Positions 1 through 64,000 of a stretch of 64,000 bases of DNA are shown here, piece after piece. The first letter of the stretch is position 1; each line of letters begins with the position of its first letter. The notes under the pieces are model-generated. The model was not told the origin of the DNA. It ran no database searches and was given only the letters and a program-made list of their open reading frames with translations. Both the position numbers and the translations under genes were made by a program. The DNA comes from Collinsella provencensis (GTDB taxonomy: Bacteria > Actinomycetota > Coriobacteriia > Coriobacteriales > Coriobacteriaceae), in assembly GCF_900199705.1 (NCBI RefSeq), contig NZ_LT904908.1:529542-593541 (forward strand), written 5' to 3'.

Positions 1-649
1 CTGCAGTCCGGGCGCTGTAGCGCATGTTGGAAGTCTTGATCTTGCGCCCAGAGCAACGTTGGACCGCATTGAAGAGGGATTCCGCTGTGTAATCGATATC
101 GAACAGCCCCGGGCAGGCGCCGAGGTTCAGCCAGCTCTCTTGGCACATCACGGGCTCATCGTCAACCGTGCGAACGCGGCGCATAAACATGACTTCCTCG
201 CCCGCGTTGATACCCAATTCCGCGGCGACCTCAAACGAAGCGGGCGCCGTCCATTTTTCGATAACGATCGTCTTGAAGCTCTTGCCCTGTTCGGCAAGAG
301 AATCGGCAAACGACAAGGGTCGCACGCCGGCGGGGTGGGAGATCCCGGGCTCCGCCACATAGGTTCCACTCCCCCGCATCTGAACGAGCAGTCCCTCATC
401 TACAAGGGATTTCAGGGCTTTGCGCACGGTGCCGCGCGCAACGTTGAACTGCTCCATGAGCTTGTGCTCCGAGGGAATCTTGGTGCGCGGTTTCCATTCC
501 TTTGAGTAGATCTTGGCACGAAGGATATCTGCAAGCTGCGTATAGAGGGTCTCGCGCGGTTTGAGCGCGGGCGCGGGCGCCTGGCTACCAGAATCCTGCC
601 GTTTTGCAGCATTCGCCTCTGCGTTTGCCATTGCCCACACCGTAGCCAT
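1..649 (-). CDS. GntR-family transcriptional regulator with UTRA domain (3' end beyond the window)
   Basis: The gene reads leftward and runs off the left edge with about 216 codons visible. I start it at the ATG at 649; an in-frame ATG at 631 is an alternative. Residues about 35-105 form a winged-helix GntR domain, with the typical run QLADILRAKIYS, then KIPSEHKLMEQFNVARGTVRKAL and a wing ending GSGTYV. From about residue 120 onward the protein looks like a UTRA ligand-binding domain (SFADSLAEQGK, VMFMRRVRTVDDEPV, ESWLN), which places it in the HutC subfamily. Such proteins usually repress sugar, amino-sugar or amino-acid catabolic genes next to them and are released by a small phosphorylated ligand. 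The target would lie to the left of the window, so substrate cannot be assigned. It is absent from a simple complete-ORF list because its stop codon lies outside. Confidence 0.85.
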   Translation of the reverse strand, partial: MATVWAMANAEANAAKRQDSGSQAPAPALKPRETLYTQLADILRAKIYSKEWKPRTKIPSEHKLMEQFNVARGTVRKALKSLVDEGLLVQMRGSGTYVAEPGISHPAGVRPLSFADSLAEQGKSFKTIVIEKWTAPASFEVAAELGINAGEEVMFMRRVRTVDDEPVMCQESWLNLGACPGLFDIDYTAESLFNAVQRCSGRKIKTSNMRYSARTA

Positions 650-1045
650 CGTATCCGTCCAAATTGTCCCGTAGGTTGTTCATGCGTTGTACAGCATAGA
701 CCTTCTTGGCCTATATATATACAGCCTTATGGACAAATACGTAAATCGCACGATTCAAATTGCAAATGCTACGACACCATGAGAGCGGCGCATTTCAAAA
801 ATAACGGATATGCATAGATTAAGAACGGAATCACGAGTATACGCAAATCTATTACCTTATTTACCTGCGCTTTTATTTCAGAAAAAGGCAGACTACTCGG
901 AACATAGAAGAAGAATTATGCATTTCCGTCATTTTTGAAAAAGTAAGGAACGCTCGCGTAAGCCATGTAACTTCACAGCTGTCTGATGCAAAAAGAAAGC
1001 CGCCCGAAGGCGGCTCTCTTAAAGTTTCTGCAGTGCGCTCAAACG
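650..1045. other. Intergenic region between GntR gene and ftsZ terminator
   Basis: No gene seen. The part next to the GntR start is AT-rich and should hold its promoter. It contains an alternating TA run inside an imperfect dyad, GGC-N13-GCC at 708-726, which could be a -10 region and/or GntR operator. A 22-base word at 920-941 recurs exactly at 58343-58364. The ftsZ terminator closes the right end. Confidence 0.5.
998..1019 (-). terminator. Rho-independent terminator of ftsZ
   Basis: Read on the minus strand: stem AGCCGCC, loop TTCG, stem GGCGGCT, then TTTCTTTTT. The stem is 7 bp with a stable UUCG tetraloop and begins about 30 bases after the ftsZ stop codon. Confidence 0.9.
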
Positions 1046-2176
1046 TTAGAAATTGCCACGCTTGAGGAAGTCAGGCAGCTCAAACTGGTCGTTGCCGAAG
1101 TTGGGGAGCTCGGTACCGCCGACGTTGCGCGTGGGAGCGGGAGTGGAGACGGGCTCGGACGCGTGCTCGGCGGTGCGTGCGGACTTGCTGGAAGCGAACA
1201 GCTCGTCCTGACGGTTCACGTTGGCATCGGTAAAGCCCGTGGCGATAACGGTGATACGCACCTGGTCGCCCAGAGACTCGTCCACAACGGTACCGAAGAT
1301 GATGTTGGCATCGGGATCGACGGCGTTGGCAACGAGATCGGCGGCGTCGTTGATCTCCTGGATGCCGAGGTCCTTGGAACCGGCGATGGAAAGCAGGACG
1401 CGCGTGGCACCGTCGATGGAACTCTCGAGCAGACGGCTGGAAATGGCCTGCTGAGCCGCGTCGGTAGCGCGGGTGTCACCAGAGGCGACGCCGATGCCCA
1501 TCATGGCGGTACCGGCCTGCTTCATGATGGTCTTGACGTCGGCGAAGTCGAGGTTGATGACGCCCGGAACGGTGATGAGGTCGGTGATGCCCTGGGTGCC
1601 CTGGGAAAGCACACCGTCGGCCGTAGTGAAGGCCTCGAGCATGGTGGTCTTCTTTTCGGCGATGTCGAGCAGGCGGTCGTTGGGGATGACGATCATGGTA
1701 TCGACAGACTCGGAAAGGGTCTTGATGCCTTCCTCAGCGGACAGCTTGCGCTTGCGGCCCTCAAAGGTGAAAGGCTTGGTCACAACGGCGACCGTCAGCG
1801 CGCCCACGTCGTTGAGTGCGATATCAGCCACGATGGGAGCAGCACCCGTACCGGTGCCGCCGCCCTCGCCGCAGGTGATGAACACCATATCAGCGCCGGC
1901 AAGCGCCTCGGAGATGTCGTCGCGGGACTCCTCGGCAGCCTTGCGACCGACCTCGGGGTTGGCGCCAGCGCCCAAACCGCGGGTGATATCGGTGCCGATG
2001 TGCACCTTGATGTCGGCATCGGAAATGGCGAGCGCCTGGGCATCGGTATTGATGGCGACAAACTCGACGCCGCGGATGCCTTCCTCAATCATGCGGTTCA
2101 CGGCATTGGTACCGCCGCCGCCCACACCGACGACCTTGATGACAGCAAGGTAGTTGTTGATCTCGTTCTCGTGCAT
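1046..2176 (-). CDS. ftsZ: Cell division GTPase FtsZ
   Basis: Tubulin-like GTPase that polymerises into the Z ring at the division site. The protein is 376 residues, normal for FtsZ. Visible signatures are the nucleotide loop [11 protein letters not shown] near the N-terminus, the tubulin signature [10 protein letters not shown] near residue 105, and a C-terminal conserved peptide [11 protein letters not shown] that binds partners such as SepF. I chose the ATG at 2176 because GGAGG sits 7 bases before it; an upstream in-frame start at 2239 has no ribosome binding site and lies inside a promoter-like motif. It is the last gene of the dcw cluster, 315 bases after ftsQ, followed by a strong terminator, so it probably has its own promoter. 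No ftsA lies beside it. Confidence 0.97.
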
Positions 2177-2491
2177 GTGCGGTCCTCCGAACGCCTCGTT
2201 TAAACCTGTATCAGGCGGCACTACAACATTAACCCTCAAGTTGAGATTAAAAGTCGAGGTAAACCGCCCTATGTTTGCACAAAAACGCCCATTTAGTCAA
2301 ATTGCTTCACACAGAATGTGGAGCTGACGGGGTTTCCGCAGGTAAGATGGGGCACCGTTTGCCATATGCAAACGGTAGCAGCGGTTTTCCTTGCAGGAGA
2401 GCGGCGTGATCATGCGCGTCTCGTACTAGCTCTACCGCGAGTGGCACCTATCCCCCAAGACGACAGCTATCCCCTTGTAACGGGCCAAAAC
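2177..2491 (-). promoter_or_regulatory. ftsZ promoter/leader region with a dyad-symmetric candidate regulator site
   Basis: 315 bases between ftsQ and ftsZ without a gene. At 2229-2252 lies AACCCTCAAGTTGAGATT flanked by TTA and TAA; its core CTCAA-G-TTGAG is a perfect dyad. A TTGACT -35-like element on the minus strand lies further upstream (about 2296-2301) without a convincing -10. The dyad resembles the repeats before the secreted protein at 44577, and MerR-type regulators such as corynebacterial FtsR are known to activate ftsZ. The link to FtsR is inference. Confidence 0.5.
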
Positions 2492-3850
2492 CTACTGCGG
2501 TGCCGCACGGAACGTGTACGCACCCGGCTCGCGAACATTGATGTACGTCACGCCCTCCCGCTCTTCGAGCAGTTTGGTGACCACGCGTTCCTTCTCGACG
2601 ATGTTCTCAGGTTCGCCGAGCGAGACCTCCACCCCCGAGGTAAGGTTGGCAGCGATGGATTCAACCGAACTCACCGAAAGGCTCTTAATCTGCGCGACGA
2701 ATTCAGGAGAAAAGCCCTTGGCATACGCGAGACCGGCAAGCACCACCTCGTAATTCACCGTTTCACCGCTCTTGGGATTCACATCCGATGGCACGTCAGT
2801 CAAAATGAGAGCTCCCGCTTCCTGCGCAAGGCGCAGAGCGGCATCTGAGGGAGAAAGCTGCGTCGCCCCCTCCGGCGCCGAGCCGTCATCGTTAAGTGCG
2901 ACCTCGTTGCCATCGGCATCCACCGCAATGGCAAGCGACAAGGGCGCAATCCACGTTCCGTCCTCCGAGATACCCCAGGCGATCTCGTCGGCAGTGATAT
3001 AGGCAATCGCCTGGACTTTGTGCTCGACGGGCGTAATCACCAGCGTATGGGGCCATTCACGCTGGATATCCACACCGGCGACCCATGGGCTCGCTTTGAG
3101 CGACTCCAGGATGGCGGACTCATTGACATTAAGCAACGTGGTTCCATCGGGAACTTCTGCCAGCGCACTCACCGTCTCCTGCTCAACGTGGGCGCTCCCC
3201 TTCAACTGGATGTCGGTTGCGGCGAAGATGGGCGAGTTCGCAATGACAAACGCAGCGAGAATCGCCAGCAGCGAGCCGCCGAGCAGGCCGAACACCAACC
3301 CACGACTTACATGCGGGAGCGGAATGCGGGAGAAAACCGACGCGATGGCGCGACCTACGGCGGAGAAAACCGATGCGATGGGTTTCAAAAAGCCGGGGAT
3401 CTTTATGGAGCGACGACGCTTGGCGACCTTGTGCGGGACTTGCGCCGCACGCAAGGTGCTCTTTTGCGAAACGGTCGAACCACCCGCCTGCAAAGGCGAA
3501 CGTCCTGCTTTTGGAGTCGCAGGCTGCTTGAGCTTGGACGCCTGCGCGGGCTTAGAGGCAACAGGCCGTTTGGGCTTCGACGCCTGTACTTGAGGCGAAA
3601 CCTTGGATGCGCCTGCCCGTTTGGGAGTGGCAACGGGACGCGACGAACCGGCGGCCTTAGCCGTCCCCCGCTGTTTTGCAGAGGCGGTGGGTTTTTTGGA
3701 AAAGGGCTTCTTGCTGGGTTTCAAGCTCGGCTTTGCCGCACCGGACTTCGCCGACGGACGCGCCTGCCCTGCGCTCGACGCACGGCGATAGGTGGGCTTG
3801 GGAGCCTTAGAAGCCGAGGAATTTGACTTCGGGCTGGAGCTCAACGCCAT
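2492..3850 (-). CDS. ftsQ: Cell division protein FtsQ/DivIB
   Basis: Bitopic divisome protein linking early and late division proteins. The 452-residue product has an unusually long cytoplasmic N-terminus of about 180 residues rich in Lys, Pro, Ala and Ser. One membrane segment follows near 184-204 (LVFGLLGGSLLAILAAFVIA), then a POTRA domain (ATDIQLKGSAHVEQETV, then TTLLNVNESAILESL) and a beta domain. Start chosen at 3850, where AAGGA lies 5 bases upstream; a farther start at 3877 has no comparable site. The first 44 bases overlap the 3' end of murB, so the two are translationally close. Typical FtsQ tails are far shorter, and the basic tail may bind DNA, membrane or another divisome part (inference). 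Confidence 0.9.
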   Translation of the reverse strand: MALSSSPKSNSSASKAPKPTYRRASSAGQARPSAKSGAAKPSLKPSKKPFSKKPTASAKQRGTAKAAGSSRPVATPKRAGASKVSPQVQASKPKRPVASKPAQASKLKQPATPKAGRSPLQAGGSTVSQKSTLRAAQVPHKVAKRRRSIKIPGFLKPIASVFSAVGRAIASVFSRIPLPHVSRGLVFGLLGGSLLAILAAFVIANSPIFAATDIQLKGSAHVEQETVSALAEVPDGTTLLNVNESAILESLKASPWVAGVDIQREWPHTLVITPVEHKVQAIAYITADEIAWGISEDGTWIAPLSLAIAVDADGNEVALNDDGSAPEGATQLSPSDAALRLAQEAGALILTDVPSDVNPKSGETVNYEVVLAGLAYAKGFSPEFVAQIKSLSVSSVESIAANLTSGVEVSLGEPENIVEKERVVTKLLEEREGVTYINVREPGAYTFRAAPQ

Positions 3851-4718
3851 ACGTTTCCTTAATCTTGCCGTGGACATGCTGGATCACGGCGGCCACATCG
3901 GCGGCGGTCGCAGTTCCCTTATTCACGATAAAGTTAGCGTGAATATCGGAGACCTCGGCCCCTCCTTGCGAAAATCCCTTCAAACCGCATTCCTCGATCA
4001 TAGCGCCAACGGAACGGTTGGGCGGATTGCGGAACACGGAACCGCAGGATGGCACCCCCATGGGCTGTGTGCGACGGCGACGCGTGAGCGAACGCTCCAT
4101 CTTGGCGCGAATCTCATCTTTGGACGCGGGCTTGAGCGAAAGGGTGATCTCGAGGACGATCTCGTCGCGCGGCAAACCGCAGGTTCGATAGCCCCACACG
4201 ATATCATCGTGCGCATAATGGCGAATCCCCTCGCCCGGCTTATACGTGACCACGTCTTCGATAAGGCTTCCGATCCAGTCGGTACGCGAGCCGGCGTTCA
4301 TGGACACGGCGCCACCCACGGTGCCCGGAATACCCACGGCAAACTCAAGACCCGAAAGCCCACGCGAAAGCGCCTCGTTTACCAGGCGCGCAAGCATGGC
4401 GCCGGCACCGACTGTGATGGTGCAACCGTCCTCGCCCACCACGAAGCGGGAGAACTCCGTGCCCAGCGTGACAACGGCACCGCGATAGCCATCGTCGGCA
4501 ACAAGCAGGTTCGAACCCTTGCCAATGATGACCCAGGGAACTTGCTCGCGGGCGAGTACCTCGATGGCGCGGCGCAGCGAATGGTAGCTGTGGCATGTCA
4601 CGAACAGGTCCGCCTTGCCCCCGATGCGATAGGACGTATGGCGAGCGAGCTTTTCCTGCTCCGTGACATCCGTGTCGATCATGCCCGAAAGCGACATGAA
4701 CGCGTTGAAGACTCCCAT
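3807..4718 (-). CDS. murB: UDP-N-acetylenolpyruvoylglucosamine reductase MurB
   Basis: FAD enzyme that reduces UDP-GlcNAc-enolpyruvate to UDP-MurNAc in the second committed step of peptidoglycan synthesis. The product has 303 residues, the type IIa MurB length. The FAD-binding PCMH fold is visible: RHTSYRIGGKADLF, VIIGKGSNLLV, GLEFAVGIPGTVGGAVSMNAG, then the C-terminal GSVFRNP with the catalytic Ser in the PSCGSVF run and a conserved EECGLKG. It starts 3 bases after the murC stop and overlaps ftsQ at its end, so murC-murB-ftsQ look like one transcript. Confidence 0.96.
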   Translation of the reverse strand: MGVFNAFMSLSGMIDTDVTEQEKLARHTSYRIGGKADLFVTCHSYHSLRRAIEVLAREQVPWVIIGKGSNLLVADDGYRGAVVTLGTEFSRFVVGEDGCTITVGAGAMLARLVNEALSRGLSGLEFAVGIPGTVGGAVSMNAGSRTDWIGSLIEDVVTYKPGEGIRHYAHDDIVWGYRTCGLPRDEIVLEITLSLKPASKDEIRAKMERSLTRRRRTQPMGVPSCGSVFRNPPNRSVGAMIEECGLKGFSQGGAEVSDIHANFIVNKGTATAADVAAVIQHVHGKIKETYGVELQPEVKFLGF

Positions 4719-4721
4719 GGC

Positions 4722-6155
4722 CTAGCGAGCCTCCGCCTCGATGTGCGCAACGTGCTCGATGTACTCCGGGCCGACCGTCGTGACGTCGCCGGCGCCCATG
4801 GTGATGAGCAGGTCGCCTGCATGGACTGCCTCGTCCAAACGCTGCATGAGCGCGGGATGATCGGACACGTAGTAGACCTCTTTGGTGGGATGAGCAGCTC
4901 GAATGCGGTCGGCGAGCATCTTGCTCGTGACACCGGGGATGGGCATCTCACCGGCGGGGAACACATCGATGAGGATCAGCGTGTCGGCGTTCTCGAACGC
5001 CTCGACGAAATCGTCGGTGAGCGCCTGCAAACGCGAATAGCGATGCGGCTGGAACACCACATCGACGTGCGGGAAGTCGAGCGTTTTTGCAGCGGCGAGG
5101 GTCGCCTTGATCTCGGTGGGATGATGGCCGTAATCGTCCACAATCGTGACGCCGCGCACGTCGCCCACATGCGTGAAACGGCGGCGTGCACCCTCGAACG
5201 TCGAAAGTGCTTCGGCAGCCTGTGCGGTATCAACGCCGAGCACGTATGCTGCGGCAAGCGACGCGGACGCGTTGAGCATGTTGTGACGCCCGGGATTGCT
5301 CTTGATGGAAACCTCGTGCGTAGTGCCATCAGGCAGCGTCACGTTGAAGGTAGAGCCGAACGTGTACTTCGAGGTAACCGGAGTGCACGTCACATCGTGC
5401 CCCTCCCCTTCGCCATAGGTCACAACCTTGCGACCCGTCGAACGTGCAAGCTCCACCAGATGCGGATCTTCGCCGCACACGATCACTGTGCCGTCCTCGC
5501 CAACCAGACCCATGAACGTGCAGAACGTCTCCTCGATTTGCTCGAGCGAATCGTAATGGTCCATGTGGTCGGCCTCGATATTGGTGACGATAACCACCTT
5601 GGGGCTGAGGTAGAGGAAGGAACTATCAGATTCGTCGGCCTCCACAACGAAGTACTCACTCGAACCGCAACGGCCGTTCGTGTCATAGCCCTCCACGATA
5701 CCGCCGATGAGGAAGCTCGGGTCGAGCCCCATGCGGTCGAGCATGGTGGCAACCATGGATGACGTGGTGGTCTTTCCGTGCGTTCCCGCCGCGGCAATCG
5801 TGGTAAAGCCATAGCCCAGCGCCGAGAGCATCTTGGCGCGATGCCAGACGGGAATACCAAGCTCGCGAGCACGAGCGAGCTCGGGGTTGGTCTCGGGGAT
5901 GGCCGTGGACACCACCACGACATCGGGCATGATCTCATCGATGGTCTCGGCCGTATGACCGATATGGATGGAAACGCCGGCACGCGTAAGCTGGCGAATG
6001 TAACGCGACGTCTTGAGGTCGGAGCCGGTCACGTCGAAACCGCGCTCGTGGAGCACGAGCGCGATGCCGCTCATGCCCGCACCGCCGATGCCGATAAAGT
6101 GCGCGCTCTTAAAATCGGGCGCAGTAGTTGCTTCAGGAACAGCGATGGTCGCCAT
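4722..6155 (-). CDS. murC: UDP-N-acetylmuramate--L-alanine ligase MurC
   Basis: Cytoplasmic Mur ligase adding the first L-Ala to UDP-MurNAc with ATP. The product has 477 residues. Domain 1 opens with HFIGIGGAGMSGIALVL, the MurC UDP-binding motif. The ATP loop is AAGTHGKTTTSSMVA. Later come VVEADESDSSF, NIEADHMDHY, GRHNMLNASA and the C-terminal DDYGHHPTEIKATL and FQPHRYSR motifs. The start at 6155 is set by AGGAG 5 bases upstream; an upstream ATG at 6215 lacks one. It is separated from murG by about 300 bases with a possible own promoter, so it probably heads a murC-murB-ftsQ unit. Confidence 0.97.
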   Translation of the reverse strand: MATIAVPEATTAPDFKSAHFIGIGGAGMSGIALVLHERGFDVTGSDLKTSRYIRQLTRAGVSIHIGHTAETIDEIMPDVVVVSTAIPETNPELARARELGIPVWHRAKMLSALGYGFTTIAAAGTHGKTTTSSMVATMLDRMGLDPSFLIGGIVEGYDTNGRCGSSEYFVVEADESDSSFLYLSPKVVIVTNIEADHMDHYDSLEQIEETFCTFMGLVGEDGTVIVCGEDPHLVELARSTGRKVVTYGEGEGHDVTCTPVTSKYTFGSTFNVTLPDGTTHEVSIKSNPGRHNMLNASASLAAAYVLGVDTAQAAEALSTFEGARRRFTHVGDVRGVTIVDDYGHHPTEIKATLAAAKTLDFPHVDVVFQPHRYSRLQALTDDFVEAFENADTLILIDVFPAGEMPIPGVTSKMLADRIRAAHPTKEVYYVSDHPALMQRLDEAVHAGDLLITMGAGDVTTVGPEYIEHVAHIEAEAR

Positions 6156-6459
6156 GACGTCTCCTCGCGTATCTCGCAGATAAAGTGTAATCAGCCGAAG
6201 GCTAGTATACGACATTCACCTTGCAACGCGCGAAAGCTCACGCTTCATTCGCACACCGATGTGGGAAGATTTGACACGTCTCCCCGTGCTTTTCGACTTG
6301 AAAAGCAAGCAAACCTTCCCAAATTCGTCTGCAACCCGCGCTTTCCGCATGCCGGCTGCCATTTACGAAAGCCCTCCAGCAGGCCGATCAAGCAATCTGC
6401 CGCCCAGGTGCTACGCGAAGTCCTCTAACAAGTCTGCCAAGCAATCCGCTTTCCAAACG
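6156..6459 (-). other. murG-murC gap with murG-tail repeats and a palindromic element
   Basis: 304 bases with no credible gene. On the murC-proximal side a minus-strand TATACT (around 6207) could be a -10 for murC, without a clear -35. In the middle, 6262-6323, is one of two copies of a palindromic element also found at 29603-29663. Next to murG, 6363-6459 carries two degenerate repeats of the last codons of murG. Confidence 0.6.
6262..6323. repeat. Palindromic intergenic element, copy A
   Basis: Left arm TGGGAAGATTTGACACGT (6262-6279) and right arm GCAAACCTTCCCAAA (6309-6323) are imperfect inverted repeats about 30 bases apart, with a further small dyad in between. The same arms and spacing occur at 29603-29663. 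It looks like a small REP-type or folded-RNA element. Confidence 0.55.
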
Positions 6460-6508
6460 TTACGCGAGACCCTCCAACAGATCAGCCAAGCGATCCGCCG
6501 CCTTATCT
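6363..6508 (-). repeat. Three degenerate tandem copies of the murG 3' end
   Basis: On the minus strand the murG tail (GCGGATCGCTTGGCTGATCT, then GTTGGAGGGTCTCGCGTAA) is followed by two related copies ending in TAG at 6411 and TAA at 6363. Spacing between the three stop codons is 49 and 48 bases. All three share the pattern GCGGATTGCTTG, CTGTTGGAGG and CGTA. The second copy would encode KADCLADLLEDFA against KAADRLADLLEGLA in MurG, in a shifted frame. Confidence 0.8.
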
Positions 6509-7587
6509 TGAGCAAGACCACGCGCCGCCTCGTGCATAGCGGCGCGACGCGCAGGGTTCTGCAGCAGGTCCATGAGCTCCTGCTTGAAATCATCGTCATC
6601 GATATCCGCATCGGCAAACACCACAGCTGCGCCCGCATCGGTAAGCAGGCGGGCATTGGTCGTTTGATGGTCAGCCGTCGCAAAGGGATAGGGCACGAGA
6701 ACCGCCGGTACGGCAAGCGCCGCAATCTCGGCAACCGATGAGGCGCCCGCACGCGACAAAACCAGATCGGCGGCAGAGAGCACATCGCCCATGTTGTCGA
6801 TGTAGTCGCACACACGCCAGCGCTTTGCCTCGTCTTCCGTAAGGTTGAGTGCAGCACATGCGTCCTCGTAACCGCCCTTGCCCGTGGAGTGGACCACATG
6901 CAGCCCCTCTACACCCAAAAGCTCGTCTTTGAGTGTGGCGAGGCGCTCGTTGAGATGCTTGGCGCCCAGAGAGCCGCCAAACACAAGGAGCATCGTGGCA
7001 TCCTCGGGAATGCCCAACGCGGCACGTCCCTGCGCGCGATTTCCGTTGAGCACACTCGTGCGAACGGGGTTGCCCGTGAACTCGATGCGCGTATTCGCAC
7101 CGGCATGCGATCGCAAAACGTCCTCAGCCCCCGGCTGCCCCATCGCGATGAGGCTTGCAAGTTTCGCTGACTGCTTATTCGCCAAGCCGGACACGGAGTT
7201 TTGTTCGTGCAATGCCACAGGGATTCCCAGCTTCGCCGCCGCGCGCACGAGGGGAAGCTCCAAATACGCGCCAAAACCGATTGCGACGTCGGGCATAGGG
7301 ATGGAGCCGTTTTTGAACTCTCTGACCAGGCGACGCTCTTCCTTCGCCAAACGCACCAATGCAGGCACCAGTGTCCAAGGGCGCTGGCGATCAAACCCTG
7401 TCACGTGGATGGGATGAAATGGAAAGCCCGCCTGCGGGACGAGCGTCCCCTCCAAACGACGCGTCTCACCAAAGAAATGCACCTCATGGCCACGATCGCG
7501 CAACGCATCGGCAAGCGCAAGCGCCGGATTCACATGTCCCGCAGTTCCCCCAGCGGCAATGGCGACGGTAAGCTTCTTATCGGTCAT
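6460..7587 (-). CDS. murG: UDP-GlcNAc:undecaprenyl-PP-MurNAc-pentapeptide GlcNAc transferase MurG
   Basis: Peripheral membrane GT-B glycosyltransferase that converts lipid I to lipid II. The product has 375 residues. Key motifs are AAGGTAGHVNPALALADAL at the N-terminus, IGFGAYLELPLV, ALHEQNSVSGLANK, a FGGSLGAKHLNERLA loop, and the UDP-GlcNAc pocket SRAGASSVAEIAALAVPAVLVPYP with ADHQTTNA. The start at 7587 overlaps the ftsW stop by 11 bases and has AGAGG upstream. Its 3' end is followed by two decayed copies of its own tail, suggesting past slippage or tandem duplication. Confidence 0.97.
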   Translation of the reverse strand: MTDKKLTVAIAAGGTAGHVNPALALADALRDRGHEVHFFGETRRLEGTLVPQAGFPFHPIHVTGFDRQRPWTLVPALVRLAKEERRLVREFKNGSIPMPDVAIGFGAYLELPLVRAAAKLGIPVALHEQNSVSGLANKQSAKLASLIAMGQPGAEDVLRSHAGANTRIEFTGNPVRTSVLNGNRAQGRAALGIPEDATMLLVFGGSLGAKHLNERLATLKDELLGVEGLHVVHSTGKGGYEDACAALNLTEDEAKRWRVCDYIDNMGDVLSAADLVLSRAGASSVAEIAALAVPAVLVPYPFATADHQTTNARLLTDAGAAVVFADADIDDDDFKQELMDLLQNPARRAAMHEAARGLAQDKAADRLADLLEGLA

Positions 7588-9382
7588 AGCGATTTCCTCT
7601 CGATGATGAACCCGAACGATTGTCGCCCGAGCGGCGCGGACGGGCGGAACGGGTGATGTCGCTGTAATCGACGCGTGTTCGCATGCCATCATGACGCAGG
7701 CGACCCGATCCGTCACCATTCAAGTTGATGCGTTCGTACGGCCCCTCCCGCCGCGGGCTTGAACGGCGAAGGCCATCGTCACCCCTGCGTCCGTCCCGAA
7801 AAGGCGGAGCGTCAGAGCGCCCGCCGTCAAACACACGGAAACCCGAGGACCTCCGATACGTCGGTTCCGCCTCATCCGAACGCCGCATGGACGCGCGGCT
7901 TGAGCGCGTTCTCACGGTACCTGCGGTGCTGCGACCCAAATGCGCCGAAACATCCTCCTGATCATACGGATCGTCGTGCATAACGGAGAAGCCGGCACGA
8001 CGGCGATCGGCCGCGGTCTCCACGTTGCTTTCCAGCGACACACGTATGATCATGCCCGCCAACATCAAAGACGTTATGACCGACGAACCGCCGTAACTGA
8101 CAAACGGAAGCGGCTTGCCCGTCATGGGCAGCCAACCGACGATGCCCATGACATTGACGAAAAACTGAATCGCAATCACCAGCGCGCTTCCCATTGCCAG
8201 CATCTGCCCATAAAACGTCGGGGAACGCATGGCGATCCTGAAAGCCGCATAAATCATGAGAAGATACACCGCGATGAAGATGAGGGTTCCCACGAAACCG
8301 AGTTCCTCACCGATGATGGCGAGGATGTAATCGTTATGCGCTTCGGGAAGATAGTTGTATTTCATCGTGGAGTTGCCGATACCGCGTCCAAACACTCCGC
8401 CCGAAGCGAACGCCATGATGGCGAGCGTGGGCTGATAGCCCAAGCCATACGGATCGCTCCATGGATTGAATGCGATCATGAAGCGATTGAAACGATACGG
8501 CGCGGCAATGACCAGGATCGCGATTGCGCACAATCCCAAAACGATGGTACCGATAGTCCACCGCCACGAAAGACCGGCAATGAAGAGCATGCAGAACACC
8601 GCGGCGAAAATGATGAACGACGTGCCCAAATCAGGTTCGGCAAGAATCAGGACAAGGGTGGAGGCCAACACGATGAGGCCCTGTACGACAAACTCCTGAA
8701 CCGAAAGCGTCCCGTCTTCATAATGGCTCGCAAAGAGGTTCGCCATGACGAGGATAACCGCGGGCTTCGCCAACTCGGCGGGCTGCAGGTTAAAGAACGG
8801 CAGCGGGATCCATCGCGACGCGCCCCAGCTGTCACCACCGGTGCCGATAAACAGCACGGCGAGCAGCAGGACGAGTGTGGCCAACCAGAACGTGCGCGAA
8901 CCGCTGCGATACATATTCCAGGTGGGGAACCCGCCAAAACGACCCGACATGAATACGACCAACAGCCCGCCAAGCACCATGAAGATGCTCTGGCGAATGA
9001 GGTAGTAAAACGCGTTGTCGTTCTCTTTTAGCGACTCGACCGCAGAAGCGGAAAAGACCATGAGCAAACCGAATAGGCAGATACTCACCAGGCAAAAGAT
9101 GAACACCAAACGGGGGCGCATGATACGTGCGGGCACACCGGCGATGAGCTTTTCACCGATTTCCGAATGGCCCGTGGCGGTGGCATGCAAACGCGAACGT
9201 TTCGAAGGACGAGGGGCGCTCTTCGAAGCCGCAGTCGCGGCCTGCTGCTTCACACGCGCCTTCTGCTCTTTGGTCACCTTGCGCTTGGAAGGCTTGGGCG
9301 CTTCTACCTGCACGCCTTCCGACGTTGCAGGCGCGGTGCCCTTCTGTGCCTTCTTAGGCGTTTTGTCGGTCCGTTCTGCCAC
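7577..9382 (-). CDS. ftsW: SEDS peptidoglycan polymerase FtsW
   Basis: Polytopic SEDS glycosyltransferase that polymerises lipid II at the septum together with FtsI. At 601 residues it is longer than the usual 380-450. Residues about 1-85 are a basic Lys/Pro/Ala-rich cytoplasmic tail, and about 130 C-terminal residues are Arg/Ser/Asp/Gly-rich and probably disordered. The membrane core holds PEAHNDYILAIIGEELGFVG, with the conserved acidic residue, and GWLPMTGKPLPFVSYGGSS. Translation appears to start at GTG 9382 with GAGGAG upstream. It begins 6 bases after the murD stop. The tails may be phosphorylation or docking regions (inference). Confidence 0.93.
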   Translation of the reverse strand: MAERTDKTPKKAQKGTAPATSEGVQVEAPKPSKRKVTKEQKARVKQQAATAASKSAPRPSKRSRLHATATGHSEIGEKLIAGVPARIMRPRLVFIFCLVSICLFGLLMVFSASAVESLKENDNAFYYLIRQSIFMVLGGLLVVFMSGRFGGFPTWNMYRSGSRTFWLATLVLLLAVLFIGTGGDSWGASRWIPLPFFNLQPAELAKPAVILVMANLFASHYEDGTLSVQEFVVQGLIVLASTLVLILAEPDLGTSFIIFAAVFCMLFIAGLSWRWTIGTIVLGLCAIAILVIAAPYRFNRFMIAFNPWSDPYGLGYQPTLAIMAFASGGVFGRGIGNSTMKYNYLPEAHNDYILAIIGEELGFVGTLIFIAVYLLMIYAAFRIAMRSPTFYGQMLAMGSALVIAIQFFVNVMGIVGWLPMTGKPLPFVSYGGSSVITSLMLAGMIIRVSLESNVETAADRRRAGFSVMHDDPYDQEDVSAHLGRSTAGTVRTRSSRASMRRSDEAEPTYRRSSGFRVFDGGRSDAPPFRDGRRGDDGLRRSSPRREGPYERINLNGDGSGRLRHDGMRTRVDYSDITRSARPRRSGDNRSGSSSRGNRYDR

Positions 9383-9388
9383 GACGCC

Positions 9389-10789
9389 CTACTCCTCTAC
9401 CGCGGACGCAAGCTCCGCCACGTAGGAGCGGAACGCATCCCCGCGCTCTTCAAAACCGCTGAACTCGTCAAACGAAGCGCAAGCCGGCGAGAGCAGCACA
9501 AGATCCCCGCGCTGGGCGAGCGACCGTGCGACGTCAACCGCATCACGCAGGTCATCTGCCTCGGCGATATCGATCTCGGAGGCACTGGACGCCTCCTCGA
9601 GTGCCTTGCGGAAACGTTCACGTGCGGCGCCGAAGCATACGACACCCGAAACGTTCGCGGCGACTCGCTCCATGAAGTCCTCAAGCGGAGTGTGCTTATC
9701 GGCACCGCCAAGCAACAACAAAATACGGCAGTCGGAGAACGCCTCCAGCGCCTTCTCGACCGCATCGGTATTGGTTGCCTTGGAGTCGTTGATGTAGCGC
9801 ACACCGGAAATCTCGCCCACCGGTTCCAAACGGTGCGGAAGCGGCGCGAATGCGATAAGGCCGGCGCGCACGCCCTCCAGAGAGGCGCCGCACACGAGCG
9901 CCGCCGATGCTGCGGCAAGTGCGTTCAGCACGTTGTGGGTGCCGGCGATCTTGAGCTCGTCGACGTGAACAAGCGTGCTCTCCCGCCCTGCAAGGCGAAC
10001 CACAAGACTGCCGTCGCGCACAAAAGCAGCGTCGGTGCCACCGGCATCGGCAAGGCCGAACTTGAGCACGCGACGACCTGGCATGTAGATGCGCTCGGAA
10101 AATGCCGCGATGCCCTCGTCCTCGGCATTGACGATAGCGACATCATGCTCGTCCATATTTTGGAACAGGCGAATCTTCGCCAAAGCGTAGTTCTCGTGCG
10201 TATGATGCCATGCAAGATGATCGGGCGTGATGTTGAGCAAAACCGCTGCACGCGGATGCAGCTCACTCGTCGTCGCAATCTGATAGCTGGAAAGCTCGGC
10301 GGCAAACCATTCGCCCTCTGCACGATTGTCGACCTCATGGATCGGTGCATTGCCGATGTTGCCCACGGCAACGCACGGCAATCCACCCGATTGCATGAGC
10401 CTTGTGATGAGACTCGTCACCGTCGTTTTGCCGTTGGTTCCCGTTACCGCGCACCACCGTTCGGGCGACAGACGATACGAAAACTCGGGCTCCCCCATGA
10501 TCTCGCCACACACCGCCCGGGCATTGCGGAAAAAGTCGGAGAACTCTGAGATGCCAGGGCTTGCAACACAGATGTCGTAGCTGCCCTCAATCTGTTCAGT
10601 CCCGTAAACGAACGTCGCGCCCGCACGTTCAAGTTCGCGCGTACGCTCGGTAGGTTGCGCTTTTGCCCCGCCGTACATCGTCACGGAGGACACGCGCTCG
10701 CCCAGATGCGCAACGGCCCACGAGACGACCTCGAGGCCCGTCCCGCCCTGGCCCAACACCAACAACGTAAAGCTATCGGGCAACGGCAT
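9389..10789 (-). CDS. murD: UDP-N-acetylmuramoyl-L-alanine--D-glutamate ligase MurD
   Basis: Mur ligase adding D-Glu to the cytoplasmic precursor. The product has 466 residues. It has an N-terminal Rossmann-like UDP domain (LLVLGQGGTGLEVV), ATP loop AVTGTNGKTTVTSLI, central NITPDHLAWHHTHENYALAK and GTHNVLNALAA, and C-terminal YINDSKATNTDAVEKAL and LLLGGADKHTPLEDF. I moved the start to ATG 10789, which has TTAGGAG 5 bases upstream. It lies 8 bases after mraY and 6 before ftsW in a tight operon. Confidence 0.96.
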   Translation of the reverse strand: MPLPDSFTLLVLGQGGTGLEVVSWAVAHLGERVSSVTMYGGAKAQPTERTRELERAGATFVYGTEQIEGSYDICVASPGISEFSDFFRNARAVCGEIMGEPEFSYRLSPERWCAVTGTNGKTTVTSLITRLMQSGGLPCVAVGNIGNAPIHEVDNRAEGEWFAAELSSYQIATTSELHPRAAVLLNITPDHLAWHHTHENYALAKIRLFQNMDEHDVAIVNAEDEGIAAFSERIYMPGRRVLKFGLADAGGTDAAFVRDGSLVVRLAGRESTLVHVDELKIAGTHNVLNALAAASAALVCGASLEGVRAGLIAFAPLPHRLEPVGEISGVRYINDSKATNTDAVEKALEAFSDCRILLLLGGADKHTPLEDFMERVAANVSGVVCFGAARERFRKALEEASSASEIDIAEADDLRDAVDVARSLAQRGDLVLLSPACASFDEFSGFEERGDAFRSYVAELASAVEE

Positions 10790-10797
10790 ATAAGCTC

Positions 10798-11829
10798 CTA
10801 ACCCAACTGGAAGAATAGGGCAAGTCCAAGAGCCCCGCACGCTGCGGACACAATCCAAAATCGAATGACGACGGTCGTTTCAGCCCAGCCCTTTTTCTCA
10901 AAATGATGATGCAGCGGCGCCATGAGGAACACGCGCTTGCCCGTGGCTTTGAAGCTCACGACCTGAATCATGACCGAAAGGGTCTCGACGATGAACAGCG
11001 CGCCGACTACGAGCGAAATGACCTCGGTGTTGGTGAGGATGGCGACGGCCGCAAGGCCACCTCCGAGTGCAAGCGAACCGGTATCGCCCATGAAGATGCT
11101 CGCCGGATAGGCGTTGAACCACAAAAAGCCGATGCAGCCGCCGGCACACGACGCGCAGAACATCGCAAGGTTGATGTCATCGCGAATGAAGCAGATGGCA
11201 GCCATGACCAGCATGGCCATCATAACCGTACCGCCCGCGAGGCCGTCAAGGCCGTCGGTGAGGTTGACGGCGTTGGACATACCGGCGAGCAGCAGGAACA
11301 CGAAGATGAGATACAGCCACGGAATCTGGATCTCCATGCCGCCCGCCATGAACGTGGTGGTGAGAATGCCCAGGTCGATGGCAAAACCGCCCGGGAACGC
11401 GATAACCGGTTGCACATCGCAGAAGTTGACTGCCAGCACGAAGAACACCACGACAATCAGCGTAAGGCCCGCCATCTTGCCGGAAGGTGTGAGGCCCAGA
11501 GAACGGCTCTGCACGACCTTGGTTATGTCGTCGAACAGGCCGAGCGCACCCGTCGCGAGCGTGGCACCGATCGCAAGCAGAAGCTCGAACGTGGGCTTGC
11601 ACATGATAAGGCACGTGAGCACCACGGCCAGAAGGATCACCACGCCACCCATCGTGGGCGTACCCGCCTTCACCAGATGGCGCTGTGGGCCATCAGCGCG
11701 GATCTGCTGGCCGATTCCCTCGATTTTGAGCAGGCGAATCCATAGGGGCATGATGAAACCGGCGATGAGCGCGGCGATGAGAAGTGCCAGGAATACCTGG
11801 TAGGTCGGATATTGGGGGTTACCGAACAT
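10798..11829 (-). CDS. mraY: Phospho-N-acetylmuramoyl-pentapeptide transferase MraY
   Basis: Integral membrane enzyme that moves phospho-MurNAc-pentapeptide onto undecaprenyl phosphate, making lipid I. The 343-residue product has about ten hydrophobic segments and the family motifs GTPTMGGVVIL, GLFDDITKV, NAVNLTDGLDGLAGG, FMGDTGSLALGG and the HHH loop MAPLHHHFEKKGW. Its ATG shares one base with the murF stop (TGATG) and has GGAGG 7 bases upstream; a GTG six bases earlier sits too close to that site. Confidence 0.97.
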   Translation of the reverse strand: MFGNPQYPTYQVFLALLIAALIAGFIMPLWIRLLKIEGIGQQIRADGPQRHLVKAGTPTMGGVVILLAVVLTCLIMCKPTFELLLAIGATLATGALGLFDDITKVVQSRSLGLTPSGKMAGLTLIVVVFFVLAVNFCDVQPVIAFPGGFAIDLGILTTTFMAGGMEIQIPWLYLIFVFLLLAGMSNAVNLTDGLDGLAGGTVMMAMLVMAAICFIRDDINLAMFCASCAGGCIGFLWFNAYPASIFMGDTGSLALGGGLAAVAILTNTEVISLVVGALFIVETLSVMIQVVSFKATGKRVFLMAPLHHHFEKKGWAETTVVIRFWIVSAACGALGLALFFQLG

Positions 11830-13256
11830 CAGCACACCTCCTCGACGAAACGATCGAGACCCACGAAACGCGAGCCCTTTACCAACATGAGGTCGTGCTC
11901 GCGCAGGAGCTTAGCGTAGCGGTCAATCAGCACATCACAGGAGGAAACGACCTGCACGTCCCCCTCGTCCATGCCCATCATGCGAGCCGCCGCGGCCATC
12001 TCCTGGGCAAGCTCGCCGCCCACGCATACCAGCAGGTTGAGCTTTTTAGCGGCCGCATATGCGCCGGTCAGCGCATGCAAACGCGCGGCCTCGTCGCCCT
12101 GCTCGCCCATCTCGCCCAAAACGGCGATACGGGCGCCGGTGCACGGCAGGCTCGCAAGCAGGTCCAAACCCGCCGCCATGGATTCGGGGCTGGCGTTGTA
12201 CGAATCATCGATGACGCGCCCGCCATCTGCGGTGCGGCGAACCTGGGCACGACGACCGGTGAGCTCCAACGCTCCCAACGCCTCGTCGATCTCGGCGCAG
12301 GAGACACCCAGACGATGTGCCACCGCAACGGCGAACAGCACGTTGGGGACCGACTGGGCGCCGGCAACGGCGACGTGCGTCCTCAAGGTCGTGCCGTCTT
12401 CAAAAGTGATGTCGAACGAGGGATGCCCCTCGTCGTCGAGTTCGACGTGGGCGGCGTAGACATCGTCATCGATCGAAGTGCCCGCAAGCACGACGTCGAC
12501 ATTCGCAGGCTGGGCAAAGCGCTCGATGATGTACGGGGTGAAATCGTCCTCGCCGTGCAGCACGAGCGTGGGACGGCAATCCGCCGTACCCGAGGCCATG
12601 CCCGAGATGATCTCGGCCTTGGCGCAGGCGATGTTCTCCCGGCTACCCAGCATGCCGATATGCGAGGTGCCGACCTTGGTGATGACGGCAAATGTGGGCT
12701 GGGCGCATGCGGCGAGGCGCTCGATCTGACCGGCACCGTCCATGCCCATTTCGAGCACGAGGACCTGCGTATCGGCAGGCGCCGAAAGGATGGTGAGCGG
12801 CAGGCCGATCAGGTTGTTATAGTTGCCACGCGTCGCGTGTACGCGATACCGCTTGGCAAGCAAGGCGGAAAGCACGTCCTTCGTGGTGGTCTTGCCGATG
12901 GAGCCCGTCACGCCGATAACGGTACATCCCAGACGTGCACGGTAGTCTTTCGCCAGACGCAGCAAGAACTCGGTGGGGTCATCGCACGTCAAAACGGCGC
13001 AGCCGTGCTCGGCAGCCAGGGAAAGCAGCTCTTCAGAAGGCTCGACGGTGAGCACCACGCACGCGGCACCCGCCTCGATCGCCTTGGGCGCAAACGCGTT
13101 GCCATCCACGCGCTCACCGGGAAACGCGACGAAGATAGCGTCCTTCCCCACTTCTCGAGAATCGATTGCACAACCGCGACACACGCGCTCGGCCGCCCCG
13201 ACATGGAGCGCGGCGCCCGTCGCGCGCACAAGATCTTGCACTGCTATTTCAACCAT
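11829..13256 (-). CDS. murF: UDP-MurNAc-tripeptide--D-alanyl-D-alanine ligase MurF
   Basis: Mur ligase that adds D-Ala-D-Ala to the tripeptide precursor. The product has 475 residues. ATP loop VTGSIGKTTTKDVLSALL is followed by the MurF-type THATRGNYNNLIGLPLTIL pattern (here VHATRGNYNN), LEMGMDGAGQIERLA, TKVGTSHIGMLGS, and C-terminal VIDDSYNASPESMAAGLDLL. Start at 13256 with GGGAGG 9 bases upstream. It directly follows ftsI with a 108-base gap. In most dcw clusters murE sits between ftsI and murF, but it is absent here. I considered whether this could be MurE itself, but GNYNN and DSYNASPESM are MurF signatures. Confidence 0.93.
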   Translation of the reverse strand: MVEIAVQDLVRATGAALHVGAAERVCRGCAIDSREVGKDAIFVAFPGERVDGNAFAPKAIEAGAACVVLTVEPSEELLSLAAEHGCAVLTCDDPTEFLLRLAKDYRARLGCTVIGVTGSIGKTTTKDVLSALLAKRYRVHATRGNYNNLIGLPLTILSAPADTQVLVLEMGMDGAGQIERLAACAQPTFAVITKVGTSHIGMLGSRENIACAKAEIISGMASGTADCRPTLVLHGEDDFTPYIIERFAQPANVDVVLAGTSIDDDVYAAHVELDDEGHPSFDITFEDGTTLRTHVAVAGAQSVPNVLFAVAVAHRLGVSCAEIDEALGALELTGRRAQVRRTADGGRVIDDSYNASPESMAAGLDLLASLPCTGARIAVLGEMGEQGDEAARLHALTGAYAAAKKLNLLVCVGGELAQEMAAAARMMGMDEGDVQVVSSCDVLIDRYAKLLREHDLMLVKGSRFVGLDRFVEEVC

Positions 13257-13364
13257 ACGGCGTATCCTCCCGTGTGCGTTCACTGCAATCTGTCATGGTA
13301 GCGCGATAAGCCTCCGATATCGTGCAGGGCGTGTGGACAATAGGCGCATCCGCCGCATCCGCCC

Positions 13365-15140
13365 TTAGCGCGTCGGCTTGATGCCGAGCGTGGGCAGCGC
13401 CGTTTCCATCACCGTCTTGAACACCGGCGTGGCGGCGTACGACTGAGCCGCCGTTCCGTCGAGCGTCACGTAGCACATCACGCGCGGATCAATCGTCGAA
13501 ACGAATCCCAAGAAAGAAGCCATGTTGTTGTTCTCCTGGTAACCCGTTCCGTCCTCGCCCGCACGCTGTGCGGTGCCGGTCTTTCCCGAAACCTCATACC
13601 CGGGAACCTGGGCGAGCTCACCCGTTCCCTCATCGACAACCGTGCGCATCATATCGGCGAGCGTCGCGGCGGTCTCTTCGCTTATCGCGCGCTCCTCGCC
13701 ATCGGTCCAATCGACCTCCTCGCCCGCACGCATCTTGAGAAAATGCGGAGTGGTCATAACGCCCTTGTTCGCGATACTGCTCATCGCGCGCACCACCTGC
13801 ACGGGCTCGACGGCAAGCGACTGTCCAAACGACATCGAAGTCACGCTTGCACCGTCGTACTCATCGCGCTCTTTGATAATGCCCAGGGATTGTCCTGGGA
13901 AGTCGATGCCCGAGGACTCACCGAACTTAAAGCGCTTGATCACGCTCTCGTCAAAGTTATCCGCACCGATGCGCTCGCCCACCAACACCATGCCGGTGTT
14001 TGATGAACGACGAAGAATCTCGCGAATGTCCATGTCCATGGCAAAATCGCGTTTATCGACGTCGTACACCTCGTCGTCGCCCGACATGACCATGGGGGGC
14101 ACGTTGAAGGAGGTCGTGGCCGTAATGGCGCCCGCCTCGATACCGCCGGCGACCACCAGGGGCTTGAACACCGAACCGGGCTCATACACGTCGGTCACGA
14201 CGCGCAGGTTCAAATCGGCATTGGAGGCATGCTCGAGATCGTTCTGGTCATAGGTGGGGTACGAGCACGCGGCGAGAATCTCACCGGTAGTGGGGTCGGT
14301 CACGATGACGGAACCGTACTTTGCCGCCACGCGCTCCACCGCATCGGCGATGGCTTCCTCGGCGGCGCGCTGGATATTGACGTCGAGCGTGAGTACGATG
14401 TCCATGCCGTCCTGCGCGGGAACCTTCTTGTACGCACCGCCGGCAATGAACGAACCGTCACGGGCGCGCTCACGTGACAGAGAGCCGTCCGTGCCCGTCA
14501 GCACCTCATCGTAGTAATATTCAAGACCCGAGACGCCCGCGTTGTCCACGTTGACGATGCCCAAAACCTGCGAGGCGAGGTTGTCGTAAGGGTATACGCG
14601 CTTGATGGAGGGCTCGAACTCGATACCGGAAATATTCATATCCGCGAGAATCTGCGCGTCCTCCTCGTCGACCTGACGCTTGACGTAGACGAACGTCGTA
14701 TCGCGATCGACCAGCTCTTCCACATAATCCCTGTCAACACCGAGCACGTCCACCAGTGCGTCAATCGCCTTCTTGCGCTGCTTCTTTTTGATGAGCTGCG
14801 GATTCACATATACGTTTTCGCACTCGACGCTCGACACCATAACGTTGCCGTTGCGATCGTAGATGGTTCCACGATGAGCGTAGAGCTTTTGACTCGAAAG
14901 ACGACGGGCATTTGCCTCTGCTCGAAAATCATCGGCCTTGATGATCTGAAAATAGGCCAAACGTCCGGCAACTGCGACGCCAGCAGCGCCAAGAAGACCC
15001 GTCACAAATGTATGCCTGGAAATCGGCTCGCCGGAAACGTCCGTATGGAGCGCCGAACCCTTGGATCGCGACGCACGTGCCGAACGCCCGGATGCCTCCG
15101 AGCGTCGATCACGGCGAGTGTTGTTCCTATTTGAAGCCAT
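13365..15140 (-). CDS. ftsI: Septal class B penicillin-binding protein (FtsI/PBP2b-like transpeptidase)
   Basis: Bitopic D,D-transpeptidase that crosslinks septal peptidoglycan together with FtsW. The product has 591 residues: a basic, Arg/Ser-rich N-terminal tail of about 40 residues, one membrane segment near 45-65 (FVTGLLGAAGVAVAGRLAYF), a dimerisation domain beginning RRLSSQKLYAHRGTIYDRNG, then the transpeptidase domain. The active-site motifs are SVFK (in YEPGSVFKPLV), SSN (RRSSNTGMV) and KTG (VSGKTGTAQRAG). No PASTA repeats follow. It starts 9 bases after ftsL. Confidence 0.94.
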   Translation of the reverse strand: MASNRNNTRRDRRSEASGRSARASRSKGSALHTDVSGEPISRHTFVTGLLGAAGVAVAGRLAYFQIIKADDFRAEANARRLSSQKLYAHRGTIYDRNGNVMVSSVECENVYVNPQLIKKKQRKKAIDALVDVLGVDRDYVEELVDRDTTFVYVKRQVDEEDAQILADMNISGIEFEPSIKRVYPYDNLASQVLGIVNVDNAGVSGLEYYYDEVLTGTDGSLSRERARDGSFIAGGAYKKVPAQDGMDIVLTLDVNIQRAAEEAIADAVERVAAKYGSVIVTDPTTGEILAACSYPTYDQNDLEHASNADLNLRVVTDVYEPGSVFKPLVVAGGIEAGAITATTSFNVPPMVMSGDDEVYDVDKRDFAMDMDIREILRRSSNTGMVLVGERIGADNFDESVIKRFKFGESSGIDFPGQSLGIIKERDEYDGASVTSMSFGQSLAVEPVQVVRAMSSIANKGVMTTPHFLKMRAGEEVDWTDGEERAISEETAATLADMMRTVVDEGTGELAQVPGYEVSGKTGTAQRAGEDGTGYQENNNMASFLGFVSTIDPRVMCYVTLDGTAAQSYAATPVFKTVMETALPTLGIKPTR

Positions 15141-15149
15141 GGTACGCGC

Positions 15150-15608
15150 CTAACGCGCAACAGCCGAAGTACCCGCAGAGACGTACTCGGTGAAGTCAAG
15201 CGTCACGCCACCCTCGGCGGCAACCATGCCATAACCCTCGGCCAAATCGCGGATGCGCGTGGGAGACCCATACACCGAGCGCATGACCTCGAGCTCGGAG
15301 CTCTGCTCCTGGGCGGTGGTGAGCTCGTTCGAAAGCGTGGCAGCATTGTTGAGGACAGCCGTCGTCGCACCGGCAAGCGTCACGCGGAAGAGACCGAGCA
15401 CGATGAACATCGCCACTAAGACGGCGGCGACCTTCATGCAGTACGTGAAACGAGGAGAGACATCCTGGTTCGCCTCGCGACCATTGCCGACGACGACATC
15501 GAAATTGGGGCGCGGTGCCTGCTGATACGCAGGCGCGGCCATGCGAAGAGCGGGAAGGTCGGGCTGGATATCATAGGCATATGCTGCGTTTGAAGTGTGG
15601 TAACCCAT
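15150..15608 (-). CDS. ftsL: FtsL-like divisome protein
   Basis: Small bitopic protein of 152 residues in the invariant FtsL position between rsmH and ftsI. It has a soluble N-terminus of about 60 residues, one membrane helix (VAAVLVAMFIVLGLFRV), and a short extracytoplasmic heptad-like stretch with leucines at regular spacing (LNNAATLSNELTTAQEQSS, then ELEVMRS), followed by TRIRDLAEGYGMVA, which is the typical end of FtsL/DivIC folds. FtsL primary sequence is poorly conserved, so the assignment rests on topology and position. Start at 15608 is supported by AAGGAGG about 11 bases upstream. Confidence 0.8.
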   Translation of the reverse strand: MGYHTSNAAYAYDIQPDLPALRMAAPAYQQAPRPNFDVVVGNGREANQDVSPRFTYCMKVAAVLVAMFIVLGLFRVTLAGATTAVLNNAATLSNELTTAQEQSSELEVMRSVYGSPTRIRDLAEGYGMVAAEGGVTLDFTEYVSAGTSAVAR

Positions 15609-15685
15609 GATATGCAGCCCCTCCTTCCGAGCGTGTGGTGTGTTTAAGCTACGTTGCGGAAGTTTGCTGCAAAGACACGAAGGAG

Positions 15686-16663
15686 CTAGAGGCGCTCGGC
15701 CGTGCGAATCTTGGCAGACCTCGCGCGGGGATTGCGTGCGACCTCCTCGGTCGTCGCAACCAACGGTTTGCGGGTGATGACCTTGACTATCGGCACATTT
15801 CCGCACACGCACACCGGAATATCCGGCGGGCACGTGCACCCTTGGGACAGCTCCTGGAACAGGCGCTTGACGATGCGATCCTCCAGGGAGTGATACGAGA
15901 TGACGCAGACGCGCCCTCCCGGATTAAGCCAGCGGATCGAAGCCTCAAGACCTTGCTTGAGCACATCGAGCTCATGATTGACCTCGATGCGAATCGCCTG
16001 AAAGCTGCGCTTGGCCGGATGACCTCCATGTCGACGCGCCGCCGCGGGTATGCCCGCTTTGATGACGTCGACGAAGTCACCCGTGGTGCGAAGCGGCGTC
16101 GTTGCGCGCCTCCGCACGATCTCTCGCGCGATCTGAGAGGCGAACTTCTCCTCTCCGTAGATGCGAAGAATCCGGGCGAGGTCGGCTTCGTTGTAGGTGT
16201 TCAAGACCTCAGCTGCGTTTAGGGTGTTTGTTCCCGGATCCATACGCATGTCAAGTGGGGCATCCTCGTTGTACGAGAACCCCCTTCCAGGGATATCAAG
16301 TTGCGGGCTCGAAACGCCCAGATCAAACAGGAATCCATCGACGCCGGGCACCTCTGCCTTGCACAGGAGCTCGTCCAAGTCCCCAAAGTTACCTTTGAGG
16401 AGCTTGCGCGGTGTTTGCGGGGCTTCGATACCGAGTCGCTCCCCCGCTGCCGCGAGCGCCATGTCGTCCTGATCGATTCCGAGCAGCAGGCCCTCCTGCC
16501 CGACCTGCGCGGCCATCCGTACGGAATGTCCAGCGCCGCCGAGCGTGCAATCGCACACGACAGAGCCGCTTTGCAGGTTCAACTGCTCGAGCACTTCTTG
16601 GAGCATGACGGGTTCATGCCGATATTCAGGTGTCAACGTACCTGCGTCCATGTTCGCATCCAT
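15686..16663 (-). CDS. rsmH: 16S rRNA (cytosine-1402-N4)-methyltransferase RsmH
   Basis: SAM-dependent methyltransferase of the MraW family modifying C1402 of 16S rRNA. The product has 325 residues, the family length. Visible: EYRHEPVMLQEVLEQL at the start, SAM loop DCTLGGAGHSVRMA, GVDGFLFDLGVSSPQLD, RGFSYNEDAPLDMRMD, FQAIRIEVNHELDVL and VCVISYHSLEDRIVK. GAGG lies 7 bases before the ATG. Second gene of the dcw operon, 15 bases after mraZ. Confidence 0.96.
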   Translation of the reverse strand: MDANMDAGTLTPEYRHEPVMLQEVLEQLNLQSGSVVCDCTLGGAGHSVRMAAQVGQEGLLLGIDQDDMALAAAGERLGIEAPQTPRKLLKGNFGDLDELLCKAEVPGVDGFLFDLGVSSPQLDIPGRGFSYNEDAPLDMRMDPGTNTLNAAEVLNTYNEADLARILRIYGEEKFASQIAREIVRRRATTPLRTTGDFVDVIKAGIPAAARRHGGHPAKRSFQAIRIEVNHELDVLKQGLEASIRWLNPGGRVCVISYHSLEDRIVKRLFQELSQGCTCPPDIPVCVCGNVPIVKVITRKPLVATTEEVARNPRARSAKIRTAERL

Positions 16664-16678
16664 GAGGCGACCTCAAGA

Positions 16679-17116
16679 CTATCCGAAGAAGTCTGCGGCA
16701 AGGTTCTCGGTGGCGGCAAGGCGATCGGCGAGCTTCTCGCGATCCCAGATCTCGAGGCGGTCGCCGTTACCGACAACCGACACCTCATGATCAAGGCCCG
16801 ATTTCACACGCGCAGCCTCAGGGATGCTGATGCGGGAGGCGGAGTCTATTTTGAGTTCAATTGCCTCGCCGTTCAGCTTTCCTTTCATGAAACGGTGGGT
16901 GGGATCGAGCGGATTGTATCCACCCTTCGCCATGAACACCGAATCAAGCCACTCCTTGAACGTGTCCTCGGTGAACACGTACACGGCATCGACTTCCCTT
17001 TCGGGAGCAGAGATGACCTTGAGCCTGCACCCATCAAAAGCGCCCTTAAAGGCGGGAGGCAGCGAAAGACGGCCCTTCTCATCGAGATTTCGATCGTAAG
17101 TACCGGTCAAATACAC
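16679..17116 (-). CDS. mraZ: Transcriptional regulator MraZ
   Basis: AbrB-fold DNA-binding protein that binds GGG-containing repeats in front of the dcw operon and represses it. The product from GTG 17116 is 145 residues. It has the two MraZ half-domains, YLTGTYDRNLDEKGRLSLP near the start and FMKGKLNGEAIELKIDSASRISIPEAAR in the middle, with DXXGR/DXASR motifs in each. I prefer GTG 17116 because AGGGGG lies 9 bases upstream and the protein then begins, as usual, just before the (F/Y)xGxY motif; an ATG at 17152 would add twelve unsupported residues. Three MraZ boxes lie upstream of its promoter. Confidence 0.93.
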   Translation of the reverse strand: MYLTGTYDRNLDEKGRLSLPPAFKGAFDGCRLKVISAPEREVDAVYVFTEDTFKEWLDSVFMAKGGYNPLDPTHRFMKGKLNGEAIELKIDSASRISIPEAARVKSGLDHEVSVVGNGDRLEIWDREKLADRLAATENLAADFFG

Positions 17117-17182
17117 TGGCTCGCACCCCCTTAGGCTTACTCGTGGGTACATGCGGGAGCCACCCCGCTGTCGACGCATTTC

Positions 17183-17211
17183 ATTTTATGGTTCAGAGTC
17201 CCCTTGCGCAA
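17183..17211 (-). promoter_or_regulatory. Promoter of the dcw operon (Pmra)
   Basis: Read on the minus strand: -35 TTGCGC (17206-17211), a 17-base spacer and -10 TAAAAT (17183-17188). Transcription would start near 17176, about 60 bases before mraZ. Confidence 0.8.
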
Positions 17212-17218
17212 CATTTTT

Positions 17219-17243
17219 TCCCATTTTCTCCCCCAGCTTCCCC
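17219..17243 (-). promoter_or_regulatory. Three MraZ-type operator boxes
   Basis: On the minus strand GGGGA (17239-17243), GGGGA (17229-17233) and TGGGA (17219-17223) repeat with an exact 10-base period, immediately upstream of the -35 element. This matches the known MraZ target of TGGG-like boxes separated by 5 bases. Confidence 0.82.
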
Positions 17244-17449
17244 TGACGGTACAATTGGGAGCATGGACGGTTACGAACGGTTGTTTGGAGGGACACAATA
17301 TCTTGTGTCGAGGCCCTCAACGCGCACCCAAGTCGCTCTCGCCAACTGGGACGCAGGGCCATGTGAAATCAATGCCCCACATGCAACGGATTGTGTTCAG
17401 CGTGTGATGAAATCCGTCAGGGAGCCGTGGAGCCGCGCCGCGAAAGCCG
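17244..17449. other. Spacer between xerD-like gene and dcw promoter
   Basis: With the mraZ leader this forms a 333-base gene-free stretch. I see no gene, no strong terminator for the upstream recombinase gene and no repeat in this part. Confidence 0.5.
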
Positions 17450-18361
17450 TCACGCGCGCGGATGGGCGGCCAGGTAAACCTCACGCAGCTGCGTACGGTC
17501 GAGATGCGTGTAAATCTGCGTCGTAGAGATGTCGGAATGCCCCAATATCTCCTGCAACACACGCAGATCGGCACCGCCTGCGAGCATATGCGTCGCAAAA
17601 GAATGACGCAGAGTATGAGGGTGAAGTCCCTCGATTCCCGCCGCACGTCCATAGCGCTCGCACAGGGTGTGGACGCTTTGGCGCGACAGGCGCGTTCCAC
17701 GCGCGTTGAGAAACACCGCGGAGCCCTGGTTTCCTAAGCGTGCATGCGAGAGCAGCTCGTCGCGGGCCCCGCCTGTTAGATAGGTGTTCATGGCGCGCCG
17801 TGCCGCACCGGAAATGGGAACCAGACGCTCCTTAGAGCCTTTACCCACCACGCGTAGAAACTCCTCATCAAGATACACGTCATGCGTATCGAGTCCGGTA
17901 AGCTCGCTCACGCGCAGGCCACAGCCATACAGCACCTCGAGCACCGCGTGGTCGCGCTCACCCGCCGCCGTATCGGGAAACCGCTGCTCCAGCAAGGCGG
18001 TCGCCTCGTCGATACTGATGAACTCCGGAAGATGCTCGGCGGTTTTGGGAAGGCGAATCGTCGAAGTGGGGTGCGTATTGGATAGCCCCTCGCGCACCAT
18101 GAAGCGATGGAGCCCCTTGACGGCGGACAGCGCCCGGTTGACCGAGGTGTCCGCCGCTCCAGCATCACGTTTTGCCGCGACGAAGTCCTCTACGTCGCGA
18201 CGCGTCACCTCATCGGGGGCATCAATCTGACGTTCGGAAAGAAACGCGAGGTAGGCATCGAGGTCGCGACGGTAGGCCGCAATGGTGTTGTCGGCGAGAT
18301 TGCGCTCAACCGCCACGTGGTTTAGGTATTCAACGCAGCATTGCTCCAGCTCAGTTGCCAC
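17450..18361 (-). CDS. xerD: Tyrosine recombinase XerD-like
   Basis: Site-specific tyrosine recombinase of 303 residues, the normal XerC/XerD length, which resolves chromosome dimers at dif. Residues 1-90 are the SAM-like core-binding domain (TIAAYRRDLDAYLAFL). The catalytic domain carries the first Arg in YGCGLRVSELTGLD, Lys in VVGKGSKERLVPI, the HTLRHSFATHML box, GHSDISTTQIYTHLD with His and the nucleophilic Tyr. It starts at GTG 18361. XerC and XerD are hard to separate from one sequence; XerD is preferred by similarity of the C-terminal part. It precedes the dcw cluster and follows pyrG. No mobile-element genes accompany it, so it is probably the housekeeping enzyme. Confidence 0.87.
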   Translation of the reverse strand: MATELEQCCVEYLNHVAVERNLADNTIAAYRRDLDAYLAFLSERQIDAPDEVTRRDVEDFVAAKRDAGAADTSVNRALSAVKGLHRFMVREGLSNTHPTSTIRLPKTAEHLPEFISIDEATALLEQRFPDTAAGERDHAVLEVLYGCGLRVSELTGLDTHDVYLDEEFLRVVGKGSKERLVPISGAARRAMNTYLTGGARDELLSHARLGNQGSAVFLNARGTRLSRQSVHTLCERYGRAAGIEGLHPHTLRHSFATHMLAGGADLRVLQEILGHSDISTTQIYTHLDRTQLREVYLAAHPRA

Positions 18362-18430
18362 CGACCGCTATCCCTCCCCCGTCGTCGTACGCCTCAACCA
18401 ACCATACCACGTACAACAATGCGTTAAGGC

Positions 18431-20053
18431 CTATTCGGCAAGGGCGAATTCACATGCAGCGCGAACGAACTCGCGGAACAGCGGATGGGGTTTCGTGGGA
18501 CGACTCTTGAACTCGGGGTGCGCCTGCGTGGCAACAAACCAAGGATGCATCGAAGGCGGCAACTCGACCATCTCGACGAGCGAACCATCGGGACTCGTTC
18601 CAGAAACCACCAGCCCCGCGCGCTCAAGGTCCGCACGATAGGCATTATTGAACTCATAACGATGGCGATGGCGCTCATACACGAGCCCCTCCCCATAAGC
18701 CGCACGCGCAAGCGTGCCTTCCGCGAGCTCGCAGGGATACGCACCCAAACGCATCGTGGCGCCCATGTCAACCACATCAATCTGTTCGTTCAACAGGGCA
18801 ATCACGGAGTGCGGACCGTCCGGATCGAACTCGGAAGAGCTTGCGCCGGTCAAGCCCAGCACGTCGCGCGCGAACTCGCACACCGCCACCTGCATACCCA
18901 GGCAAAGCCCCAGATACGGAATCTTGTGCTCACGGGCGTAGCGCGCCGCCAAGATCTTGCCGTCAAAAGCGCGTTTGCCAAAACCGCCGGGAACGAGGAT
19001 GCCCGCGGCATCGCCCAGCACGGCATTCACGTTCTCCGACGTGAGCGCCTCGCCGTCCACCAGCTCGACATCCACATGGCGGTCGAGGTTGGTCCCCGCA
19101 TGGTGCAGCGCCTCGATGACCGAGAGGTATGCATCGGGCAGCTGCGTGTACTTGCCCACGAGCGCGATCTTCACACGCTCTGCCTGCGCCTCGGCATGGT
19201 TCTTCTTAGCGAGGAACTCGTCCCACGCGCTCATGTCGCGCTCGCGCGGGTCGAGGCCCAAGATCTCGCAGACGCGCAAATCAAAATCCTGATCGGCCAT
19301 CATGCGAGGCACGTCATAGATGGACGGGGCGTCTTCGCACGTGAACACATGCTCCATATCCACATCGGTGAAATGGGCGATCTTCGAGCGCACGGCATCG
19401 TCGATGTGATGATCGCTGCGCAGCACGATGATGTCGGGCTGGATGCCAAAGCTGCGGAGCTCCTTGACAGAGTGCTGGGTGGGCTTGGTTTTAACCTCAT
19501 GGGCTGCGGAGATATACGGTACGAGCGAGACGTGGATGTAACAGACGTTCTCGGCGCCGGCATCTTTTTTGTATTGGCGGATGGCCTCGACGAAGGGCTG
19601 GCCTTCGATATCGCCGATGGTACCGCCGAGCTCCGTGATGACCACATCAGCTTTGAGCTGCTCCTCGACGTTGCGGAACTTGTCCTTGATGGCGTTGGTC
19701 ACATGCGGGATCACCTGCACGGTGCCACCGAGGAAGTCGCCGTGGCGCTCGCGGGCGATAAGGCTCTGGTAGATCGCGCCCGTGGTGAAATTCGAATCGC
19801 GCGTGAGGTTCTCGTCAATGAAACGCTCGTAATGGCCCAAGTCAAGATCGCTCTCGTAGCCGTCCTCGGTCACGAAGACCTCGCCGTGTTGGAACGGGCT
19901 CATGGTTCCCGGATCGACGTTCAGATACGGGTCGGCCTTTTGCATGGTCACCTTGTAGCCGCGCGCCTTGAGCAGGCACCCGAGTGAAGCTGCCGTGATT
20001 CCCTTACCGAGTGAACTTACTACTCCGCCAGTTACAAAAATGTGCTTGGTCAT
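18431..20053 (-). CDS. pyrG: CTP synthase
   Basis: Cytoplasmic enzyme that aminates UTP to CTP using ATP and glutamine. The product has 540 residues, standard length. The amidoligase domain opens with [23 protein letters not shown] and includes [27 protein letters not shown]. The class I glutamine amidotransferase domain has [12 protein letters not shown], catalytic Cys in LGLCLGMQ, and His/Glu in [10 protein letters not shown] near the C-terminus. Its leader contains a hairpin at 20071-20098 (stems CCCGTAGAAG and CTTCGACGGG) just before the start; pyrG leaders in Gram-positives are often attenuated, but no U-tract is present here. Confidence 0.97.
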
Positions 20054-20165
20054 TGCGTTTACCTGCGATTCCCGTCGAAGTTACAACTCTTCTACGGGAT
20101 TTCAGTGTAGCACTCACCCATTTCGCCGAAAGGATTTTCTTTCAGTTCACGCGCCCGAAACGAAA

Positions 20166-20193
20166 CGGCGCCCCGTCCGAAAACAGGGCGCCG
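20166..20193 (-). terminator. Terminator after the DUF1846 gene
   Basis: Minus-strand stem CGGCGCCC / GGGCGCCG with a 12-base loop, followed by TTTCGTTTC. It lies about 30 bases beyond the DUF1846 stop and before pyrG. Confidence 0.8.
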
Positions 20194-20226
20194 CGGGTCT
20201 TCAATGGGACGATGTGCTGCGTGGAA

Positions 20227-21708
20227 TCAGCGGTGGTAATACCCGCTGCGCTCGAACTTGGGCTCGCAGCACACGTTGATGCCGAGCTTTTTGAGCAGCG
20301 CCTCATCGGTGCTCGAGATGATCACCGAGAAGAACGCGTCGCAGCCGCGCAGCTTGGGCAGACCCGCGAGCACGCGTGCGGCGATCTCGCTCGTCGCCGA
20401 CGTAATGGAAAGCGCGATGAGCGTCTCGTCCGGATGCAGGCGTGGATTCACGCTGCCGAGCGACGTCGTCTTGAGCTTGCTGATGGGTTCGATCGCATCG
20501 TTGGAAATGACCTCGAGCTCCATGTCGACGCCCGTCACGGCCTTGAGCGCGTTCATGAGAAGCGAGCTCGCCGCACCAAGGCGCGTGGACGTCTTGCCCG
20601 TCACCACCGCGCCATCAGGCAGGACCATGGCACCCGCGGGCGACCCGGTCGTCTCCTCCTTGAGCAAGGCGGCCGAACGCGCAGGCGAGTAGTCCTTGGT
20701 CACGCCGCCCTTGCGCATGATCGCCTTCAGGCGGTCAACCAAATCCTGACCCGTACCCGTGCGCTTGACCTGCGTGGATGCCGCGAAGTAGCGACGGACG
20801 ATCTCCATATTGGAAGCCTCGCGGCACGCCTCGTCGTCCGTGATGGAGTAACCCACCATGTTCACGCCCATGTCGGTCGGGCTCTGATACGGACTCTCCC
20901 CCAATATCTTCTCCATCAGGGCTTTGACCACCGGGAACGCCTCGACGTCGCGGTTGTAGTTGACCGTGGTCTCGCCATAGGCCTCCAAGTGGAAGGAGTC
21001 GATGATGTTCGCGTCGTCAAGATCGGCCGTTGCGGCCTCATACGCCGTGTTCACCGGGTGTGTGAGTGGGAGATTCCACACCGGGAAGGTCTCGAACTTG
21101 GCGTAGCCGGCCGCCACGCCGCGCTTGTGCTCGTGGTAGAGCTGCGAAAGGCAGGTGGCGAGCTTGCCGGAGCCGGGACCGGGGGCCGTCACGACCACGA
21201 GCGGGCGCTCGGTCTCAACGAACTCGTTTTTGCCGTAGCCGTTCTCGCTCACGATGAGGTCGATGTCATGCGGGTAGCCCTCGATGGGATAATGCAGTTT
21301 GCACGGGATACCCAACATGGAAAGGCGCTGGCGGAACAGGTCCGCCGCGGGCTGACCGGAGTACTGGGTCATGACCACGGCCGCGATTTTGAAGCCGTTG
21401 GAGCGGAAGATGTCGGCCAGGCGCAAGACATCCTCGTCGTAGGTGATTCCGAGGTCGCCGCGCGCCTTGTTCTTCTCAATATGGTTGGCGTTGATGGCGA
21501 CAATGATCTCGACGTCGTCGGACAGGCTCTTGAGCATGCGGAACTTGCTGTCGGGTTCAAATCCGGGAAGCACGCGGCTCGCATGGTAATCGTCGAAGAG
21601 CTTGCCGCCGAACTCCAGGTAGAGCTTACCGCCAAATTGCGCGATGCGCTCCTTGATGTGTGCGGCTTGACTTTCGATGTACTTCTCGTTGTCGAACCCT
21701 TGGCGCAT
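20227..21708 (-). CDS. DUF1846 family protein of unknown function
   Basis: Soluble protein of 493 residues matching the DUF1846/UPF0371 family in length and layout. Recognisable segments are GFDNEKYIESQAAHIKERI, YLEFGGKLFDDYHASRVLPG, APGPGSGKLATCLSQLYHE (a P-loop-like stretch), the middle ETTVNYNRDVEAFPVV and SPTDMGVNMVGYSI, and a C-terminal LKTTSLGSVNPRLHPDETLIAL. The family is widespread in Gram-positives; a structure exists but no reaction is established as far as I know. It stands alone, with its own terminator, between pyrG and the arginine block. I do not assign a function. Confidence 0.85.
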   Translation of the reverse strand: MRQGFDNEKYIESQAAHIKERIAQFGGKLYLEFGGKLFDDYHASRVLPGFEPDSKFRMLKSLSDDVEIIVAINANHIEKNKARGDLGITYDEDVLRLADIFRSNGFKIAAVVMTQYSGQPAADLFRQRLSMLGIPCKLHYPIEGYPHDIDLIVSENGYGKNEFVETERPLVVVTAPGPGSGKLATCLSQLYHEHKRGVAAGYAKFETFPVWNLPLTHPVNTAYEAATADLDDANIIDSFHLEAYGETTVNYNRDVEAFPVVKALMEKILGESPYQSPTDMGVNMVGYSITDDEACREASNMEIVRRYFAASTQVKRTGTGQDLVDRLKAIMRKGGVTKDYSPARSAALLKEETTGSPAGAMVLPDGAVVTGKTSTRLGAASSLLMNALKAVTGVDMELEVISNDAIEPISKLKTTSLGSVNPRLHPDETLIALSITSATSEIAARVLAGLPKLRGCDAFFSVIISSTDEALLKKLGINVCCEPKFERSGYYHR

Positions 21709-21862
21709 GCGCTTCCCCTCTTCCGATATGCCCCGACGGTACCCGAGTAAGTCTAACGTTCGCTTCGCACATCGCCCGCGTCAATTGACTGCATCCATGC
21801 GATGTACGCATTGGGATAGCGACTGCAGAGCGGCCGCCCTGCGCGAAGACCCTCGATATCGC

Positions 21863-21930
21863 AAACCCGGTAGTTTTTCGGCATTTCACCCTTTTTTAGA
21901 GCTCATAAATACCTAAAACATACCGGGTTT
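21863..21930. repeat. Long inverted repeat upstream of the DUF1846 gene
   Basis: AAACCCGGTAGTTTT (21863-21877) pairs with AAAACATACCGGGTTT (21915-21930): 15 base pairs with one bulged A, around an AT-rich loop of 37 bases. It lies in the 290-base gap between the aminotransferase and the DUF1846 gene, where no gene is seen. It could be a processing or termination element, or a small inserted element. Confidence 0.5.
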
Positions 21931-21998
21931 TGTGCGGTTCGGCACGTCATCTGGTGCGGCTCCCGAAAAGAAACCGCATCTTCGAAGCGTCTGCGCGC

Positions 21999-23120
21999 CT
22001 AGTCGAACTCGGCCAAAGCCTCGCCGAGCAGGCCGAGGCCCTTCTTGAGCGCGTCAGGCTGCGCGCAGTAGCCCAAACGGGCGCCGCACGGCAGCTCAAA
22101 GCGGCTGCCGGGGACGAGCAGCACACCGCGCTCGTCGAGCAAACGCAAGCAGAAGTCCTCGTCGCGCTCGGGGATATCGAAGCGGATGAACGACGTCGAG
22201 ACGCCCTTGGGCGGAATCCACGAAACGCGCGGCTGGCTGTCAATCCAAGCCTGGGCGATCTCGCGGTTGCCAAAGACGATCTCGCGGTTGCGATCGAGAA
22301 TCTTGTCGCGATGGCGCAGCACATAGGTGGCAAGGGCGTCGTTGAACACACCGCCGCAAATCATGGTGTAGTCACGATAGGTGCGAATAGCGTCGGACAC
22401 CTCATCGTCCGCAATGACCCAGCCGCAGCGAGCCGCAGGCACCGAGTAGGTCTTCGACACGGAGTTCGTCACGATGGAGTGCTCGTACACGTCGATCATC
22501 GACTTGAAGTTCTCAGTGTTCTCAAGCGGCAAGTAGACCTCGTCGCTCAAGACGTAGGCACCCACACTCGAGGCGATCTCGGCGATCTGCTCGAGCATCT
22601 CCTTGTCGAGCACCGCGCCGACGGGGTTCGACGCGTTGTTGATGCAAATGAGGCGCGTGTTGGGACGCACAAGGCGGCGCAGCTCCTCGATGTCGGGCAT
22701 CCAGCCCAGCTCCTCGTGGATCTGCCAGTACTCGACCTCGGCGCCAAGCGTACGCGGAATCTCATACAGCGGCGCATACGTGGGCCATTCGGCGATCACA
22801 TGGTCGCCCGGACGCACAACCGCCATGAGCGCGTTGAGGTTCGCGCCGGTGCAGCCGTTGGTCTGCAGGATATTGCGCGGGTTGATCTCGTGCTCGTACA
22901 GCTTGGCGACCTCGGCCTTGAAATCGGGAGATCCCTCAATCCAGCCGTAGTTCATCTTCTCGCGATCGAGCTGCTCGTAGAACGTGGCACCGTCGGCCTC
23001 GTCAAGCGCACGCAGCTCGCCCATGGTCAGCGAGGCAATCGTCGACTGGGCGATATCCCACGTCGCATCCATCTCATGAACGTTCAGCCAGTCCTCAACA
23101 CCGATAATTGGAATATCCAT
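21999..23120 (-). CDS. PLP-dependent class I/II aminotransferase in the arginine block
   Basis: Fold-type I aminotransferase of 373 residues. Visible: YGWIEGSPDFKAEVAKLYEH, the cofactor region NGCTGANLNALMAV, NNASNPVGAVLDKEMLEQI, LSDEVYLPLE, the PLP lysine in SVSKTYSVPAARCGW, and a C-terminal Arg in PGSRFELPCGARLGYC. AAGGAAGG precedes the ATG. It is the last gene of the ArcD-like permease transcript, so an arginine or ornithine-related amino donor is plausible. Its N-terminal segment (MDATWDIAQSTIASLTMGEL) resembles capreomycidine-synthase-like aminotransferases found beside arc genes. Substrate is inference. Confidence 0.82.
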   Translation of the reverse strand: MDIPIIGVEDWLNVHEMDATWDIAQSTIASLTMGELRALDEADGATFYEQLDREKMNYGWIEGSPDFKAEVAKLYEHEINPRNILQTNGCTGANLNALMAVVRPGDHVIAEWPTYAPLYEIPRTLGAEVEYWQIHEELGWMPDIEELRRLVRPNTRLICINNASNPVGAVLDKEMLEQIAEIASSVGAYVLSDEVYLPLENTENFKSMIDVYEHSIVTNSVSKTYSVPAARCGWVIADDEVSDAIRTYRDYTMICGGVFNDALATYVLRHRDKILDRNREIVFGNREIAQAWIDSQPRVSWIPPKGVSTSFIRFDIPERDEDFCLRLLDERGVLLVPGSRFELPCGARLGYCAQPDALKKGLGLLGEALAEFD

Positions 23121-23209
23121 GTTTAGTCCTTCCTTTGGGTCGTACTCAAAAGAAACAGTTGCCGTCCCACCATGCGGCGGAGCGAAAGCGGGGCAACTCC
23201 CCCGTCGAA

Positions 23210-23251
23210 CGCCTGTCGACGCACCACGCAGGTGAGGCGCGTCAACAGGCG
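23210..23251 (-). other. Intercistronic hairpin between permease and aminotransferase
   Basis: CGCCTGTCGACGC (23210-23222) pairs with GCGTCAACAGGCG (23239-23251), 12 pairs with one mismatch. No T-tract follows in either direction, so it is more likely a processing or stability element than a terminator. Confidence 0.5.
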
Positions 23252-23261
23252 GCCTTACAAC

Positions 23262-24743
23262 TTAGAAAACAGGGATGATGCCCATGAAGGTCATCGGGAT
23301 GGAGATGATGCCGAGCAGGGAGATAACCATGATGAAGGCCCAATCACGTCCGTTGAGCTTCTCACCGATCTCTCCACGGGCCTGCTTGTAGAAGAAGAAG
23401 CCGGGGATGTAACCCAGGCAGGCGAGCAGCAGGAAGCCCCAGCCGGTCATCAGAACGCCGACGACCTGGAACAGCAGGGCGAGAATGCCGAAGGCCATCT
23501 GCAGGCCCTCGCCGTTCTCATGGGAAAGCTTGACCTGATACGCGGCAGCATAAGCCCAGGTGATCACGATGGTGACGGTGCACATGGAAATTGCGAAGGT
23601 GTAGGCATCGGCCGCGAACGTGGCGATGATGATGAACAACTCGGTAAGGACACCGACGATGATGAGGGCCATCTGGGGAGCGCCCTTGACGTTCATCTTA
23701 TTCCAGGATGCGGGCAGCAGATGATGCTCGCTCATCATCGAGGAAGTCTCGGCCGGAAGCATGGTGAAGGACAGCCAGGAACCGCACACGGAGACGATGA
23801 TCGCCCAGGAAATGAAGGCGCCGCCCCAACCGGGGGCCATGTACTCGAGAACGGTAATCGTTGCGGGCTTGGGAGCGGCGACGAGGTCGGCGTAATCCAT
23901 AACGCCGTAAGGGATGATGGAAGCGCCGATGTAGAGCGCGAGCAGCACGAACAGGCCGAGCACGGTAGCGGTGCCAACCTCGCTGCGACGGCGAGCGCGG
24001 TTGGACATGACGGATGCGCCCTCGATACCGATGAAGGCCCACATGAGGATCAGCACGCACTGGATAACCTGGTTGACGACATCTCCCAGTTCATACTCGT
24101 TTGCAGCCATGATAACGGCGTTGCGCTCAAGAGTGCCCCAGAAGTCGGCGGTGAACACGCCGGCGTTGAAGCACATGATGGAGAAGCCGATGAACACGAG
24201 GATGGCGGCGATCTTGACGACCATGACGACGGCGTTCAGGAACGCGGCGCTCTCGACACCGTTGATGACGAGCAGGGTGATGCCCCACAGGACGAGCGAC
24301 ACGATGATGACGCCGCCCACGGCGGGGTTGCCCGTCGCAGGATCAGAGAACACGCCGGGAAGGATGCCGCCAAGGCAGTACTCGCTACCGAGCACCTGAG
24401 CGACCATGGTGCCGAAACCGACGTTGCCCAGCCATGCGGAGAGCCAGTAGCCCCATCCGGAGATGAAGCCATGGAATACGCCGAAACCCTCTTCGGCGTA
24501 CGCGCAGATACCATCGAGCTCAGGGCGCTTGGAGCCCACGTTCGCGATGGACAGCGCAAGGAACAGGAAGCCAGCACCGCAGACGGCCCACGCAATGAGC
24601 GCGGCACCGGGCGATGCGACGTTGGCAAGCTGACCGGTCAAGGCGAAGACGCCCGAACCGATGCAGGACGAAACGACCAAACCGATTAAACCGAAAAAGC
24701 CGACGCCCTTCGGATTGTCAACAGGAGTGTCATGCGACGACAT
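23262..24743 (-). CDS. Arginine/ornithine antiporter-like APC permease (ArcD-like)
   Basis: Polytopic transporter of 493 residues with about 12-14 membrane segments, of the basic amino acid/polyamine antiporter branch of the APC superfamily. The family opening GLIGLVVSSCIGSGVFALTGQLA and the central AFIGIEGASVMSNRARRRSEVG are visible; the latter is characteristic of ArcD/lysine-type antiporters. In the deiminase pathway such a carrier swaps external arginine for ornithine without energy cost. It follows the YfcC gene with a terminator between them and is cotranscribed with the aminotransferase. Substrate is inferred from context. Confidence 0.82.
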   Translation of the reverse strand: MSSHDTPVDNPKGVGFFGLIGLVVSSCIGSGVFALTGQLANVASPGAALIAWAVCGAGFLFLALSIANVGSKRPELDGICAYAEEGFGVFHGFISGWGYWLSAWLGNVGFGTMVAQVLGSEYCLGGILPGVFSDPATGNPAVGGVIIVSLVLWGITLLVINGVESAAFLNAVVMVVKIAAILVFIGFSIMCFNAGVFTADFWGTLERNAVIMAANEYELGDVVNQVIQCVLILMWAFIGIEGASVMSNRARRRSEVGTATVLGLFVLLALYIGASIIPYGVMDYADLVAAPKPATITVLEYMAPGWGGAFISWAIIVSVCGSWLSFTMLPAETSSMMSEHHLLPASWNKMNVKGAPQMALIIVGVLTELFIIIATFAADAYTFAISMCTVTIVITWAYAAAYQVKLSHENGEGLQMAFGILALLFQVVGVLMTGWGFLLLACLGYIPGFFFYKQARGEIGEKLNGRDWAFIMVISLLGIISIPMTFMGIIPVF

Positions 24744-24888
24744 ACACGTTCCTCCAATTGGTAGTTGAGATTACAGGAGCGTTTTTCGAAACACGCTGAT
24801 TGGAGCGGTTTCAAACGTTATCGTGCAAAACTGCTCGACGCCCAAGCTGGAGAGCAAACAGCACGCCGCCAAGGGCGAAAAAGAAGTC

Positions 24889-24920
24889 GGCCCCTCTTGC
24901 GCACGGAAACAAGAGGGGCC
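24889..24920 (-). terminator. Terminator after the first YfcC-type gene
   Basis: Minus-strand stem GGCCCCTCTTG / CAAGAGGGGCC (11 bp perfect) with a 10-base loop, then GACTTCTTTTTCG. It lies in the 283-base gap before the ArcD-like gene and separates the two transcripts. Confidence 0.85.
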
Positions 24921-25026
24921 AAGCCGGGGTCTCAGACGGTTGCCGGAAACGACAACCGGCTGGACATCATGGAAGCGGCCATCGGCTCGCCGGATTACCG
25001 CGGGCCCAGACGATGGCCACGTCACA

Positions 25027-26517
25027 TTACGGGACGATAACCATGCAAGCCACGGTCAGGATGATCATGCAGACGAGCGTCAGAGCAACGATCAACTTCA
25101 TCGCGAACTTGAGCCAGGTGGTCCACTCGATCTTGGCAAGTGCGAGACCGCCCATGATTGCGCCGGAGGTCGGGGTGAACAGGTTCACGACACCGATAGC
25201 GGCGGAGAAGATCATGACCATGACCTCAGGCGAGAAGCCGAGGCGAACGGCCAGCGGTCCCATGATGGGCATGGACACAGTAGCCATGCCAGAGGTCGAA
25301 GGAATGAGGAAGGACAGGCCGAAGTACACCAGGAAGCTCATGGGAGCGAAGACGATGCCGGAAAGGCCAGCGAGGGCGTTGGCGGCAGCGTCAAGGACGT
25401 AGAGGTCCAGACCGGTGGAGGCCATGAGGACGGAAATGCCGCGGGCGAGGGCGATAACGAGAACGACGGACATCATGTCGGCGGCGCCGTTGATGAACGT
25501 GCTCACGATCTCCTTCTCGGACAGGCCACCGACGATACCGATAATGATGGCCATGATGAAGAACCAGGTGGAAGCCTCGTCGAAGTACCACTGGCCAATG
25601 GGATAGCCGGTGATGATGGCGGACCAGCCGAGCGTGATGGCGTTACCGTCGGCATCATAGGTGGCGCCCATGTCGAAGAAGTTGGCGACGCCCTCGTTGA
25701 GGTCGGCCAGAGGGATGAAGCCGACGATCATGACGACGAACGTGAAGGCGAAGATCCACAGAACGGCCTTCTGACGACCCGTGAGGGTGACGTCCTTGGC
25801 GGCCTCGGCAGCAGCGGCGCCGTGAGCCTCTTCGGCGTCCTGGAGCTCCTGCATCGACAGGATGGTCGAGCCCTTGTCAGCCTTGACCTTCTTGGCGTAG
25901 CTCATGACGTAGAAGATGGAGAGGGCGGTCGTGACGACCGTGAGGAGCGCACCAAGACCGATGATGATGGACTGGTTGACCTCGATGCCCTGAGAGGAGA
26001 GAGCGTCAACGGCAGCGCCGACGGCGAACGGGTTGACCGTGGAGCCGAGGCAGCCGCAGCCAGCGCCCAGAAGAACGGTCGCAGCGCCGACCATGGGGTC
26101 GAAGCCAGCAGCCATCATCGTGGCAGCGAGCAGGGCGTAGAACGGAACGGTCTCCTCGCACATGCCATAGGAGGTACCGCCCAGGGCGAAGATGCACATG
26201 AGCACCGGGATGATCATGATCTCGTTGCCCTTGAGCTTCTTCACGAGGACAGCGATGCCGTTATCCAGGGCGCCGGTCTCGGTCATCATGCCGAGGAAGC
26301 CGCCGAGGATCAGAACGAACAGACAAACGGAGATGGCGTCCTGGAAGCCGCGCACGGGAGCCATGAAGAAGTCATCAAGGCGAGCGGCGGTAACGTCGGG
26401 CGTCGAGCCAGAAACGATTACGGTAACGATGGCGACAATGGCCAGAAGCAGTAGAAGAATGGTGAACGATGAAGGCATACCACGCTTTTTCTTCGCGGTC
26501 TCAGTCATGGTTCTCAT
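25027..26517 (-). CDS. YfcC-family transporter (basic amino acid carrier candidate), copy 1
   Basis: Integral membrane protein of 496 residues with about 12 segments. It belongs to the YfcC/DcuC-related group. Typical pieces: FFMAPVRGFQDAISVCLFVLILGGFLG, EETVPFYALLAATMMAAGFD, LLGAGCGCLGSTVNPFA, and the C-terminal half repeat with MASTGLDLYVLDAAANALAGL, PSTSGMATVSMPIMGPLA and NLFTPTSGAIMGGLALA. Members sit in many arginine deiminase clusters and are thought to carry arginine, ornithine or citrulline. The start is between ATG 26517 (AAGGA 7 bases upstream) and ATG 26508. Third gene of an arcA-arcB-yfcC transcript. A paralogue lies at 29710-31197. Confidence 0.85.
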   Translation of the reverse strand: MRTMTETAKKKRGMPSSFTILLLLLAIVAIVTVIVSGSTPDVTAARLDDFFMAPVRGFQDAISVCLFVLILGGFLGMMTETGALDNGIAVLVKKLKGNEIMIIPVLMCIFALGGTSYGMCEETVPFYALLAATMMAAGFDPMVGAATVLLGAGCGCLGSTVNPFAVGAAVDALSSQGIEVNQSIIIGLGALLTVVTTALSIFYVMSYAKKVKADKGSTILSMQELQDAEEAHGAAAAEAAKDVTLTGRQKAVLWIFAFTFVVMIVGFIPLADLNEGVANFFDMGATYDADGNAITLGWSAIITGYPIGQWYFDEASTWFFIMAIIIGIVGGLSEKEIVSTFINGAADMMSVVLVIALARGISVLMASTGLDLYVLDAAANALAGLSGIVFAPMSFLVYFGLSFLIPSTSGMATVSMPIMGPLAVRLGFSPEVMVMIFSAAIGVVNLFTPTSGAIMGGLALAKIEWTTWLKFAMKLIVALTLVCMIILTVACMVIVP

Positions 26518-26657
26518 CCCCCCTTCCTTTTTTGAGGCGATCCCGCCCACATTCGGGCTTTCCGTGCCGTGCATCCCAGCAGTGAAACGAAATCAGCCAA
26601 CGGCCGTATGGGCGCGCAGTGATGCGCCCATACGGTAAGTAAACAAGCGTACGCTAC

Positions 26658-27653
26658 TTACTTGAGGGTCGCGTACATAACCGCCTTGATGGTATGCATG
26701 CGGTTCTCGGCCTCGTCGAAGACCTTGGACTGCTTGGACTCGAAGACGGCGTCCTCGACCTCCATCTCGGTGACGCCGAACTTCTCGGCGATGTCGGCAC
26801 CGATGGTGGTGTTGGTGTCGTGGAACGCGGGCAGGCAGTGCAGGAAGATCGCGGAGGGGTCGGCCATAGCCATGACCTCGGTGGTGACGCGGAAGGCCTC
26901 GAGCTGCTTGATGCGCTCGGTCCAAACCTCATCGGGCTCACCCATGGAGACCCACACGTCGGTGTAGATGACGTGAGCACCGGTGCAGGCGTCCTTGACG
27001 TCGGAGGTCAGCTTGATGGTGCAGCCGTTCTCCTCGGCGATGGGCTTGCAGGCGTCGATGACGTCGTTGGCGGGCATGCACTCCTGCGGGCCGCAGGCCA
27101 CGAAGTTCATGCCGAGCTTGGCGCAGACGACCATGAGGGAGCGAGCGACGTTGTTCTTGCAGTCACCCATGAACACGAGGGTCTTGCCCTTGATGTCGTA
27201 GTTGAAGTTCTCCTGAACGGTCAGGATGTCGGCGAGCATCTGGGTGGGATGCCACAGATCGGTGAGGCCGTTCCACACGGGCACGCCGGCCTTGGCGGCG
27301 AGCTCCTCGACGTCCTCCTGAGCGAAGCCACGGAACTCGATGCCGTCATACATGCGACCGAGCACGCGGGCGGTGTCCTCGATGGACTCCTTCTTGCCCA
27401 TCTGGGAGCTGCCGGGATCGAGATAGGTCACGCCCATACCGAGGTCCATGCCGCCGACCTCGAAGGCGCAGCGGGTGCGCGTGGAGGTCTTCTGGAACAG
27501 CAGGACAATGTTCTTGCCCTCAAGGTAGCGGTGCGGGGTGCCCGTACGCTTGAGGTCCTTGAAGTTCTTGGCAAGGTTGAGCATGTACTCGATTTCCTCG
27601 GTGGAGAAGTCGAGCAGACGCAGGAAGCTACGACCGGAGAGGTTAACGCCCAT
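26658..27653 (-). CDS. arcB: Ornithine carbamoyltransferase (catabolic)
   Basis: Cytoplasmic enzyme that in this setting splits citrulline with phosphate into ornithine and carbamoyl phosphate. The product has 331 residues. Carbamoyl-phosphate loop FQKTSTRTRCAFEVG, then GSSQMGKKESIEDTARVL, GLTDLWHPTQMLAD, the ornithine region DVWVSMGEPDE, and the catalytic HCLPAFHD motif near the C-terminus. ATG 27653 has AAAGGA upstream; an earlier start at 27770 has no site. It lies 126 bases downstream of arcA. Its usual partner, carbamate kinase arcC, is not in this window. Confidence 0.95.
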   Translation of the reverse strand: MGVNLSGRSFLRLLDFSTEEIEYMLNLAKNFKDLKRTGTPHRYLEGKNIVLLFQKTSTRTRCAFEVGGMDLGMGVTYLDPGSSQMGKKESIEDTARVLGRMYDGIEFRGFAQEDVEELAAKAGVPVWNGLTDLWHPTQMLADILTVQENFNYDIKGKTLVFMGDCKNNVARSLMVVCAKLGMNFVACGPQECMPANDVIDACKPIAEENGCTIKLTSDVKDACTGAHVIYTDVWVSMGEPDEVWTERIKQLEAFRVTTEVMAMADPSAIFLHCLPAFHDTNTTIGADIAEKFGVTEMEVEDAVFESKQSKVFDEAENRMHTIKAVMYATLK

Positions 27654-27779
27654 ATTGGTTCCTTTCGAAAGTTGGATTCCGTGCATTCTCGGCTTAAAAG
27701 CCGAAGGCGAGGTTGTAGGTAACCTCGCAAGACATGAGCCGGCGCGCCGAGCAGATCGGCGCGCCAGCAACTACATCAA

Positions 27780-29021
27780 TTAGATGTCCTCGCGCCAGAA
27801 CGGCATGCTCATGCAGCGCGGGCCGCCACGGCCACGGGAAAGCTCAGCGGACGGGCAAACCAGAAGTTCGAGGCCCTCTTTGTAGAGAACGTCGTTGGTA
27901 ACGGTGTTGCGCGCGTACACGCAGATCTTGCCAGGGGCAACGGCCAGGGTGTTGGAGCCGTCGTTCCACTGCTCGCGAGCAGCAGCGATCGGGTCGCCGC
28001 CACCGCAGGGGATCAGCTTGATCTGATCGACGCCGGTAGCATCCTCGAGGACATGCTCGAGCGTGTCGACCATTTCCTTGATGTTGACGTCGCCGGGGTT
28101 CTTGCCCGGGGTGAGCTCGTACACCTTGAGGGTGCCCATGATGGCGGGATGAATGGTGAACTTATCCACGTCGATCTGGGTGAACACGGTGTCGAGGTGC
28201 ATCATGGCGCGGTTGTTCGGGATGTCGAAGGCGAGGATGCGATCGACCTTGGAGTCGCTGTTCCAGAAGATGTTCTGGGCCATGACGTCAATGGCGGCAG
28301 CCTGGGTGCGCTGGGAAATGCCCACGGCCAGGGTGTGCTCGTTGATGTTGAGGACGTCGCCACCCTCGGTGTGGAAGGCTGCGTCGCGACGGAAGTACAG
28401 CGAGACATCCTTGTAGTCGGGGTGATACTTGAAGATGTACTTGCCGTACAGGGTCTCGCGGTTACGAGTGACGGAGTACATACGGTTCAGGCAGACGCCG
28501 TTGCCCACAACCGCGAACGGATCGCGGGTGAAGTACAGGTTGGGCATCGGGTCGATGATGAGGTCGGACTCGGAATCGGTGTTCACGAGGGAGTCCAGGG
28601 TGGTGGAGCTCACGAGAGGAAGATCGACTTCGGCCTTGGTCAGGCCAGCCATCGTCTTCTTAACGAACTCGAGGTTGTCGGTGATGGAATCGAGCTTCTC
28701 ACGGACGACCTTGGGCATCTGCTGGCCCTTGATACCGGCCTCAGCGATGTACTGATCCAGGAACTCCTGACGAGCCTCGGGATGAAGATCGAAGACCTCA
28801 GCCACGAGCTTCTCGAGGTACAGAACCTCAACGCCCTGATCACGAAGGATCTGAGCAAAAGCGTCGTGCTCCTCCTGAGCGACCTCGAGGAACGGAACGT
28901 CGTCGAAGAGCAAGCGCTCAAGCTCGAACGGCGGCAGGTTCAAAAGCTCCTCGCCCGGCCTGTGCAGGCAGACCTTCTTGAGCTGCCCAATTTCACTTGG
29001 GACATGCAAGCCTTTCGTCAT
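27780..29021 (-). CDS. arcA: Arginine deiminase
   Basis: Hydrolyses arginine to citrulline and ammonia, the first step of the arginine deiminase pathway, giving ATP and acid resistance. The product has 413 residues, normal for ArcA. Catalytic features are visible: MPNLYFTRDPFAVVGNGVCLNRM with the catalytic Asp, the HTEGGDVL motif with catalytic His and Glu, and the C-terminal nucleophilic Cys in SRGRGGPRCMSMP. AGGAGG lies 3-5 bases before the ATG. It is the first gene of the arcA-arcB-yfcC transcript, with an unusual leader of two strong hairpins and a distal perfect dyad. Confidence 0.97.
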   Translation of the reverse strand: MTKGLHVPSEIGQLKKVCLHRPGEELLNLPPFELERLLFDDVPFLEVAQEEHDAFAQILRDQGVEVLYLEKLVAEVFDLHPEARQEFLDQYIAEAGIKGQQMPKVVREKLDSITDNLEFVKKTMAGLTKAEVDLPLVSSTTLDSLVNTDSESDLIIDPMPNLYFTRDPFAVVGNGVCLNRMYSVTRNRETLYGKYIFKYHPDYKDVSLYFRRDAAFHTEGGDVLNINEHTLAVGISQRTQAAAIDVMAQNIFWNSDSKVDRILAFDIPNNRAMMHLDTVFTQIDVDKFTIHPAIMGTLKVYELTPGKNPGDVNIKEMVDTLEHVLEDATGVDQIKLIPCGGGDPIAAAREQWNDGSNTLAVAPGKICVYARNTVTNDVLYKEGLELLVCPSAELSRGRGGPRCMSMPFWREDI

Positions 29022-29192
29022 TTGCCTCCTACCTTTCTTTTAGGGGGCCATTCTTTGGCCCCGCTCTACTAGGCCCCTTCCGCAGGGCCTCGTGGACAAT
29101 ACCGTTATATCCAATTCTGATTCATTTTTACCCCTCACCCCCAAACGGTAGATTAGGGAGGGGGAACGGTATATTTCCATAATTGTTCCTGT

Positions 29193-29218
29193 TAACGCTT
29201 TTACGCGATAAAGCGTTA
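29193..29218. promoter_or_regulatory. Perfect 9-bp dyad upstream of arcA (candidate operator)
   Basis: TAACGCTTT, eight bases, AAAGCGTTA. A perfect dyad about 175 bases upstream of arcA in an AT-rich promoter region suggests a dimeric regulator site, but I cannot name the regulator. Confidence 0.5.
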
Positions 29219-29489
29219 TGACGTGCATTAAAGGAGGATACCTGCATTTTTTTATTTCGTGTGTGTGACTAGATTTGAATAAATATAACTCTCTCCTGTA
29301 TATCTCCACAATTTATTTCATTCGTTTTCACGCATGATGCTATGCAGATTTTTATCTAATTTATGCACTATTATGATTATCGCAACCGTTTACCTCCCCT
29401 CTTATACCGCCTGCGCGGATTATTTTCGATGTGGATGCAAAACTGCCGACCTGTCTTGAGCGAATGGAAACTCGCATCGTTTTATATGA

Positions 29490-29525
29490 AAAGCCGCCGC
29501 CCAAACGATATTGGACGGCGGCTTT
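29490..29525 (-). terminator. Terminator hairpin downstream of yfcC copy 2 (bidirectional)
   Basis: AAAGCCGCCG (29490-29499) pairs perfectly with CGGCGGCTTT (29516-29525). T-rich sequence follows on both strands. It is about 185 bases beyond the stop of the upstream minus-strand gene. Confidence 0.75.
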
Positions 29526-29602
29526 GTTTTGCATGGCTTTGTTTGTTGGCGGTACGAAACCTTGCCTGCAAGCAGCACGAGGCCTTGCTTGTTGGCGGAA
29601 TC

Positions 29603-29663
29603 AGGGAAGGTTTGACACGTTTTCTGTCAAAAATGAGGTTCGAAATACGTCAAATCCTCCCAG
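29603..29663. repeat. Palindromic intergenic element, copy B
   Basis: Left arm AGGGAAGGTTTGACACGT (29603-29620), right arm ACGTCAAATCCTCCCAG (29647-29663), with an inner dyad TTTGACA-TGTCAAA. It corresponds to the element at 6262-6323 in arm sequence and spacing. Confidence 0.55.
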
Positions 29664-29709
29664 ATTGAGCGTGGTAAAGGAACAAATGCTGCAAAGCGCC
29701 CAGCAAGAG

Positions 29710-31197
29710 CTACAGGATCAACAGCGCGGCGGTGCAGATGACCACGCTGGCAACGGCGATGACCACGATGGGCACCAGCGCCCACTTGAGCCACGTGGGG
29801 TACTGCACGCGTGCGAGCACCAAACCGGGCAGGAAGACGGCCGTGGGGCTGAACAGATTCGCCAGGCCATTGGCGGCGCAGAAGATGCTGATGATGATCT
29901 CAGGCGGGAAGCCGAGATTGGCGGCAAGCGGCCCCAAGATGGGCATGGAGATGGTCGCCAGTGCGGACGTGGACGTGATGACCACCGAAAGACCCAGGTA
30001 CACCAGGTAGCAAATGGGGCCGAACACCAACGCGGAGGTGCCGGCAAGGGCCTCGGAAGCGCTGTCGAGGATAACCATGTCGAGGCCGGTGAGACCCATG
30101 AGGATGGAGATGGCGCGGGACAGGCCGACCATCAAGGCGACGCCGATCATGTCTGCGGCACCGTCGAGGAAGCCGTCGACGATCTCGTTCTCACGCAGAC
30201 CGCCGAAGATGCCGATCACGATGGCCATGATGAAGAACCAGATGGAAGCATCGTTGAAGTACCACTCGCCAAGCGGGCAGCCGGTGATAAGGCCGCTCCA
30301 GGGCATAACCGTCCAGGCCTCTTCAGCCTCATCCCACACGCCACCGGCGGTAAAGATGTCGACACCGAAGTCGCCCCACGGCACGAATCCGCAGATCATG
30401 ATCACAAAGGACAGACCGAACAGTGCGAGTGCGATCTTGCGCTTCGGGGTGAACTCGAGGTCGACAACGCCGTTTTCCTCAAGCTTGGACCCCTCGCCGA
30501 AAGCAGCCTCGGAAGCCTGCTGCTCCTGCAGCGAGAGGATGGTCGAACCCTTGTCACGACGCACCTTATTGGCGTAGCGCAGGATGAAGAACAGCGAGAT
30601 GGCGTAGGTGACGACCGTCAAGATCACGCCCATGACGATCACGATACCCTGGCTGGCTTCGACGCCCACACTTGCGAGCGCGTCAATTGCCACACCGCAG
30701 GCAAACGGATTCACCGTAGAGCCGAGGCAACCGACGCCGGCGCCCAAAAGGACCGTTGCAGTAGCAACCATCGTGTCGAACCCTGCGGAATACAGCGTTG
30801 CGGAAAGCAGGGCATAGAACGGAATCGTTTCCTCGCAGAAACCGTAGGTCGAGCCAAGCAGGGCAAAGACGGCCATGATAACGGCGATGAGCAGCGTCTC
30901 CTTGCCGTGAAGCGCACGGACGAGTGCGGCGATGCCCGCGTCGAGGGCACCGAGCTTGTTTACGATGCCGAGGCAGCCTCCCAAAATCAGCAAGAAGAGC
31001 GACACCTCGATACCGTCGAGAAAGCCGAGAATCGGCGACGCGAGAATGTCACTCACGCTCGCGGCGGTGATGCCAGGGACGAACTGTGCGAGCACAATCG
31101 TCGCCACACCCACCAGCAGCGTGATGATGATAAGAAGGGTGTACGAGGAGAGCATGACCTTCTGCTCTGCCTGTTTTCCTTCCTCTGTCTGAGCCAT
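29710..31197 (-). CDS. YfcC-family transporter, copy 2
   Basis: Integral membrane protein of 495 residues, clearly paralogous to the gene at 25027-26517: the same ILGFLDGIEVSLFLLILGGCLG, STYGFCEETIPFYALLSATL, LLGAGVGCLGSTVNPFA and KVRRDKGSTILSLQEQQ elements appear in the same order. ATG 31197 has GGAGG 5 bases upstream; an earlier start at 31251 lacks one. It is monocistronic, upstream of the arc operon and on the same strand. The pair may differ in substrate, for instance arginine versus citrulline or ornithine, or in affinity (inference). Confidence 0.83.
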   Translation of the reverse strand: MAQTEEGKQAEQKVMLSSYTLLIIITLLVGVATIVLAQFVPGITAASVSDILASPILGFLDGIEVSLFLLILGGCLGIVNKLGALDAGIAALVRALHGKETLLIAVIMAVFALLGSTYGFCEETIPFYALLSATLYSAGFDTMVATATVLLGAGVGCLGSTVNPFACGVAIDALASVGVEASQGIVIVMGVILTVVTYAISLFFILRYANKVRRDKGSTILSLQEQQASEAAFGEGSKLEENGVVDLEFTPKRKIALALFGLSFVIMICGFVPWGDFGVDIFTAGGVWDEAEEAWTVMPWSGLITGCPLGEWYFNDASIWFFIMAIVIGIFGGLRENEIVDGFLDGAADMIGVALMVGLSRAISILMGLTGLDMVILDSASEALAGTSALVFGPICYLVYLGLSVVITSTSALATISMPILGPLAANLGFPPEIIISIFCAANGLANLFSPTAVFLPGLVLARVQYPTWLKWALVPIVVIAVASVVICTAALLIL

Positions 31198-31552
31198 AAC
31201 AACCTCCAGAACTCGTTTATATGGCATGGATAAGGGTACGCTTCTCTTCACATTATTTCCAATACTTCTATACGTTTTGTTTTATGTGAGAGAAAAACGC
31301 CTGCTCAGAAGCACTAAATTATTTTGATGCCAGAGACCGTTCGGCAGGATCGCCGATCAGTGCAAAGGACCCGAAAGCCAGCGCGTGAAAAAGCGAAAGG
31401 TTGCGACTGCCGTGCATGAACCCGGCAAGCATGTGCTGGTACGATGCCTTTACGTGAACCACACAAACACGGCGATTTCCATCCGCTATCATGGACAAGT
31501 TGCGCGTCAAAAGGCGCAAAGGTAATGTCGATCAAAACGGTGGTGCCAAAAC
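31198..31552. other. Divergent intergenic region between yfcC copy 2 and the tagO-like gene
   Basis: 355 bases carrying divergent promoters that I cannot place with certainty. An AT-rich stretch at about 31250-31320 likely serves the yfcC gene. TTGCGC-N8-GCGCAA near the plus-strand start is a small dyad. No convincing gene. Confidence 0.45.
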
Positions 31553-32812
31553 ATGGAACAAGCGATGCCATTTCTATATGTGGCAGCTGCCTCCTTCCTC
31601 ACCACCCTGCTCTGCGTCCCACCCGTACGGCGCCTCGCGTATCGACTGAACGCCATCGACTACCCCTCAAAACGACGCATCAACGTCGAACCCACCCCGC
31701 GCATGGGCGGTCTCGCGGTTTTCGCGGGTCTTGCCGCGGCGCTCATCGTTGAGATATACGGCATCAAGCATCTGGGATGGCCCCCCATCCTCATTCCGCA
31801 CCCCTCCATGACCATCAACTACCCGATGCTCGGCATCGCTGTTCTCGTTATCGTAATAACCGGCGCCGTCGATGATGTCCGCCAGCTCTCCCCCCGGAAA
31901 AAGTTGGCAGGTCAGATTCTCGCCGCCTGCATAGCCGCGACGGGCGGCCTGCTCATCGGGCGCGTGGTCAATCCGCTCATCCCGGGAGGAGAGATCGAAC
32001 TCGGATGGTTCGCCTACCCTATCACGGTGGTGTACCTCGTCGCGTTCACGAACATCATCAACCTCATCGACGGCCTCGATGGTTTGGCAACCGGCATCTC
32101 GGGAATCGCCTCGCTGTCCATGTTCTCGTTTGCCATACTCTCCCACCGCGGGGACGCAGCTGCGCTCGCCATCGCACTGTTCGGCGCGTGTCTGGCGTTT
32201 TTGCGGTACAACTTTCATCCGGCGAGCATCTTTTTGGGTGACTCGGGCTCGCTGCAGCTGGGATTCGTCCTTGGAACCATTTCGCTGCTCAATGTGAGCC
32301 GCACCGCGGCGCTCACGTCGCTCATCATTCCGCTCATCGTGGCAGGCGTTCCCATCATCGACACATTCTCGGCCATCATCCGCCGCATGCGCGCGCATGT
32401 GAGCATCGGTCAGGCCGATAAAGGCCATATCCATCACCGCCTTATCCAGGAAGGTTACGACCAGCGTCAGGCAGTGCTGATGATTTACGCCTGGTGCCTG
32501 CTGCTTTCACTCGGCGCCATGCTCATCAACCAGGTCAGCGTGGGACCGCGCATCTTCATCTTCATCGCGCTATTCGTTTGCTCGGCATTTTTTGCCACTC
32601 GACTGCACTTGTTTGAACCCGTGCTGCGTCACCATTACAATCCCAAGACGCATCGCGATGAGATCGTAACGCCCGAGGATGAGGCATTTGCCGAGGAAGA
32701 ACGTGCTGCTGCCGCCGCGCACGAAGAGCGGTTGGAGCATTTGGAACAACTCATCCCCGGCAAAAACGAGGATCCGTCATCTCGTGGCCGTGAACATAAG
32801 GACGTCCACTAA
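31553..32812 (+). CDS. Undecaprenyl-phosphate GlcNAc-1-phosphate transferase-like (WecA/TagO)
   Basis: Polytopic membrane enzyme of 419 residues in the MraY/WecA/TagO superfamily, transferring a sugar-1-phosphate to undecaprenyl phosphate to start synthesis of teichoic acids or surface polysaccharide. Motifs: TPRMGGLAVFAGL, GAVDDVRQLSPRKKLAGQ, the catalytic NIINLIDGLDGLATG, FHPASIFLGDSGSLQLGF and the GHIHHRL loop, which separates it from MraY (HHH). The C-terminal about 70 residues are charged and cytoplasmic. The start is ATG 31553 or the in-frame ATG 31565; neither has a strong ribosome site. No other wall-polymer genes are adjacent. Confidence 0.87.
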   Translation: MEQAMPFLYVAAASFLTTLLCVPPVRRLAYRLNAIDYPSKRRINVEPTPRMGGLAVFAGLAAALIVEIYGIKHLGWPPILIPHPSMTINYPMLGIAVLVIVITGAVDDVRQLSPRKKLAGQILAACIAATGGLLIGRVVNPLIPGGEIELGWFAYPITVVYLVAFTNIINLIDGLDGLATGISGIASLSMFSFAILSHRGDAAALAIALFGACLAFLRYNFHPASIFLGDSGSLQLGFVLGTISLLNVSRTAALTSLIIPLIVAGVPIIDTFSAIIRRMRAHVSIGQADKGHIHHRLIQEGYDQRQAVLMIYAWCLLLSLGAMLINQVSVGPRIFIFIALFVCSAFFATRLHLFEPVLRHHYNPKTHRDEIVTPEDEAFAEEERAAAAAHEERLEHLEQLIPGKNEDPSSRGREHKDVH

Positions 32813-32882
32813 TATATGGATGCGTTTTCGTTACCCATCAGCCATCGGCATATCCGCGCCGAGAAATTGACAAGGAGACATC

Positions 32883-33932
32883 ATGCCCAACGAGCTTAGC
32901 TACGAAGTGAGCCTCAAGCGCAGCAACGAGATTCGCGCTGATCTTCCCGCGCATCCCGAGAACTATACGATGCTCACGGGCGATCGCCCCACGGGTCGTC
33001 TGCACCTCGGCCACTACTTCGGAACGCTCAAGAGCCGCGTTGAACTGCAGAACATGGGCGTGCGCACCAGTGTTCTCATCGCCGACTACCAGGTCATCAC
33101 CGATCGCGATTCGACCGATAACATCCAGGACAACGTGTACAACATGGTTATGGATTACCTCGCGTGCGGCCTCAATCCCGATAAGACCATGATCTACACC
33201 CATTCCGCCGTTCCCGCATGCAACCAGCTCATGCTCCCCTTCCTCTCACTCGTGAGCGAGGCGCTTTTACAACGCAACCCCACGGTGAAGGCCGAGATGG
33301 AGGCGAGCGGCCATGAGCTCACGGGCCTGCTACTCACCTATCCCGTGCACCAGGCATGCGACATCCTGTTCTGCAAGGGCAACGTGGTTCCCGTTGGTCG
33401 CGACCAGCTGCCGCACATCGAGCTCACGCGCACCATCGCCCGCAAGTTCAACAACCGTTACGGCGAGGTATTCCCCGAGGTCGACGCGCTGCTTTCCGAC
33501 ACTCCCCTCTTGCCCGGACTCGACGGCCGCAAGATGTCCAAGAGCTATGGCAACGCGATTTCGCTGTCCATGACCGCAGAGGAGACCGCTAAGCGCATCA
33601 AGAAGAGCCAGACCGACGGTGAGCGCATGATCACGTTCGATCCCGAGGGGCGCCCCGGCGTCTCCGGCCTGCTCTCTACCGCTGCCATTTGCACGGGCCG
33701 CACCGAGGTCGAAATTGCCAAGGAGATCGGCATGGGCGGTTCCGGCCAGCTCAAGAAGTACGTGACTGAGGTTGTCAACGAGTACTTCGCGCCCATCCGT
33801 GCGCGCCGCGAGGAGCTCGCACGTGACCTCGACTACGTGAAGGACGTTCTGCACGAGGGCAATCGCCGCGCCAACGAGATCGCCAACGCGACGCTCGCAG
33901 AGGTGCAGGAAGCCATGGGAATGGTGTACTAG
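32883..33932 (+). CDS. trpS: Tryptophanyl-tRNA synthetase
   Basis: Class I synthetase charging tRNA-Trp. The product has 349 residues. HIGH-type motif in PTGRLHLGHYFGTLKS, KMSKS in DGRKMSKSYGN, and LDAPCT-free class Ic architecture typical of TrpS, with VPVGRDQLPHIELTR. AAGGAG lies 5 bases before the ATG. It ends at a long hairpin. Its closeness to the Trp-attenuated ECF operon 2.8 kb downstream is notable, though the two are separate transcripts. Confidence 0.96.
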   Translation: MPNELSYEVSLKRSNEIRADLPAHPENYTMLTGDRPTGRLHLGHYFGTLKSRVELQNMGVRTSVLIADYQVITDRDSTDNIQDNVYNMVMDYLACGLNPDKTMIYTHSAVPACNQLMLPFLSLVSEALLQRNPTVKAEMEASGHELTGLLLTYPVHQACDILFCKGNVVPVGRDQLPHIELTRTIARKFNNRYGEVFPEVDALLSDTPLLPGLDGRKMSKSYGNAISLSMTAEETAKRIKKSQTDGERMITFDPEGRPGVSGLLSTAAICTGRTEVEIAKEIGMGGSGQLKKYVTEVVNEYFAPIRARREELARDLDYVKDVLHEGNRRANEIANATLAEVQEAMGMVY

Positions 33933-33976
33933 CAACTCAAACGCATAGTCGAACACTCCCCCAGACCTTACAAGAA

Positions 33977-34020
33977 CATCCCCTCAGGCTCAGCTCTTCG
34001 AGAAATCGCCTGAGGGGATG
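33977..34020 (+). terminator. Terminator hairpin after trpS
   Basis: CATCCCCTCAGGC (33977-33989) pairs perfectly with GCCTGAGGGGATG (34008-34020), a 13-bp stem, followed by a weak CTCTTCTCT tail. The loop is 18 bases. Confidence 0.75.
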
Positions 34021-34251
34021 CTCTTCTCTGATGCCATTGTTTGTTTTTACCGCGTTAAGACATTGCGGATCTTCTAATATGCGGAACTCGCTGCGATTTT
34101 TTTAAAGACTAAACGAAAACGTATCCATTTCGTGACAGCAAGCAACTGTCCACATGTAATGGCGTATTTAACCTCTGGCCAGGCACATCGTTCAACGCAC
34201 AGTTCCATGCCGCACACCCGTATATCGTCCGCCGCGAGTTCCGCACGAACA

Positions 34252-34272
34252 GAAGGCCCCAGTGGGGCCTTC
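34252..34272 (-). terminator. Terminator hairpin after rnd
   Basis: GAAGGCCCC / GGGGCCTTC with a 3-base loop. On the minus strand it is followed by TGTTCGTG, a weak tail, 85 bases beyond the rnd stop. Confidence 0.65.
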
Positions 34273-34357
34273 GTCGTGAGCAGGACTACCCGAGCGCCGG
34301 ATGATATACGGGCGTGCAGCCCGAAAGATAGGCAGCTAGAGCGTCGGATGAAACGCG

Positions 34358-35491
34358 TTACAGAATCTCGAGCGCTCCGTCTTTGACCGTGAGGCCGATA
34401 TTGCCCTGGAGCAAATCGTCGATGAGCGTGCCCACAAGCTCAAAGCGCCAGCCCTCACGCAAGGGGCTGCGCTCCGGATGGTCGATGTAGCTCAACAGGC
34501 CATCACGCGAGATGATGAGCGACGTCGCCACACCCGAGCGATCGGACACCAGACGGATGAGCGCGTACATGAGGTCGATCACGCTTTCCTGCTCGGGCGT
34601 GGGTGTGTGGTGGGCGCGCCCCATGGAAGGCAGGTTCTCTTGGGGACAACGCAAGCCACGGGCGATGGCGTCAAGGGCGACCTGGACATCGCGCTCGCTC
34701 AACTGCTCGGTCCCGCGCATGCGGCGGAATCCATCGACCGTCTTCGGGGCGGCTTTGCAAAGTGCCAAGAGCACCTCGTCGGACATAACCCATTTGCGCG
34801 GAACGTCGCGTGCCTCGGCGCGCTGCTCGCGCCATGCGGCGAGCTCGCGCGCAACACCCAGTTGGCGGCGTGTGCAGGAACTGATGCGCTTGACCCGTTT
34901 GAACGCCTGACGAGGGTCGGTGTGGTAGTGCTCGGGGCTCGTCAACACGCGAATCTCGTCGCGGACCCACGCCGTGCGACCGAGCGCGCGAAGCTTGTCG
35001 GCAATCACGGGGTACGCCTGAATGAGATAGCGCACGTCGTCGAGGGCATACTCGATCTGCTTGGGTGAAAGCGGGCGACGCAACCAATCGGTCAGAGACT
35101 CCGTCTTGGGAAGCGTCACATTGCAGAACGCATGAACCAGTCCGTTGTATGACACCTGCGAACGCTCGCCCAAAAAGCCCGCGGCGACCTGCGTGTCAAA
35201 GATGGGCGTGGGCAGGACGCCGAGCGTATGGTCGAGCACTTCCATGTCCTGCGAACAGGCATGGAACACCTTGAGCGTATTCACGTCGGCCATGAGCTCG
35301 GCCAACGGCGTCAAATCGTCGATGGCCAACGGGTCGATGGCGACGCACTCGTCGGGCGTTGCCACCTGCACCAAACAGAGCTTGGCGTAGTACGTGCGCT
35401 CACGCAGAAATTCAGTATCGACCGCGACCACGGCATACGTGCGCGCGCGACGACAAAAGGCGACAAGGTCCTCGTTTGTGGAGATGTACAT
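34358..35491 (-). CDS. rnd: Ribonuclease D-like 3'-5' exonuclease
   Basis: DEDD-family exoribonuclease of 377 residues that trims stable RNA precursors. DEDDy exonuclease domain: VAVDTEFLRERTYYAKLCLVQ (Asp-Glu), VFHACSQDMEVLDH (Asp), and YALDDVRYLIQAYPV (Tyr/Asp). An HRDC domain follows (AWREQRAEARDVPRKWVMSDE), and a second HRDC-like segment near the C-terminus (LREGWRFELVG). ATG 35491 with GGGAG 4 bases upstream. Divergent from the lipid kinase gene with a 94-base shared promoter region. Confidence 0.9.
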   Translation of the reverse strand: MYISTNEDLVAFCRRARTYAVVAVDTEFLRERTYYAKLCLVQVATPDECVAIDPLAIDDLTPLAELMADVNTLKVFHACSQDMEVLDHTLGVLPTPIFDTQVAAGFLGERSQVSYNGLVHAFCNVTLPKTESLTDWLRRPLSPKQIEYALDDVRYLIQAYPVIADKLRALGRTAWVRDEIRVLTSPEHYHTDPRQAFKRVKRISSCTRRQLGVARELAAWREQRAEARDVPRKWVMSDEVLLALCKAAPKTVDGFRRMRGTEQLSERDVQVALDAIARGLRCPQENLPSMGRAHHTPTPEQESVIDLMYALIRLVSDRSGVATSLIISRDGLLSYIDHPERSPLREGWRFELVGTLIDDLLQGNIGLTVKDGALEIL

Positions 35492-35585
35492 CAGTCTCCC
35501 GGTGGTTGAAAAATCCGCTGAAAACACGGGTAGGATTACAAACGTTGTTAACTATACTCGGCTTTGCTCGAACAGGGAACTCACT

Positions 35586-36497
35586 ATGCGCTGCCTCATT
35601 ATTCACAATCCCGCCTCCGGCCCCCGGTCAGACGAAATCTTCGATTTCTCACGTGCCCTTGCAGAAGCAGGTGACGAGGTCGTTATGCGCTTTATCGGAA
35701 CCGGCATGGAGCCATGGGACGCCACGAAGGACGTGCGCATGTTCGACCGTGTGGTGGTTTCGGGTGGCGACGGCACCATTTCCAACGTGCTCGACTGCAT
35801 CCGCGACAGTCATGTTCCCGTGCTCGTGTTCCCGTCGGGTACCGCCAACCTCTTCTTCAACAACATCGGCAACGCGCCCGAGGCCGCGGCGCTCGCCAAG
35901 GCGTGCCGCGAGGGTCGCACCAAGTGCGTCGACATGGGAGAGCTGTATTGGAAGGACGAGGCGGACGAAACGCATCGTCACGGCTTCATTATCATCGCAG
36001 GTACGGGATTTGATGCCGACATCATGCACAAGGCGGAGGCGAACAAGGCCGACATGGGCGAGGTCGCCTACTTCCTCTCTGCACTCGCCACGCTCCAGCC
36101 CACCGTCGCCCACTTCACCATCGAGCACGATGGCGTTGTTGAGGAGCTCGATGGCATCGGCTGCATGGCGGGAAACACCGCCGTTATCCAAAACGAAATC
36201 AACCTCTTCCCCGACTGTCGCATGGATGACGGCCTGCTCGACATCGCGGTGATCCAACCGGTGAAAACCGTCGAACTCCTTCCCACGCTCGTGGCGGGCA
36301 TCCTCAATCCCGTTGGCAAGGGGCTTGGCCGTCCGCAGTTCACCATCATCCAGACCAAAGAGGCGAAGATCACCTGCACGCCCTCACTTGGCATGGAATT
36401 CGACGGCGAGCTCATCCACGGTAGCTCCAATGTGTTCGGTGCACGCGTCTTACCGCAATGCCTCGACGTCATCGTGGACGACTTCGCGAAGCTCTAA
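35586..36497 (+). CDS. Diacylglycerol kinase/sphingosine kinase-family lipid kinase
   Basis: Soluble kinase of 303 residues. The catalytic domain shows the start LIIHNPASGP, the nucleotide loop VVSGGDGTISNVLD, FPSGTANLFFNNIG, then IAGTGFDADIMHKAEANK and a C-terminal beta-sandwich domain with MEFDGELIHG. Members phosphorylate diacylglycerol or related lipids; the DgkB/YegS groups cannot be separated by eye. Start ATG 35586 with AGGGA upstream. It is followed by a 244-base region leading into the Trp attenuator. Confidence 0.85.
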   Translation: MRCLIIHNPASGPRSDEIFDFSRALAEAGDEVVMRFIGTGMEPWDATKDVRMFDRVVVSGGDGTISNVLDCIRDSHVPVLVFPSGTANLFFNNIGNAPEAAALAKACREGRTKCVDMGELYWKDEADETHRHGFIIIAGTGFDADIMHKAEANKADMGEVAYFLSALATLQPTVAHFTIEHDGVVEELDGIGCMAGNTAVIQNEINLFPDCRMDDGLLDIAVIQPVKTVELLPTLVAGILNPVGKGLGRPQFTIIQTKEAKITCTPSLGMEFDGELIHGSSNVFGARVLPQCLDVIVDDFAKL

Positions 36498-36651
36498 CAC
36501 AAAACGTTCCGCTGCACGATGTATGGTGCGCCGACACGCGCAATATCGCCGCGTCGCCGTGCATCGACCCCATCGCACACCTGAAACACCTCAGCGCGCC
36601 TGAAACGAAACGGAAATATGCCCGCCCTCAGTGTAGAGGGCCACACTCCTG

Positions 36652-36660
36652 TGTTATAGT
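36652..36660 (+). promoter_or_regulatory. Extended -10 promoter of the leader peptide/ECF operon
   Basis: TGT-TATAGT matches an extended -10 element. No good -35 lies 17 bases upstream (TGTAGA). A transcript starting near 36667 would have about 75 bases before the leader peptide, beginning with a hairpin AGCACTC/GAGTGCT (36675-36698). Confidence 0.6.
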
Positions 36661-36741
36661 TCCCCCCAAGCGGAGCACTCTAGCGTGATGGAGTGCTTCT
36701 CAGACACACCGCATTTCGCGCACACGAAAGGAGTCACCAGC

Positions 36742-36807
36742 ATGAAAACCAACGTAACCCTTTGCAACAACTGGTGGCGTTCTTTCCGTTTTGCCGGTCA
36801 ACGGTGA
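36742..36807 (+). CDS. Tryptophan leader peptide (21 codons, tandem Trp)
   Basis: Tiny ORF reading MKTNVTLCNN-WW-RSFRFAGQR and stop. AAAGGAG lies 8 bases before the ATG, one of the best ribosome sites in the window. Two adjacent TGG codons occupy 36772-36777. The last codons and the stop overlap CCGGTCAACGG (36794-36804), which can pair with the 5' side of the downstream terminator. This is the arrangement of ribosome-mediated attenuators: ribosomes stalled on Trp codons when charged tRNA-Trp is scarce leave the antiterminator strand free, while ribosomes that reach the stop cover it and the terminator forms. Assigned as a regulatory peptide, not a functional protein. Confidence 0.88.
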   Translation: MKTNVTLCNNWWRSFRFAGQR

Positions 36808-36862
36808 GTCCGTCCGTACTCCATTTGTTACGCATGGCCCCCGTTTGACCGGGGGTCTTTTT
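36794..36862 (+). promoter_or_regulatory. Trp attenuator: antiterminator/terminator pair
   Basis: Terminator: CCCCCG (36838-36843), loop TTTGAC, CGGGGG (36850-36855), then TCTTTTT. Antiterminator: CCGGTCAACGG (36794-36804) is complementary to CCGTTTGACCGG (36841-36852) with a single bulge. The two structures are mutually exclusive because both use 36841-36852. The ECF S-component start follows 32 bases after the T-tract. Confidence 0.88.
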
Positions 36863-36893
36863 ATGTTTCCACCTTCTCTTGAGAGGAATTGCC

Positions 36894-37466
36894 ATGTCAC
36901 AGAACACCACCCCTTCCGGTCAGGCCCGCACCGTCATCACCGAAACGCACAACGGACTTGACGTGCGCCACCTCGTCTTGCTCGCCGTCCTGCTCGCCGC
37001 AGGCTTCATCCTCAACTTCACCGTCGGTAAGGCGATCACCACGATTTCCGGCGGTGCCATCGCCCCTGAGTTCATCATCTCCGCCTTCTGCCTTACAATC
37101 CTCGTGATCCGTCCCGATATGGTGCAAGCGCTCATCATCGGCCTCATCTCCGCCGCCGTCATCCAAATCACCACCACCTCCCCCGGTATCGATTTCCTGG
37201 CCGAAGGCATCGCCGCCGTCGTCATGGCGCTCATCGTCAAGGGCGGCATGGGAACGCCTGCCGAGCGCTTCATCCCCGTGGTGGGCACGTTTGTGACCAC
37301 GTTCCTCTCGGGTTGCATCTTCATGGTGGTCAAGATGGCCATGATGGGTTTTGCCACCGAGCTCGCCGCCGTCATGATGCCCGTCGTCGCGCTGACCGCC
37401 GTGTTCAACGCCTGCCTGGTCGGTGCCCTGTACCTGCCCATCAAGCACGCACTCAAGATCGCATAA
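36894..37466 (+). CDS. ECF transporter substrate-binding (S) component, probably for tryptophan
   Basis: Small integral membrane protein of 190 residues with about five or six hydrophobic segments (LVLLAVLLAAGFILNFTVG, FIISAFCLTILVI, ALIIGLISAAVIQI, FVTTFLSGCIFMVV, VVALTAVFNACLVGAL), the size and topology of an ECF S component. It is followed by genes for the fused ATPase and the T component with almost no gaps, so it forms a dedicated (group I) ECF importer. I do not recognise the substrate from sequence alone; the Trp leader and attenuator directly upstream point to tryptophan or a derivative. ATG 36894 has GAGAGG upstream. Confidence 0.8.
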   Translation: MSQNTTPSGQARTVITETHNGLDVRHLVLLAVLLAAGFILNFTVGKAITTISGGAIAPEFIISAFCLTILVIRPDMVQALIIGLISAAVIQITTTSPGIDFLAEGIAAVVMALIVKGGMGTPAERFIPVVGTFVTTFLSGCIFMVVKMAMMGFATELAAVMMPVVALTAVFNACLVGALYLPIKHALKIA

Positions 37467-37470
37467 CGCC

Positions 37471-39240
37471 ATGGAACCCATCATCGAGCTCGATCGCGTC
37501 TCGTTCACCTATGCAGACGCGGACGTCTGTTGCCTGCGCGACATCACCCTCGCCATAGATGAGGGGACGTTTGTGGGAATCATCGGCCCATCCGGCGCGG
37601 GCAAGACAACGCTCACACACGTATGCTCCGGAGCCGTACCACATCATTTTTCGGGAAAGTTCTTCGGCGCCGCCCGCGTGGCGGGCATGGATACCTGCAC
37701 GGTTTCTCTCACCGATATCGCTCGCGTGGTGGGATCGGTGCTGCAGGACATCGACGCCCAAATGGTCGCCTCCGTCGTTGAGGACGAGCTGCTGTTCGGT
37801 CTCGAGAACTTTGGCGTCGCGCACGACCAGATCGAAGCACGCATCTCAGGCGCGTTCGACGCCATCGGCATCGCCGACCTGCGCCAACGCGAAATAGCCA
37901 CGCTCTCCGGCGGCCAGAAGCAGAAGGTGGCTATCGCCGCGATCCTGGCGCTCGAACCACGCGTCCTCGTACTCGATGAGCCCACGGCCGCCCTTGACCC
38001 TGTGAGCGCCCGCATGGTGTTCGAGGTGCTCCGCACCATCAACCAGACGCGCGGCATTACGGTCGTCATCGTCGAGCAGGCCGTGGCGTTGCTCTCCGAG
38101 TTCTGCAATCGCGTCATCGTGCTCGACCAAGGCACGGTGGCGCTCGACGGCACACCGCACGAGGTTTTCGCGCATGCCGAACAACTACGTCGCATCGGCG
38201 TCGACGTTCCCCGAACCGCCCGTATCTCGAATAGCCTCGCCACCGCGGGGCTCATCCCCACGTGCGAGCCCTGCCTGAATGTCGATGAGGCATACAAGCT
38301 CGTTTCGTCCCTCATTAACCCACAGAAATCTGGCGCGCGCACCTCAAACGTACACCAGCCGATCGACGATGAGCGCGGCCGCTCACCGCACGCACCGCGC
38401 GTCGAATTAAACGCATCGCCCGTCGTCGAAGTCCGCAACGTCTCTTTCTCCTACGCAAACGGCGGCGCTGCCGTGCACGACCTCGAGCTACACGTGGCAC
38501 CCGGCGAGATCGTGGGCATCGTGGGGCAGAACGGCGCGGGCAAAACCACGCTCACCAAGCTGCTGAACGGCCTGCTCAAACCGGAACGCGGCACCGTGGC
38601 GATTGCGGGCAACGATACGAACACTACTCCCGTATCGACCATTGCCCGCCATGCGGCAACCCTCTTCCAAAACCCCGACCGACAGCTCTGCCGCAACACC
38701 GTGCTCGAAGAGGTCGCCTTCGGCCTTGAGCTGCAAGGTGTTTCGTCCACAGAAGCGCAGCGGCGAGCACAGGCGGTCATCGAGCGCTTCGGCCTTCCCG
38801 CAAACGAAGCGCCATTCAGCCTTTCACGCGGACAGCGCCAGATGGTGGCGCTCGCAAGCGTGGTTGTCATGGAACCGCAGGTCGTCATCCTCGACGAACC
38901 CACCAGCGGACTCGATTACCGCGAATGCATGACCGTAATGGAAACTGTGCGCGACATGGCCCAAAATGGAAGCGCCGTGGTGCTCGTCTGCCACGATATG
39001 GAAGTCGTCAGCGATTTTGCCCAGCGCGTCGTCGTGATGGCGCAGGGCCGCATCTTGGGCACAATGCCCACGCACGAGGCGTTCCGCAATACCCAACTGA
39101 TGGAAGCGGCCCATATCGCCCCGCCGCAGGTCATCGCGCTTTCCGAGCGCCTATCGCGCGGCGTCTCCCCGACCTTTGCGGGAATTGCCGAGGTTTCACA
39201 TCTCGTCGGGCATGTTATGGAGCTGGTGCGCCATGAATAA
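37471..39240 (+). CDS. ECF transporter ATPase, two fused EcfA domains
   Basis: Cytoplasmic ATPase of 589 residues with two ABC domains in one chain. Domain 1 (about 1-265): Walker A GPSGAGKTT, signature LSGGQKQKVAIA, Walker B VLVLDEPTAALD. A variable linker of about 50 residues follows. Domain 2 (about 325-589): Walker A GQNGAGKTT, signature LSRGQRQMVALA (Arg replaces the second Gly of LSGGQ), Walker B VVILDEPTSGLD. EcfA and EcfA' are normally separate proteins or, as here, fused. The start codon lies 4 bases after the S-gene stop, and the 3' end overlaps the T gene by 8 bases, so translation is coupled. Confidence 0.92.
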   Translation: MEPIIELDRVSFTYADADVCCLRDITLAIDEGTFVGIIGPSGAGKTTLTHVCSGAVPHHFSGKFFGAARVAGMDTCTVSLTDIARVVGSVLQDIDAQMVASVVEDELLFGLENFGVAHDQIEARISGAFDAIGIADLRQREIATLSGGQKQKVAIAAILALEPRVLVLDEPTAALDPVSARMVFEVLRTINQTRGITVVIVEQAVALLSEFCNRVIVLDQGTVALDGTPHEVFAHAEQLRRIGVDVPRTARISNSLATAGLIPTCEPCLNVDEAYKLVSSLINPQKSGARTSNVHQPIDDERGRSPHAPRVELNASPVVEVRNVSFSYANGGAAVHDLELHVAPGEIVGIVGQNGAGKTTLTKLLNGLLKPERGTVAIAGNDTNTTPVSTIARHAATLFQNPDRQLCRNTVLEEVAFGLELQGVSSTEAQRRAQAVIERFGLPANEAPFSLSRGQRQMVALASVVVMEPQVVILDEPTSGLDYRECMTVMETVRDMAQNGSAVVLVCHDMEVVSDFAQRVVVMAQGRILGTMPTHEAFRNTQLMEAAHIAPPQVIALSERLSRGVSPTFAGIAEVSHLVGHVMELVRHE

Positions 39241-39979
39241 CGTCATCGATTATGTTCCCGGTACCACGGTGCTGCATCGCCTGAACCCCGTTGTCAAGCT
39301 GGTGCTTGCCGCCGCCATCATCGCGGCAACACTTCTTGCCAACAGCTGGTTCGCACTCGTGGGGCTCCTCGTGCTCACCCTCGCCCTGGGAGCGTACGCG
39401 GGCACGCTCTCGCGCCTTAAGGGGTTGCTCGCCATGCTCATCCCCGTTGCACTCATCATGCTGATCCTGCAGGTCATATTTGTTCGAACGGGTGAGCCCG
39501 TGCTCGTTGTCGCCACCACCAATGGCCTTGCGACGGGAGGGCGCGCGTGCCTGCGCTTGATCGGCATCGCGCTTCCCCTCGTGCTCGTGCTCACGGTTAC
39601 GCGCCTTACCGACCTGGCGAATGCCTGCGTGGAAGTTCTGCATCTCCCCTACCGCTACGCTTTCACGTTCACCACGGCCCTGCGATTCGTCCCCGTGTTC
39701 ACGCAGGAGATGCAGGCGATTATGGAGGCGCAGACCGCGCGCGGCGTCGAGTTTGACACGCGCAACCCCTTCAAGAAGCTCTCGCTCATGCTGCCCATCT
39801 GCATCCCGCTTTTGGTGACCTCGGTGGGTAAGACCGATGCAGCCGCCCTCGCGGCCGAGCAGCGCGGTTTTTATCTGCGTACACGCGAGAGCTCGTACAA
39901 GCGCTATCCCATTACCGCGCTCGACTTCGCTGCGCTGGCATTCTGCGCGATGCTCGTCGTTTTGGGCATTGTGATGTAA
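39233..39979 (+). CDS. ECF transporter transmembrane (T) component
   Basis: Integral membrane protein of 248 residues linking the S component to the ATPases. It begins DYVPGTTVLHRLNPVVKLVL, a classic EcfT opening, has about five membrane segments, and carries the two coupling motifs of EcfT, Ala-Arg-Gly in AQTARGVEF and a related EQRGFYLRTR. ATG 39233 overlaps the ATPase gene. Last gene of the transporter, 41 bases before the methyltransferase-like gene. Confidence 0.92.
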   Translation: MNNVIDYVPGTTVLHRLNPVVKLVLAAAIIAATLLANSWFALVGLLVLTLALGAYAGTLSRLKGLLAMLIPVALIMLILQVIFVRTGEPVLVVATTNGLATGGRACLRLIGIALPLVLVLTVTRLTDLANACVEVLHLPYRYAFTFTTALRFVPVFTQEMQAIMEAQTARGVEFDTRNPFKKLSLMLPICIPLLVTSVGKTDAAALAAEQRGFYLRTRESSYKRYPITALDFAALAFCAMLVVLGIVM

Positions 39980-40020
39980 GGTAGGACTCGAACACGCCGA
40001 ACTATCACGATGGGAACCCC

Positions 40021-40989
40021 ATGTTAGCTATTACCGATGAGCGTATTTTGACCGGTTTCGAACGCGCACGTAACCGCGTGGTAACGCTGCGCGCCAATAC
40101 GCTCAAAACGGATGCGGGCACCGTCGCCGCGGCACTGGACCATGCGGGTATCGCCTATGAACGCGTACCGTGGTATGCAGATGCCTTCGTCATTACCGAG
40201 GAACGCGAGCGCGCAATCTGGGAACTCGACATCTACAAAACAGGTTCGGTATATCTGCAGAGCCTCTCATCCATGCTGCCGCCGCTGATCTTGCAGCCGC
40301 AAGCAGGCAAGGACATCCTCGACATGTGTGCAGCGCCGGGTGGTAAAACTTCGCAGATCGCCGCCCTCACTCACAACGCCGCTCATCTCACGGCCTGCGA
40401 GATGAGCGCCCCCCGTGCCGAAAAACTCGCCTACAACCTCGAAAAGCTCGGCGTCGCCAACGTCAACGTCATGCGCACGGACGCACGGCGTTTGGATGAG
40501 TTCTTCAGCTTTGACCAAATCCTGCTCGACGCTCCCTGCACGGGTACCGGCACATTCCGCGCCGGTGACGAGAAAGCGGAACGGCGCACTACCCCGCAGC
40601 TACTTGCCAAGGTAACCAAATCCCAAAAGGCACTGCTCGATCGTGCGCTCACTGTGCTCAAGCCCGGGGGAACGCTCGTGTACTCAACGTGCTCCGTGCT
40701 GTGCGAGGAAAATGAAGATCAGGTGCGCATGGGCCTCAAACGCCATTCCGACTGTGAGATCATCCCACTGGCGCTCAGCGAGGCAGCCACGGCTTCTGAG
40801 GACGATGCGAGCGACGATGACTGCGCACCCAAGCCCATCGTGCTTGCGGGAGCCGACGCGGGAACGTTTGCCATTCCCGACCTCCGCAACACCTTACCCG
40901 GAACGCTCACCGTGGCACCGACCGAATACTATGAGGGATTCTTCGTCGCGGCCATCCGCAAGAAGGAGCGTACGCGCGGCAAGCGCTAG
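40021..40989 (+). CDS. RsmB/NOP2-family SAM-dependent RNA m5C methyltransferase
   Basis: Cytoplasmic methyltransferase of 322 residues. An N-terminal PUA-like/RNA-binding segment (RVVTLRANTLKTDAGTVAAAL) is followed by the Rossmann MTase fold: SAM loop LDMCAAPGGKTSQIAAL, motif IV DQILLDAPCTGTGTF with one catalytic Cys, and motif VI VYSTCSVLCEENEDQV with the second Cys. Both catalytic cysteines of m5C enzymes are present. It is shorter than RsmB or RsmF, lacking the NusB-like domain, so the target base is unknown. It may share the ECF transcript. Confidence 0.87.
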   Translation: MLAITDERILTGFERARNRVVTLRANTLKTDAGTVAAALDHAGIAYERVPWYADAFVITEERERAIWELDIYKTGSVYLQSLSSMLPPLILQPQAGKDILDMCAAPGGKTSQIAALTHNAAHLTACEMSAPRAEKLAYNLEKLGVANVNVMRTDARRLDEFFSFDQILLDAPCTGTGTFRAGDEKAERRTTPQLLAKVTKSQKALLDRALTVLKPGGTLVYSTCSVLCEENEDQVRMGLKRHSDCEIIPLALSEAATASEDDASDDDCAPKPIVLAGADAGTFAIPDLRNTLPGTLTVAPTEYYEGFFVAAIRKKERTRGKR

Positions 40990-41093
40990 GCGCCGTCACC
41001 GCAGACGCAAGTTTTAGGTTACAGACGGCTATAGCCGCCGGCCGATGAAACACCAGCGGTCAAAGGAGCCGACAGCTGAAACCCCCAGTGCGA

Positions 41094-41282
41094 TTACTTT
41101 TTGAAGTGAGCGGGCGCGTCCTGCTTTTCCACACGGGCAACCTTTGCCTGTTTTTCGGAGCGCTTTTCCGCACGACGGTCCTTCATGGCCGTGATGCCCA
41201 GATAAATTAGGGCAGCAACGGCGATTGCGCCCACAATCAGCAGCACGGGTGCCAACACATCGAACATACCCATCGATCGCAT
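41094..41282 (-). CDS. Small single-pass membrane protein, unknown
   Basis: 62-residue protein with one membrane helix (VLAPVLLIVGAIAVAALIYLG) and a strongly basic cytoplasmic tail ending in Lys-rich sequence (DRRAEKRSEKQAKVARVEKQ). GGGGAG lies 4 bases before the ATG, which supports expression. It is convergent with the methyltransferase gene. I do not recognise a family. Confidence 0.6.
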   Translation of the reverse strand: MRSMGMFDVLAPVLLIVGAIAVAALIYLGITAMKDRRAEKRSEKQAKVARVEKQDAPAHFKK

Positions 41283-41475
41283 GTCACTCCCCTTTCAAAA
41301 CAACTCGTTTTCTTCTCGACGGCAAAGCATAGCAGATTGAAGGCCCCTCCCTCTCGCCATTGCACATCCCCCGCAAAACCCAAACTCATGGAGAGCGCAT
41401 GTTCGCTCCGCATCATGCTTGAGCGCGCGCACGTTGGGTACAATTCCCCCATTCATTTCGTTCCAAGGATGGGTT

Positions 41476-42699
41476 ATGAACAACGACACGATCATCTCGA
41501 CCGCAGCCCAAGACTACCCCGACCCGCGCCCCGATGCGATTATGGCAGATACAACGCCTATGACGGACAAACCAACCACGACAACTGACATCGATGCGTC
41601 AATGGGCGCCACGTCGCAAGCAGAACCCGTGTCTAACCTCGAATCGACACCCGTCGATAAGGGTGCAAACGCTTCCTCCCCTTCGATTGAGCGCGACGCC
41701 TCGGCTGCTGAATTCGAGCCCGGCGACTCCTTAGACGATCCCATTGCGGTTGCAGCGGAAGTCCCTGGAAGCATCGAGGCCACTATCGATTTCTCCGAGG
41801 TTGAGCTTGCCGACGAGTTCGCCGAGAAGCCCATGGCGGTCACGCCGGGCGGGTTGCTGCCCATGGAACCCTCACCCATCGAGGGCCGTTTGCGCAAGGC
41901 GCCGCTGCGCGTTCCCGAGGAACTTGAGGATTGCGGTGGCTTCACGCTGTTCGGACGCCGTATCAAGTCGTTGCTCTATACCACTGACGTTGCTGTGATC
42001 CGCAACTCGAACGCCGACGCCATCTTTGCCGTCTACCCCTTCACCGCGCAACCCGCCATCACGCAGGCGCTGCTCACGGCATCCGAAGCACCCGTGTTCG
42101 TGGGCGTGGGCGGCGGCACGACCACCGGCAAGCGTTCAGTGCAGCTCGCTGCCGTGTCGGAAATGCAGGGCGCTGCGGGCGTTGTGGTGAACTCCCCCGC
42201 CCCGCCCGAGCTTATCGAGCAAATTTGCGGCATCATCGACATCCCCGTCATCGCGACCGTCGTGCGCTGCGATGCCATAGCGCACGCCAAGGTGAAAGCG
42301 GGAGCCAAGATCTTGAACGTGGCGGCCGGCAAAGACACGCCCGCTGTTTTGCGCGAGCTGCGCGCGAGCTACCCCAACCTGCCGCTCATCGCCTCGGGCG
42401 GACGTTCGTCACTCTCCGTGCGCGAGACCGTGGCCGCCGGCGCCAACGCGGTGATTTGGACACCCCCTTCGGCTCAGCAGCTTCAGGCAGAGATGATGCG
42501 CCGTTACCGTGACGCCGAAACCACGCCAGAAGTACCCATCCTCGACCCCGTTGCCGCGGCGGACATGAACCCGCTCGAAAGCGCACCCGCCGACGTCCCG
42601 CTTCCCGACGAGGCGATCGCCAACGCAACCACGCGCGGACGCCGCAGCCCATTGCGGGGTGGTTTGCACCAGCACTTCTTCAGAGGCAAACGCGAGTAG
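41476..42699 (+). CDS. TIM-barrel-like protein with long acidic N-terminal extension, unknown
   Basis: 407 residues. The first about 120 are Asp/Glu/Thr/Ser-rich and probably disordered. Residues about 150-350 look like an alpha/beta barrel: VAVIRNSNADAIFAVYPF, PVFVGVGGGTTTGKRSVQLA, AAGVVVNSPAPPELIEQI, IPVIATVVRCDAIAHAKVKAG, AKILNVAAGK, LPLIASGGRSSLSVRETVAAG, ANAVIWTPPS. The phosphate-loop-like IASGG near the end recalls FMN- or phosphate-binding barrels. The basic C-terminus ends in RGKRE. No active-site family is recognised. AAGGA lies 6 bases before ATG 41476; an earlier start at 41419 has none. A strong terminator follows. Confidence 0.65.
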   Translation: MNNDTIISTAAQDYPDPRPDAIMADTTPMTDKPTTTTDIDASMGATSQAEPVSNLESTPVDKGANASSPSIERDASAAEFEPGDSLDDPIAVAAEVPGSIEATIDFSEVELADEFAEKPMAVTPGGLLPMEPSPIEGRLRKAPLRVPEELEDCGGFTLFGRRIKSLLYTTDVAVIRNSNADAIFAVYPFTAQPAITQALLTASEAPVFVGVGGGTTTGKRSVQLAAVSEMQGAAGVVVNSPAPPELIEQICGIIDIPVIATVVRCDAIAHAKVKAGAKILNVAAGKDTPAVLRELRASYPNLPLIASGGRSSLSVRETVAAGANAVIWTPPSAQQLQAEMMRRYRDAETTPEVPILDPVAAADMNPLESAPADVPLPDEAIANATTRGRRSPLRGGLHQHFFRGKRE

Positions 42700-42782
42700 C
42701 GGCGCTGCACGCCAAAAGACACTCTGTGCATTCAAGGGCGTCATGCGCACTGACGGAATTGCGTACTCTGTTGAAGGAAAAC

Positions 42783-42812
42783 AAAACGAGGGCCCGTTTG
42801 GACCCTCGTTTT
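42783..42812. terminator. Bidirectional terminator between the barrel protein and gtrA
   Basis: AAAACGAGGG / CCCTCGTTTT with a 10-base loop, followed by T-tracts on both strands. It serves the plus-strand gene ending at 42699 and the minus-strand gene ending at 42885. Confidence 0.9.
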
Positions 42813-42884
42813 TGTTGCATGTAAAACTGCGAGAATCGGACATTTGTCCGTAAGCGGGACCTTAGCCCGCTCAACCCGCCGAAC

Positions 42885-43292
42885 CTACTGCCTGCCGGCG
42901 TCCAGGAAACGACGGCGACTTAAAAAGTTATACCAGGTCACGAAGAACGTGGAAATGGGCTTCATCACCATCGTTCCCACATTGAGCATGCCCACGCCGA
43001 TGAACATGTACAGGTCGTTGAGACCCAAGCCCACGGCGGCGAGCAGTGCGAAGATCGTGAACTCGCGACGGCGGCTCATATCGTCCTTGCGCTCGAACAC
43101 GTACTTCATCGACAGGCCGTAGTTAAAGACGATCGAAGCGGCAAACGAGATGGTCGTCGCCAGAAGATAGTTCATATGCATAGAGTGAAGCAGATACGCG
43201 AGCAGCACGTACTCAACCGCGAGGGACGCAAATCCCACGAGGGCGAACTTGACGAATTGCTGGGTGCCCGGACGAGCCAGAACAGCGCGCAT
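42885..43292 (-). CDS. GtrA-family membrane protein
   Basis: 135-residue protein with four membrane segments, matching the GtrA family (FVKFALVGFASLAVEYVLLAYLL; YLLATTISFAASIVFNYGLSMKYVF; FTIFALLAAVGLGLNDLYMFI; MKPISTFFVTWYNFLSRRRFL). The pattern FNYGLSMKYVF and WYNFLSRRRF are family hallmarks. Such proteins are thought to flip undecaprenyl-linked sugars for wall glycosylation. GGAGG is 7 bases before ATG 43292. No glycosyltransferase is adjacent. Confidence 0.87.
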   Translation of the reverse strand: MRAVLARPGTQQFVKFALVGFASLAVEYVLLAYLLHSMHMNYLLATTISFAASIVFNYGLSMKYVFERKDDMSRRREFTIFALLAAVGLGLNDLYMFIGVGMLNVGTMVMKPISTFFVTWYNFLSRRRFLDAGRQ

Positions 43293-43411
43293 TGCTTCAC
43301 CTCCAACCTTCGATGCAATACAGCCTGCGCATACGCACAAAACTGCTCAATAATACAATGCGCGCACCTAAAACATAAGGTCATGCACAGGAACTATACG
43401 AATGAGCCACA

Positions 43412-44071
43412 TTAGGCGCTCTTCTTGCGGCTCTTAACGACCAAAACCGCTACAACGGCGACCACTGCGACGGCAACGCCACCCGCAATCAAGCCCGAGT
43501 TATCGGAAGTGGAATCCGCATCCGTCGCGTCCTCCCCATCCGTGCTGGCTGTTGCATCGACCTGAGGCTGCTCCCCAACCGTCGGCGCCTCGCCATTCGC
43601 GTAATACACGAGCTCGATGGCGTCGCCGTCCTGCAGCTCGTAACCACTCACGCCCACCGACGCCATCTCGCCATTCACCAAGAACGACCAATAGCTGTAA
43701 GGTTCGGTGTCGGTTCCCTCAAGCAACATGCCATCAGGAGACGTGATGGACTGGACGAAGATACCGTACTCGGAATCCTGCGCGTCATACGTGCAGCCCG
43801 CCTCGTCGAGCGCGGGCTTGAAAGCGTCCCACGCAGTGGCGCCTTCGGCAAACTCGCTGGTAACGGGACCAACCCAGGTAACCCCCATCGGTTGCGGGTC
43901 GTCCGCGTTTTCGACTCCCACTACGGAGACGGTCACCTTTCCCGCCGCGTCTTCGGCAAACACCGCAGGAACGGCCACACCGCACGTCATCACAAGTGCG
44001 ATGAACAGCGCCGCGACGGTAGCGCGAACACGGGCGAACCATGCCGTTTTGTTTACAGATACATCGACCAT
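43412..44071 (-). CDS. DUF4430-domain surface protein, probably cobalamin related
   Basis: 219 residues: a signal peptide (ATVAALFIALVMTCGVAVPAVFA), a DUF4430 domain of about 110 residues with the family pattern WDAFKPALDEAG, YGIFVQSI, PYSYWSFLVNGEMASVGVSGYELQDGDAIELVY, an acidic Ser/Thr/Asp linker, and a C-terminal membrane anchor followed by KSRKKSA. No LPxTG motif. DUF4430 is structurally related to the C-terminal domain of transcobalamin and intrinsic factor. A cobalamin-riboswitch-like leader lies directly upstream, so a role in corrinoid capture at the cell surface is a reasonable inference. Confidence 0.8.
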   Translation of the reverse strand: MVDVSVNKTAWFARVRATVAALFIALVMTCGVAVPAVFAEDAAGKVTVSVVGVENADDPQPMGVTWVGPVTSEFAEGATAWDAFKPALDEAGCTYDAQDSEYGIFVQSITSPDGMLLEGTDTEPYSYWSFLVNGEMASVGVSGYELQDGDAIELVYYANGEAPTVGEQPQVDATASTDGEDATDADSTSDNSGLIAGGVAVAVVAVVAVLVVKSRKKSA

Positions 44072-44094
44072 ATCTGGTCCCTTCTATCCAGGGC

Positions 44095-44285
44095 CTACGG
44101 GCCACATGCCCGCGTAGATGGGAGAAGATCCGACTTGTCAGCGTCCGCTCACGTTCCACATCATCAGGGAAACGCGCATTGCGGCACACGAGTTACGGTT
44201 ACTGGTATAGCCGGGGATTCGCACCCCGATTCCACTGCAGATGAGCCTACTTTAAGGTTCAACTACGTGCTTTCGCACCACCATC
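44095..44285 (-). ncRNA. Cobalamin riboswitch-like leader of the DUF4430 gene
   Basis: Read on the minus strand: GTGCGAAAGCAC hairpin, then GTGGAATCGGGGTGCGAATC and the P3-like stem GGGG/CCCC (44213-44227), a CCAGTAACCGT junction matching the conserved ACTGTAA region loosely, and AAGTCGGATC (44127-44136), the position and sequence of a B12 box. A last hairpin CTACGCGGGC/GCCCGTAG (44095-44117) sits before the ribosome site and may be the expression platform. Parts diverge from the consensus, so a covariance-model search is needed. Confidence 0.68.
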
Positions 44286-44403
44286 TCGGCCAAACTAGCC
44301 GTACATCCTATCAGAGGTTCAAAGCAACGTCCATGCAGGTAGATAGGGTAAAATAAGAGCAATCTCGTCTCCCCTCCCCAACTGGGCACTTAGGGGAACT
44401 CTC

Positions 44404-44525
44404 ACCTTAAAGATGAACTTGAAACTTCAAAACTGTTTCACATTTCCTCATAACCGCAGGTAGTTGAAGCTTAAACCTTCAACTTGAACCTTAAAGAATC
44501 TCTAACCTTCAAGTTGAACTCTAAA
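44404..44525 (+). repeat. Cluster of dyad-cored repeats before the secreted coiled-coil gene
   Basis: Two good copies, TTAAACCTTCAACTTGAACC (44471-44490, continuing TTAAAG) and TCTAACCTTCAAGTTGAACT (44501-44520, continuing CTAAA), with centres 30 bases apart, and a weaker one at 44404-44434. The core TTCAA-S-TTGAA is a dyad. It matches the site before ftsZ (2229-2252). Confidence 0.75.
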
Positions 44526-44576
44526 CTGGTGGTATCATTCCTTTCGTCAAAGGTAGGCAAGCAGACGAGGATTTAC

Positions 44577-45638
44577 ATGGACGCACATCCAAGGCTGCAC
44601 GCTACGTGGCGCACCACTGCCGCCGCCCGTCTTATTGCGAGCGCTGGCGTTACGGTTGCGATCGCAGCAAGCGTGTTGTTCCCCGTCCCGGCTAGAGCAA
44701 TCACATCCCAAACCGAAGCCAAGCTCACCGAGACCCAGGAAAAAGTTGAAGAGACCGCCGCGACCTATGATAAGGCCGTCAAGCAGCTCTGCGACCTCGA
44801 AGAGCAGGCCAGCGAGAACGAGGCCCGCATCGCGGAGATCGAAGCGGAACTCCCCAGTGCACAGGACAAGGCAAGCCGCGCCATGCGTGACCTGTACAAG
44901 CAGCAGAAGGGCACCAATGTCCTGATGAGCTTCATGCTGAGCACGCAGAGTCTCGACGAGCTCCTTTCCACCATGAAGTACATGGGCATGGTTCAGGATG
45001 CCAACGTTGAGGCCCTCGAGGAGCTTAACGACATGCAGGCTGAACTTGAGAGCGAAAGGACCGAGCTCGCCACTGCGCGCGCCCAGGCCGAGCAGGAAAA
45101 GCAGGCTGCAGAGGAGGCTCTCGCCGAGGCGCAAAAACTTCGCGAGGAGGCTCAGGCTCAGGCCGACGCAGAAGCCGCAGCCGAAGCTGCCGCACTCCAG
45201 GAGGCAGCGGCCGAACTTGGAACCGACGTCGGTTCCATCCCCCAACCCGATAACGGCGCCGTCGACTGGAACGTCGATCAGGACACCTTCGTATCGCAGT
45301 GGGCACCGCGTATCGACGCATATCTCGCAGGTTCCCCGCTCGAGGGCCAGGGCACCACGTTTGCCACGGCCGCTTGGAAGTACGGTGTGGACCCGCGTTG
45401 GTCCCCCGCCATCTCCAACACCGAGAGCTCCAAGGGTCGTCACTGCTTCAAGCCGCACAATGCCTGGGGCTGGGGCAGCGCGAGTTGGAGCAGCTGGGAA
45501 GAGGCCATCGACGCCCACGTGTCCGGCCTTGCCCGCGGCTATGGCTACACCATCAGCGTTGCCAACGCCAAGCGCTACTGTCCGCCCAACTGGTTCAACT
45601 GGTACAACAACACGCTGTCCGAGATGAACCGCATTTAG
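44577..45638 (+). CDS. Secreted coiled-coil protein with C-terminal lysozyme-like domain
   Basis: 353 residues. Signal peptide to about residue 43 (VTVAIAASVLFPVPARA). A long coiled coil follows (about 45-210, with Glu/Lys/Ala heptads and QAEQEKQAAEEALAEAQKLR), of the kind found in PcsB, CwlO and RipA N-termini that dock on FtsEX. After a short linker, residues about 230-353 look like a glucosaminidase/transglycosylase-type fold: FATAAWKYGVDPRWSPAISNTESSKGRH with a candidate catalytic Glu in NTESSKG, then NAWGWGSASWSSWEEAIDAH. Role in cell separation or wall remodelling is inference. Start ATG 44577 has GAGG 6 bases upstream. A terminator follows the stop. Confidence 0.78.
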   Translation: MDAHPRLHATWRTTAAARLIASAGVTVAIAASVLFPVPARAITSQTEAKLTETQEKVEETAATYDKAVKQLCDLEEQASENEARIAEIEAELPSAQDKASRAMRDLYKQQKGTNVLMSFMLSTQSLDELLSTMKYMGMVQDANVEALEELNDMQAELESERTELATARAQAEQEKQAAEEALAEAQKLREEAQAQADAEAAAEAAALQEAAAELGTDVGSIPQPDNGAVDWNVDQDTFVSQWAPRIDAYLAGSPLEGQGTTFATAAWKYGVDPRWSPAISNTESSKGRHCFKPHNAWGWGSASWSSWEEAIDAHVSGLARGYGYTISVANAKRYCPPNWFNWYNNTLSEMNRI

Positions 45639-45664
45639 CAAACACTAGATCAGGCGATTCGAAA

Positions 45665-45694
45665 AACGAGGCTCCTTTGGGGCCTCGTTTTTTT
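45665..45694 (+). terminator. Terminator after the secreted coiled-coil gene
   Basis: AACGAGGC (45665-45672) / GCCTCGTT (45682-45689) with a 9-base loop, then an unbroken run of seven T. Confidence 0.93.
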
Positions 45695-45825
45695 ATTGCC
45701 GTTACAACCAAATGACCGAATCCTGTGAAGGAATTGAATATCCTAGTATTTTGATAGGCAATGGGTACCATATGACCAGCAACGCATGCCAATCACGGTG
45801 TGCGTGAAACTCATTGGAGGCAACC

Positions 45826-46383
45826 ATGAGCATCTTCAGCAAATTCAAGACCCTGTTCCATGCAACAGACGATACCAAGATCCCCGTGCCCGCCCTGTTC
45901 GCAACCCGCAGCGATACGATCTACGCCCCGATCTCCGGCATGCTTGTCAGCCGCAAAGAAATCAACGACGAGGTAATCGCCGAGGGCATGCTCGGCGAGG
46001 GCTACGGCATTCTGCCTGTGGGCAACATCATCTACGCGCCGGCAAGCGGACGCGTGGATATGACCACCGTTACCAACCACTCCATCGGTCTACTCGCCTC
46101 AAATGGCGCAAAAGTGATTATTCACGCAGGTATCGGCACCGTTGCAATGGACGGCAAGGGCTTTACCCGTTACGTCGAGATGGGAGATACCGTCACGGCA
46201 GGTCAGCCGCTCCTGAGCTTCGACATCGCCGCCATCAAGGAGGCGGGATACGACGAAATCGTAACCTGCGTGATCAGCAATCCGCAATCGCTTGAAGAAG
46301 TGCATTTAGTCGGTTCGTCCAACACCCTGCTGGGTGGACGCCCCCTCGTCAAGGTCGGCGACCCGCTCATGGTCACCGAATGA
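45826..46383 (+). CDS. crr: PTS glucose-type EIIA component
   Basis: Cytoplasmic phosphocarrier of 185 residues, homologous to EIIA-Glc. Family pattern: IYAPISGMLVSRKEINDEV, GEGYGILPVGNIIYAPASGRV, TNHSIGLLASNGAKVIIHAGIGTVAMDGKGF with the phosphorylated His in VIIHAGIGT, VEMGDTVTAGQPLLSFD. It is free-standing, not fused to EIIC, so it may serve several sugars and could signal carbon status. GGAGG is 5 bases before ATG 45826. The symbol crr follows the family; regulatory duties are not shown by sequence. Confidence 0.88.
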   Translation: MSIFSKFKTLFHATDDTKIPVPALFATRSDTIYAPISGMLVSRKEINDEVIAEGMLGEGYGILPVGNIIYAPASGRVDMTTVTNHSIGLLASNGAKVIIHAGIGTVAMDGKGFTRYVEMGDTVTAGQPLLSFDIAAIKEAGYDEIVTCVISNPQSLEEVHLVGSSNTLLGGRPLVKVGDPLMVTE

Positions 46384-46444
46384 TGCTGAGCGGTCATTCG
46401 ACCTGAATTCCTACTCAGATCGAACGCCTGCTCAGCCTGAGCTT

Positions 46445-47740
46445 TTACTGAATATCGGCATCGTCTTCGGCCTGTTCTTCGACATCAAACGCGGACTCAA
46501 ACCCGTCCGCTTCACCTTCCTCGCTCATGAGCAACAGGGGTCGGGTGCTTTTGATGGAGTCGAGCAGGCCGCTTGCCGCGTCGGTCACACGCTCGACCGT
46601 CGCCGTTTTGGCAAAGGTCTTAAACACGTCTTTGATGAAGTCGCGCAAATCGGGATCGAAGGTGTCGGCGGCGTCGAGCATGAGCGGTAGGCTGGTCTTG
46701 AAATCCGCCGCGATATCACCGAAGCGATGGGCACCCGTGACACCGATGACGTAGAACAGCGCGTCGACAAAGCGCTGACGATCCTCGAGCGGATACTTGT
46801 CCATCCAAGCGTCGAGCGTCGTGTTGAAGTACCGCGAGGAGGCACTGTAACCGTCCACGCGAACAAAATCACATGCATCCACGTCGACGTGCCACAAAAA
46901 CGGATTGTGCTGCAGCATCGAGAAACCGTCGCTCTCCACAATCACGCATTCGCATGCCGGGTCCTCGGAAAGCACCTGACCGATGAGCGAAGAGCGAGGC
47001 GTCGTCTTTTCCATAAGCGGCAGCAACCGTTGATACTCCTCCCGCTCCACGAACGTGCGGTGAAAACCCGGACCATCATGGGAGAAAACGCGCTGGACGC
47101 GAGCGCGATGTTCGGGCTTGCACATGGCAACGGCATACGCCGCCAAGTTACCGCCCTTGGAGTGACCGCCCACATAGAGCGGACCATCGGTTACCTGCGC
47201 CACTTCGTTAAGGTAGCGCGCGGCCTCGACCTGCGCGGGCACGGGATTGAGGAAGGTCATGTTGAAATCTTCCTTCCATCCCACAATCGTGGAGTCCGTT
47301 CCGCGAAACGCCACATAGGAAGCGCCCGTGGGCAGACGAAACGTCATAGCGGCGAACTGTTCCTCGGCACCCATATCGGTCTTGAACCGAAACTCGCACA
47401 GGCGCACGGTTCGAAACCGCGGGCTCGCACAGACGGCAAACAGCAGCTCGCGGCTTCCGACGGGGTCCCAACTCGTACCGAACATGTTGTCGAATTCCTC
47501 GGCGCGAAGCAGATCGGAAAGAGCGATGCCCTCGGAAAAACACGCGGCATCGAGCGAAGAACCGATATGCGCGTAGGCGAGCCATGAGAACACCAGGCTA
47601 TCCACGCTGCACAGCGGGCGCTCCTCAAAGGTATCCATCCGCTCGCGCACATAGGTGAGGAAGTTGATGGGGTCGCTGTCCTTGGACTTGTCCTTTACGA
47701 TCAAGCCTTTAAGCCCTTTTTCGCTTTTCTCGTCCGCCAC
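46445..47740 (-). CDS. DUF2974 (Mbeg1-like) alpha/beta-hydrolase
   Basis: Cytoplasmic protein of 431 residues with a lipase-like fold. Pieces: a Mbeg1-type start (FLTYVRERMDTFEERPLCSVDSLVFSWLAY), YVAFRGTDSTIVGWKEDFNM, the nucleophile elbow YVGGHSKGGNLAAYA (Ser in GHSKG), HDGPGFHRTF and PFLWHVD near the expected His. The family is common in gut Gram-positives and phages with unknown substrate. It starts at GTG 47740. The C-terminus is acidic. It is convergent with crr. Confidence 0.82.
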   Translation of the reverse strand: MADEKSEKGLKGLIVKDKSKDSDPINFLTYVRERMDTFEERPLCSVDSLVFSWLAYAHIGSSLDAACFSEGIALSDLLRAEEFDNMFGTSWDPVGSRELLFAVCASPRFRTVRLCEFRFKTDMGAEEQFAAMTFRLPTGASYVAFRGTDSTIVGWKEDFNMTFLNPVPAQVEAARYLNEVAQVTDGPLYVGGHSKGGNLAAYAVAMCKPEHRARVQRVFSHDGPGFHRTFVEREEYQRLLPLMEKTTPRSSLIGQVLSEDPACECVIVESDGFSMLQHNPFLWHVDVDACDFVRVDGYSASSRYFNTTLDAWMDKYPLEDRQRFVDALFYVIGVTGAHRFGDIAADFKTSLPLMLDAADTFDPDLRDFIKDVFKTFAKTATVERVTDAASGLLDSIKSTRPLLLMSEEGEADGFESAFDVEEQAEDDADIQ

Positions 47741-47857
47741 GAATCCCCTATCCCAGCATCGTCTTGTTCGAACCGCCGAACCATTCTACGCCAACAAAAT
47801 CGGGCCGAGAACCGCATTCGCCTCGACCCGATTTATATAACACGCTATGACATAAAC

Positions 47858-47884
47858 GCGGCGGCACGTTCAAAGAGCCGCCGC
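47858..47884 (-). terminator. Terminator after the LL-DAP-type aminotransferase gene
   Basis: GCGGCGGC / GCCGCCGC with an 11-base loop; on the minus strand GTTTATGT follows. A second hairpin, AAATCGGG/CCCGATTT (47797-47834), lies just beyond and is followed by TTTTGTT. Confidence 0.75.
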
Positions 47885-47890
47885 ACAGCT

Positions 47891-49057
47891 TTATCCCAAA
47901 ATGCCCGCCTGCTCAATAGCTGCAACGGCCTTCTCTAGCCCCTCAGGCGGCAATACGAGTGCCATACGAACATACCCCTCACCATGGGGCCCAAAGCTCG
48001 CACCCGGGGTCACAATCACACCTGAGCGCTCCATGAGCTCTTCGCAGAACGCCACGGAATCCGTACGACCGCCGGGAAGCTTAACCCACACGAACATGGA
48101 GCCGTGCGCGTTGGGACGCTCCCAACCCAAGCGCTCAAGGCCGTCGCATAGGGCATCGCGGCGCTCCTGGTACTTGAGGCGCTGCTCCTCCACCGCGTCA
48201 AGCGGACCGGTGAGTGCAGCGATGGCGGCGCGCTGTAACGGGAAGTACATACCGAAGTCGATCTGACCGCGAAGCTTCGAGAATGCCGCCACCACGTCGG
48301 GACGGCCGACCAAAAAGCCGATGCGCGCGCCAGTGACGTTGAAGGACTTGGAAAGCGAGAAGAACTCGACGCCCACCTCGAGCGCACCGGGATGCGCCAG
48401 GAACGTTCCGCCCTTGGGGCCGTCGAACACGATGTCCGAGTAGGCGTTGTCATGCACGATGAGCAGGTCGTGCTCGCGCGCAAACGCGATGATCTCGTCG
48501 TAGAGGGCGTCATTTCCCACCGAACCCACGGGGTTTGCAGGCAACGAGACGATCATGTACTTGGCTCGATCAGCGACCTCGGGGTCGATGCCGGCCACAT
48601 AAGGGAGGAAATCGTGCTCAGCGTCGAGCGGATAGTACGCGAGCTCGCCGTCGGCGATCTTGACGCCCGCCTCGAACACCGGATAGCACGGATCGGGCAC
48701 CAAAACGGTATCGCCCGGGTTGAGCAGCGCGAGGCCCAGATGACCCACGCCCTCCTGGGTGCCATTGCAGGAGGCGACCATGTCGGGCGTGATGCCCTCA
48801 ACGCCAAAGCGGCGCTCGTAGTAATCGCACACGGCCTGTTTGAGTTCGGGCAGGTCACGCAGCGAGTACTTCCATTCAGCGGGGTCCTGTGCGGCGGTGG
48901 TAAGCGCTTCGACCACGTGAGGATACGGCGCGAAATCCGGCGTACCCACGCTCAGGTTGTAGATGGTGCGCCCCGCCTCTTCGAGCGCCACGCGCTTGGC
49001 ATTGAGCGAGGCGAAGATTTCGTCACCGAAGCGATTGAGTCTATCTGAGAATTCCAT
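47891..49057 (-). CDS. PLP-dependent aminotransferase, LL-diaminopimelate/aspartate type
   Basis: Fold-type I aminotransferase of 388 residues. Visible: IYNLSVGTPDFAPYPHVVEAL, YSLRDLPELKQAVCDYYERR, CNGTQEGVGHLGLALLNPGD, YPVFEAGVKIADGELAYYPL, VSLPANPVGSVGND, DNAYSDIVFDG, PLP Lys in FFSLSKSFNVTGARIGF, and a C-terminal GEGYVRMALV with the carboxylate-binding Arg. This resembles the DapL/AlaC/aspartate aminotransferase group; substrate is not decidable by eye. Start ATG 49057 with AAAGG 6 bases upstream. It ends at its own terminator and is not linked to lysine genes here. Confidence 0.85.
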   Translation of the reverse strand: MEFSDRLNRFGDEIFASLNAKRVALEEAGRTIYNLSVGTPDFAPYPHVVEALTTAAQDPAEWKYSLRDLPELKQAVCDYYERRFGVEGITPDMVASCNGTQEGVGHLGLALLNPGDTVLVPDPCYPVFEAGVKIADGELAYYPLDAEHDFLPYVAGIDPEVADRAKYMIVSLPANPVGSVGNDALYDEIIAFAREHDLLIVHDNAYSDIVFDGPKGGTFLAHPGALEVGVEFFSLSKSFNVTGARIGFLVGRPDVVAAFSKLRGQIDFGMYFPLQRAAIAALTGPLDAVEEQRLKYQERRDALCDGLERLGWERPNAHGSMFVWVKLPGGRTDSVAFCEELMERSGVIVTPGASFGPHGEGYVRMALVLPPEGLEKAVAAIEQAGILG

Positions 49058-49254
49058 TTCGGACCTTTCCGTTGATGCGAACCCGTCCATTATGGCACGA
49101 CCATACGCGAGAGAGTCGGCAACACGGCCTCATATTGACAGAACGGAAACGCCGCGCCATGCTCCAAGCACGACGCGGCACCCCTCTCACCTCGCGGAAC
49201 AGCGCGAGGAAAAGTTGTCTGTCGGAGATCGAACGAGCTTGCCGCCCCTTCAGC

Positions 49255-50187
49255 CTAGCGGACCTGGCGAATCGCGATACCCTTCTCGTATTCCGCGACG
49301 TGAGCGAAATCTCCCAAGCCAGCGCACTCGACCACGTTGGCACCTGTCGCCATGGAGCGACGCAGGGCATCCTCTACACGGTCGCAATCGTCGAACCAAA
49401 TCGAAAGGAACGCGGCAAGCGATGAATCGCCCGCGCACACCGTGGAGAGCACCTTGACGTCAAACGTGCGGTTGGCAAACCACAGGTGCTCGCCGTTCGA
49501 GAAATACGCACCGGCTCCGCCCAGCGTGAGCAGAACGTTTTTGGCACCGCGCTCATGGAGCTCGGCCATAGCGGCAACAACAGATTCGTCATCGCCCGCC
49601 TGGACGTCGATGCCGAAGATATCGTGCAGCTCATCATCGTTTGGCTTGATAAGCAGCGGATGAAGGGCAAGCAGGTCTGCCAGCTGGGGGCTTGAAATGT
49701 CGAGCACGAACTCAGAGCCCGCAGCAACGACGCGCTCGATAACGGTGCGCAAAAAGCCCTCGGAGGTGTTTGGCGGCAGCGAGCCCGAAATCACGAGGCA
49801 GTCGAGTTCTTCCAAGCCACTTACCAGGTCGAACATCGCCTGCTCGTCCTCGGAGGTGATGGCTGCGCCGGCATTTACCATGTTGTACTCGACGTCGTCG
49901 CCGGCGTTGAGGAACACGTTGATGCGCGTAATGCCCTCGGTCCACACGGGATAGACCTCGACGCCCAACTCACGCGCGCCTTCCACGATAAAGCGACCGG
50001 AGAACCCGGCGAAAAAGCCGAGAATGGCCGTGGGAACACCGTAATGGTCCAAGGTAAACGAGACGTTGAGTCCCTTGCCGTTGGGAGTATACACCGCATC
50101 GCGCGTACGGGTAACCGTGTTGGGTTTGAGTCCCGAACAGGAGATGTTGTAGTCGATGGTCGGATTGGCCGTGAGCGTGTAAATCAT
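49255..50187 (-). CDS. fruK: 1-phosphofructokinase
   Basis: PfkB-family sugar kinase of 310 residues that phosphorylates fructose-1-phosphate to fructose-1,6-bisphosphate. It opens IYTLTANPTIDYNIS, has GKGLNVSFTLDHYG and CLVISGSLPPN, KPNDDEL, and the ATP/anion-hole motif here STVCAGDSSLAAF, with the catalytic Asp in AGD (the usual GAGD has Cys in place of the first Gly). It follows fruA after a 122-base gap holding a hairpin. Confidence 0.9.
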   Translation of the reverse strand: MIYTLTANPTIDYNISCSGLKPNTVTRTRDAVYTPNGKGLNVSFTLDHYGVPTAILGFFAGFSGRFIVEGARELGVEVYPVWTEGITRINVFLNAGDDVEYNMVNAGAAITSEDEQAMFDLVSGLEELDCLVISGSLPPNTSEGFLRTVIERVVAAGSEFVLDISSPQLADLLALHPLLIKPNDDELHDIFGIDVQAGDDESVVAAMAELHERGAKNVLLTLGGAGAYFSNGEHLWFANRTFDVKVLSTVCAGDSSLAAFLSIWFDDCDRVEDALRRSMATGANVVECAGLGDFAHVAEYEKGIAIRQVR

Positions 50188-50266
50188 GGAATACCTTTCC
50201 GCGTGGATCGCAATCTAGGGCCGACTCGTATCGGCATCCGTCACTCAATTCCCGAACGAGCGCAAA

Positions 50267-50296
50267 GACGGCGACGCGAACCGTCGCGCCGCCGTC
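50267..50296 (-). terminator. Intercistronic hairpin between fruA and fruK
   Basis: GACGGCG-A-CGCG pairs with CGCG-C-CGCCGTC (11 pairs, one mismatch), 14 bases after the fruA stop on the minus strand, followed by TTTGCG. A weak terminator that could let part of the transcripts pass into fruK. Confidence 0.6.
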
Positions 50297-50309
50297 AAAA
50301 GGCGAATCG

Positions 50310-52328
50310 TTACACCAAACGCTCGTTGATGATCCGAGCGATCTTCGCGGGATCGTCCTGCGCCTTCAGGGCAGCACGGAAGTCATCGTCCATGAGAGCC
50401 GTGGCAATCTTGGAGAGGATCTGCAGGTGCGTGGTACCGGCCTCAGCATCCGGCACGAGCAGTGCGATGGCACAATTCACTGCAGCACCATCCAGGGTGT
50501 CCCACTCGGCAATACCATCGGATGCTTTGATGACCACGACAGCAGCCTCTTTAACTGCATCGGTTTTGGCATGCGGAATGGAGAAGCCGTCGGTCATGCC
50601 CGTGGTTCCCTCAGCCTCACGCTTGAGGAAGGCGTCGAGCAGCAAATTTGCGTCATCGGCGATGCCAGCCTCGACGGCGTGATTGGAGATGAAGCGAAGC
50701 GCCTCGTCGCGATTTGCGAACTGCTGATTGCAGAACACGTTGGAAGCCTTGGCAAAGCCCTCGTCAGCCTGCTCAGGAGCCGCATCAACGGCAGCAGCAA
50801 CAGCAGGAGTCTCGACGGCCTCGACGACAGGAGCCTCAGCCTGAGCGGCCTGCTTCTTGGTCCAGTCGTACTTCTTGAACATGACGAACAGGAGACCACC
50901 GACAACAGCGCCGATGGCGATGGCGAGCACCCACATGGCGCCGCCGTCGACGACGGGCAGGACCAGGAAGCCACCGTGAGGTGCCGGGTCATGAACGCCG
51001 AAGAAGATGGTGAGGATAGAAGCGATAGAGGAACCGATCATCATGATGGGCATGACGGGCCAGATATTCTTGGTCATGAACGGGATGGCGCCCTCGGTGA
51101 TGTGGGTGCAACCCAAGATGAAGTTGACCAGACCGGCGTCGTGATCTTCCTGGCTGAAGTACTTCTTGCCAACGACGACGGCGAAGGTGGTGATCAGCGG
51201 CGGAACGATGCAGGCAGCGGAGACGGCGGCCATGAAGTTGGTGCCGAAGTTGTAGGTAGCGGTACCCACGCCAGCCTCGAGAGCGGTGCCGAGCAGGAAG
51301 GTGCCCGTGGTGTAAGCGGCCTTGTTGACCGGGCCACCCATGTCAAAGGCGCACATGCAGCCGATGGCAAGACCGAGCACGATAGGACCGGAAGTGGACA
51401 GGCCCTGCAGGAAGTCCATCATGGCCTGGTTGACGGCGGCCATGGGACCGGAGATGCCGAGCATAACAAGGCCGACGATAGCGGTCGAGCACAGCGGATA
51501 CAGGAAGATGGCCTTGAGTCCGTTCAGGCTCGCAGGAATCTTGGAGAAAGCCTTCTCGAGCAGCAGGATGACGTAGCCAGCGAGGAAGCCGCCGACGATG
51601 CCACCGAGGAAACCGAAGCCCACGCCCGCGCCACCGGCGTCGATGAGGCCGGTTTCAGCGTTCACGGGCAAGCCGTTGATGGCGATCATGCCGGCGACGA
51701 AACCGGGAACGAGCGCCGGGCGCTTACCGATGGACTCGGCGATGTAGGCGGAGAGCACGGGAACCATGAGGCCCATGGCGGTACCGCCGATGATCTTGAG
51801 CATGGCCGCGAAGCTGTTGTAGTCGGCGGCCGTGGAATCGAAGGACGTGATGCCCCACAGGAACGACACCGCGGTGAGCACGCCACCGGCGACGACAAAC
51901 ACGAGCATGTGGGAAACGCCGTTCATCAGATGCTTGTAGAGCTGGTGTCCCAGGGTCTCCTTCTCCTCGGGAACGTCCTCGACGACTGCCGTAACAGCAG
52001 AGGCGTCGCCCTTGGCGGCCAAAGCGCGCTCGATGAGCGCGTCAGCGGCCTCGACGGAAAGAGCCTTGGAAACGCCCACGGAAACCATGGGCTTGCCCGC
52101 AAAGCGCTCGGCCTGCACGTCCTTGTCGGCGGCAATGACCACAGCGCGCGCAGCTGCGATCTCGGCGGCGGTGATCTCGTTCTCGATACCCACCTGTCCG
52201 TGAGTCTCCACCTTAATGGTCAGTCCGCGCGCGGCCGCAGCCTTTTCGAGCGCCTCCTTTGCCATGAAGGTGTGGGCAATGCCTGTTGGGCAGCCCGTGG
52301 CAGCGATGATGTCATACTTCTCTGCCAT
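50310..52328 (-). CDS. fruA: PTS fructose-specific EIIBCA permease
   Basis: Membrane sugar permease of 672 residues that imports and phosphorylates fructose at C1. Domain order is EIIB (1-100), with the phosphorylated Cys in ATGCPTGIAHTFMA; EIIC (about 125-490), with some ten membrane segments and NFILGCTHITEGAIPF; a linker with Ala/Val/Glu; and EIIA (about 525-672), with the phosphorylated His in GFSIPHAKTDA. The order B-C-A differs from the common A-B-C. It is divergent from the RpiR-type gene, with repeated TGAAAG half-sites between them. Confidence 0.93.
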   Translation of the reverse strand: MAEKYDIIAATGCPTGIAHTFMAKEALEKAAAARGLTIKVETHGQVGIENEITAAEIAAARAVVIAADKDVQAERFAGKPMVSVGVSKALSVEAADALIERALAAKGDASAVTAVVEDVPEEKETLGHQLYKHLMNGVSHMLVFVVAGGVLTAVSFLWGITSFDSTAADYNSFAAMLKIIGGTAMGLMVPVLSAYIAESIGKRPALVPGFVAGMIAINGLPVNAETGLIDAGGAGVGFGFLGGIVGGFLAGYVILLLEKAFSKIPASLNGLKAIFLYPLCSTAIVGLVMLGISGPMAAVNQAMMDFLQGLSTSGPIVLGLAIGCMCAFDMGGPVNKAAYTTGTFLLGTALEAGVGTATYNFGTNFMAAVSAACIVPPLITTFAVVVGKKYFSQEDHDAGLVNFILGCTHITEGAIPFMTKNIWPVMPIMMIGSSIASILTIFFGVHDPAPHGGFLVLPVVDGGAMWVLAIAIGAVVGGLLFVMFKKYDWTKKQAAQAEAPVVEAVETPAVAAAVDAAPEQADEGFAKASNVFCNQQFANRDEALRFISNHAVEAGIADDANLLLDAFLKREAEGTTGMTDGFSIPHAKTDAVKEAAVVVIKASDGIAEWDTLDGAAVNCAIALLVPDAEAGTTHLQILSKIATALMDDDFRAALKAQDDPAKIARIINERLV

Positions 52329-52390
52329 ATTCCCCCCTTACACTCATGCACCTCTTGGTGCAACTTCATGCCTATCTTAGACAGCATGTG

Positions 52391-52487
52391 TTGAAAGTTT
52401 CTTTCAAGTAGAGTTTATTCCATGAAAGGTATTTTTGTAAGGGTGAATGGTAAGAAACTTCCTTTCATAGTAAAATCACTGAAAGAA
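52391..52487. promoter_or_regulatory. Operator cluster between fruA and the RpiR-type gene
   Basis: A perfect dyad TTGAAAG-TTT-CTTTCAA (52391-52407), plus related half-sites ATGAAAGG (near 52421), GAAACTTCCTTTCAT (52454-52468) and TGAAAGAAAC (near 52479). Such GAAAG/CTTTC palindromes suit an RpiR-type dimer; with the gene right beside them, autoregulation and control of fruA are likely. Confidence 0.7.
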
Positions 52488-52547
52488 ACCCATCATCTGC
52501 TCTGATATATGAAGAAATTGTGATTATATACCAATTTGAGAGGCGCC

Positions 52548-53414
52548 ATGTCCACATCAGCCATTTTGCCCAGCGCTTTGACCTTAATCACGTCGTCGCG
52601 CGCTCTTCTTGCCACCGAGCAGCGCATCGTCGACTTCATTTTGAACAATACCGACCGCGCGGCGCAGATGACCTCTGCGCAACTCGCCCGCGCGAGCGAA
52701 ACCTCGGAAGCCTCCGTTTCGCGCTTTTGCAAGAACCTCGGATTCAAAAACTACCGCTCGTTCCAGTTCTCCCTCGCACGCGACCTTGCTTCGCAAATGG
52801 GAGATGTTGAGCTGACACGCGATGTGTCACTTGACGACATCGAACAGTCCCTTACCAATATCAAGCACGCCAAACAGCGGGAAATCGCAGCGACGATCGA
52901 CGAACTCGACCCCGAGACGCTCCGACGCGTCGTGGAGCTTTTCGCCCACGCCGACCTCATCGTATTCGCTGCGGTGGGCAACACCAACGCGGTCGCCATC
53001 GACGCCGCCATCAAATTCGGTCAGCTCGGCCTGCGCAGCGTCGCGAGCACCATTACAGAAAACTCCACGTCGCTCTCGCTTTCCATGCATAAAAACGACT
53101 TGCTCGTCCTCATCAGCAACTCGGGAAAGTCGCAGCGTCTCCAGCGGATTTTGCAGGGAGCGAAACGCGGGGGCGCGACGGTGGTCCTCCTGTGCAGCAA
53201 CCCCTCGGCTCCCCTTGCGCGTGACGCAGATGTCGTTCTTCAAACCGTGAGCTACGAAGCGCTGCTCACCACCGCGGACTTTGCGTTTTCCAAGATTTCG
53301 GCCACGCTGCTCATCGAGATCATCTACAACTTCCTGCTCCCCATCTTGCCCGACGCGCGCGACGCGATCAGCAACTACGAGGAGCTCATCCAACCCGACA
53401 AGGACGTGGACTAG
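52548..53414 (+). CDS. MurR/RpiR-family transcriptional regulator
   Basis: 288 residues. N-terminal RpiR HTH (about 15-90): ATEQRIVDFILNNTDRAAQMTSAQLARASETSEASVSRFCKNLGF. C-terminal SIS domain (about 125-260): HADLIVFAAVGNTNAVAIDAA, LLVLISNSGKSQRLQRIL and GATVVLLCSN, which binds phosphosugars. It is divergent from fruA-fruK and probably senses fructose-1-phosphate or a related ester (inference). ATG 52548 with AGAGG 4 bases upstream. Confidence 0.9.
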   Translation: MSTSAILPSALTLITSSRALLATEQRIVDFILNNTDRAAQMTSAQLARASETSEASVSRFCKNLGFKNYRSFQFSLARDLASQMGDVELTRDVSLDDIEQSLTNIKHAKQREIAATIDELDPETLRRVVELFAHADLIVFAAVGNTNAVAIDAAIKFGQLGLRSVASTITENSTSLSLSMHKNDLLVLISNSGKSQRLQRILQGAKRGGATVVLLCSNPSAPLARDADVVLQTVSYEALLTTADFAFSKISATLLIEIIYNFLLPILPDARDAISNYEELIQPDKDVD

Positions 53415-53417
53415 ACG

Positions 53418-55502
53418 CTACTCCAGCGCGTCGATCTCCTGTAGCCAAAGCGCCGCAGAGGCATCGCTCGGCATACGCCAGTCACCGCGCGGACTCAAGC
53501 TCACCGATCCCACCTTGGGACCGTCGGGCAGGCAGCTGCGCTTGAATTGCTGCGCAAAGAAGCGACGATAGAACGTACGCAGCCAATGCAGGATAACCGT
53601 CGGTTCGTAGACGCCCTCAAACGAGCGGCACGCCATGCGGTAGATCTTTCCCGGCCTAAAGCCAAAACGCAGTATGTGGTACAGGAAGAAGTCGTGGAGC
53701 TCGTAGGGACCCACCAGGTCCTCGGTTTTTTGCGCGATCTCACCATCGCCCGTGGGCGGCAGGAGCTCAGGAGAAACGGGCGTGTCGAGCACGTCGCGCA
53801 AAATCTGCGCGGTCTCTCCGCCAAATGCATCCGCTGCATAGGCGACCAGATGGCGCACGAGCGTTTTGGGTACGCCTGCGTTCACGCCGTACATGCTCAT
53901 GTGATCGGCGTTGTATGTGGCCCAACCGAGCGCGAGCTCGGACAGGTCACCCGTGCCGATCACAAAGCCACCGACCTCGTTACCCAAATCCATGAGCACC
54001 TGCGTGCGCTCACGGGCCTGCGCGTTCTCGTAAGTCACATCGCGCACGGCGGGGTCATGGCCGATGTCCTCGAAATGGCGCTCGACGGCTGAGCCGATGG
54101 GGATGACGCGAAAGTCGACACCCAGCTGCTCTGCCAAGCGGGCGGCGTTGGATTTGGTGCGTTCCGTGGTGCCGAAGCCCGGCATCGACACCGCATAGAT
54201 GCTCGTTCGAGGCAGTTCCAACATGTCGAACGCGCGCACGGTCACCAAAAGTGCAAGCGTGGAATCCAAGCCGCCCGAGAGCCCGATGACAGCGGCCTTT
54301 GTGTTGGTATGTGCCAGACGCGTTTTGAGACCTGCGGCCTGCAGGGTGAAGATGGTCTCACATCGCTCGGACAAATCGACCGTGTTGGCGGGAACGAATG
54401 GCTTGCGCGGCGCCACGCGCGTCGAATCGAGCGAGGAGCGCAGGATTGAGGGCGCCTTCGGAGCGGTTTCGCCATCGACGCGCGCAGCTGCGTCCACGTC
54501 TTCAGCAGCATCGCAGGAGCGAAATGAGAACGGCACTTCCTCGCACTGCACGCTTGCGCCACCCAAGGGCGCCCAAGTCGTTGTGCGGCGACGCTCAACT
54601 AGGCAGCGCTCGATATCGACGTCGGCAAGGGCCATGTCGCAGGTGAACAGGTCGGTTTTGGCAAGTAGCGCGCCGTTTTCGGCAATGAGGTTTTCGCCGG
54701 CGAACACCAAATCGGTGGTGGACTCTCCCTCACCCGCATCGGCATAGGCGTAAGCGCAGTACAGACGTGCCGACTGACCGCACACCAGCTCGCGACGATA
54801 TGCCGATTTGCCAACGGTTTCACTTGATGCGCTTGGGTTGAGCATCACGGTCGCGCCGACGTGCAGAGCCATGTCCGTCGAGGGCGGATTGGGAACCCAC
54901 AGGTCTTCGCACAACTCGACGCCAACGCGGACATCCTCGGCACCTTCGTCCTCGCATGTGTAGACCAGACGCGCCGCCAGAGGAACGTTGCGGCAACCCG
55001 CATACGATACACGCGCACCGCGATCGAGCGCGTTTGCCGACGCAAACCAACGCCCCTCATAAAACTCGCCATAAGATGGGAGGCTCGTCTTAACGGAAAG
55101 ACCCAGCAGGCTGCCCGCGCAGCATACCGCTGCACAGTTGTAAACCGACTCTCCGTACGCCACCGGCAATCCCACCGTATAAAGCACGGGAATATCGGTC
55201 GTGCTCGCAAGCAGGTTTTTGAGGGCGGTCTCGCACGCACGAAGCAGGGCGCGATCATGGAACAAGTCACCGCAGGTATAGCCCGTCAGACAAAGTTCGG
55301 GCAGCACCAGGGCACGAGCGCCCTCACGAGCAGCCGCGCGCACGCATGAGAGAATCGCGCTTGCGTTGCCCGAAACATCGCCCACGCGGATTTTCGGCGT
55401 TGCAGCGGCAATGCGCAAAAGGCCGTCATCGACGCTCCCACCGTCAAAAGCCGCAACGTCGTCCGAAGACATACCAGCAAACGAATCTGCACGTACCGAC
55501 AT
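53418..55502 (-). CDS. nadE: Glutamine-dependent NAD+ synthetase
   Basis: Final step of NAD synthesis: amidates deamido-NAD using ATP and glutamine. The protein is 694 residues in two domains. Nitrilase-type glutaminase (1-300) with Glu in LVLPELCLTGYTCGDLF, Lys in LSVKTSLPSYGEFYEGRWF, and Cys in VGVELCEDLWVPNPPS. Synthetase domain (about 330-694) with the P-loop VIGLSGGLDSTLALL, MPGFGTTERTKSNA and VIGTGDLSELALGWATYN. Start ATG 55502 has GGGGG 5 bases upstream; the open frame continues far upstream to 56402, but that part overlaps the opposite-strand gene and is not coding. Ends 3 bases from the convergent regulator gene. Confidence 0.94.
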   Translation of the reverse strand: MSVRADSFAGMSSDDVAAFDGGSVDDGLLRIAAATPKIRVGDVSGNASAILSCVRAAAREGARALVLPELCLTGYTCGDLFHDRALLRACETALKNLLASTTDIPVLYTVGLPVAYGESVYNCAAVCCAGSLLGLSVKTSLPSYGEFYEGRWFASANALDRGARVSYAGCRNVPLAARLVYTCEDEGAEDVRVGVELCEDLWVPNPPSTDMALHVGATVMLNPSASSETVGKSAYRRELVCGQSARLYCAYAYADAGEGESTTDLVFAGENLIAENGALLAKTDLFTCDMALADVDIERCLVERRRTTTWAPLGGASVQCEEVPFSFRSCDAAEDVDAAARVDGETAPKAPSILRSSLDSTRVAPRKPFVPANTVDLSERCETIFTLQAAGLKTRLAHTNTKAAVIGLSGGLDSTLALLVTVRAFDMLELPRTSIYAVSMPGFGTTERTKSNAARLAEQLGVDFRVIPIGSAVERHFEDIGHDPAVRDVTYENAQARERTQVLMDLGNEVGGFVIGTGDLSELALGWATYNADHMSMYGVNAGVPKTLVRHLVAYAADAFGGETAQILRDVLDTPVSPELLPPTGDGEIAQKTEDLVGPYELHDFFLYHILRFGFRPGKIYRMACRSFEGVYEPTVILHWLRTFYRRFFAQQFKRSCLPDGPKVGSVSLSPRGDWRMPSDASAALWLQEIDALE

Positions 55503-55712
55503 GTATTCCCCCTGCCGCATGGAAGTTGGCCGTTTTGCTCTCACAGCATTGTAGCCTAGCATCGAAGCCCCTCTCCATAGCACAACCGCCGTTCCTTCAC
55601 AGACCCTCCCCGTCTGTTGGGACTTTGCGTTACTTGAAACGGACGGGTGGTTTTGCGGTCGATGGGGTACGAAAATCTTTGGAACAACTTTGAACGAGAG
55701 GTATTGAGATCC

Positions 55713-56714
55713 ATGCAGTCGTCTTTCGACAACCAAGAAACGCGCGTTTACCAGAATTCCGTGCCCGTTAATGAGGACTTGATGGGACAAACCCTTGTGA
55801 GCGCGCCGCGCAAGAAACTCCTCGACGGCATCTCCGCCGCGCAGGTCATTGCCGCGTCCGCCGCCGCGGCGACCTCCATGCTGCTTGCTTCGAAAATCGG
55901 TATCGCCGGCTCCGTCATTGGAGCCGCGGTAAGTTCCATGGTGACGGTTATTTGCTCGCAGCTCTATCGTAACGCGCTGGATGCCAGCGCCGAGAAGCTC
56001 AAGCTGCGGCAAACCCCCGAGCGCTCGCAAATCGCTTTTGACAACAGGGCATATGTTCCCATGCGTGGCCTTTCGAGTGGGAGCACGCCGTATGAGAGCG
56101 GGGCGTATGAGGGCAACCCATATGTGGACAACCCGTACGCGGACGAACCGCGTACCGCGAATCCATACGGTGACAATCCGTACGGCGAGGCTTCCACGCA
56201 GGTCGCGAACATGCGCATCGCCCCAACAAAACTGCAGGCACGTGCCGCTGCAAAGCGAAACGCCAGCGCCCGCAAAATCGCCTTCGCCTCCTTGGGGATA
56301 GCGGCGCTCGCCGTCGCCGTGTGTGTGGCGGTCGTCCTCATCACCACTGCGGGAAACGGGCTGGGAGCCAAACCGAAATCGATCTTTACGTCTGCGCCCC
56401 AATCCGAGGAAACCTTAGGCGAAAACCCTGGAGACATTGAAGCCGGAAATGCTTCTACCGCGTTTCCCTCCCCTGACGAGAGCGACGGCGCAACAGATGG
56501 AGATACGCCGAGCGCGCCGGACGGAGGATCTGCAACGGACACGCCCACCGTTCCCGACCAGGGAGCAGGCGATGGGTCGGAAGATGCGGGGACGGGAGGA
56601 AACTCCGGCAGTACACCTGCCGATCCCGCATCTGGAACGGGAGCCGGCACCTCGAACGGAACATCGACTTCCAAAACGCCTTCCAAGACGGCTTCTAAGT
56701 CAAGCTCGTCTTAA
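55713..56714 (+). CDS. Membrane protein with Asn-Pro-Tyr repeats and low-complexity tail, unknown
   Basis: 333 residues, no family recognised. Residues about 45-85 hold two hydrophobic stretches (AQVIAASAAAATSMLLASKIG; VIGAAVSSMVTVICSQL). Residues 125-170 contain a repeated motif NPYxDNPYxDE/NPYGDNPYGE. A second membrane helix near 200-225 (IAFASLGIAALAVAVCVAVV) follows a basic segment. The last about 100 residues are extracytoplasmic or free, rich in Gly, Ser, Thr, Asp and Pro, ending TSKTPSKTASKSSSS. Start ATG 55713 (GAGAGG 11 bases upstream) is preferred; 55662 is possible. Confidence 0.65.
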   Translation: MQSSFDNQETRVYQNSVPVNEDLMGQTLVSAPRKKLLDGISAAQVIAASAAAATSMLLASKIGIAGSVIGAAVSSMVTVICSQLYRNALDASAEKLKLRQTPERSQIAFDNRAYVPMRGLSSGSTPYESGAYEGNPYVDNPYADEPRTANPYGDNPYGEASTQVANMRIAPTKLQARAAAKRNASARKIAFASLGIAALAVAVCVAVVLITTAGNGLGAKPKSIFTSAPQSEETLGENPGDIEAGNASTAFPSPDESDGATDGDTPSAPDGGSATDTPTVPDQGAGDGSEDAGTGGNSGSTPADPASGTGAGTSNGTSTSKTPSKTASKSSSS

Positions 56715-56803
56715 CCGTCTACCTATGAGTCCGGCGGAAAACTACTGCTTGGCAGCCACGCGATGCTACCATGGTTTGCACATGCATCGAGAAAGAGACC
56801 ATC

Positions 56804-58198
56804 ATGGCACGCTATACCGAAACGACAACGCTGACACTCAACAACCGCATCTATCTCTATCGGTTGCTCTCCTCCGAGTTGGGGTGCGGCAAGCAGGTCT
56901 TTATCACCACGGTGGAAGAGGCGCTTGCATCCGACCGCATGACGGCCGATGACCTGGGATATGAAAGCACGCGGGCGTTGCTCGAAACACTGGAGGAGTT
57001 TGTCAAGCTCACCGTATTCAAAGGAGGGCGCATCTACGCGACCATCATCGCGCAACCCGAATGGGATGCGGCACTTGCGGCGGCAAATGCCGATAAGGCG
57101 GACGCAACTCCCAAAAACGGAAAGCCCTGGAAGCGCAAGAAGGCTGATAAGACGCTCAAACCTGTCCGTCCCAAACGCGTCAAACGACCTGAACCGGAGG
57201 TGGAGCCAGAGCCGATGCCCGCGACTGAGTCAAAGCCCGTGCCCATGGCTGAGTCCGAGGCCGAGTCCGAGCCTGCTTTGACGCCTGAATCCACTTCGGC
57301 ATCTGAATCCGTTTCTGATTCCAAGCCCGCAACGGAAGCAGAAGCCGTTCCGGCGCATGGCGCCGATCCCGAGGTCGGTTCCGAAGCCGGATCGACAGAC
57401 GCCGTTGAACCCGAATCCGTTTCGGCATCCGAATCAGCTTCTTCACCCGAATCTGTCTCCGCAGCTGACAAGGCTGTCGATCAGGAAACTCCCTCGGCTC
57501 CGAAGCCCTTCGTCGAACCCGCCATCTCCATCACCGTCACGTATGATCCGTACACGGGCAACGAAGACGAGACGGTTCTCGCGTCAAATCCCGTTATCAA
57601 CCCAGTTGCACCCGCTTCTGAGTCCAAGCAGCCCGCCGAGACCCACGCTTCTCTCCCAAAAGCCACCCCAGCGGTCGCCGACGAAGTTCCCATGCAAACG
57701 GCGGATTCCCCTGCGCCCGTAAATACACCGAACGCCGCGCAGTCAATCGAAATGGAAGCCGCACCAGCAGCTGCACCGGTCATCGCGCCAGCTCAAAGCC
57801 CTACAGCAGCTGTGCCGGCCCCGGCAACTCCGCAGCCCGAAGCGGTGCCGACTCCGGCAACCCCGCAACCCGGGACCGCGCCGGCACCTCAGCCCAGGGA
57901 TGACCGTCCCTCGCCTGAGGCGCTCGCAGGCTACCCCGTCGATCTTTCGACCGACGTGTATCTCACGAGCGATGTCGTCGCCGACCTGTGCGAGATGCTC
58001 CCCTATGGAACTGATGTCTTCGGCATGCTCGCGGAAGACTACACGCGTGCCCGCAACCTTGAGCTTTTGAGCGGCACACGCGCCAAGGTCACGTTCCCAC
58101 TGCGCGTCGAACATCTCGACAGCACCGAACCTATTGCGGTGACGCTCAAAAAGCGCTCCGGCTCCGGCCTGCGCTGGGAACTCTCCAAGGTTCGCTAG
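56804..58198 (+). CDS. Two-domain protein with long Ser/Glu/Pro/Ala-rich linker, unknown
   Basis: 464 residues. N-terminal folded part (1-100): YTETTTLTLNNRIYLYRLLSSELG, VFITTVEEALASDRMTADDLGYES and FVKLTVFKGGRIYATIIAQPEWD. A basic stretch (WKRKKADKTLKPVRPKRVKR) is followed by about 260 residues of Pro/Glu/Ser and then Pro/Ala/Thr repeats (PATPQPEAVPTPATPQPGTA). The C-terminal part (about 385-464), DLSTDVYLTSDVVADLCEMLPYGTDVFGMLAEDY, looks like a second small domain. The N-terminal block resembles small actinobacterial conserved proteins of unknown role, which I cannot name. Start ATG 56804 near GAAAGAG. Confidence 0.7.
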   Translation: MARYTETTTLTLNNRIYLYRLLSSELGCGKQVFITTVEEALASDRMTADDLGYESTRALLETLEEFVKLTVFKGGRIYATIIAQPEWDAALAAANADKADATPKNGKPWKRKKADKTLKPVRPKRVKRPEPEVEPEPMPATESKPVPMAESEAESEPALTPESTSASESVSDSKPATEAEAVPAHGADPEVGSEAGSTDAVEPESVSASESASSPESVSAADKAVDQETPSAPKPFVEPAISITVTYDPYTGNEDETVLASNPVINPVAPASESKQPAETHASLPKATPAVADEVPMQTADSPAPVNTPNAAQSIEMEAAPAAAPVIAPAQSPTAAVPAPATPQPEAVPTPATPQPGTAPAPQPRDDRPSPEALAGYPVDLSTDVYLTSDVVADLCEMLPYGTDVFGMLAEDYTRARNLELLSGTRAKVTFPLRVEHLDSTEPIAVTLKKRSGSGLRWELSKVR

Positions 58199-58225
58199 CG
58201 CAAGAGCGGTGTCCAAGGCAAAAAA

Positions 58226-58252
58226 GACGGAAATGCATAAATCATTTCCGTC
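58226..58252. terminator. Terminator hairpin GACGGAAATG/CATTTCCGTC
   Basis: Perfect 10-bp stem, 7-base loop. T-rich on the minus strand (TTTTTT), weak on the plus strand. The stem word is the inverse of part of the 22-base repeat nearby. Confidence 0.75.
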
Positions 58253-58365
58253 TTCCCGAGTAGATGTCAATTTTGAATAGCAAAACCGCAGGTGAGACGA
58301 GTACCAAATCTGCCTATACTCACCGTGCTCGAAAAGATTTGCGCATTTCCGTCATTTTTGAAAAC

Positions 58366-58409
58366 AAAGTGCCCGTACAAATCCTTTTCGGACTGTACGG
58401 GCACTTTTT
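58366..58409. terminator. Strong bidirectional terminator
   Basis: AAAGTGCCCGTACA (58366-58379) pairs perfectly with TGTACGGGCACTTT (58394-58407), 14 bp. TTTTT follows on the plus strand, TTTGTTTTC on the minus strand. It should end the frlB-EIIA transcript. Confidence 0.85.
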
Positions 58410-58486
58410 GTGCGCTATTACACGCTGCTTGCGGTGCTGGCTGTTTGCACGCCGCTTATAGTGGTGCTTGCATCATCCAACGAGGT

Positions 58487-58927
58487 TTAGAAGTCCTCGT
58501 CAAACCCTTCTTCCTCGTCAGACGACTCGGCGGGAGCGAGAAGATCGTTCACGAACTTCACGCGCGTATCCTCAGCAGCGCAAATCTCACGGATAACCTC
58601 GGCGGTATCGCGTCCCTCATCGGCGAACAGCAGCTGGATGAGCAGCGGCAGGTTCATGTTCGTCACCAAATAGGTGTTAGGGCGGCTGAACAGCTGGATG
58701 GAGAACTCGTTGTTCACGCTGCCGCCGAACAGGTCGGTGCAAATAACGAGGTCGTCACCCTCGGGAGTTGCGTCGATCAGCTCACGGGCAGCGGTCTGCA
58801 GATCGTTGTTCCCATCGACATACATGGGAAGAACGCGGATGTTGTCCCGCTCGCCAGAAAGCATGGAGATGCTCTCGTTGATGCCGCTGGCGAAGTGCGC
58901 ATGCGACGCGATAATGAACTGCCTCAT
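58487..58927 (-). CDS. PTS mannose/sorbose-type EIIA domain protein
   Basis: Cytoplasmic phosphocarrier of 146 residues. It opens MRQFIIASHAHFASGINESI with the phosphorylated His in SHA, followed by LPMYVDGNNDLQTAARELID and VICTDLFGGSVNNEF (DLxGGSP-like) typical of the EIIA-Man fold. The acidic C-terminus (AESSDEEEGFDEDF) may dock EIIB. AAGGAGG lies 6 bases before the ATG. It is cotranscribed with the FrlB-like deglycase, so it probably phosphorylates a fructosamine-type sugar; the EIIB, EIIC and EIID partners are not in this window. Confidence 0.88.
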   Translation of the reverse strand: MRQFIIASHAHFASGINESISMLSGERDNIRVLPMYVDGNNDLQTAARELIDATPEGDDLVICTDLFGGSVNNEFSIQLFSRPNTYLVTNMNLPLLIQLLFADEGRDTAEVIREICAAEDTRVKFVNDLLAPAESSDEEEGFDEDF

Positions 58928-58990
58928 TGCAAGCCTCCTTTGACGAACCCCGTCCACGCGGGTATTCGCTCTGCTCGACTACGACAACGC

Positions 58991-60052
58991 TTAGTAGTCG
59001 AACTGATGATAGTAACGGCGGTAGTTGAGGTTGTGCTTGGTCACCGTTTCGTAGTACGCCGACAGGCGGTCGGTCACCATGGAGGACAGAATCCATGGCG
59101 AAACGATCACGCGGAAGTCGTCATCCAAACCCGGAATGGCATATTCGGCGGTGTCGATAATCACGATGTCGTCGTCGCCGGTCACGCCGCGGGTCAGGAA
59201 AGCCTCGACGCGGTTGTCGAGCGCACGGCACTCGTCCTCGCCCTTGAACAGGACCACGGGAACTCCCTCTTCCACCAACTCAAGCGTACCATGGAAGAAG
59301 TCGGCTGAGGACACATAGCGAACGCGCTTCCACTGCATTTCCTCAAGAATGCACATTGCGAACAGGATGGTCTCGCCCCAAAGCGCGCCGGAGCCGATGA
59401 ACATGGTGTACGGAGCGAGAGCGTACTTCTTGGCAATTTCCTCGGCCTTGGGCTCGAAGCGCTTGCGAATGTCGAGCAGATCCTTCCAACAATCGGCGGT
59501 CTGCTCGAGGAACAGGTCAAACTTGGGGAAGCAGCCACGGCGGTTGAGCAGACGCAAGCCGAAGCAGTCGGCAAGATAATAGCCCAGCTCACAGCCGCCG
59601 GAACCATGGGCGCTCGCCATCTCGATGCAGCTCTCGGCGCCGACCGCCTTACCGATGGGACCCTCGGGTTTGGTCATGGCGAACACGCGCACGCCCATGT
59701 CCTTCATCTTGCGAACCGCTTCGAGCACCTCAGGGGTCGTTCCCGACTCGGAGGCGGTAAGCACCACAGAGCGGTTGGTCATGCGCTTATGGCCCATTAC
59801 GTTCCATTCAGCAGCGTGGATCAAGTAGGCCTCGAAGTCCTTGTCGCCGAATTTGTTCATGAGATACTCGAGCTGCATGAGCTCGTCCCATGTACCGCCC
59901 ACGCCCAACAAGAACAGGGCATCGTAGCCCTCGTCGGCAACTTGATCGGCCAGCGCGATCATGCGCTTGCCCGCTTCTACCGCAGCAGCTCCGTCTTTCA
60001 GGTACCCCTCTTGGTCAAAATGCATGATCTCGACGTTTTCAGTTTCCTTCAT
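58991..60052 (-). CDS. SIS-domain sugar-phosphate deglycase, FrlB-like
   Basis: 353 residues with two SIS domains. LFLLGVGGTWDELMQLEYLM and VVLTASESGTTPEVLEAVRKM form the first, YTMFIGSGALWGETILFAMC and VSSADFFHGTLELVEEGVPVVLF with ECRALDNRVEAFL the second. The motif ADFFHGTLELV and the size match fructoselysine-6-phosphate deglycase FrlB and the Gfr deglycases that split glucoselysine or fructoselysine phosphates into glucose-6-phosphate and lysine. With the PTS EIIA gene downstream it suggests uptake and breakdown of Amadori products. Start ATG 60052, AAAGGAG 7 bases upstream. Confidence 0.82.
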   Translation of the reverse strand: MKETENVEIMHFDQEGYLKDGAAAVEAGKRMIALADQVADEGYDALFLLGVGGTWDELMQLEYLMNKFGDKDFEAYLIHAAEWNVMGHKRMTNRSVVLTASESGTTPEVLEAVRKMKDMGVRVFAMTKPEGPIGKAVGAESCIEMASAHGSGGCELGYYLADCFGLRLLNRRGCFPKFDLFLEQTADCWKDLLDIRKRFEPKAEEIAKKYALAPYTMFIGSGALWGETILFAMCILEEMQWKRVRYVSSADFFHGTLELVEEGVPVVLFKGEDECRALDNRVEAFLTRGVTGDDDIVIIDTAEYAIPGLDDDFRVIVSPWILSSMVTDRLSAYYETVTKHNLNYRRYYHQFDY

Positions 60053-60486
60053 GGAACAACTCCTTTCGCGAACCACAATGGTTTGCCTACCAGATGCTGT
60101 TCGATAGCTTATCCGCTGTTGTACGAGGCTGCGGCGGCACACTGGCCAATGGCTCCATCCCTCCCACTATTGGAATGGCTGTCTCAGTTTTTGCGATAGC
60201 TATTACCTGCAAGAAAACTATGACCTCTCAGTGCGCAAACGGCGCTCCGAGAGGTCATGAATGAATGGGCTGTTTTGAGGTCGGCGTAATCAGGACGACT
60301 GGAGTATTACATGTGCACGCAAACGCGTGAGCTGGTCAAGCATGGGAACGGTCATTGCGCAAGGTGTCGTATGCGCATGCGCGCGCGATAATACGCGCGG
60401 GAATCGACCGACAACGGAGCTACGCGGAGCGACCAAGTGGAACCACGCGACAGCCGCAGCCGTCGCGTCTTCCTCCCAGACGTACG
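60053..60486. other. Region between ettA and frlB-like gene
   Basis: 434 bases. Contains the ettA terminator at 60220-60258 and the promoter region of the frlB-EIIA transcript, whose elements I cannot place. No gene seen. Confidence 0.5.
60220..60258 (-). terminator. Terminator after ettA
   Basis: ATGACCTCTC / GAGAGGTCAT, 10-bp perfect stem with an inner GCGC/GCGC pair; AGTTTTCTTGC follows on the minus strand. It lies about 230 bases beyond the ettA stop. Confidence 0.75.
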
Positions 60487-62166
<1,680 letters not shown>

Positions 62167-62520
62167 AGGGGTGCTCCGTTTCTTGAACAGGGTAGATAGT
62201 CATACTTTTTGTATTGTCGCATGAAACCATCGTTGCCCCAATACGGGCACACGAAACTCGGAAAGAGGGGTGCTTTGCAGCACTAACCGCACGTCCTTTC
62301 TGCTAATACAGGGAAAACGAAATGAATGAGCGAATGGGAAAACTCATTGGAAACTACGTTTGGCGGAACGGATTGGAGCCGAATTGCACAACGAGTGGCA
62401 AGACAAAAGGCTGTTCGACGACGAACCGTGCTACCCTAATTCGAGAAGAATCGATAATGCACCGTTGGATCCGCGTCAAACGGGATTCAATGTTGGAGAG
62501 CGCATTCTAAAGGGGCCGCA
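62167..62520. other. Divergent spacer between ettA and tcdA
   Basis: 354 bases that must hold both promoters. A 62-codon plus-strand frame at 62322-62510 has only a weak upstream purine run and no recognisable product, so it is not called. No repeat or strong hairpin stands out. Confidence 0.45.
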
Positions 62521-63342
62521 ATGGAGACGATGAAGGACCGTCTGCACAGGATGCTGGGCGCTGAACGGCTTGCGCGGCTGCAGCAAGCGAATGTCCTCGT
62601 GCTCGGCTGCGGCGGCGTGGGATCGAGCTGCGTGGAGGCGCTCGCCCGCGGCGGCATCGGCACGCTCATCATCGTGGATAAGGACATCGTCGCCCCCTCC
62701 AACATCAACCGCCAGGCCATCGCGTTCGAAAGCACCGTGGGCAAGCGCAAGGTCGGCGTCATGGCCGCCATGATCGCCGACATCAACCCCGACTGCCGCG
62801 TGATCGCCCATGACACGTTCGTCCTTGCCGAGAACATCGAAGAGCTGTACGACACCATCCTCGCCGAGGTGGACGGACGCATCGATTACGTGGTCGACGC
62901 CATCGACACCGTGTCGACCAAGCTCTCGCTCGCCTCGCTCGCCCAAGAGCGCGGCTTCGAGCTCATCAGCTCCATGGGCAGCGCGAACAAGCTGCACCCC
63001 GAATGCCTGCGCATCGCCGACGTGCACAAAACCGTGAACTGCCGCCTGGCGCGCATCATGCGCAAGGAATGCCGCAAGCGTGGCATTCGCCACCTGCGCG
63101 TCCTGTACTCCTGCGAGGACGCCACCCCCGCCACCGCGCTACCCGGCACCGAGCGCAGCGAGCGCTCCGGCATGGGCAGCATGTCCTATATACCTCCCAT
63201 CATGGGTCAGATGATTGCGGGAGAGGTCATCCGCTCCATCGCACGCATCGGCACGAACGACGATGTGAACGCAGCGCTGGCCATGCACGACGCGGCGCAA
63301 AAGGGCCGCCTCGCGGGCAAACGGGGTGGACGGGCGCAATGA
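62521..63342 (+). CDS. tcdA: tRNA threonylcarbamoyladenosine dehydratase TcdA
   Basis: E1-like (ThiF/MoeB) ATP-dependent enzyme of 273 residues that cyclises t6A37 of tRNA. Nucleotide loop VLVLGCGGVGSSCVEALARGGIG, then DKDIVAPSNINRQAIAF, GKRKVGVMAAMIADINPDCRV, VDAIDTVSTKLSLA, and a C-terminal part with the conserved Cys in YSCED and GSMSYIPPIMGQMIAGEVI. TcdA, not MoeB, is indicated by the start KDRLHRMLG and the SMSYIPPI pattern. AAAGGGG is about 6 bases before the ATG. It overlaps the TatD gene by 4 bases. Confidence 0.92.
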   Translation: METMKDRLHRMLGAERLARLQQANVLVLGCGGVGSSCVEALARGGIGTLIIVDKDIVAPSNINRQAIAFESTVGKRKVGVMAAMIADINPDCRVIAHDTFVLAENIEELYDTILAEVDGRIDYVVDAIDTVSTKLSLASLAQERGFELISSMGSANKLHPECLRIADVHKTVNCRLARIMRKECRKRGIRHLRVLYSCEDATPATALPGTERSERSGMGSMSYIPPIMGQMIAGEVIRSIARIGTNDDVNAALAMHDAAQKGRLAGKRGGRAQ

Positions 63343-64000
63343 TGCGCGCATCCGAAAGTGATTGCCCGGATATGTATCTCGAAACGCGGGTAAAAATGTC
63401 GCAAATCAAGCTCGATTTGCCATCTTTTTTCGACAAAGACACCCTCCTTGCACCCGACCTCACCGAGCTCCATGATCCATGGCGCTACGTGGACATGCAC
63501 TGCCATCTCGATCGCATGGCAAACGCGGCGGAAGTTGCCATGCGCGCGCAAGAGCACCGCATAGCCATCCTATGCACCACGGTGACGCCCGACGACGTCG
63601 CATCTGCCCAAGACGTCCTTGCCGAAAGCGGCAATGTGCGCATCGCCGCCGGCCTACACCCATGGTGGGTCACCGACGACCCCGAGGGCACCGCCGATGC
63701 CGAGCAAGCAGCCGCGCTCGCCGCGGCATCCGATTGCGTCGGTGAGATCGGCCTCGACTTCTCCCCCGCCCACAAGCACAACGCCCGCGCCCAAATCGCG
63801 GCCTTCGAGCAGATCGTCTCCGCCTGCGCCGCCAAGCCGCGCCGGGACCGCGTCATATCCATCCACGCCGTGCGGGCCGCGTCAGACGCCCTCGACATTC
63901 TCGAAGCCCACGGCCTGCCCGACCACGCGACGTGCATCTTCCACTGGTTCTCGGGCACGTCGGCGGACCTCGATCGCCTCCGTCGCCTCGGTTGCCACAT
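63339..64000 (+). CDS. TatD-family metal-dependent DNase (5' part, cut by the window)
   Basis: About 220 codons visible, running off the right edge. The start is ATG 63339 or 63342 (ATGATG), overlapping the tcdA stop (ATGA-type coupling). The protein has a short 45-residue lead and then the amidohydrolase-type metal sites: WRYVDMHCHLDRM (His-x-His), GLHPWWV, CVGEIGLDFSP (Glu), ISIHAVRA (His) and CIFHWFSGT (His). In the usual family the third site is VHCR; here it is IHAV. TatD proteins are 3'-5' exonucleases or uncharacterised hydrolases. An alternative start at Met 20 would shorten the lead. Confidence 0.87.
   Translation, partial: MMRASESDCPDMYLETRVKMSQIKLDLPSFFDKDTLLAPDLTELHDPWRYVDMHCHLDRMANAAEVAMRAQEHRIAILCTTVTPDDVASAQDVLAESGNVRIAAGLHPWWVTDDPEGTADAEQAAALAAASDCVGEIGLDFSPAHKHNARAQIAAFEQIVSACAAKPRRDRVISIHAVRAASDALDILEAHGLPDHATCIFHWFSGTSADLDRLRRLGCH

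Follow-up and report, generated by a model that had tools for sequence, protein, structure and literature searches.

Trp leader attenuators are known from the trp operons of Corynebacterium and Streptomyces and from trpS in S. avermitilis, where a short ORF with two or three UGG codons is followed by an antiterminator and by a GC-rich terminator with a U tract (PMC1262725). Those leaders precede genes for biosynthesis or for the tRNA synthetase and follow the pattern gGCC-rGCy-GGCC (PMC1262725). The leader described here, found in a stretch of 64,000 nucleotides from Collinsella provencensis (the window), has the same kinds of parts but differs from them in its CGGUC/GACCG core, its fixed 21-nt spacing and its target, an importer. 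Trp attenuators in Actinobacteria are reportedly also the subject of a paper by Korolev et al. from 2015. Judging from sequence comparisons, the locus most probably (at roughly 0.9) carries a ribosome-mediated leader-peptide attenuator, responsive to charged tRNA-Trp, that governs an ECF-type tryptophan importer; the interpretation given in a preliminary description of this DNA is supported. No report of a Trp leader attenuator ahead of an ECF importer was found in open-access full text, consistent with the view of that description that leader attenuation of such importers is little described; the importer would join the known targets of leader-peptide attenuation.

The features of the window locus are collected in Table 1. 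The leader has a short, translated-looking ORF with tandem Trp codons (TGG at 36772-36777), and an intrinsic terminator precedes the first gene, its stem CCCCCG-TTTGAC-CGGGGG at 36838-36855 being followed by TCTTTTT. The ribosome site, the 21-codon ORF, the tandem TGG codons and the clean terminator with the S gene next to it had all been named in the preliminary description and were confirmed from the sequence. Three of its other statements held in part: i) the antiterminator strand is present but does not overlap the stop codon as described, since CCGGTCAACGG ends just before it and it is the extended pairing that runs through the stop; ii) the pairing partner does lie in the terminator, but CCGTTTGACCGG covers the inner stem, the loop and the start of the 3' arm and not the 5' half alone; and iii) the S-A-A'-T operon exists, but A and A' form one fused gene instead of two separate ones. 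The leader region folds better than 200 of 200 shuffled sequences (z -3.4). Among 73 leaders, TATA[AG]T occurs within 140 nt upstream in 47 and an extended -10 element in 40. The gene for tryptophanyl-tRNA synthetase, trpS, lies about 3 kb upstream at 32883-33932 of the window.

Table 1. Leader elements and importer genes of the window locus, in window coordinates
Feature	Position	Strand	Basis or remark
Extended -10 promoter element TGTTATAGT	36652..36660	+	Sequence; TATAGT = 36655-36660; no clear -35
CACCG, potential partner of the CGGTG end (36802-36806) of the antiterminator strand in the untranslated leader	36707..36711	+	Folds
Shine-Dalgarno GAAAGGAG of the leader ORF	36726..36733	+	Sequence; GAAAGGAG also in the Collinsella leader alignment
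Leader peptide ORF MKTNVTLCNNWWRSFRFAGQR	36742..36807	+	21 codons plus TGA; orthologs
Antiterminator strand CCGGTCAACGG	36794..36804	+	GGTC core at 21 nt from the first base of the last Trp codon
Partner strand CCGTTTGACCGG	36841..36852	+	Inner stem, loop, start of the terminator 3' arm
Intrinsic terminator, GC stem then TCTTTTT	36836..36862	+	Conserved with two-sided changes among orthologs
ECF S component, TrpP-like, 190 aa	36894..37466	+	Profile similarity; predicted fold
Fused EcfA-EcfA' ATPase, 589 aa	37471..39240	+	TIGR04520 and TIGR04521 above cut-off
EcfT transmembrane component, CbiQ family	39233..39979	+	PF02361, 80 bits

The S gene is present in 44 of 45 Collinsella genomes, and all 29 readable Collinsella upstream regions have a Trp leader, with a terminator whose core is the same in each. 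The leader occurs almost throughout the two families nearest to the window, which named records identify as Coriobacteriaceae and Atopobiaceae. An S homolog was detected in 164 of 298 sampled genomes of the class. A covariance model built from 40 leaders found a single full-length copy in the window's own genome, the window leader itself (E 2.7e-13), and matched 129 of 296 class genomes at E<=0.01, with more than 100 strong matches, nearly all of them ahead of S; in the named collection, 73 of the 78 loci scanned gave a strong match. Outside the class, a scan of 396 phylum genomes with the main-type leader model returned weak matches only and no convincing copy; the exception is a locus of Gardnerella vaginalis (L197; E 1.6e-5), which carries its own WWW leader. 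At L078 and L198, as well as at matches in genomes G188 and G194, a terminator persists but no leader was detected, L198 giving a partial leader match only; at L187, neither of two scans detected a leader.

The operon encodes EcfA, EcfA' and EcfT together with a protein that has the predicted fold of an S component, and thus has the make-up of an ECF transporter. The window S protein by itself was assigned to no family in scans of Pfam and NCBIfam, and a PDB sequence search gave a chance match only. Similarity to TrpP (PF17099) emerged when the S homologs were scanned with a looser limit: 40 of 58 matched TrpP at E<=0.1 (best 1.1e-12), and those of L197, L201 and L202 scored above the curated cut-off of the family. 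Window S aligned with PF17099 at E 0.0021 (18.3 bits, with a curated cut-off of 27.2). For its AlphaFold2 model (pLDDT 85), Foldseek returned no match at E<0.001; the top PDB matches in VIA-align were all S components, with Z of 10-16 (maximum 16.2), unrelated matches reaching 8.4. By profile and model, then, window S is a distant TrpP relative with a predicted S-component fold. Tryptophan is likely to be the imported substrate, as indicated by this TrpP similarity together with the UGG-specifier T-boxes on orthologous operons (see below). C. glutamicum TrpP was considered as a precedent and rejected because it is an unrelated protein of the SdpI family (PMC11995493). Many genomes (including L006, L010, L014, L036, L046 and L089) carry, behind the first S gene, another one with 44-50% identity to window S.

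In a third family (f3), 15 of 16 orthologous operons are preceded by a T-box RNA (E 1e-9 or better), and the orthologous operon of two Clostridia also has a T-box, the E values ranging overall from 1e-9 to 1e-16. The T-boxes of the third family (L057-L072) score below the RF00230 gathering score of 93; they were detected at an E-value threshold only, the Rfam gathering threshold having given none, and a standard scan would miss them. UGG (Trp) occupies the specifier position of the T-boxes in this family and in the two Clostridia. A Met specifier, with AUG one base earlier, was rejected on the basis of the Rfam alignment register and of the UGGC bulge, which fits G73 of bacterial tRNA-Trp. A tree of S proteins, a quick one with some long branches, requires a minimum of four sensor changes, the T-box lying at the root. 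With chances we put slightly above even, leader-peptide attenuators supplanted Trp T-boxes in front of this one importer on at least four separate occasions, within a tryptophan-scavenging regulon of Coriobacteriia comprising a TrpP-type ECF importer, a TnaT-like symporter and a trpB-like enzyme; two unrelated sensors of tRNA-Trp would then be interchangeable at one locus.

The need for tryptophan and the other genes behind such leaders bear on what is imported. trpA, a gene needed for making tryptophan, was absent from all 14 tested genomes of the window's family, the window genome included. An ECF system on which common gut bacteria without trpA probably depend gains a testable function, the import of tryptophan. 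Leaders of this kind also stand before TnaT-like Na+ symporters of the SNF family in one genus (g18) and before trpB-like genes in several genomes. TnaT, a member of that symporter family, transports tryptophan (PMC2494555). The symporter gene lies behind a WWW leader at L108 (5265-6599, minus strand) and at L109-L113, and L108 has both the leader-headed symporter and the ECF operon. Another WWW leader stands before trpB-like genes at L115, L117, L118, L119, L121, L203, L204, L206 and L207; that of L121 (G116:C2:546168-547418) has one internal TAA in the assembly. At L115, the trpB-like gene headed by the leader is followed by a gene fusing S with an ATPase. This neighbourhood, and the fact that control by Trp starvation suits any Trp source, would fit a variant in which the mechanism is as proposed here but the imported compound is indole or another precursor or derivative of tryptophan. 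We consider the variant unlikely, given that S is related to TrpP and that both trpA and the trpB-like TIGR01415 are absent from three Collinsella genomes, that of the window among them, in which imported indole would therefore need another enzyme.

The Trp codons seen in the window persist in its relatives, and so does strand complementarity (see below), the two sequence features whose loss in relatives the preliminary description had set against its own interpretation. Of 41 distinct leaders, 39 contain three Trp codons; the exceptions are the window, with two, and one leader with WAW, so that at least two closely spaced Trp codons are found in 41 of 41. In 40 of the 41, the distance from the first base of the last Trp codon to the GGUC core is 21 nt, and in 39 the core begins 9 nt before the stop codon. 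Beside a constant nucleotide core and spacing, the residues that follow the Trp run vary freely (R, H, N, Q, S, T), and leaders ahead of the Na+ symporters (NSS) stop earlier (WWWRSS*, before the core) with the core at the same distance. These features are relevant to whether the leader could be an arrest peptide resembling TnaC, whose nascent chain senses free tryptophan, with the operon induced at high Trp. TnaC, the leader peptide of the E. coli tna operon, likewise contains Trp and precedes a gene for a Trp permease (TnaB), but it differs from the window leader in being an arrest peptide, with induction by free Trp in the service of catabolism. One leader group does have fairly conserved residues around the Trp run (LNNWWWRDA..GR), as would be expected of such a peptide. 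Other leaders have only the Trp run in common, however, and the free variation after it beside a constant core, the retention of that core in symporter leaders that stop before it, and the use of a T-box by relatives make an arrest peptide highly improbable; as a T-box responds to uncharged tRNA, low Trp is the expected signal.

Complementarity of the strands is likewise kept in the relatives and changes in step between leader types. The duplex of the antiterminator strand (strand 2) with the terminator has a mean of -18.4 kcal/mol, compared with -12.3 for shuffles, and between leader types that differ, a changed strand is matched by a changed loop (CGGUC/GACCG, CGGAUUA/UAAUCCG, CGGAUCA/UGAUCCG and GGUCGAUG/CAUCGGCC), cognate pairing giving -17.2 kcal/mol and permuted pairing -14.1 (P 5e-5, in a permutation that ignores relatedness). 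Within the main leader type, covariation between strand 2 and its terminator partner was not significant (P 0.105), since both are too conserved. Of the 9 consensus pairs of the terminator, 8 show compensatory changes on both sides among orthologs. A second hairpin joins GGCGUGA, after the Trp codons, to UCACGCC, after the stop (GGCGCGA/UCGCGCC elsewhere), its own partners pairing better than swapped ones (P 0.0002, again ignoring relatedness). The window leader is without the GGCGUGA/UCACGCC hairpin; the upstream CACCG, a feature of the window genome (Collinsella) that is seen in its predicted folds, can hold the strand instead.

From these parts the following mechanism is proposed: i) when Trp-tRNA is scarce, the ribosome would stall on the leader Trp codons with its leading edge just short of the strand preceding the stop codon, and the free strand could pair with the emerging terminator loop and inner stem, so that no terminator would form and S-A-A'-T would be transcribed; ii) when Trp-tRNA is plentiful, the ribosome would reach the stop and cover the strand, and the terminator would form; and iii) in an untranslated leader, upstream or flanking pairings would hold the strand and the terminator would form as well. 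In folding calculations with the ribosome at the stop codon, covering the strand, the terminator formed in 41 of 41 leaders. For a ribosome placed at the Trp codons, the antiterminator formed in 41 of 41 when the RNA ended 6 bases into the GACCG arm, and it yielded in most of them once the remaining 3' arm emerged. The antiterminator, which excludes the terminator, is reached only with the ribosome at the control codons; this holds in folding during emergence, and at full-length equilibrium in some orthologs only. For the window leader with a stalled ribosome, the antiterminator was predicted to win (P 0.98) when pairing across the ribosome was disallowed, and the terminator (0.95) when the upstream RNA was allowed to pair across it. 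At equilibrium, the terminator is the favoured structure of the full-length transcript in most orthologs, also when the ribosome is stalled; the choice would therefore have to be kinetic, made during transcription, as is accepted for classical attenuators. Full-length equilibrium folds, in which the terminator prevails in most species regardless of ribosome position unless the strand is free early, would also be compatible with a general control of translation or termination, in which the leader ties transcription to translation in general and its Trp codons are a matter of chance. Against this stand the close Trp codons in every distinct leader and their exact spacing, the replacement by UGG T-boxes and the reuse of the leader ahead of other Trp genes, and we regard such general control as scarcely credible.

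The attenuator thus proposed would share with the trp and his leaders of E. coli (RF00513, RF00514) the logic of stalling, antiterminating and transcribing. It differs from these in that its strand pairs with the terminator loop and both inner arms, and the window gave no match to an Rfam leader, the Trp leader RF00513 included, at the gathering score. Its S protein aligns over its full length with TrpP (PF17099), a tryptophan transporter of Bacillus, but shares an operon with its own A-A'-T module; in B. subtilis, trpP is controlled by TRAP. With the Trp T-boxes (RF00230) of the third family and the Clostridia, the leader has in common the signal, tRNA-Trp, the orthologous operon and control at a terminator. 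A T-box, in contrast, binds uncharged tRNA directly and needs no leader translation, and none was found in the window in a scan at the gathering threshold. Closely related bacteria offer a natural comparison of two unrelated RNA sensors for the same tRNA on the same operon.
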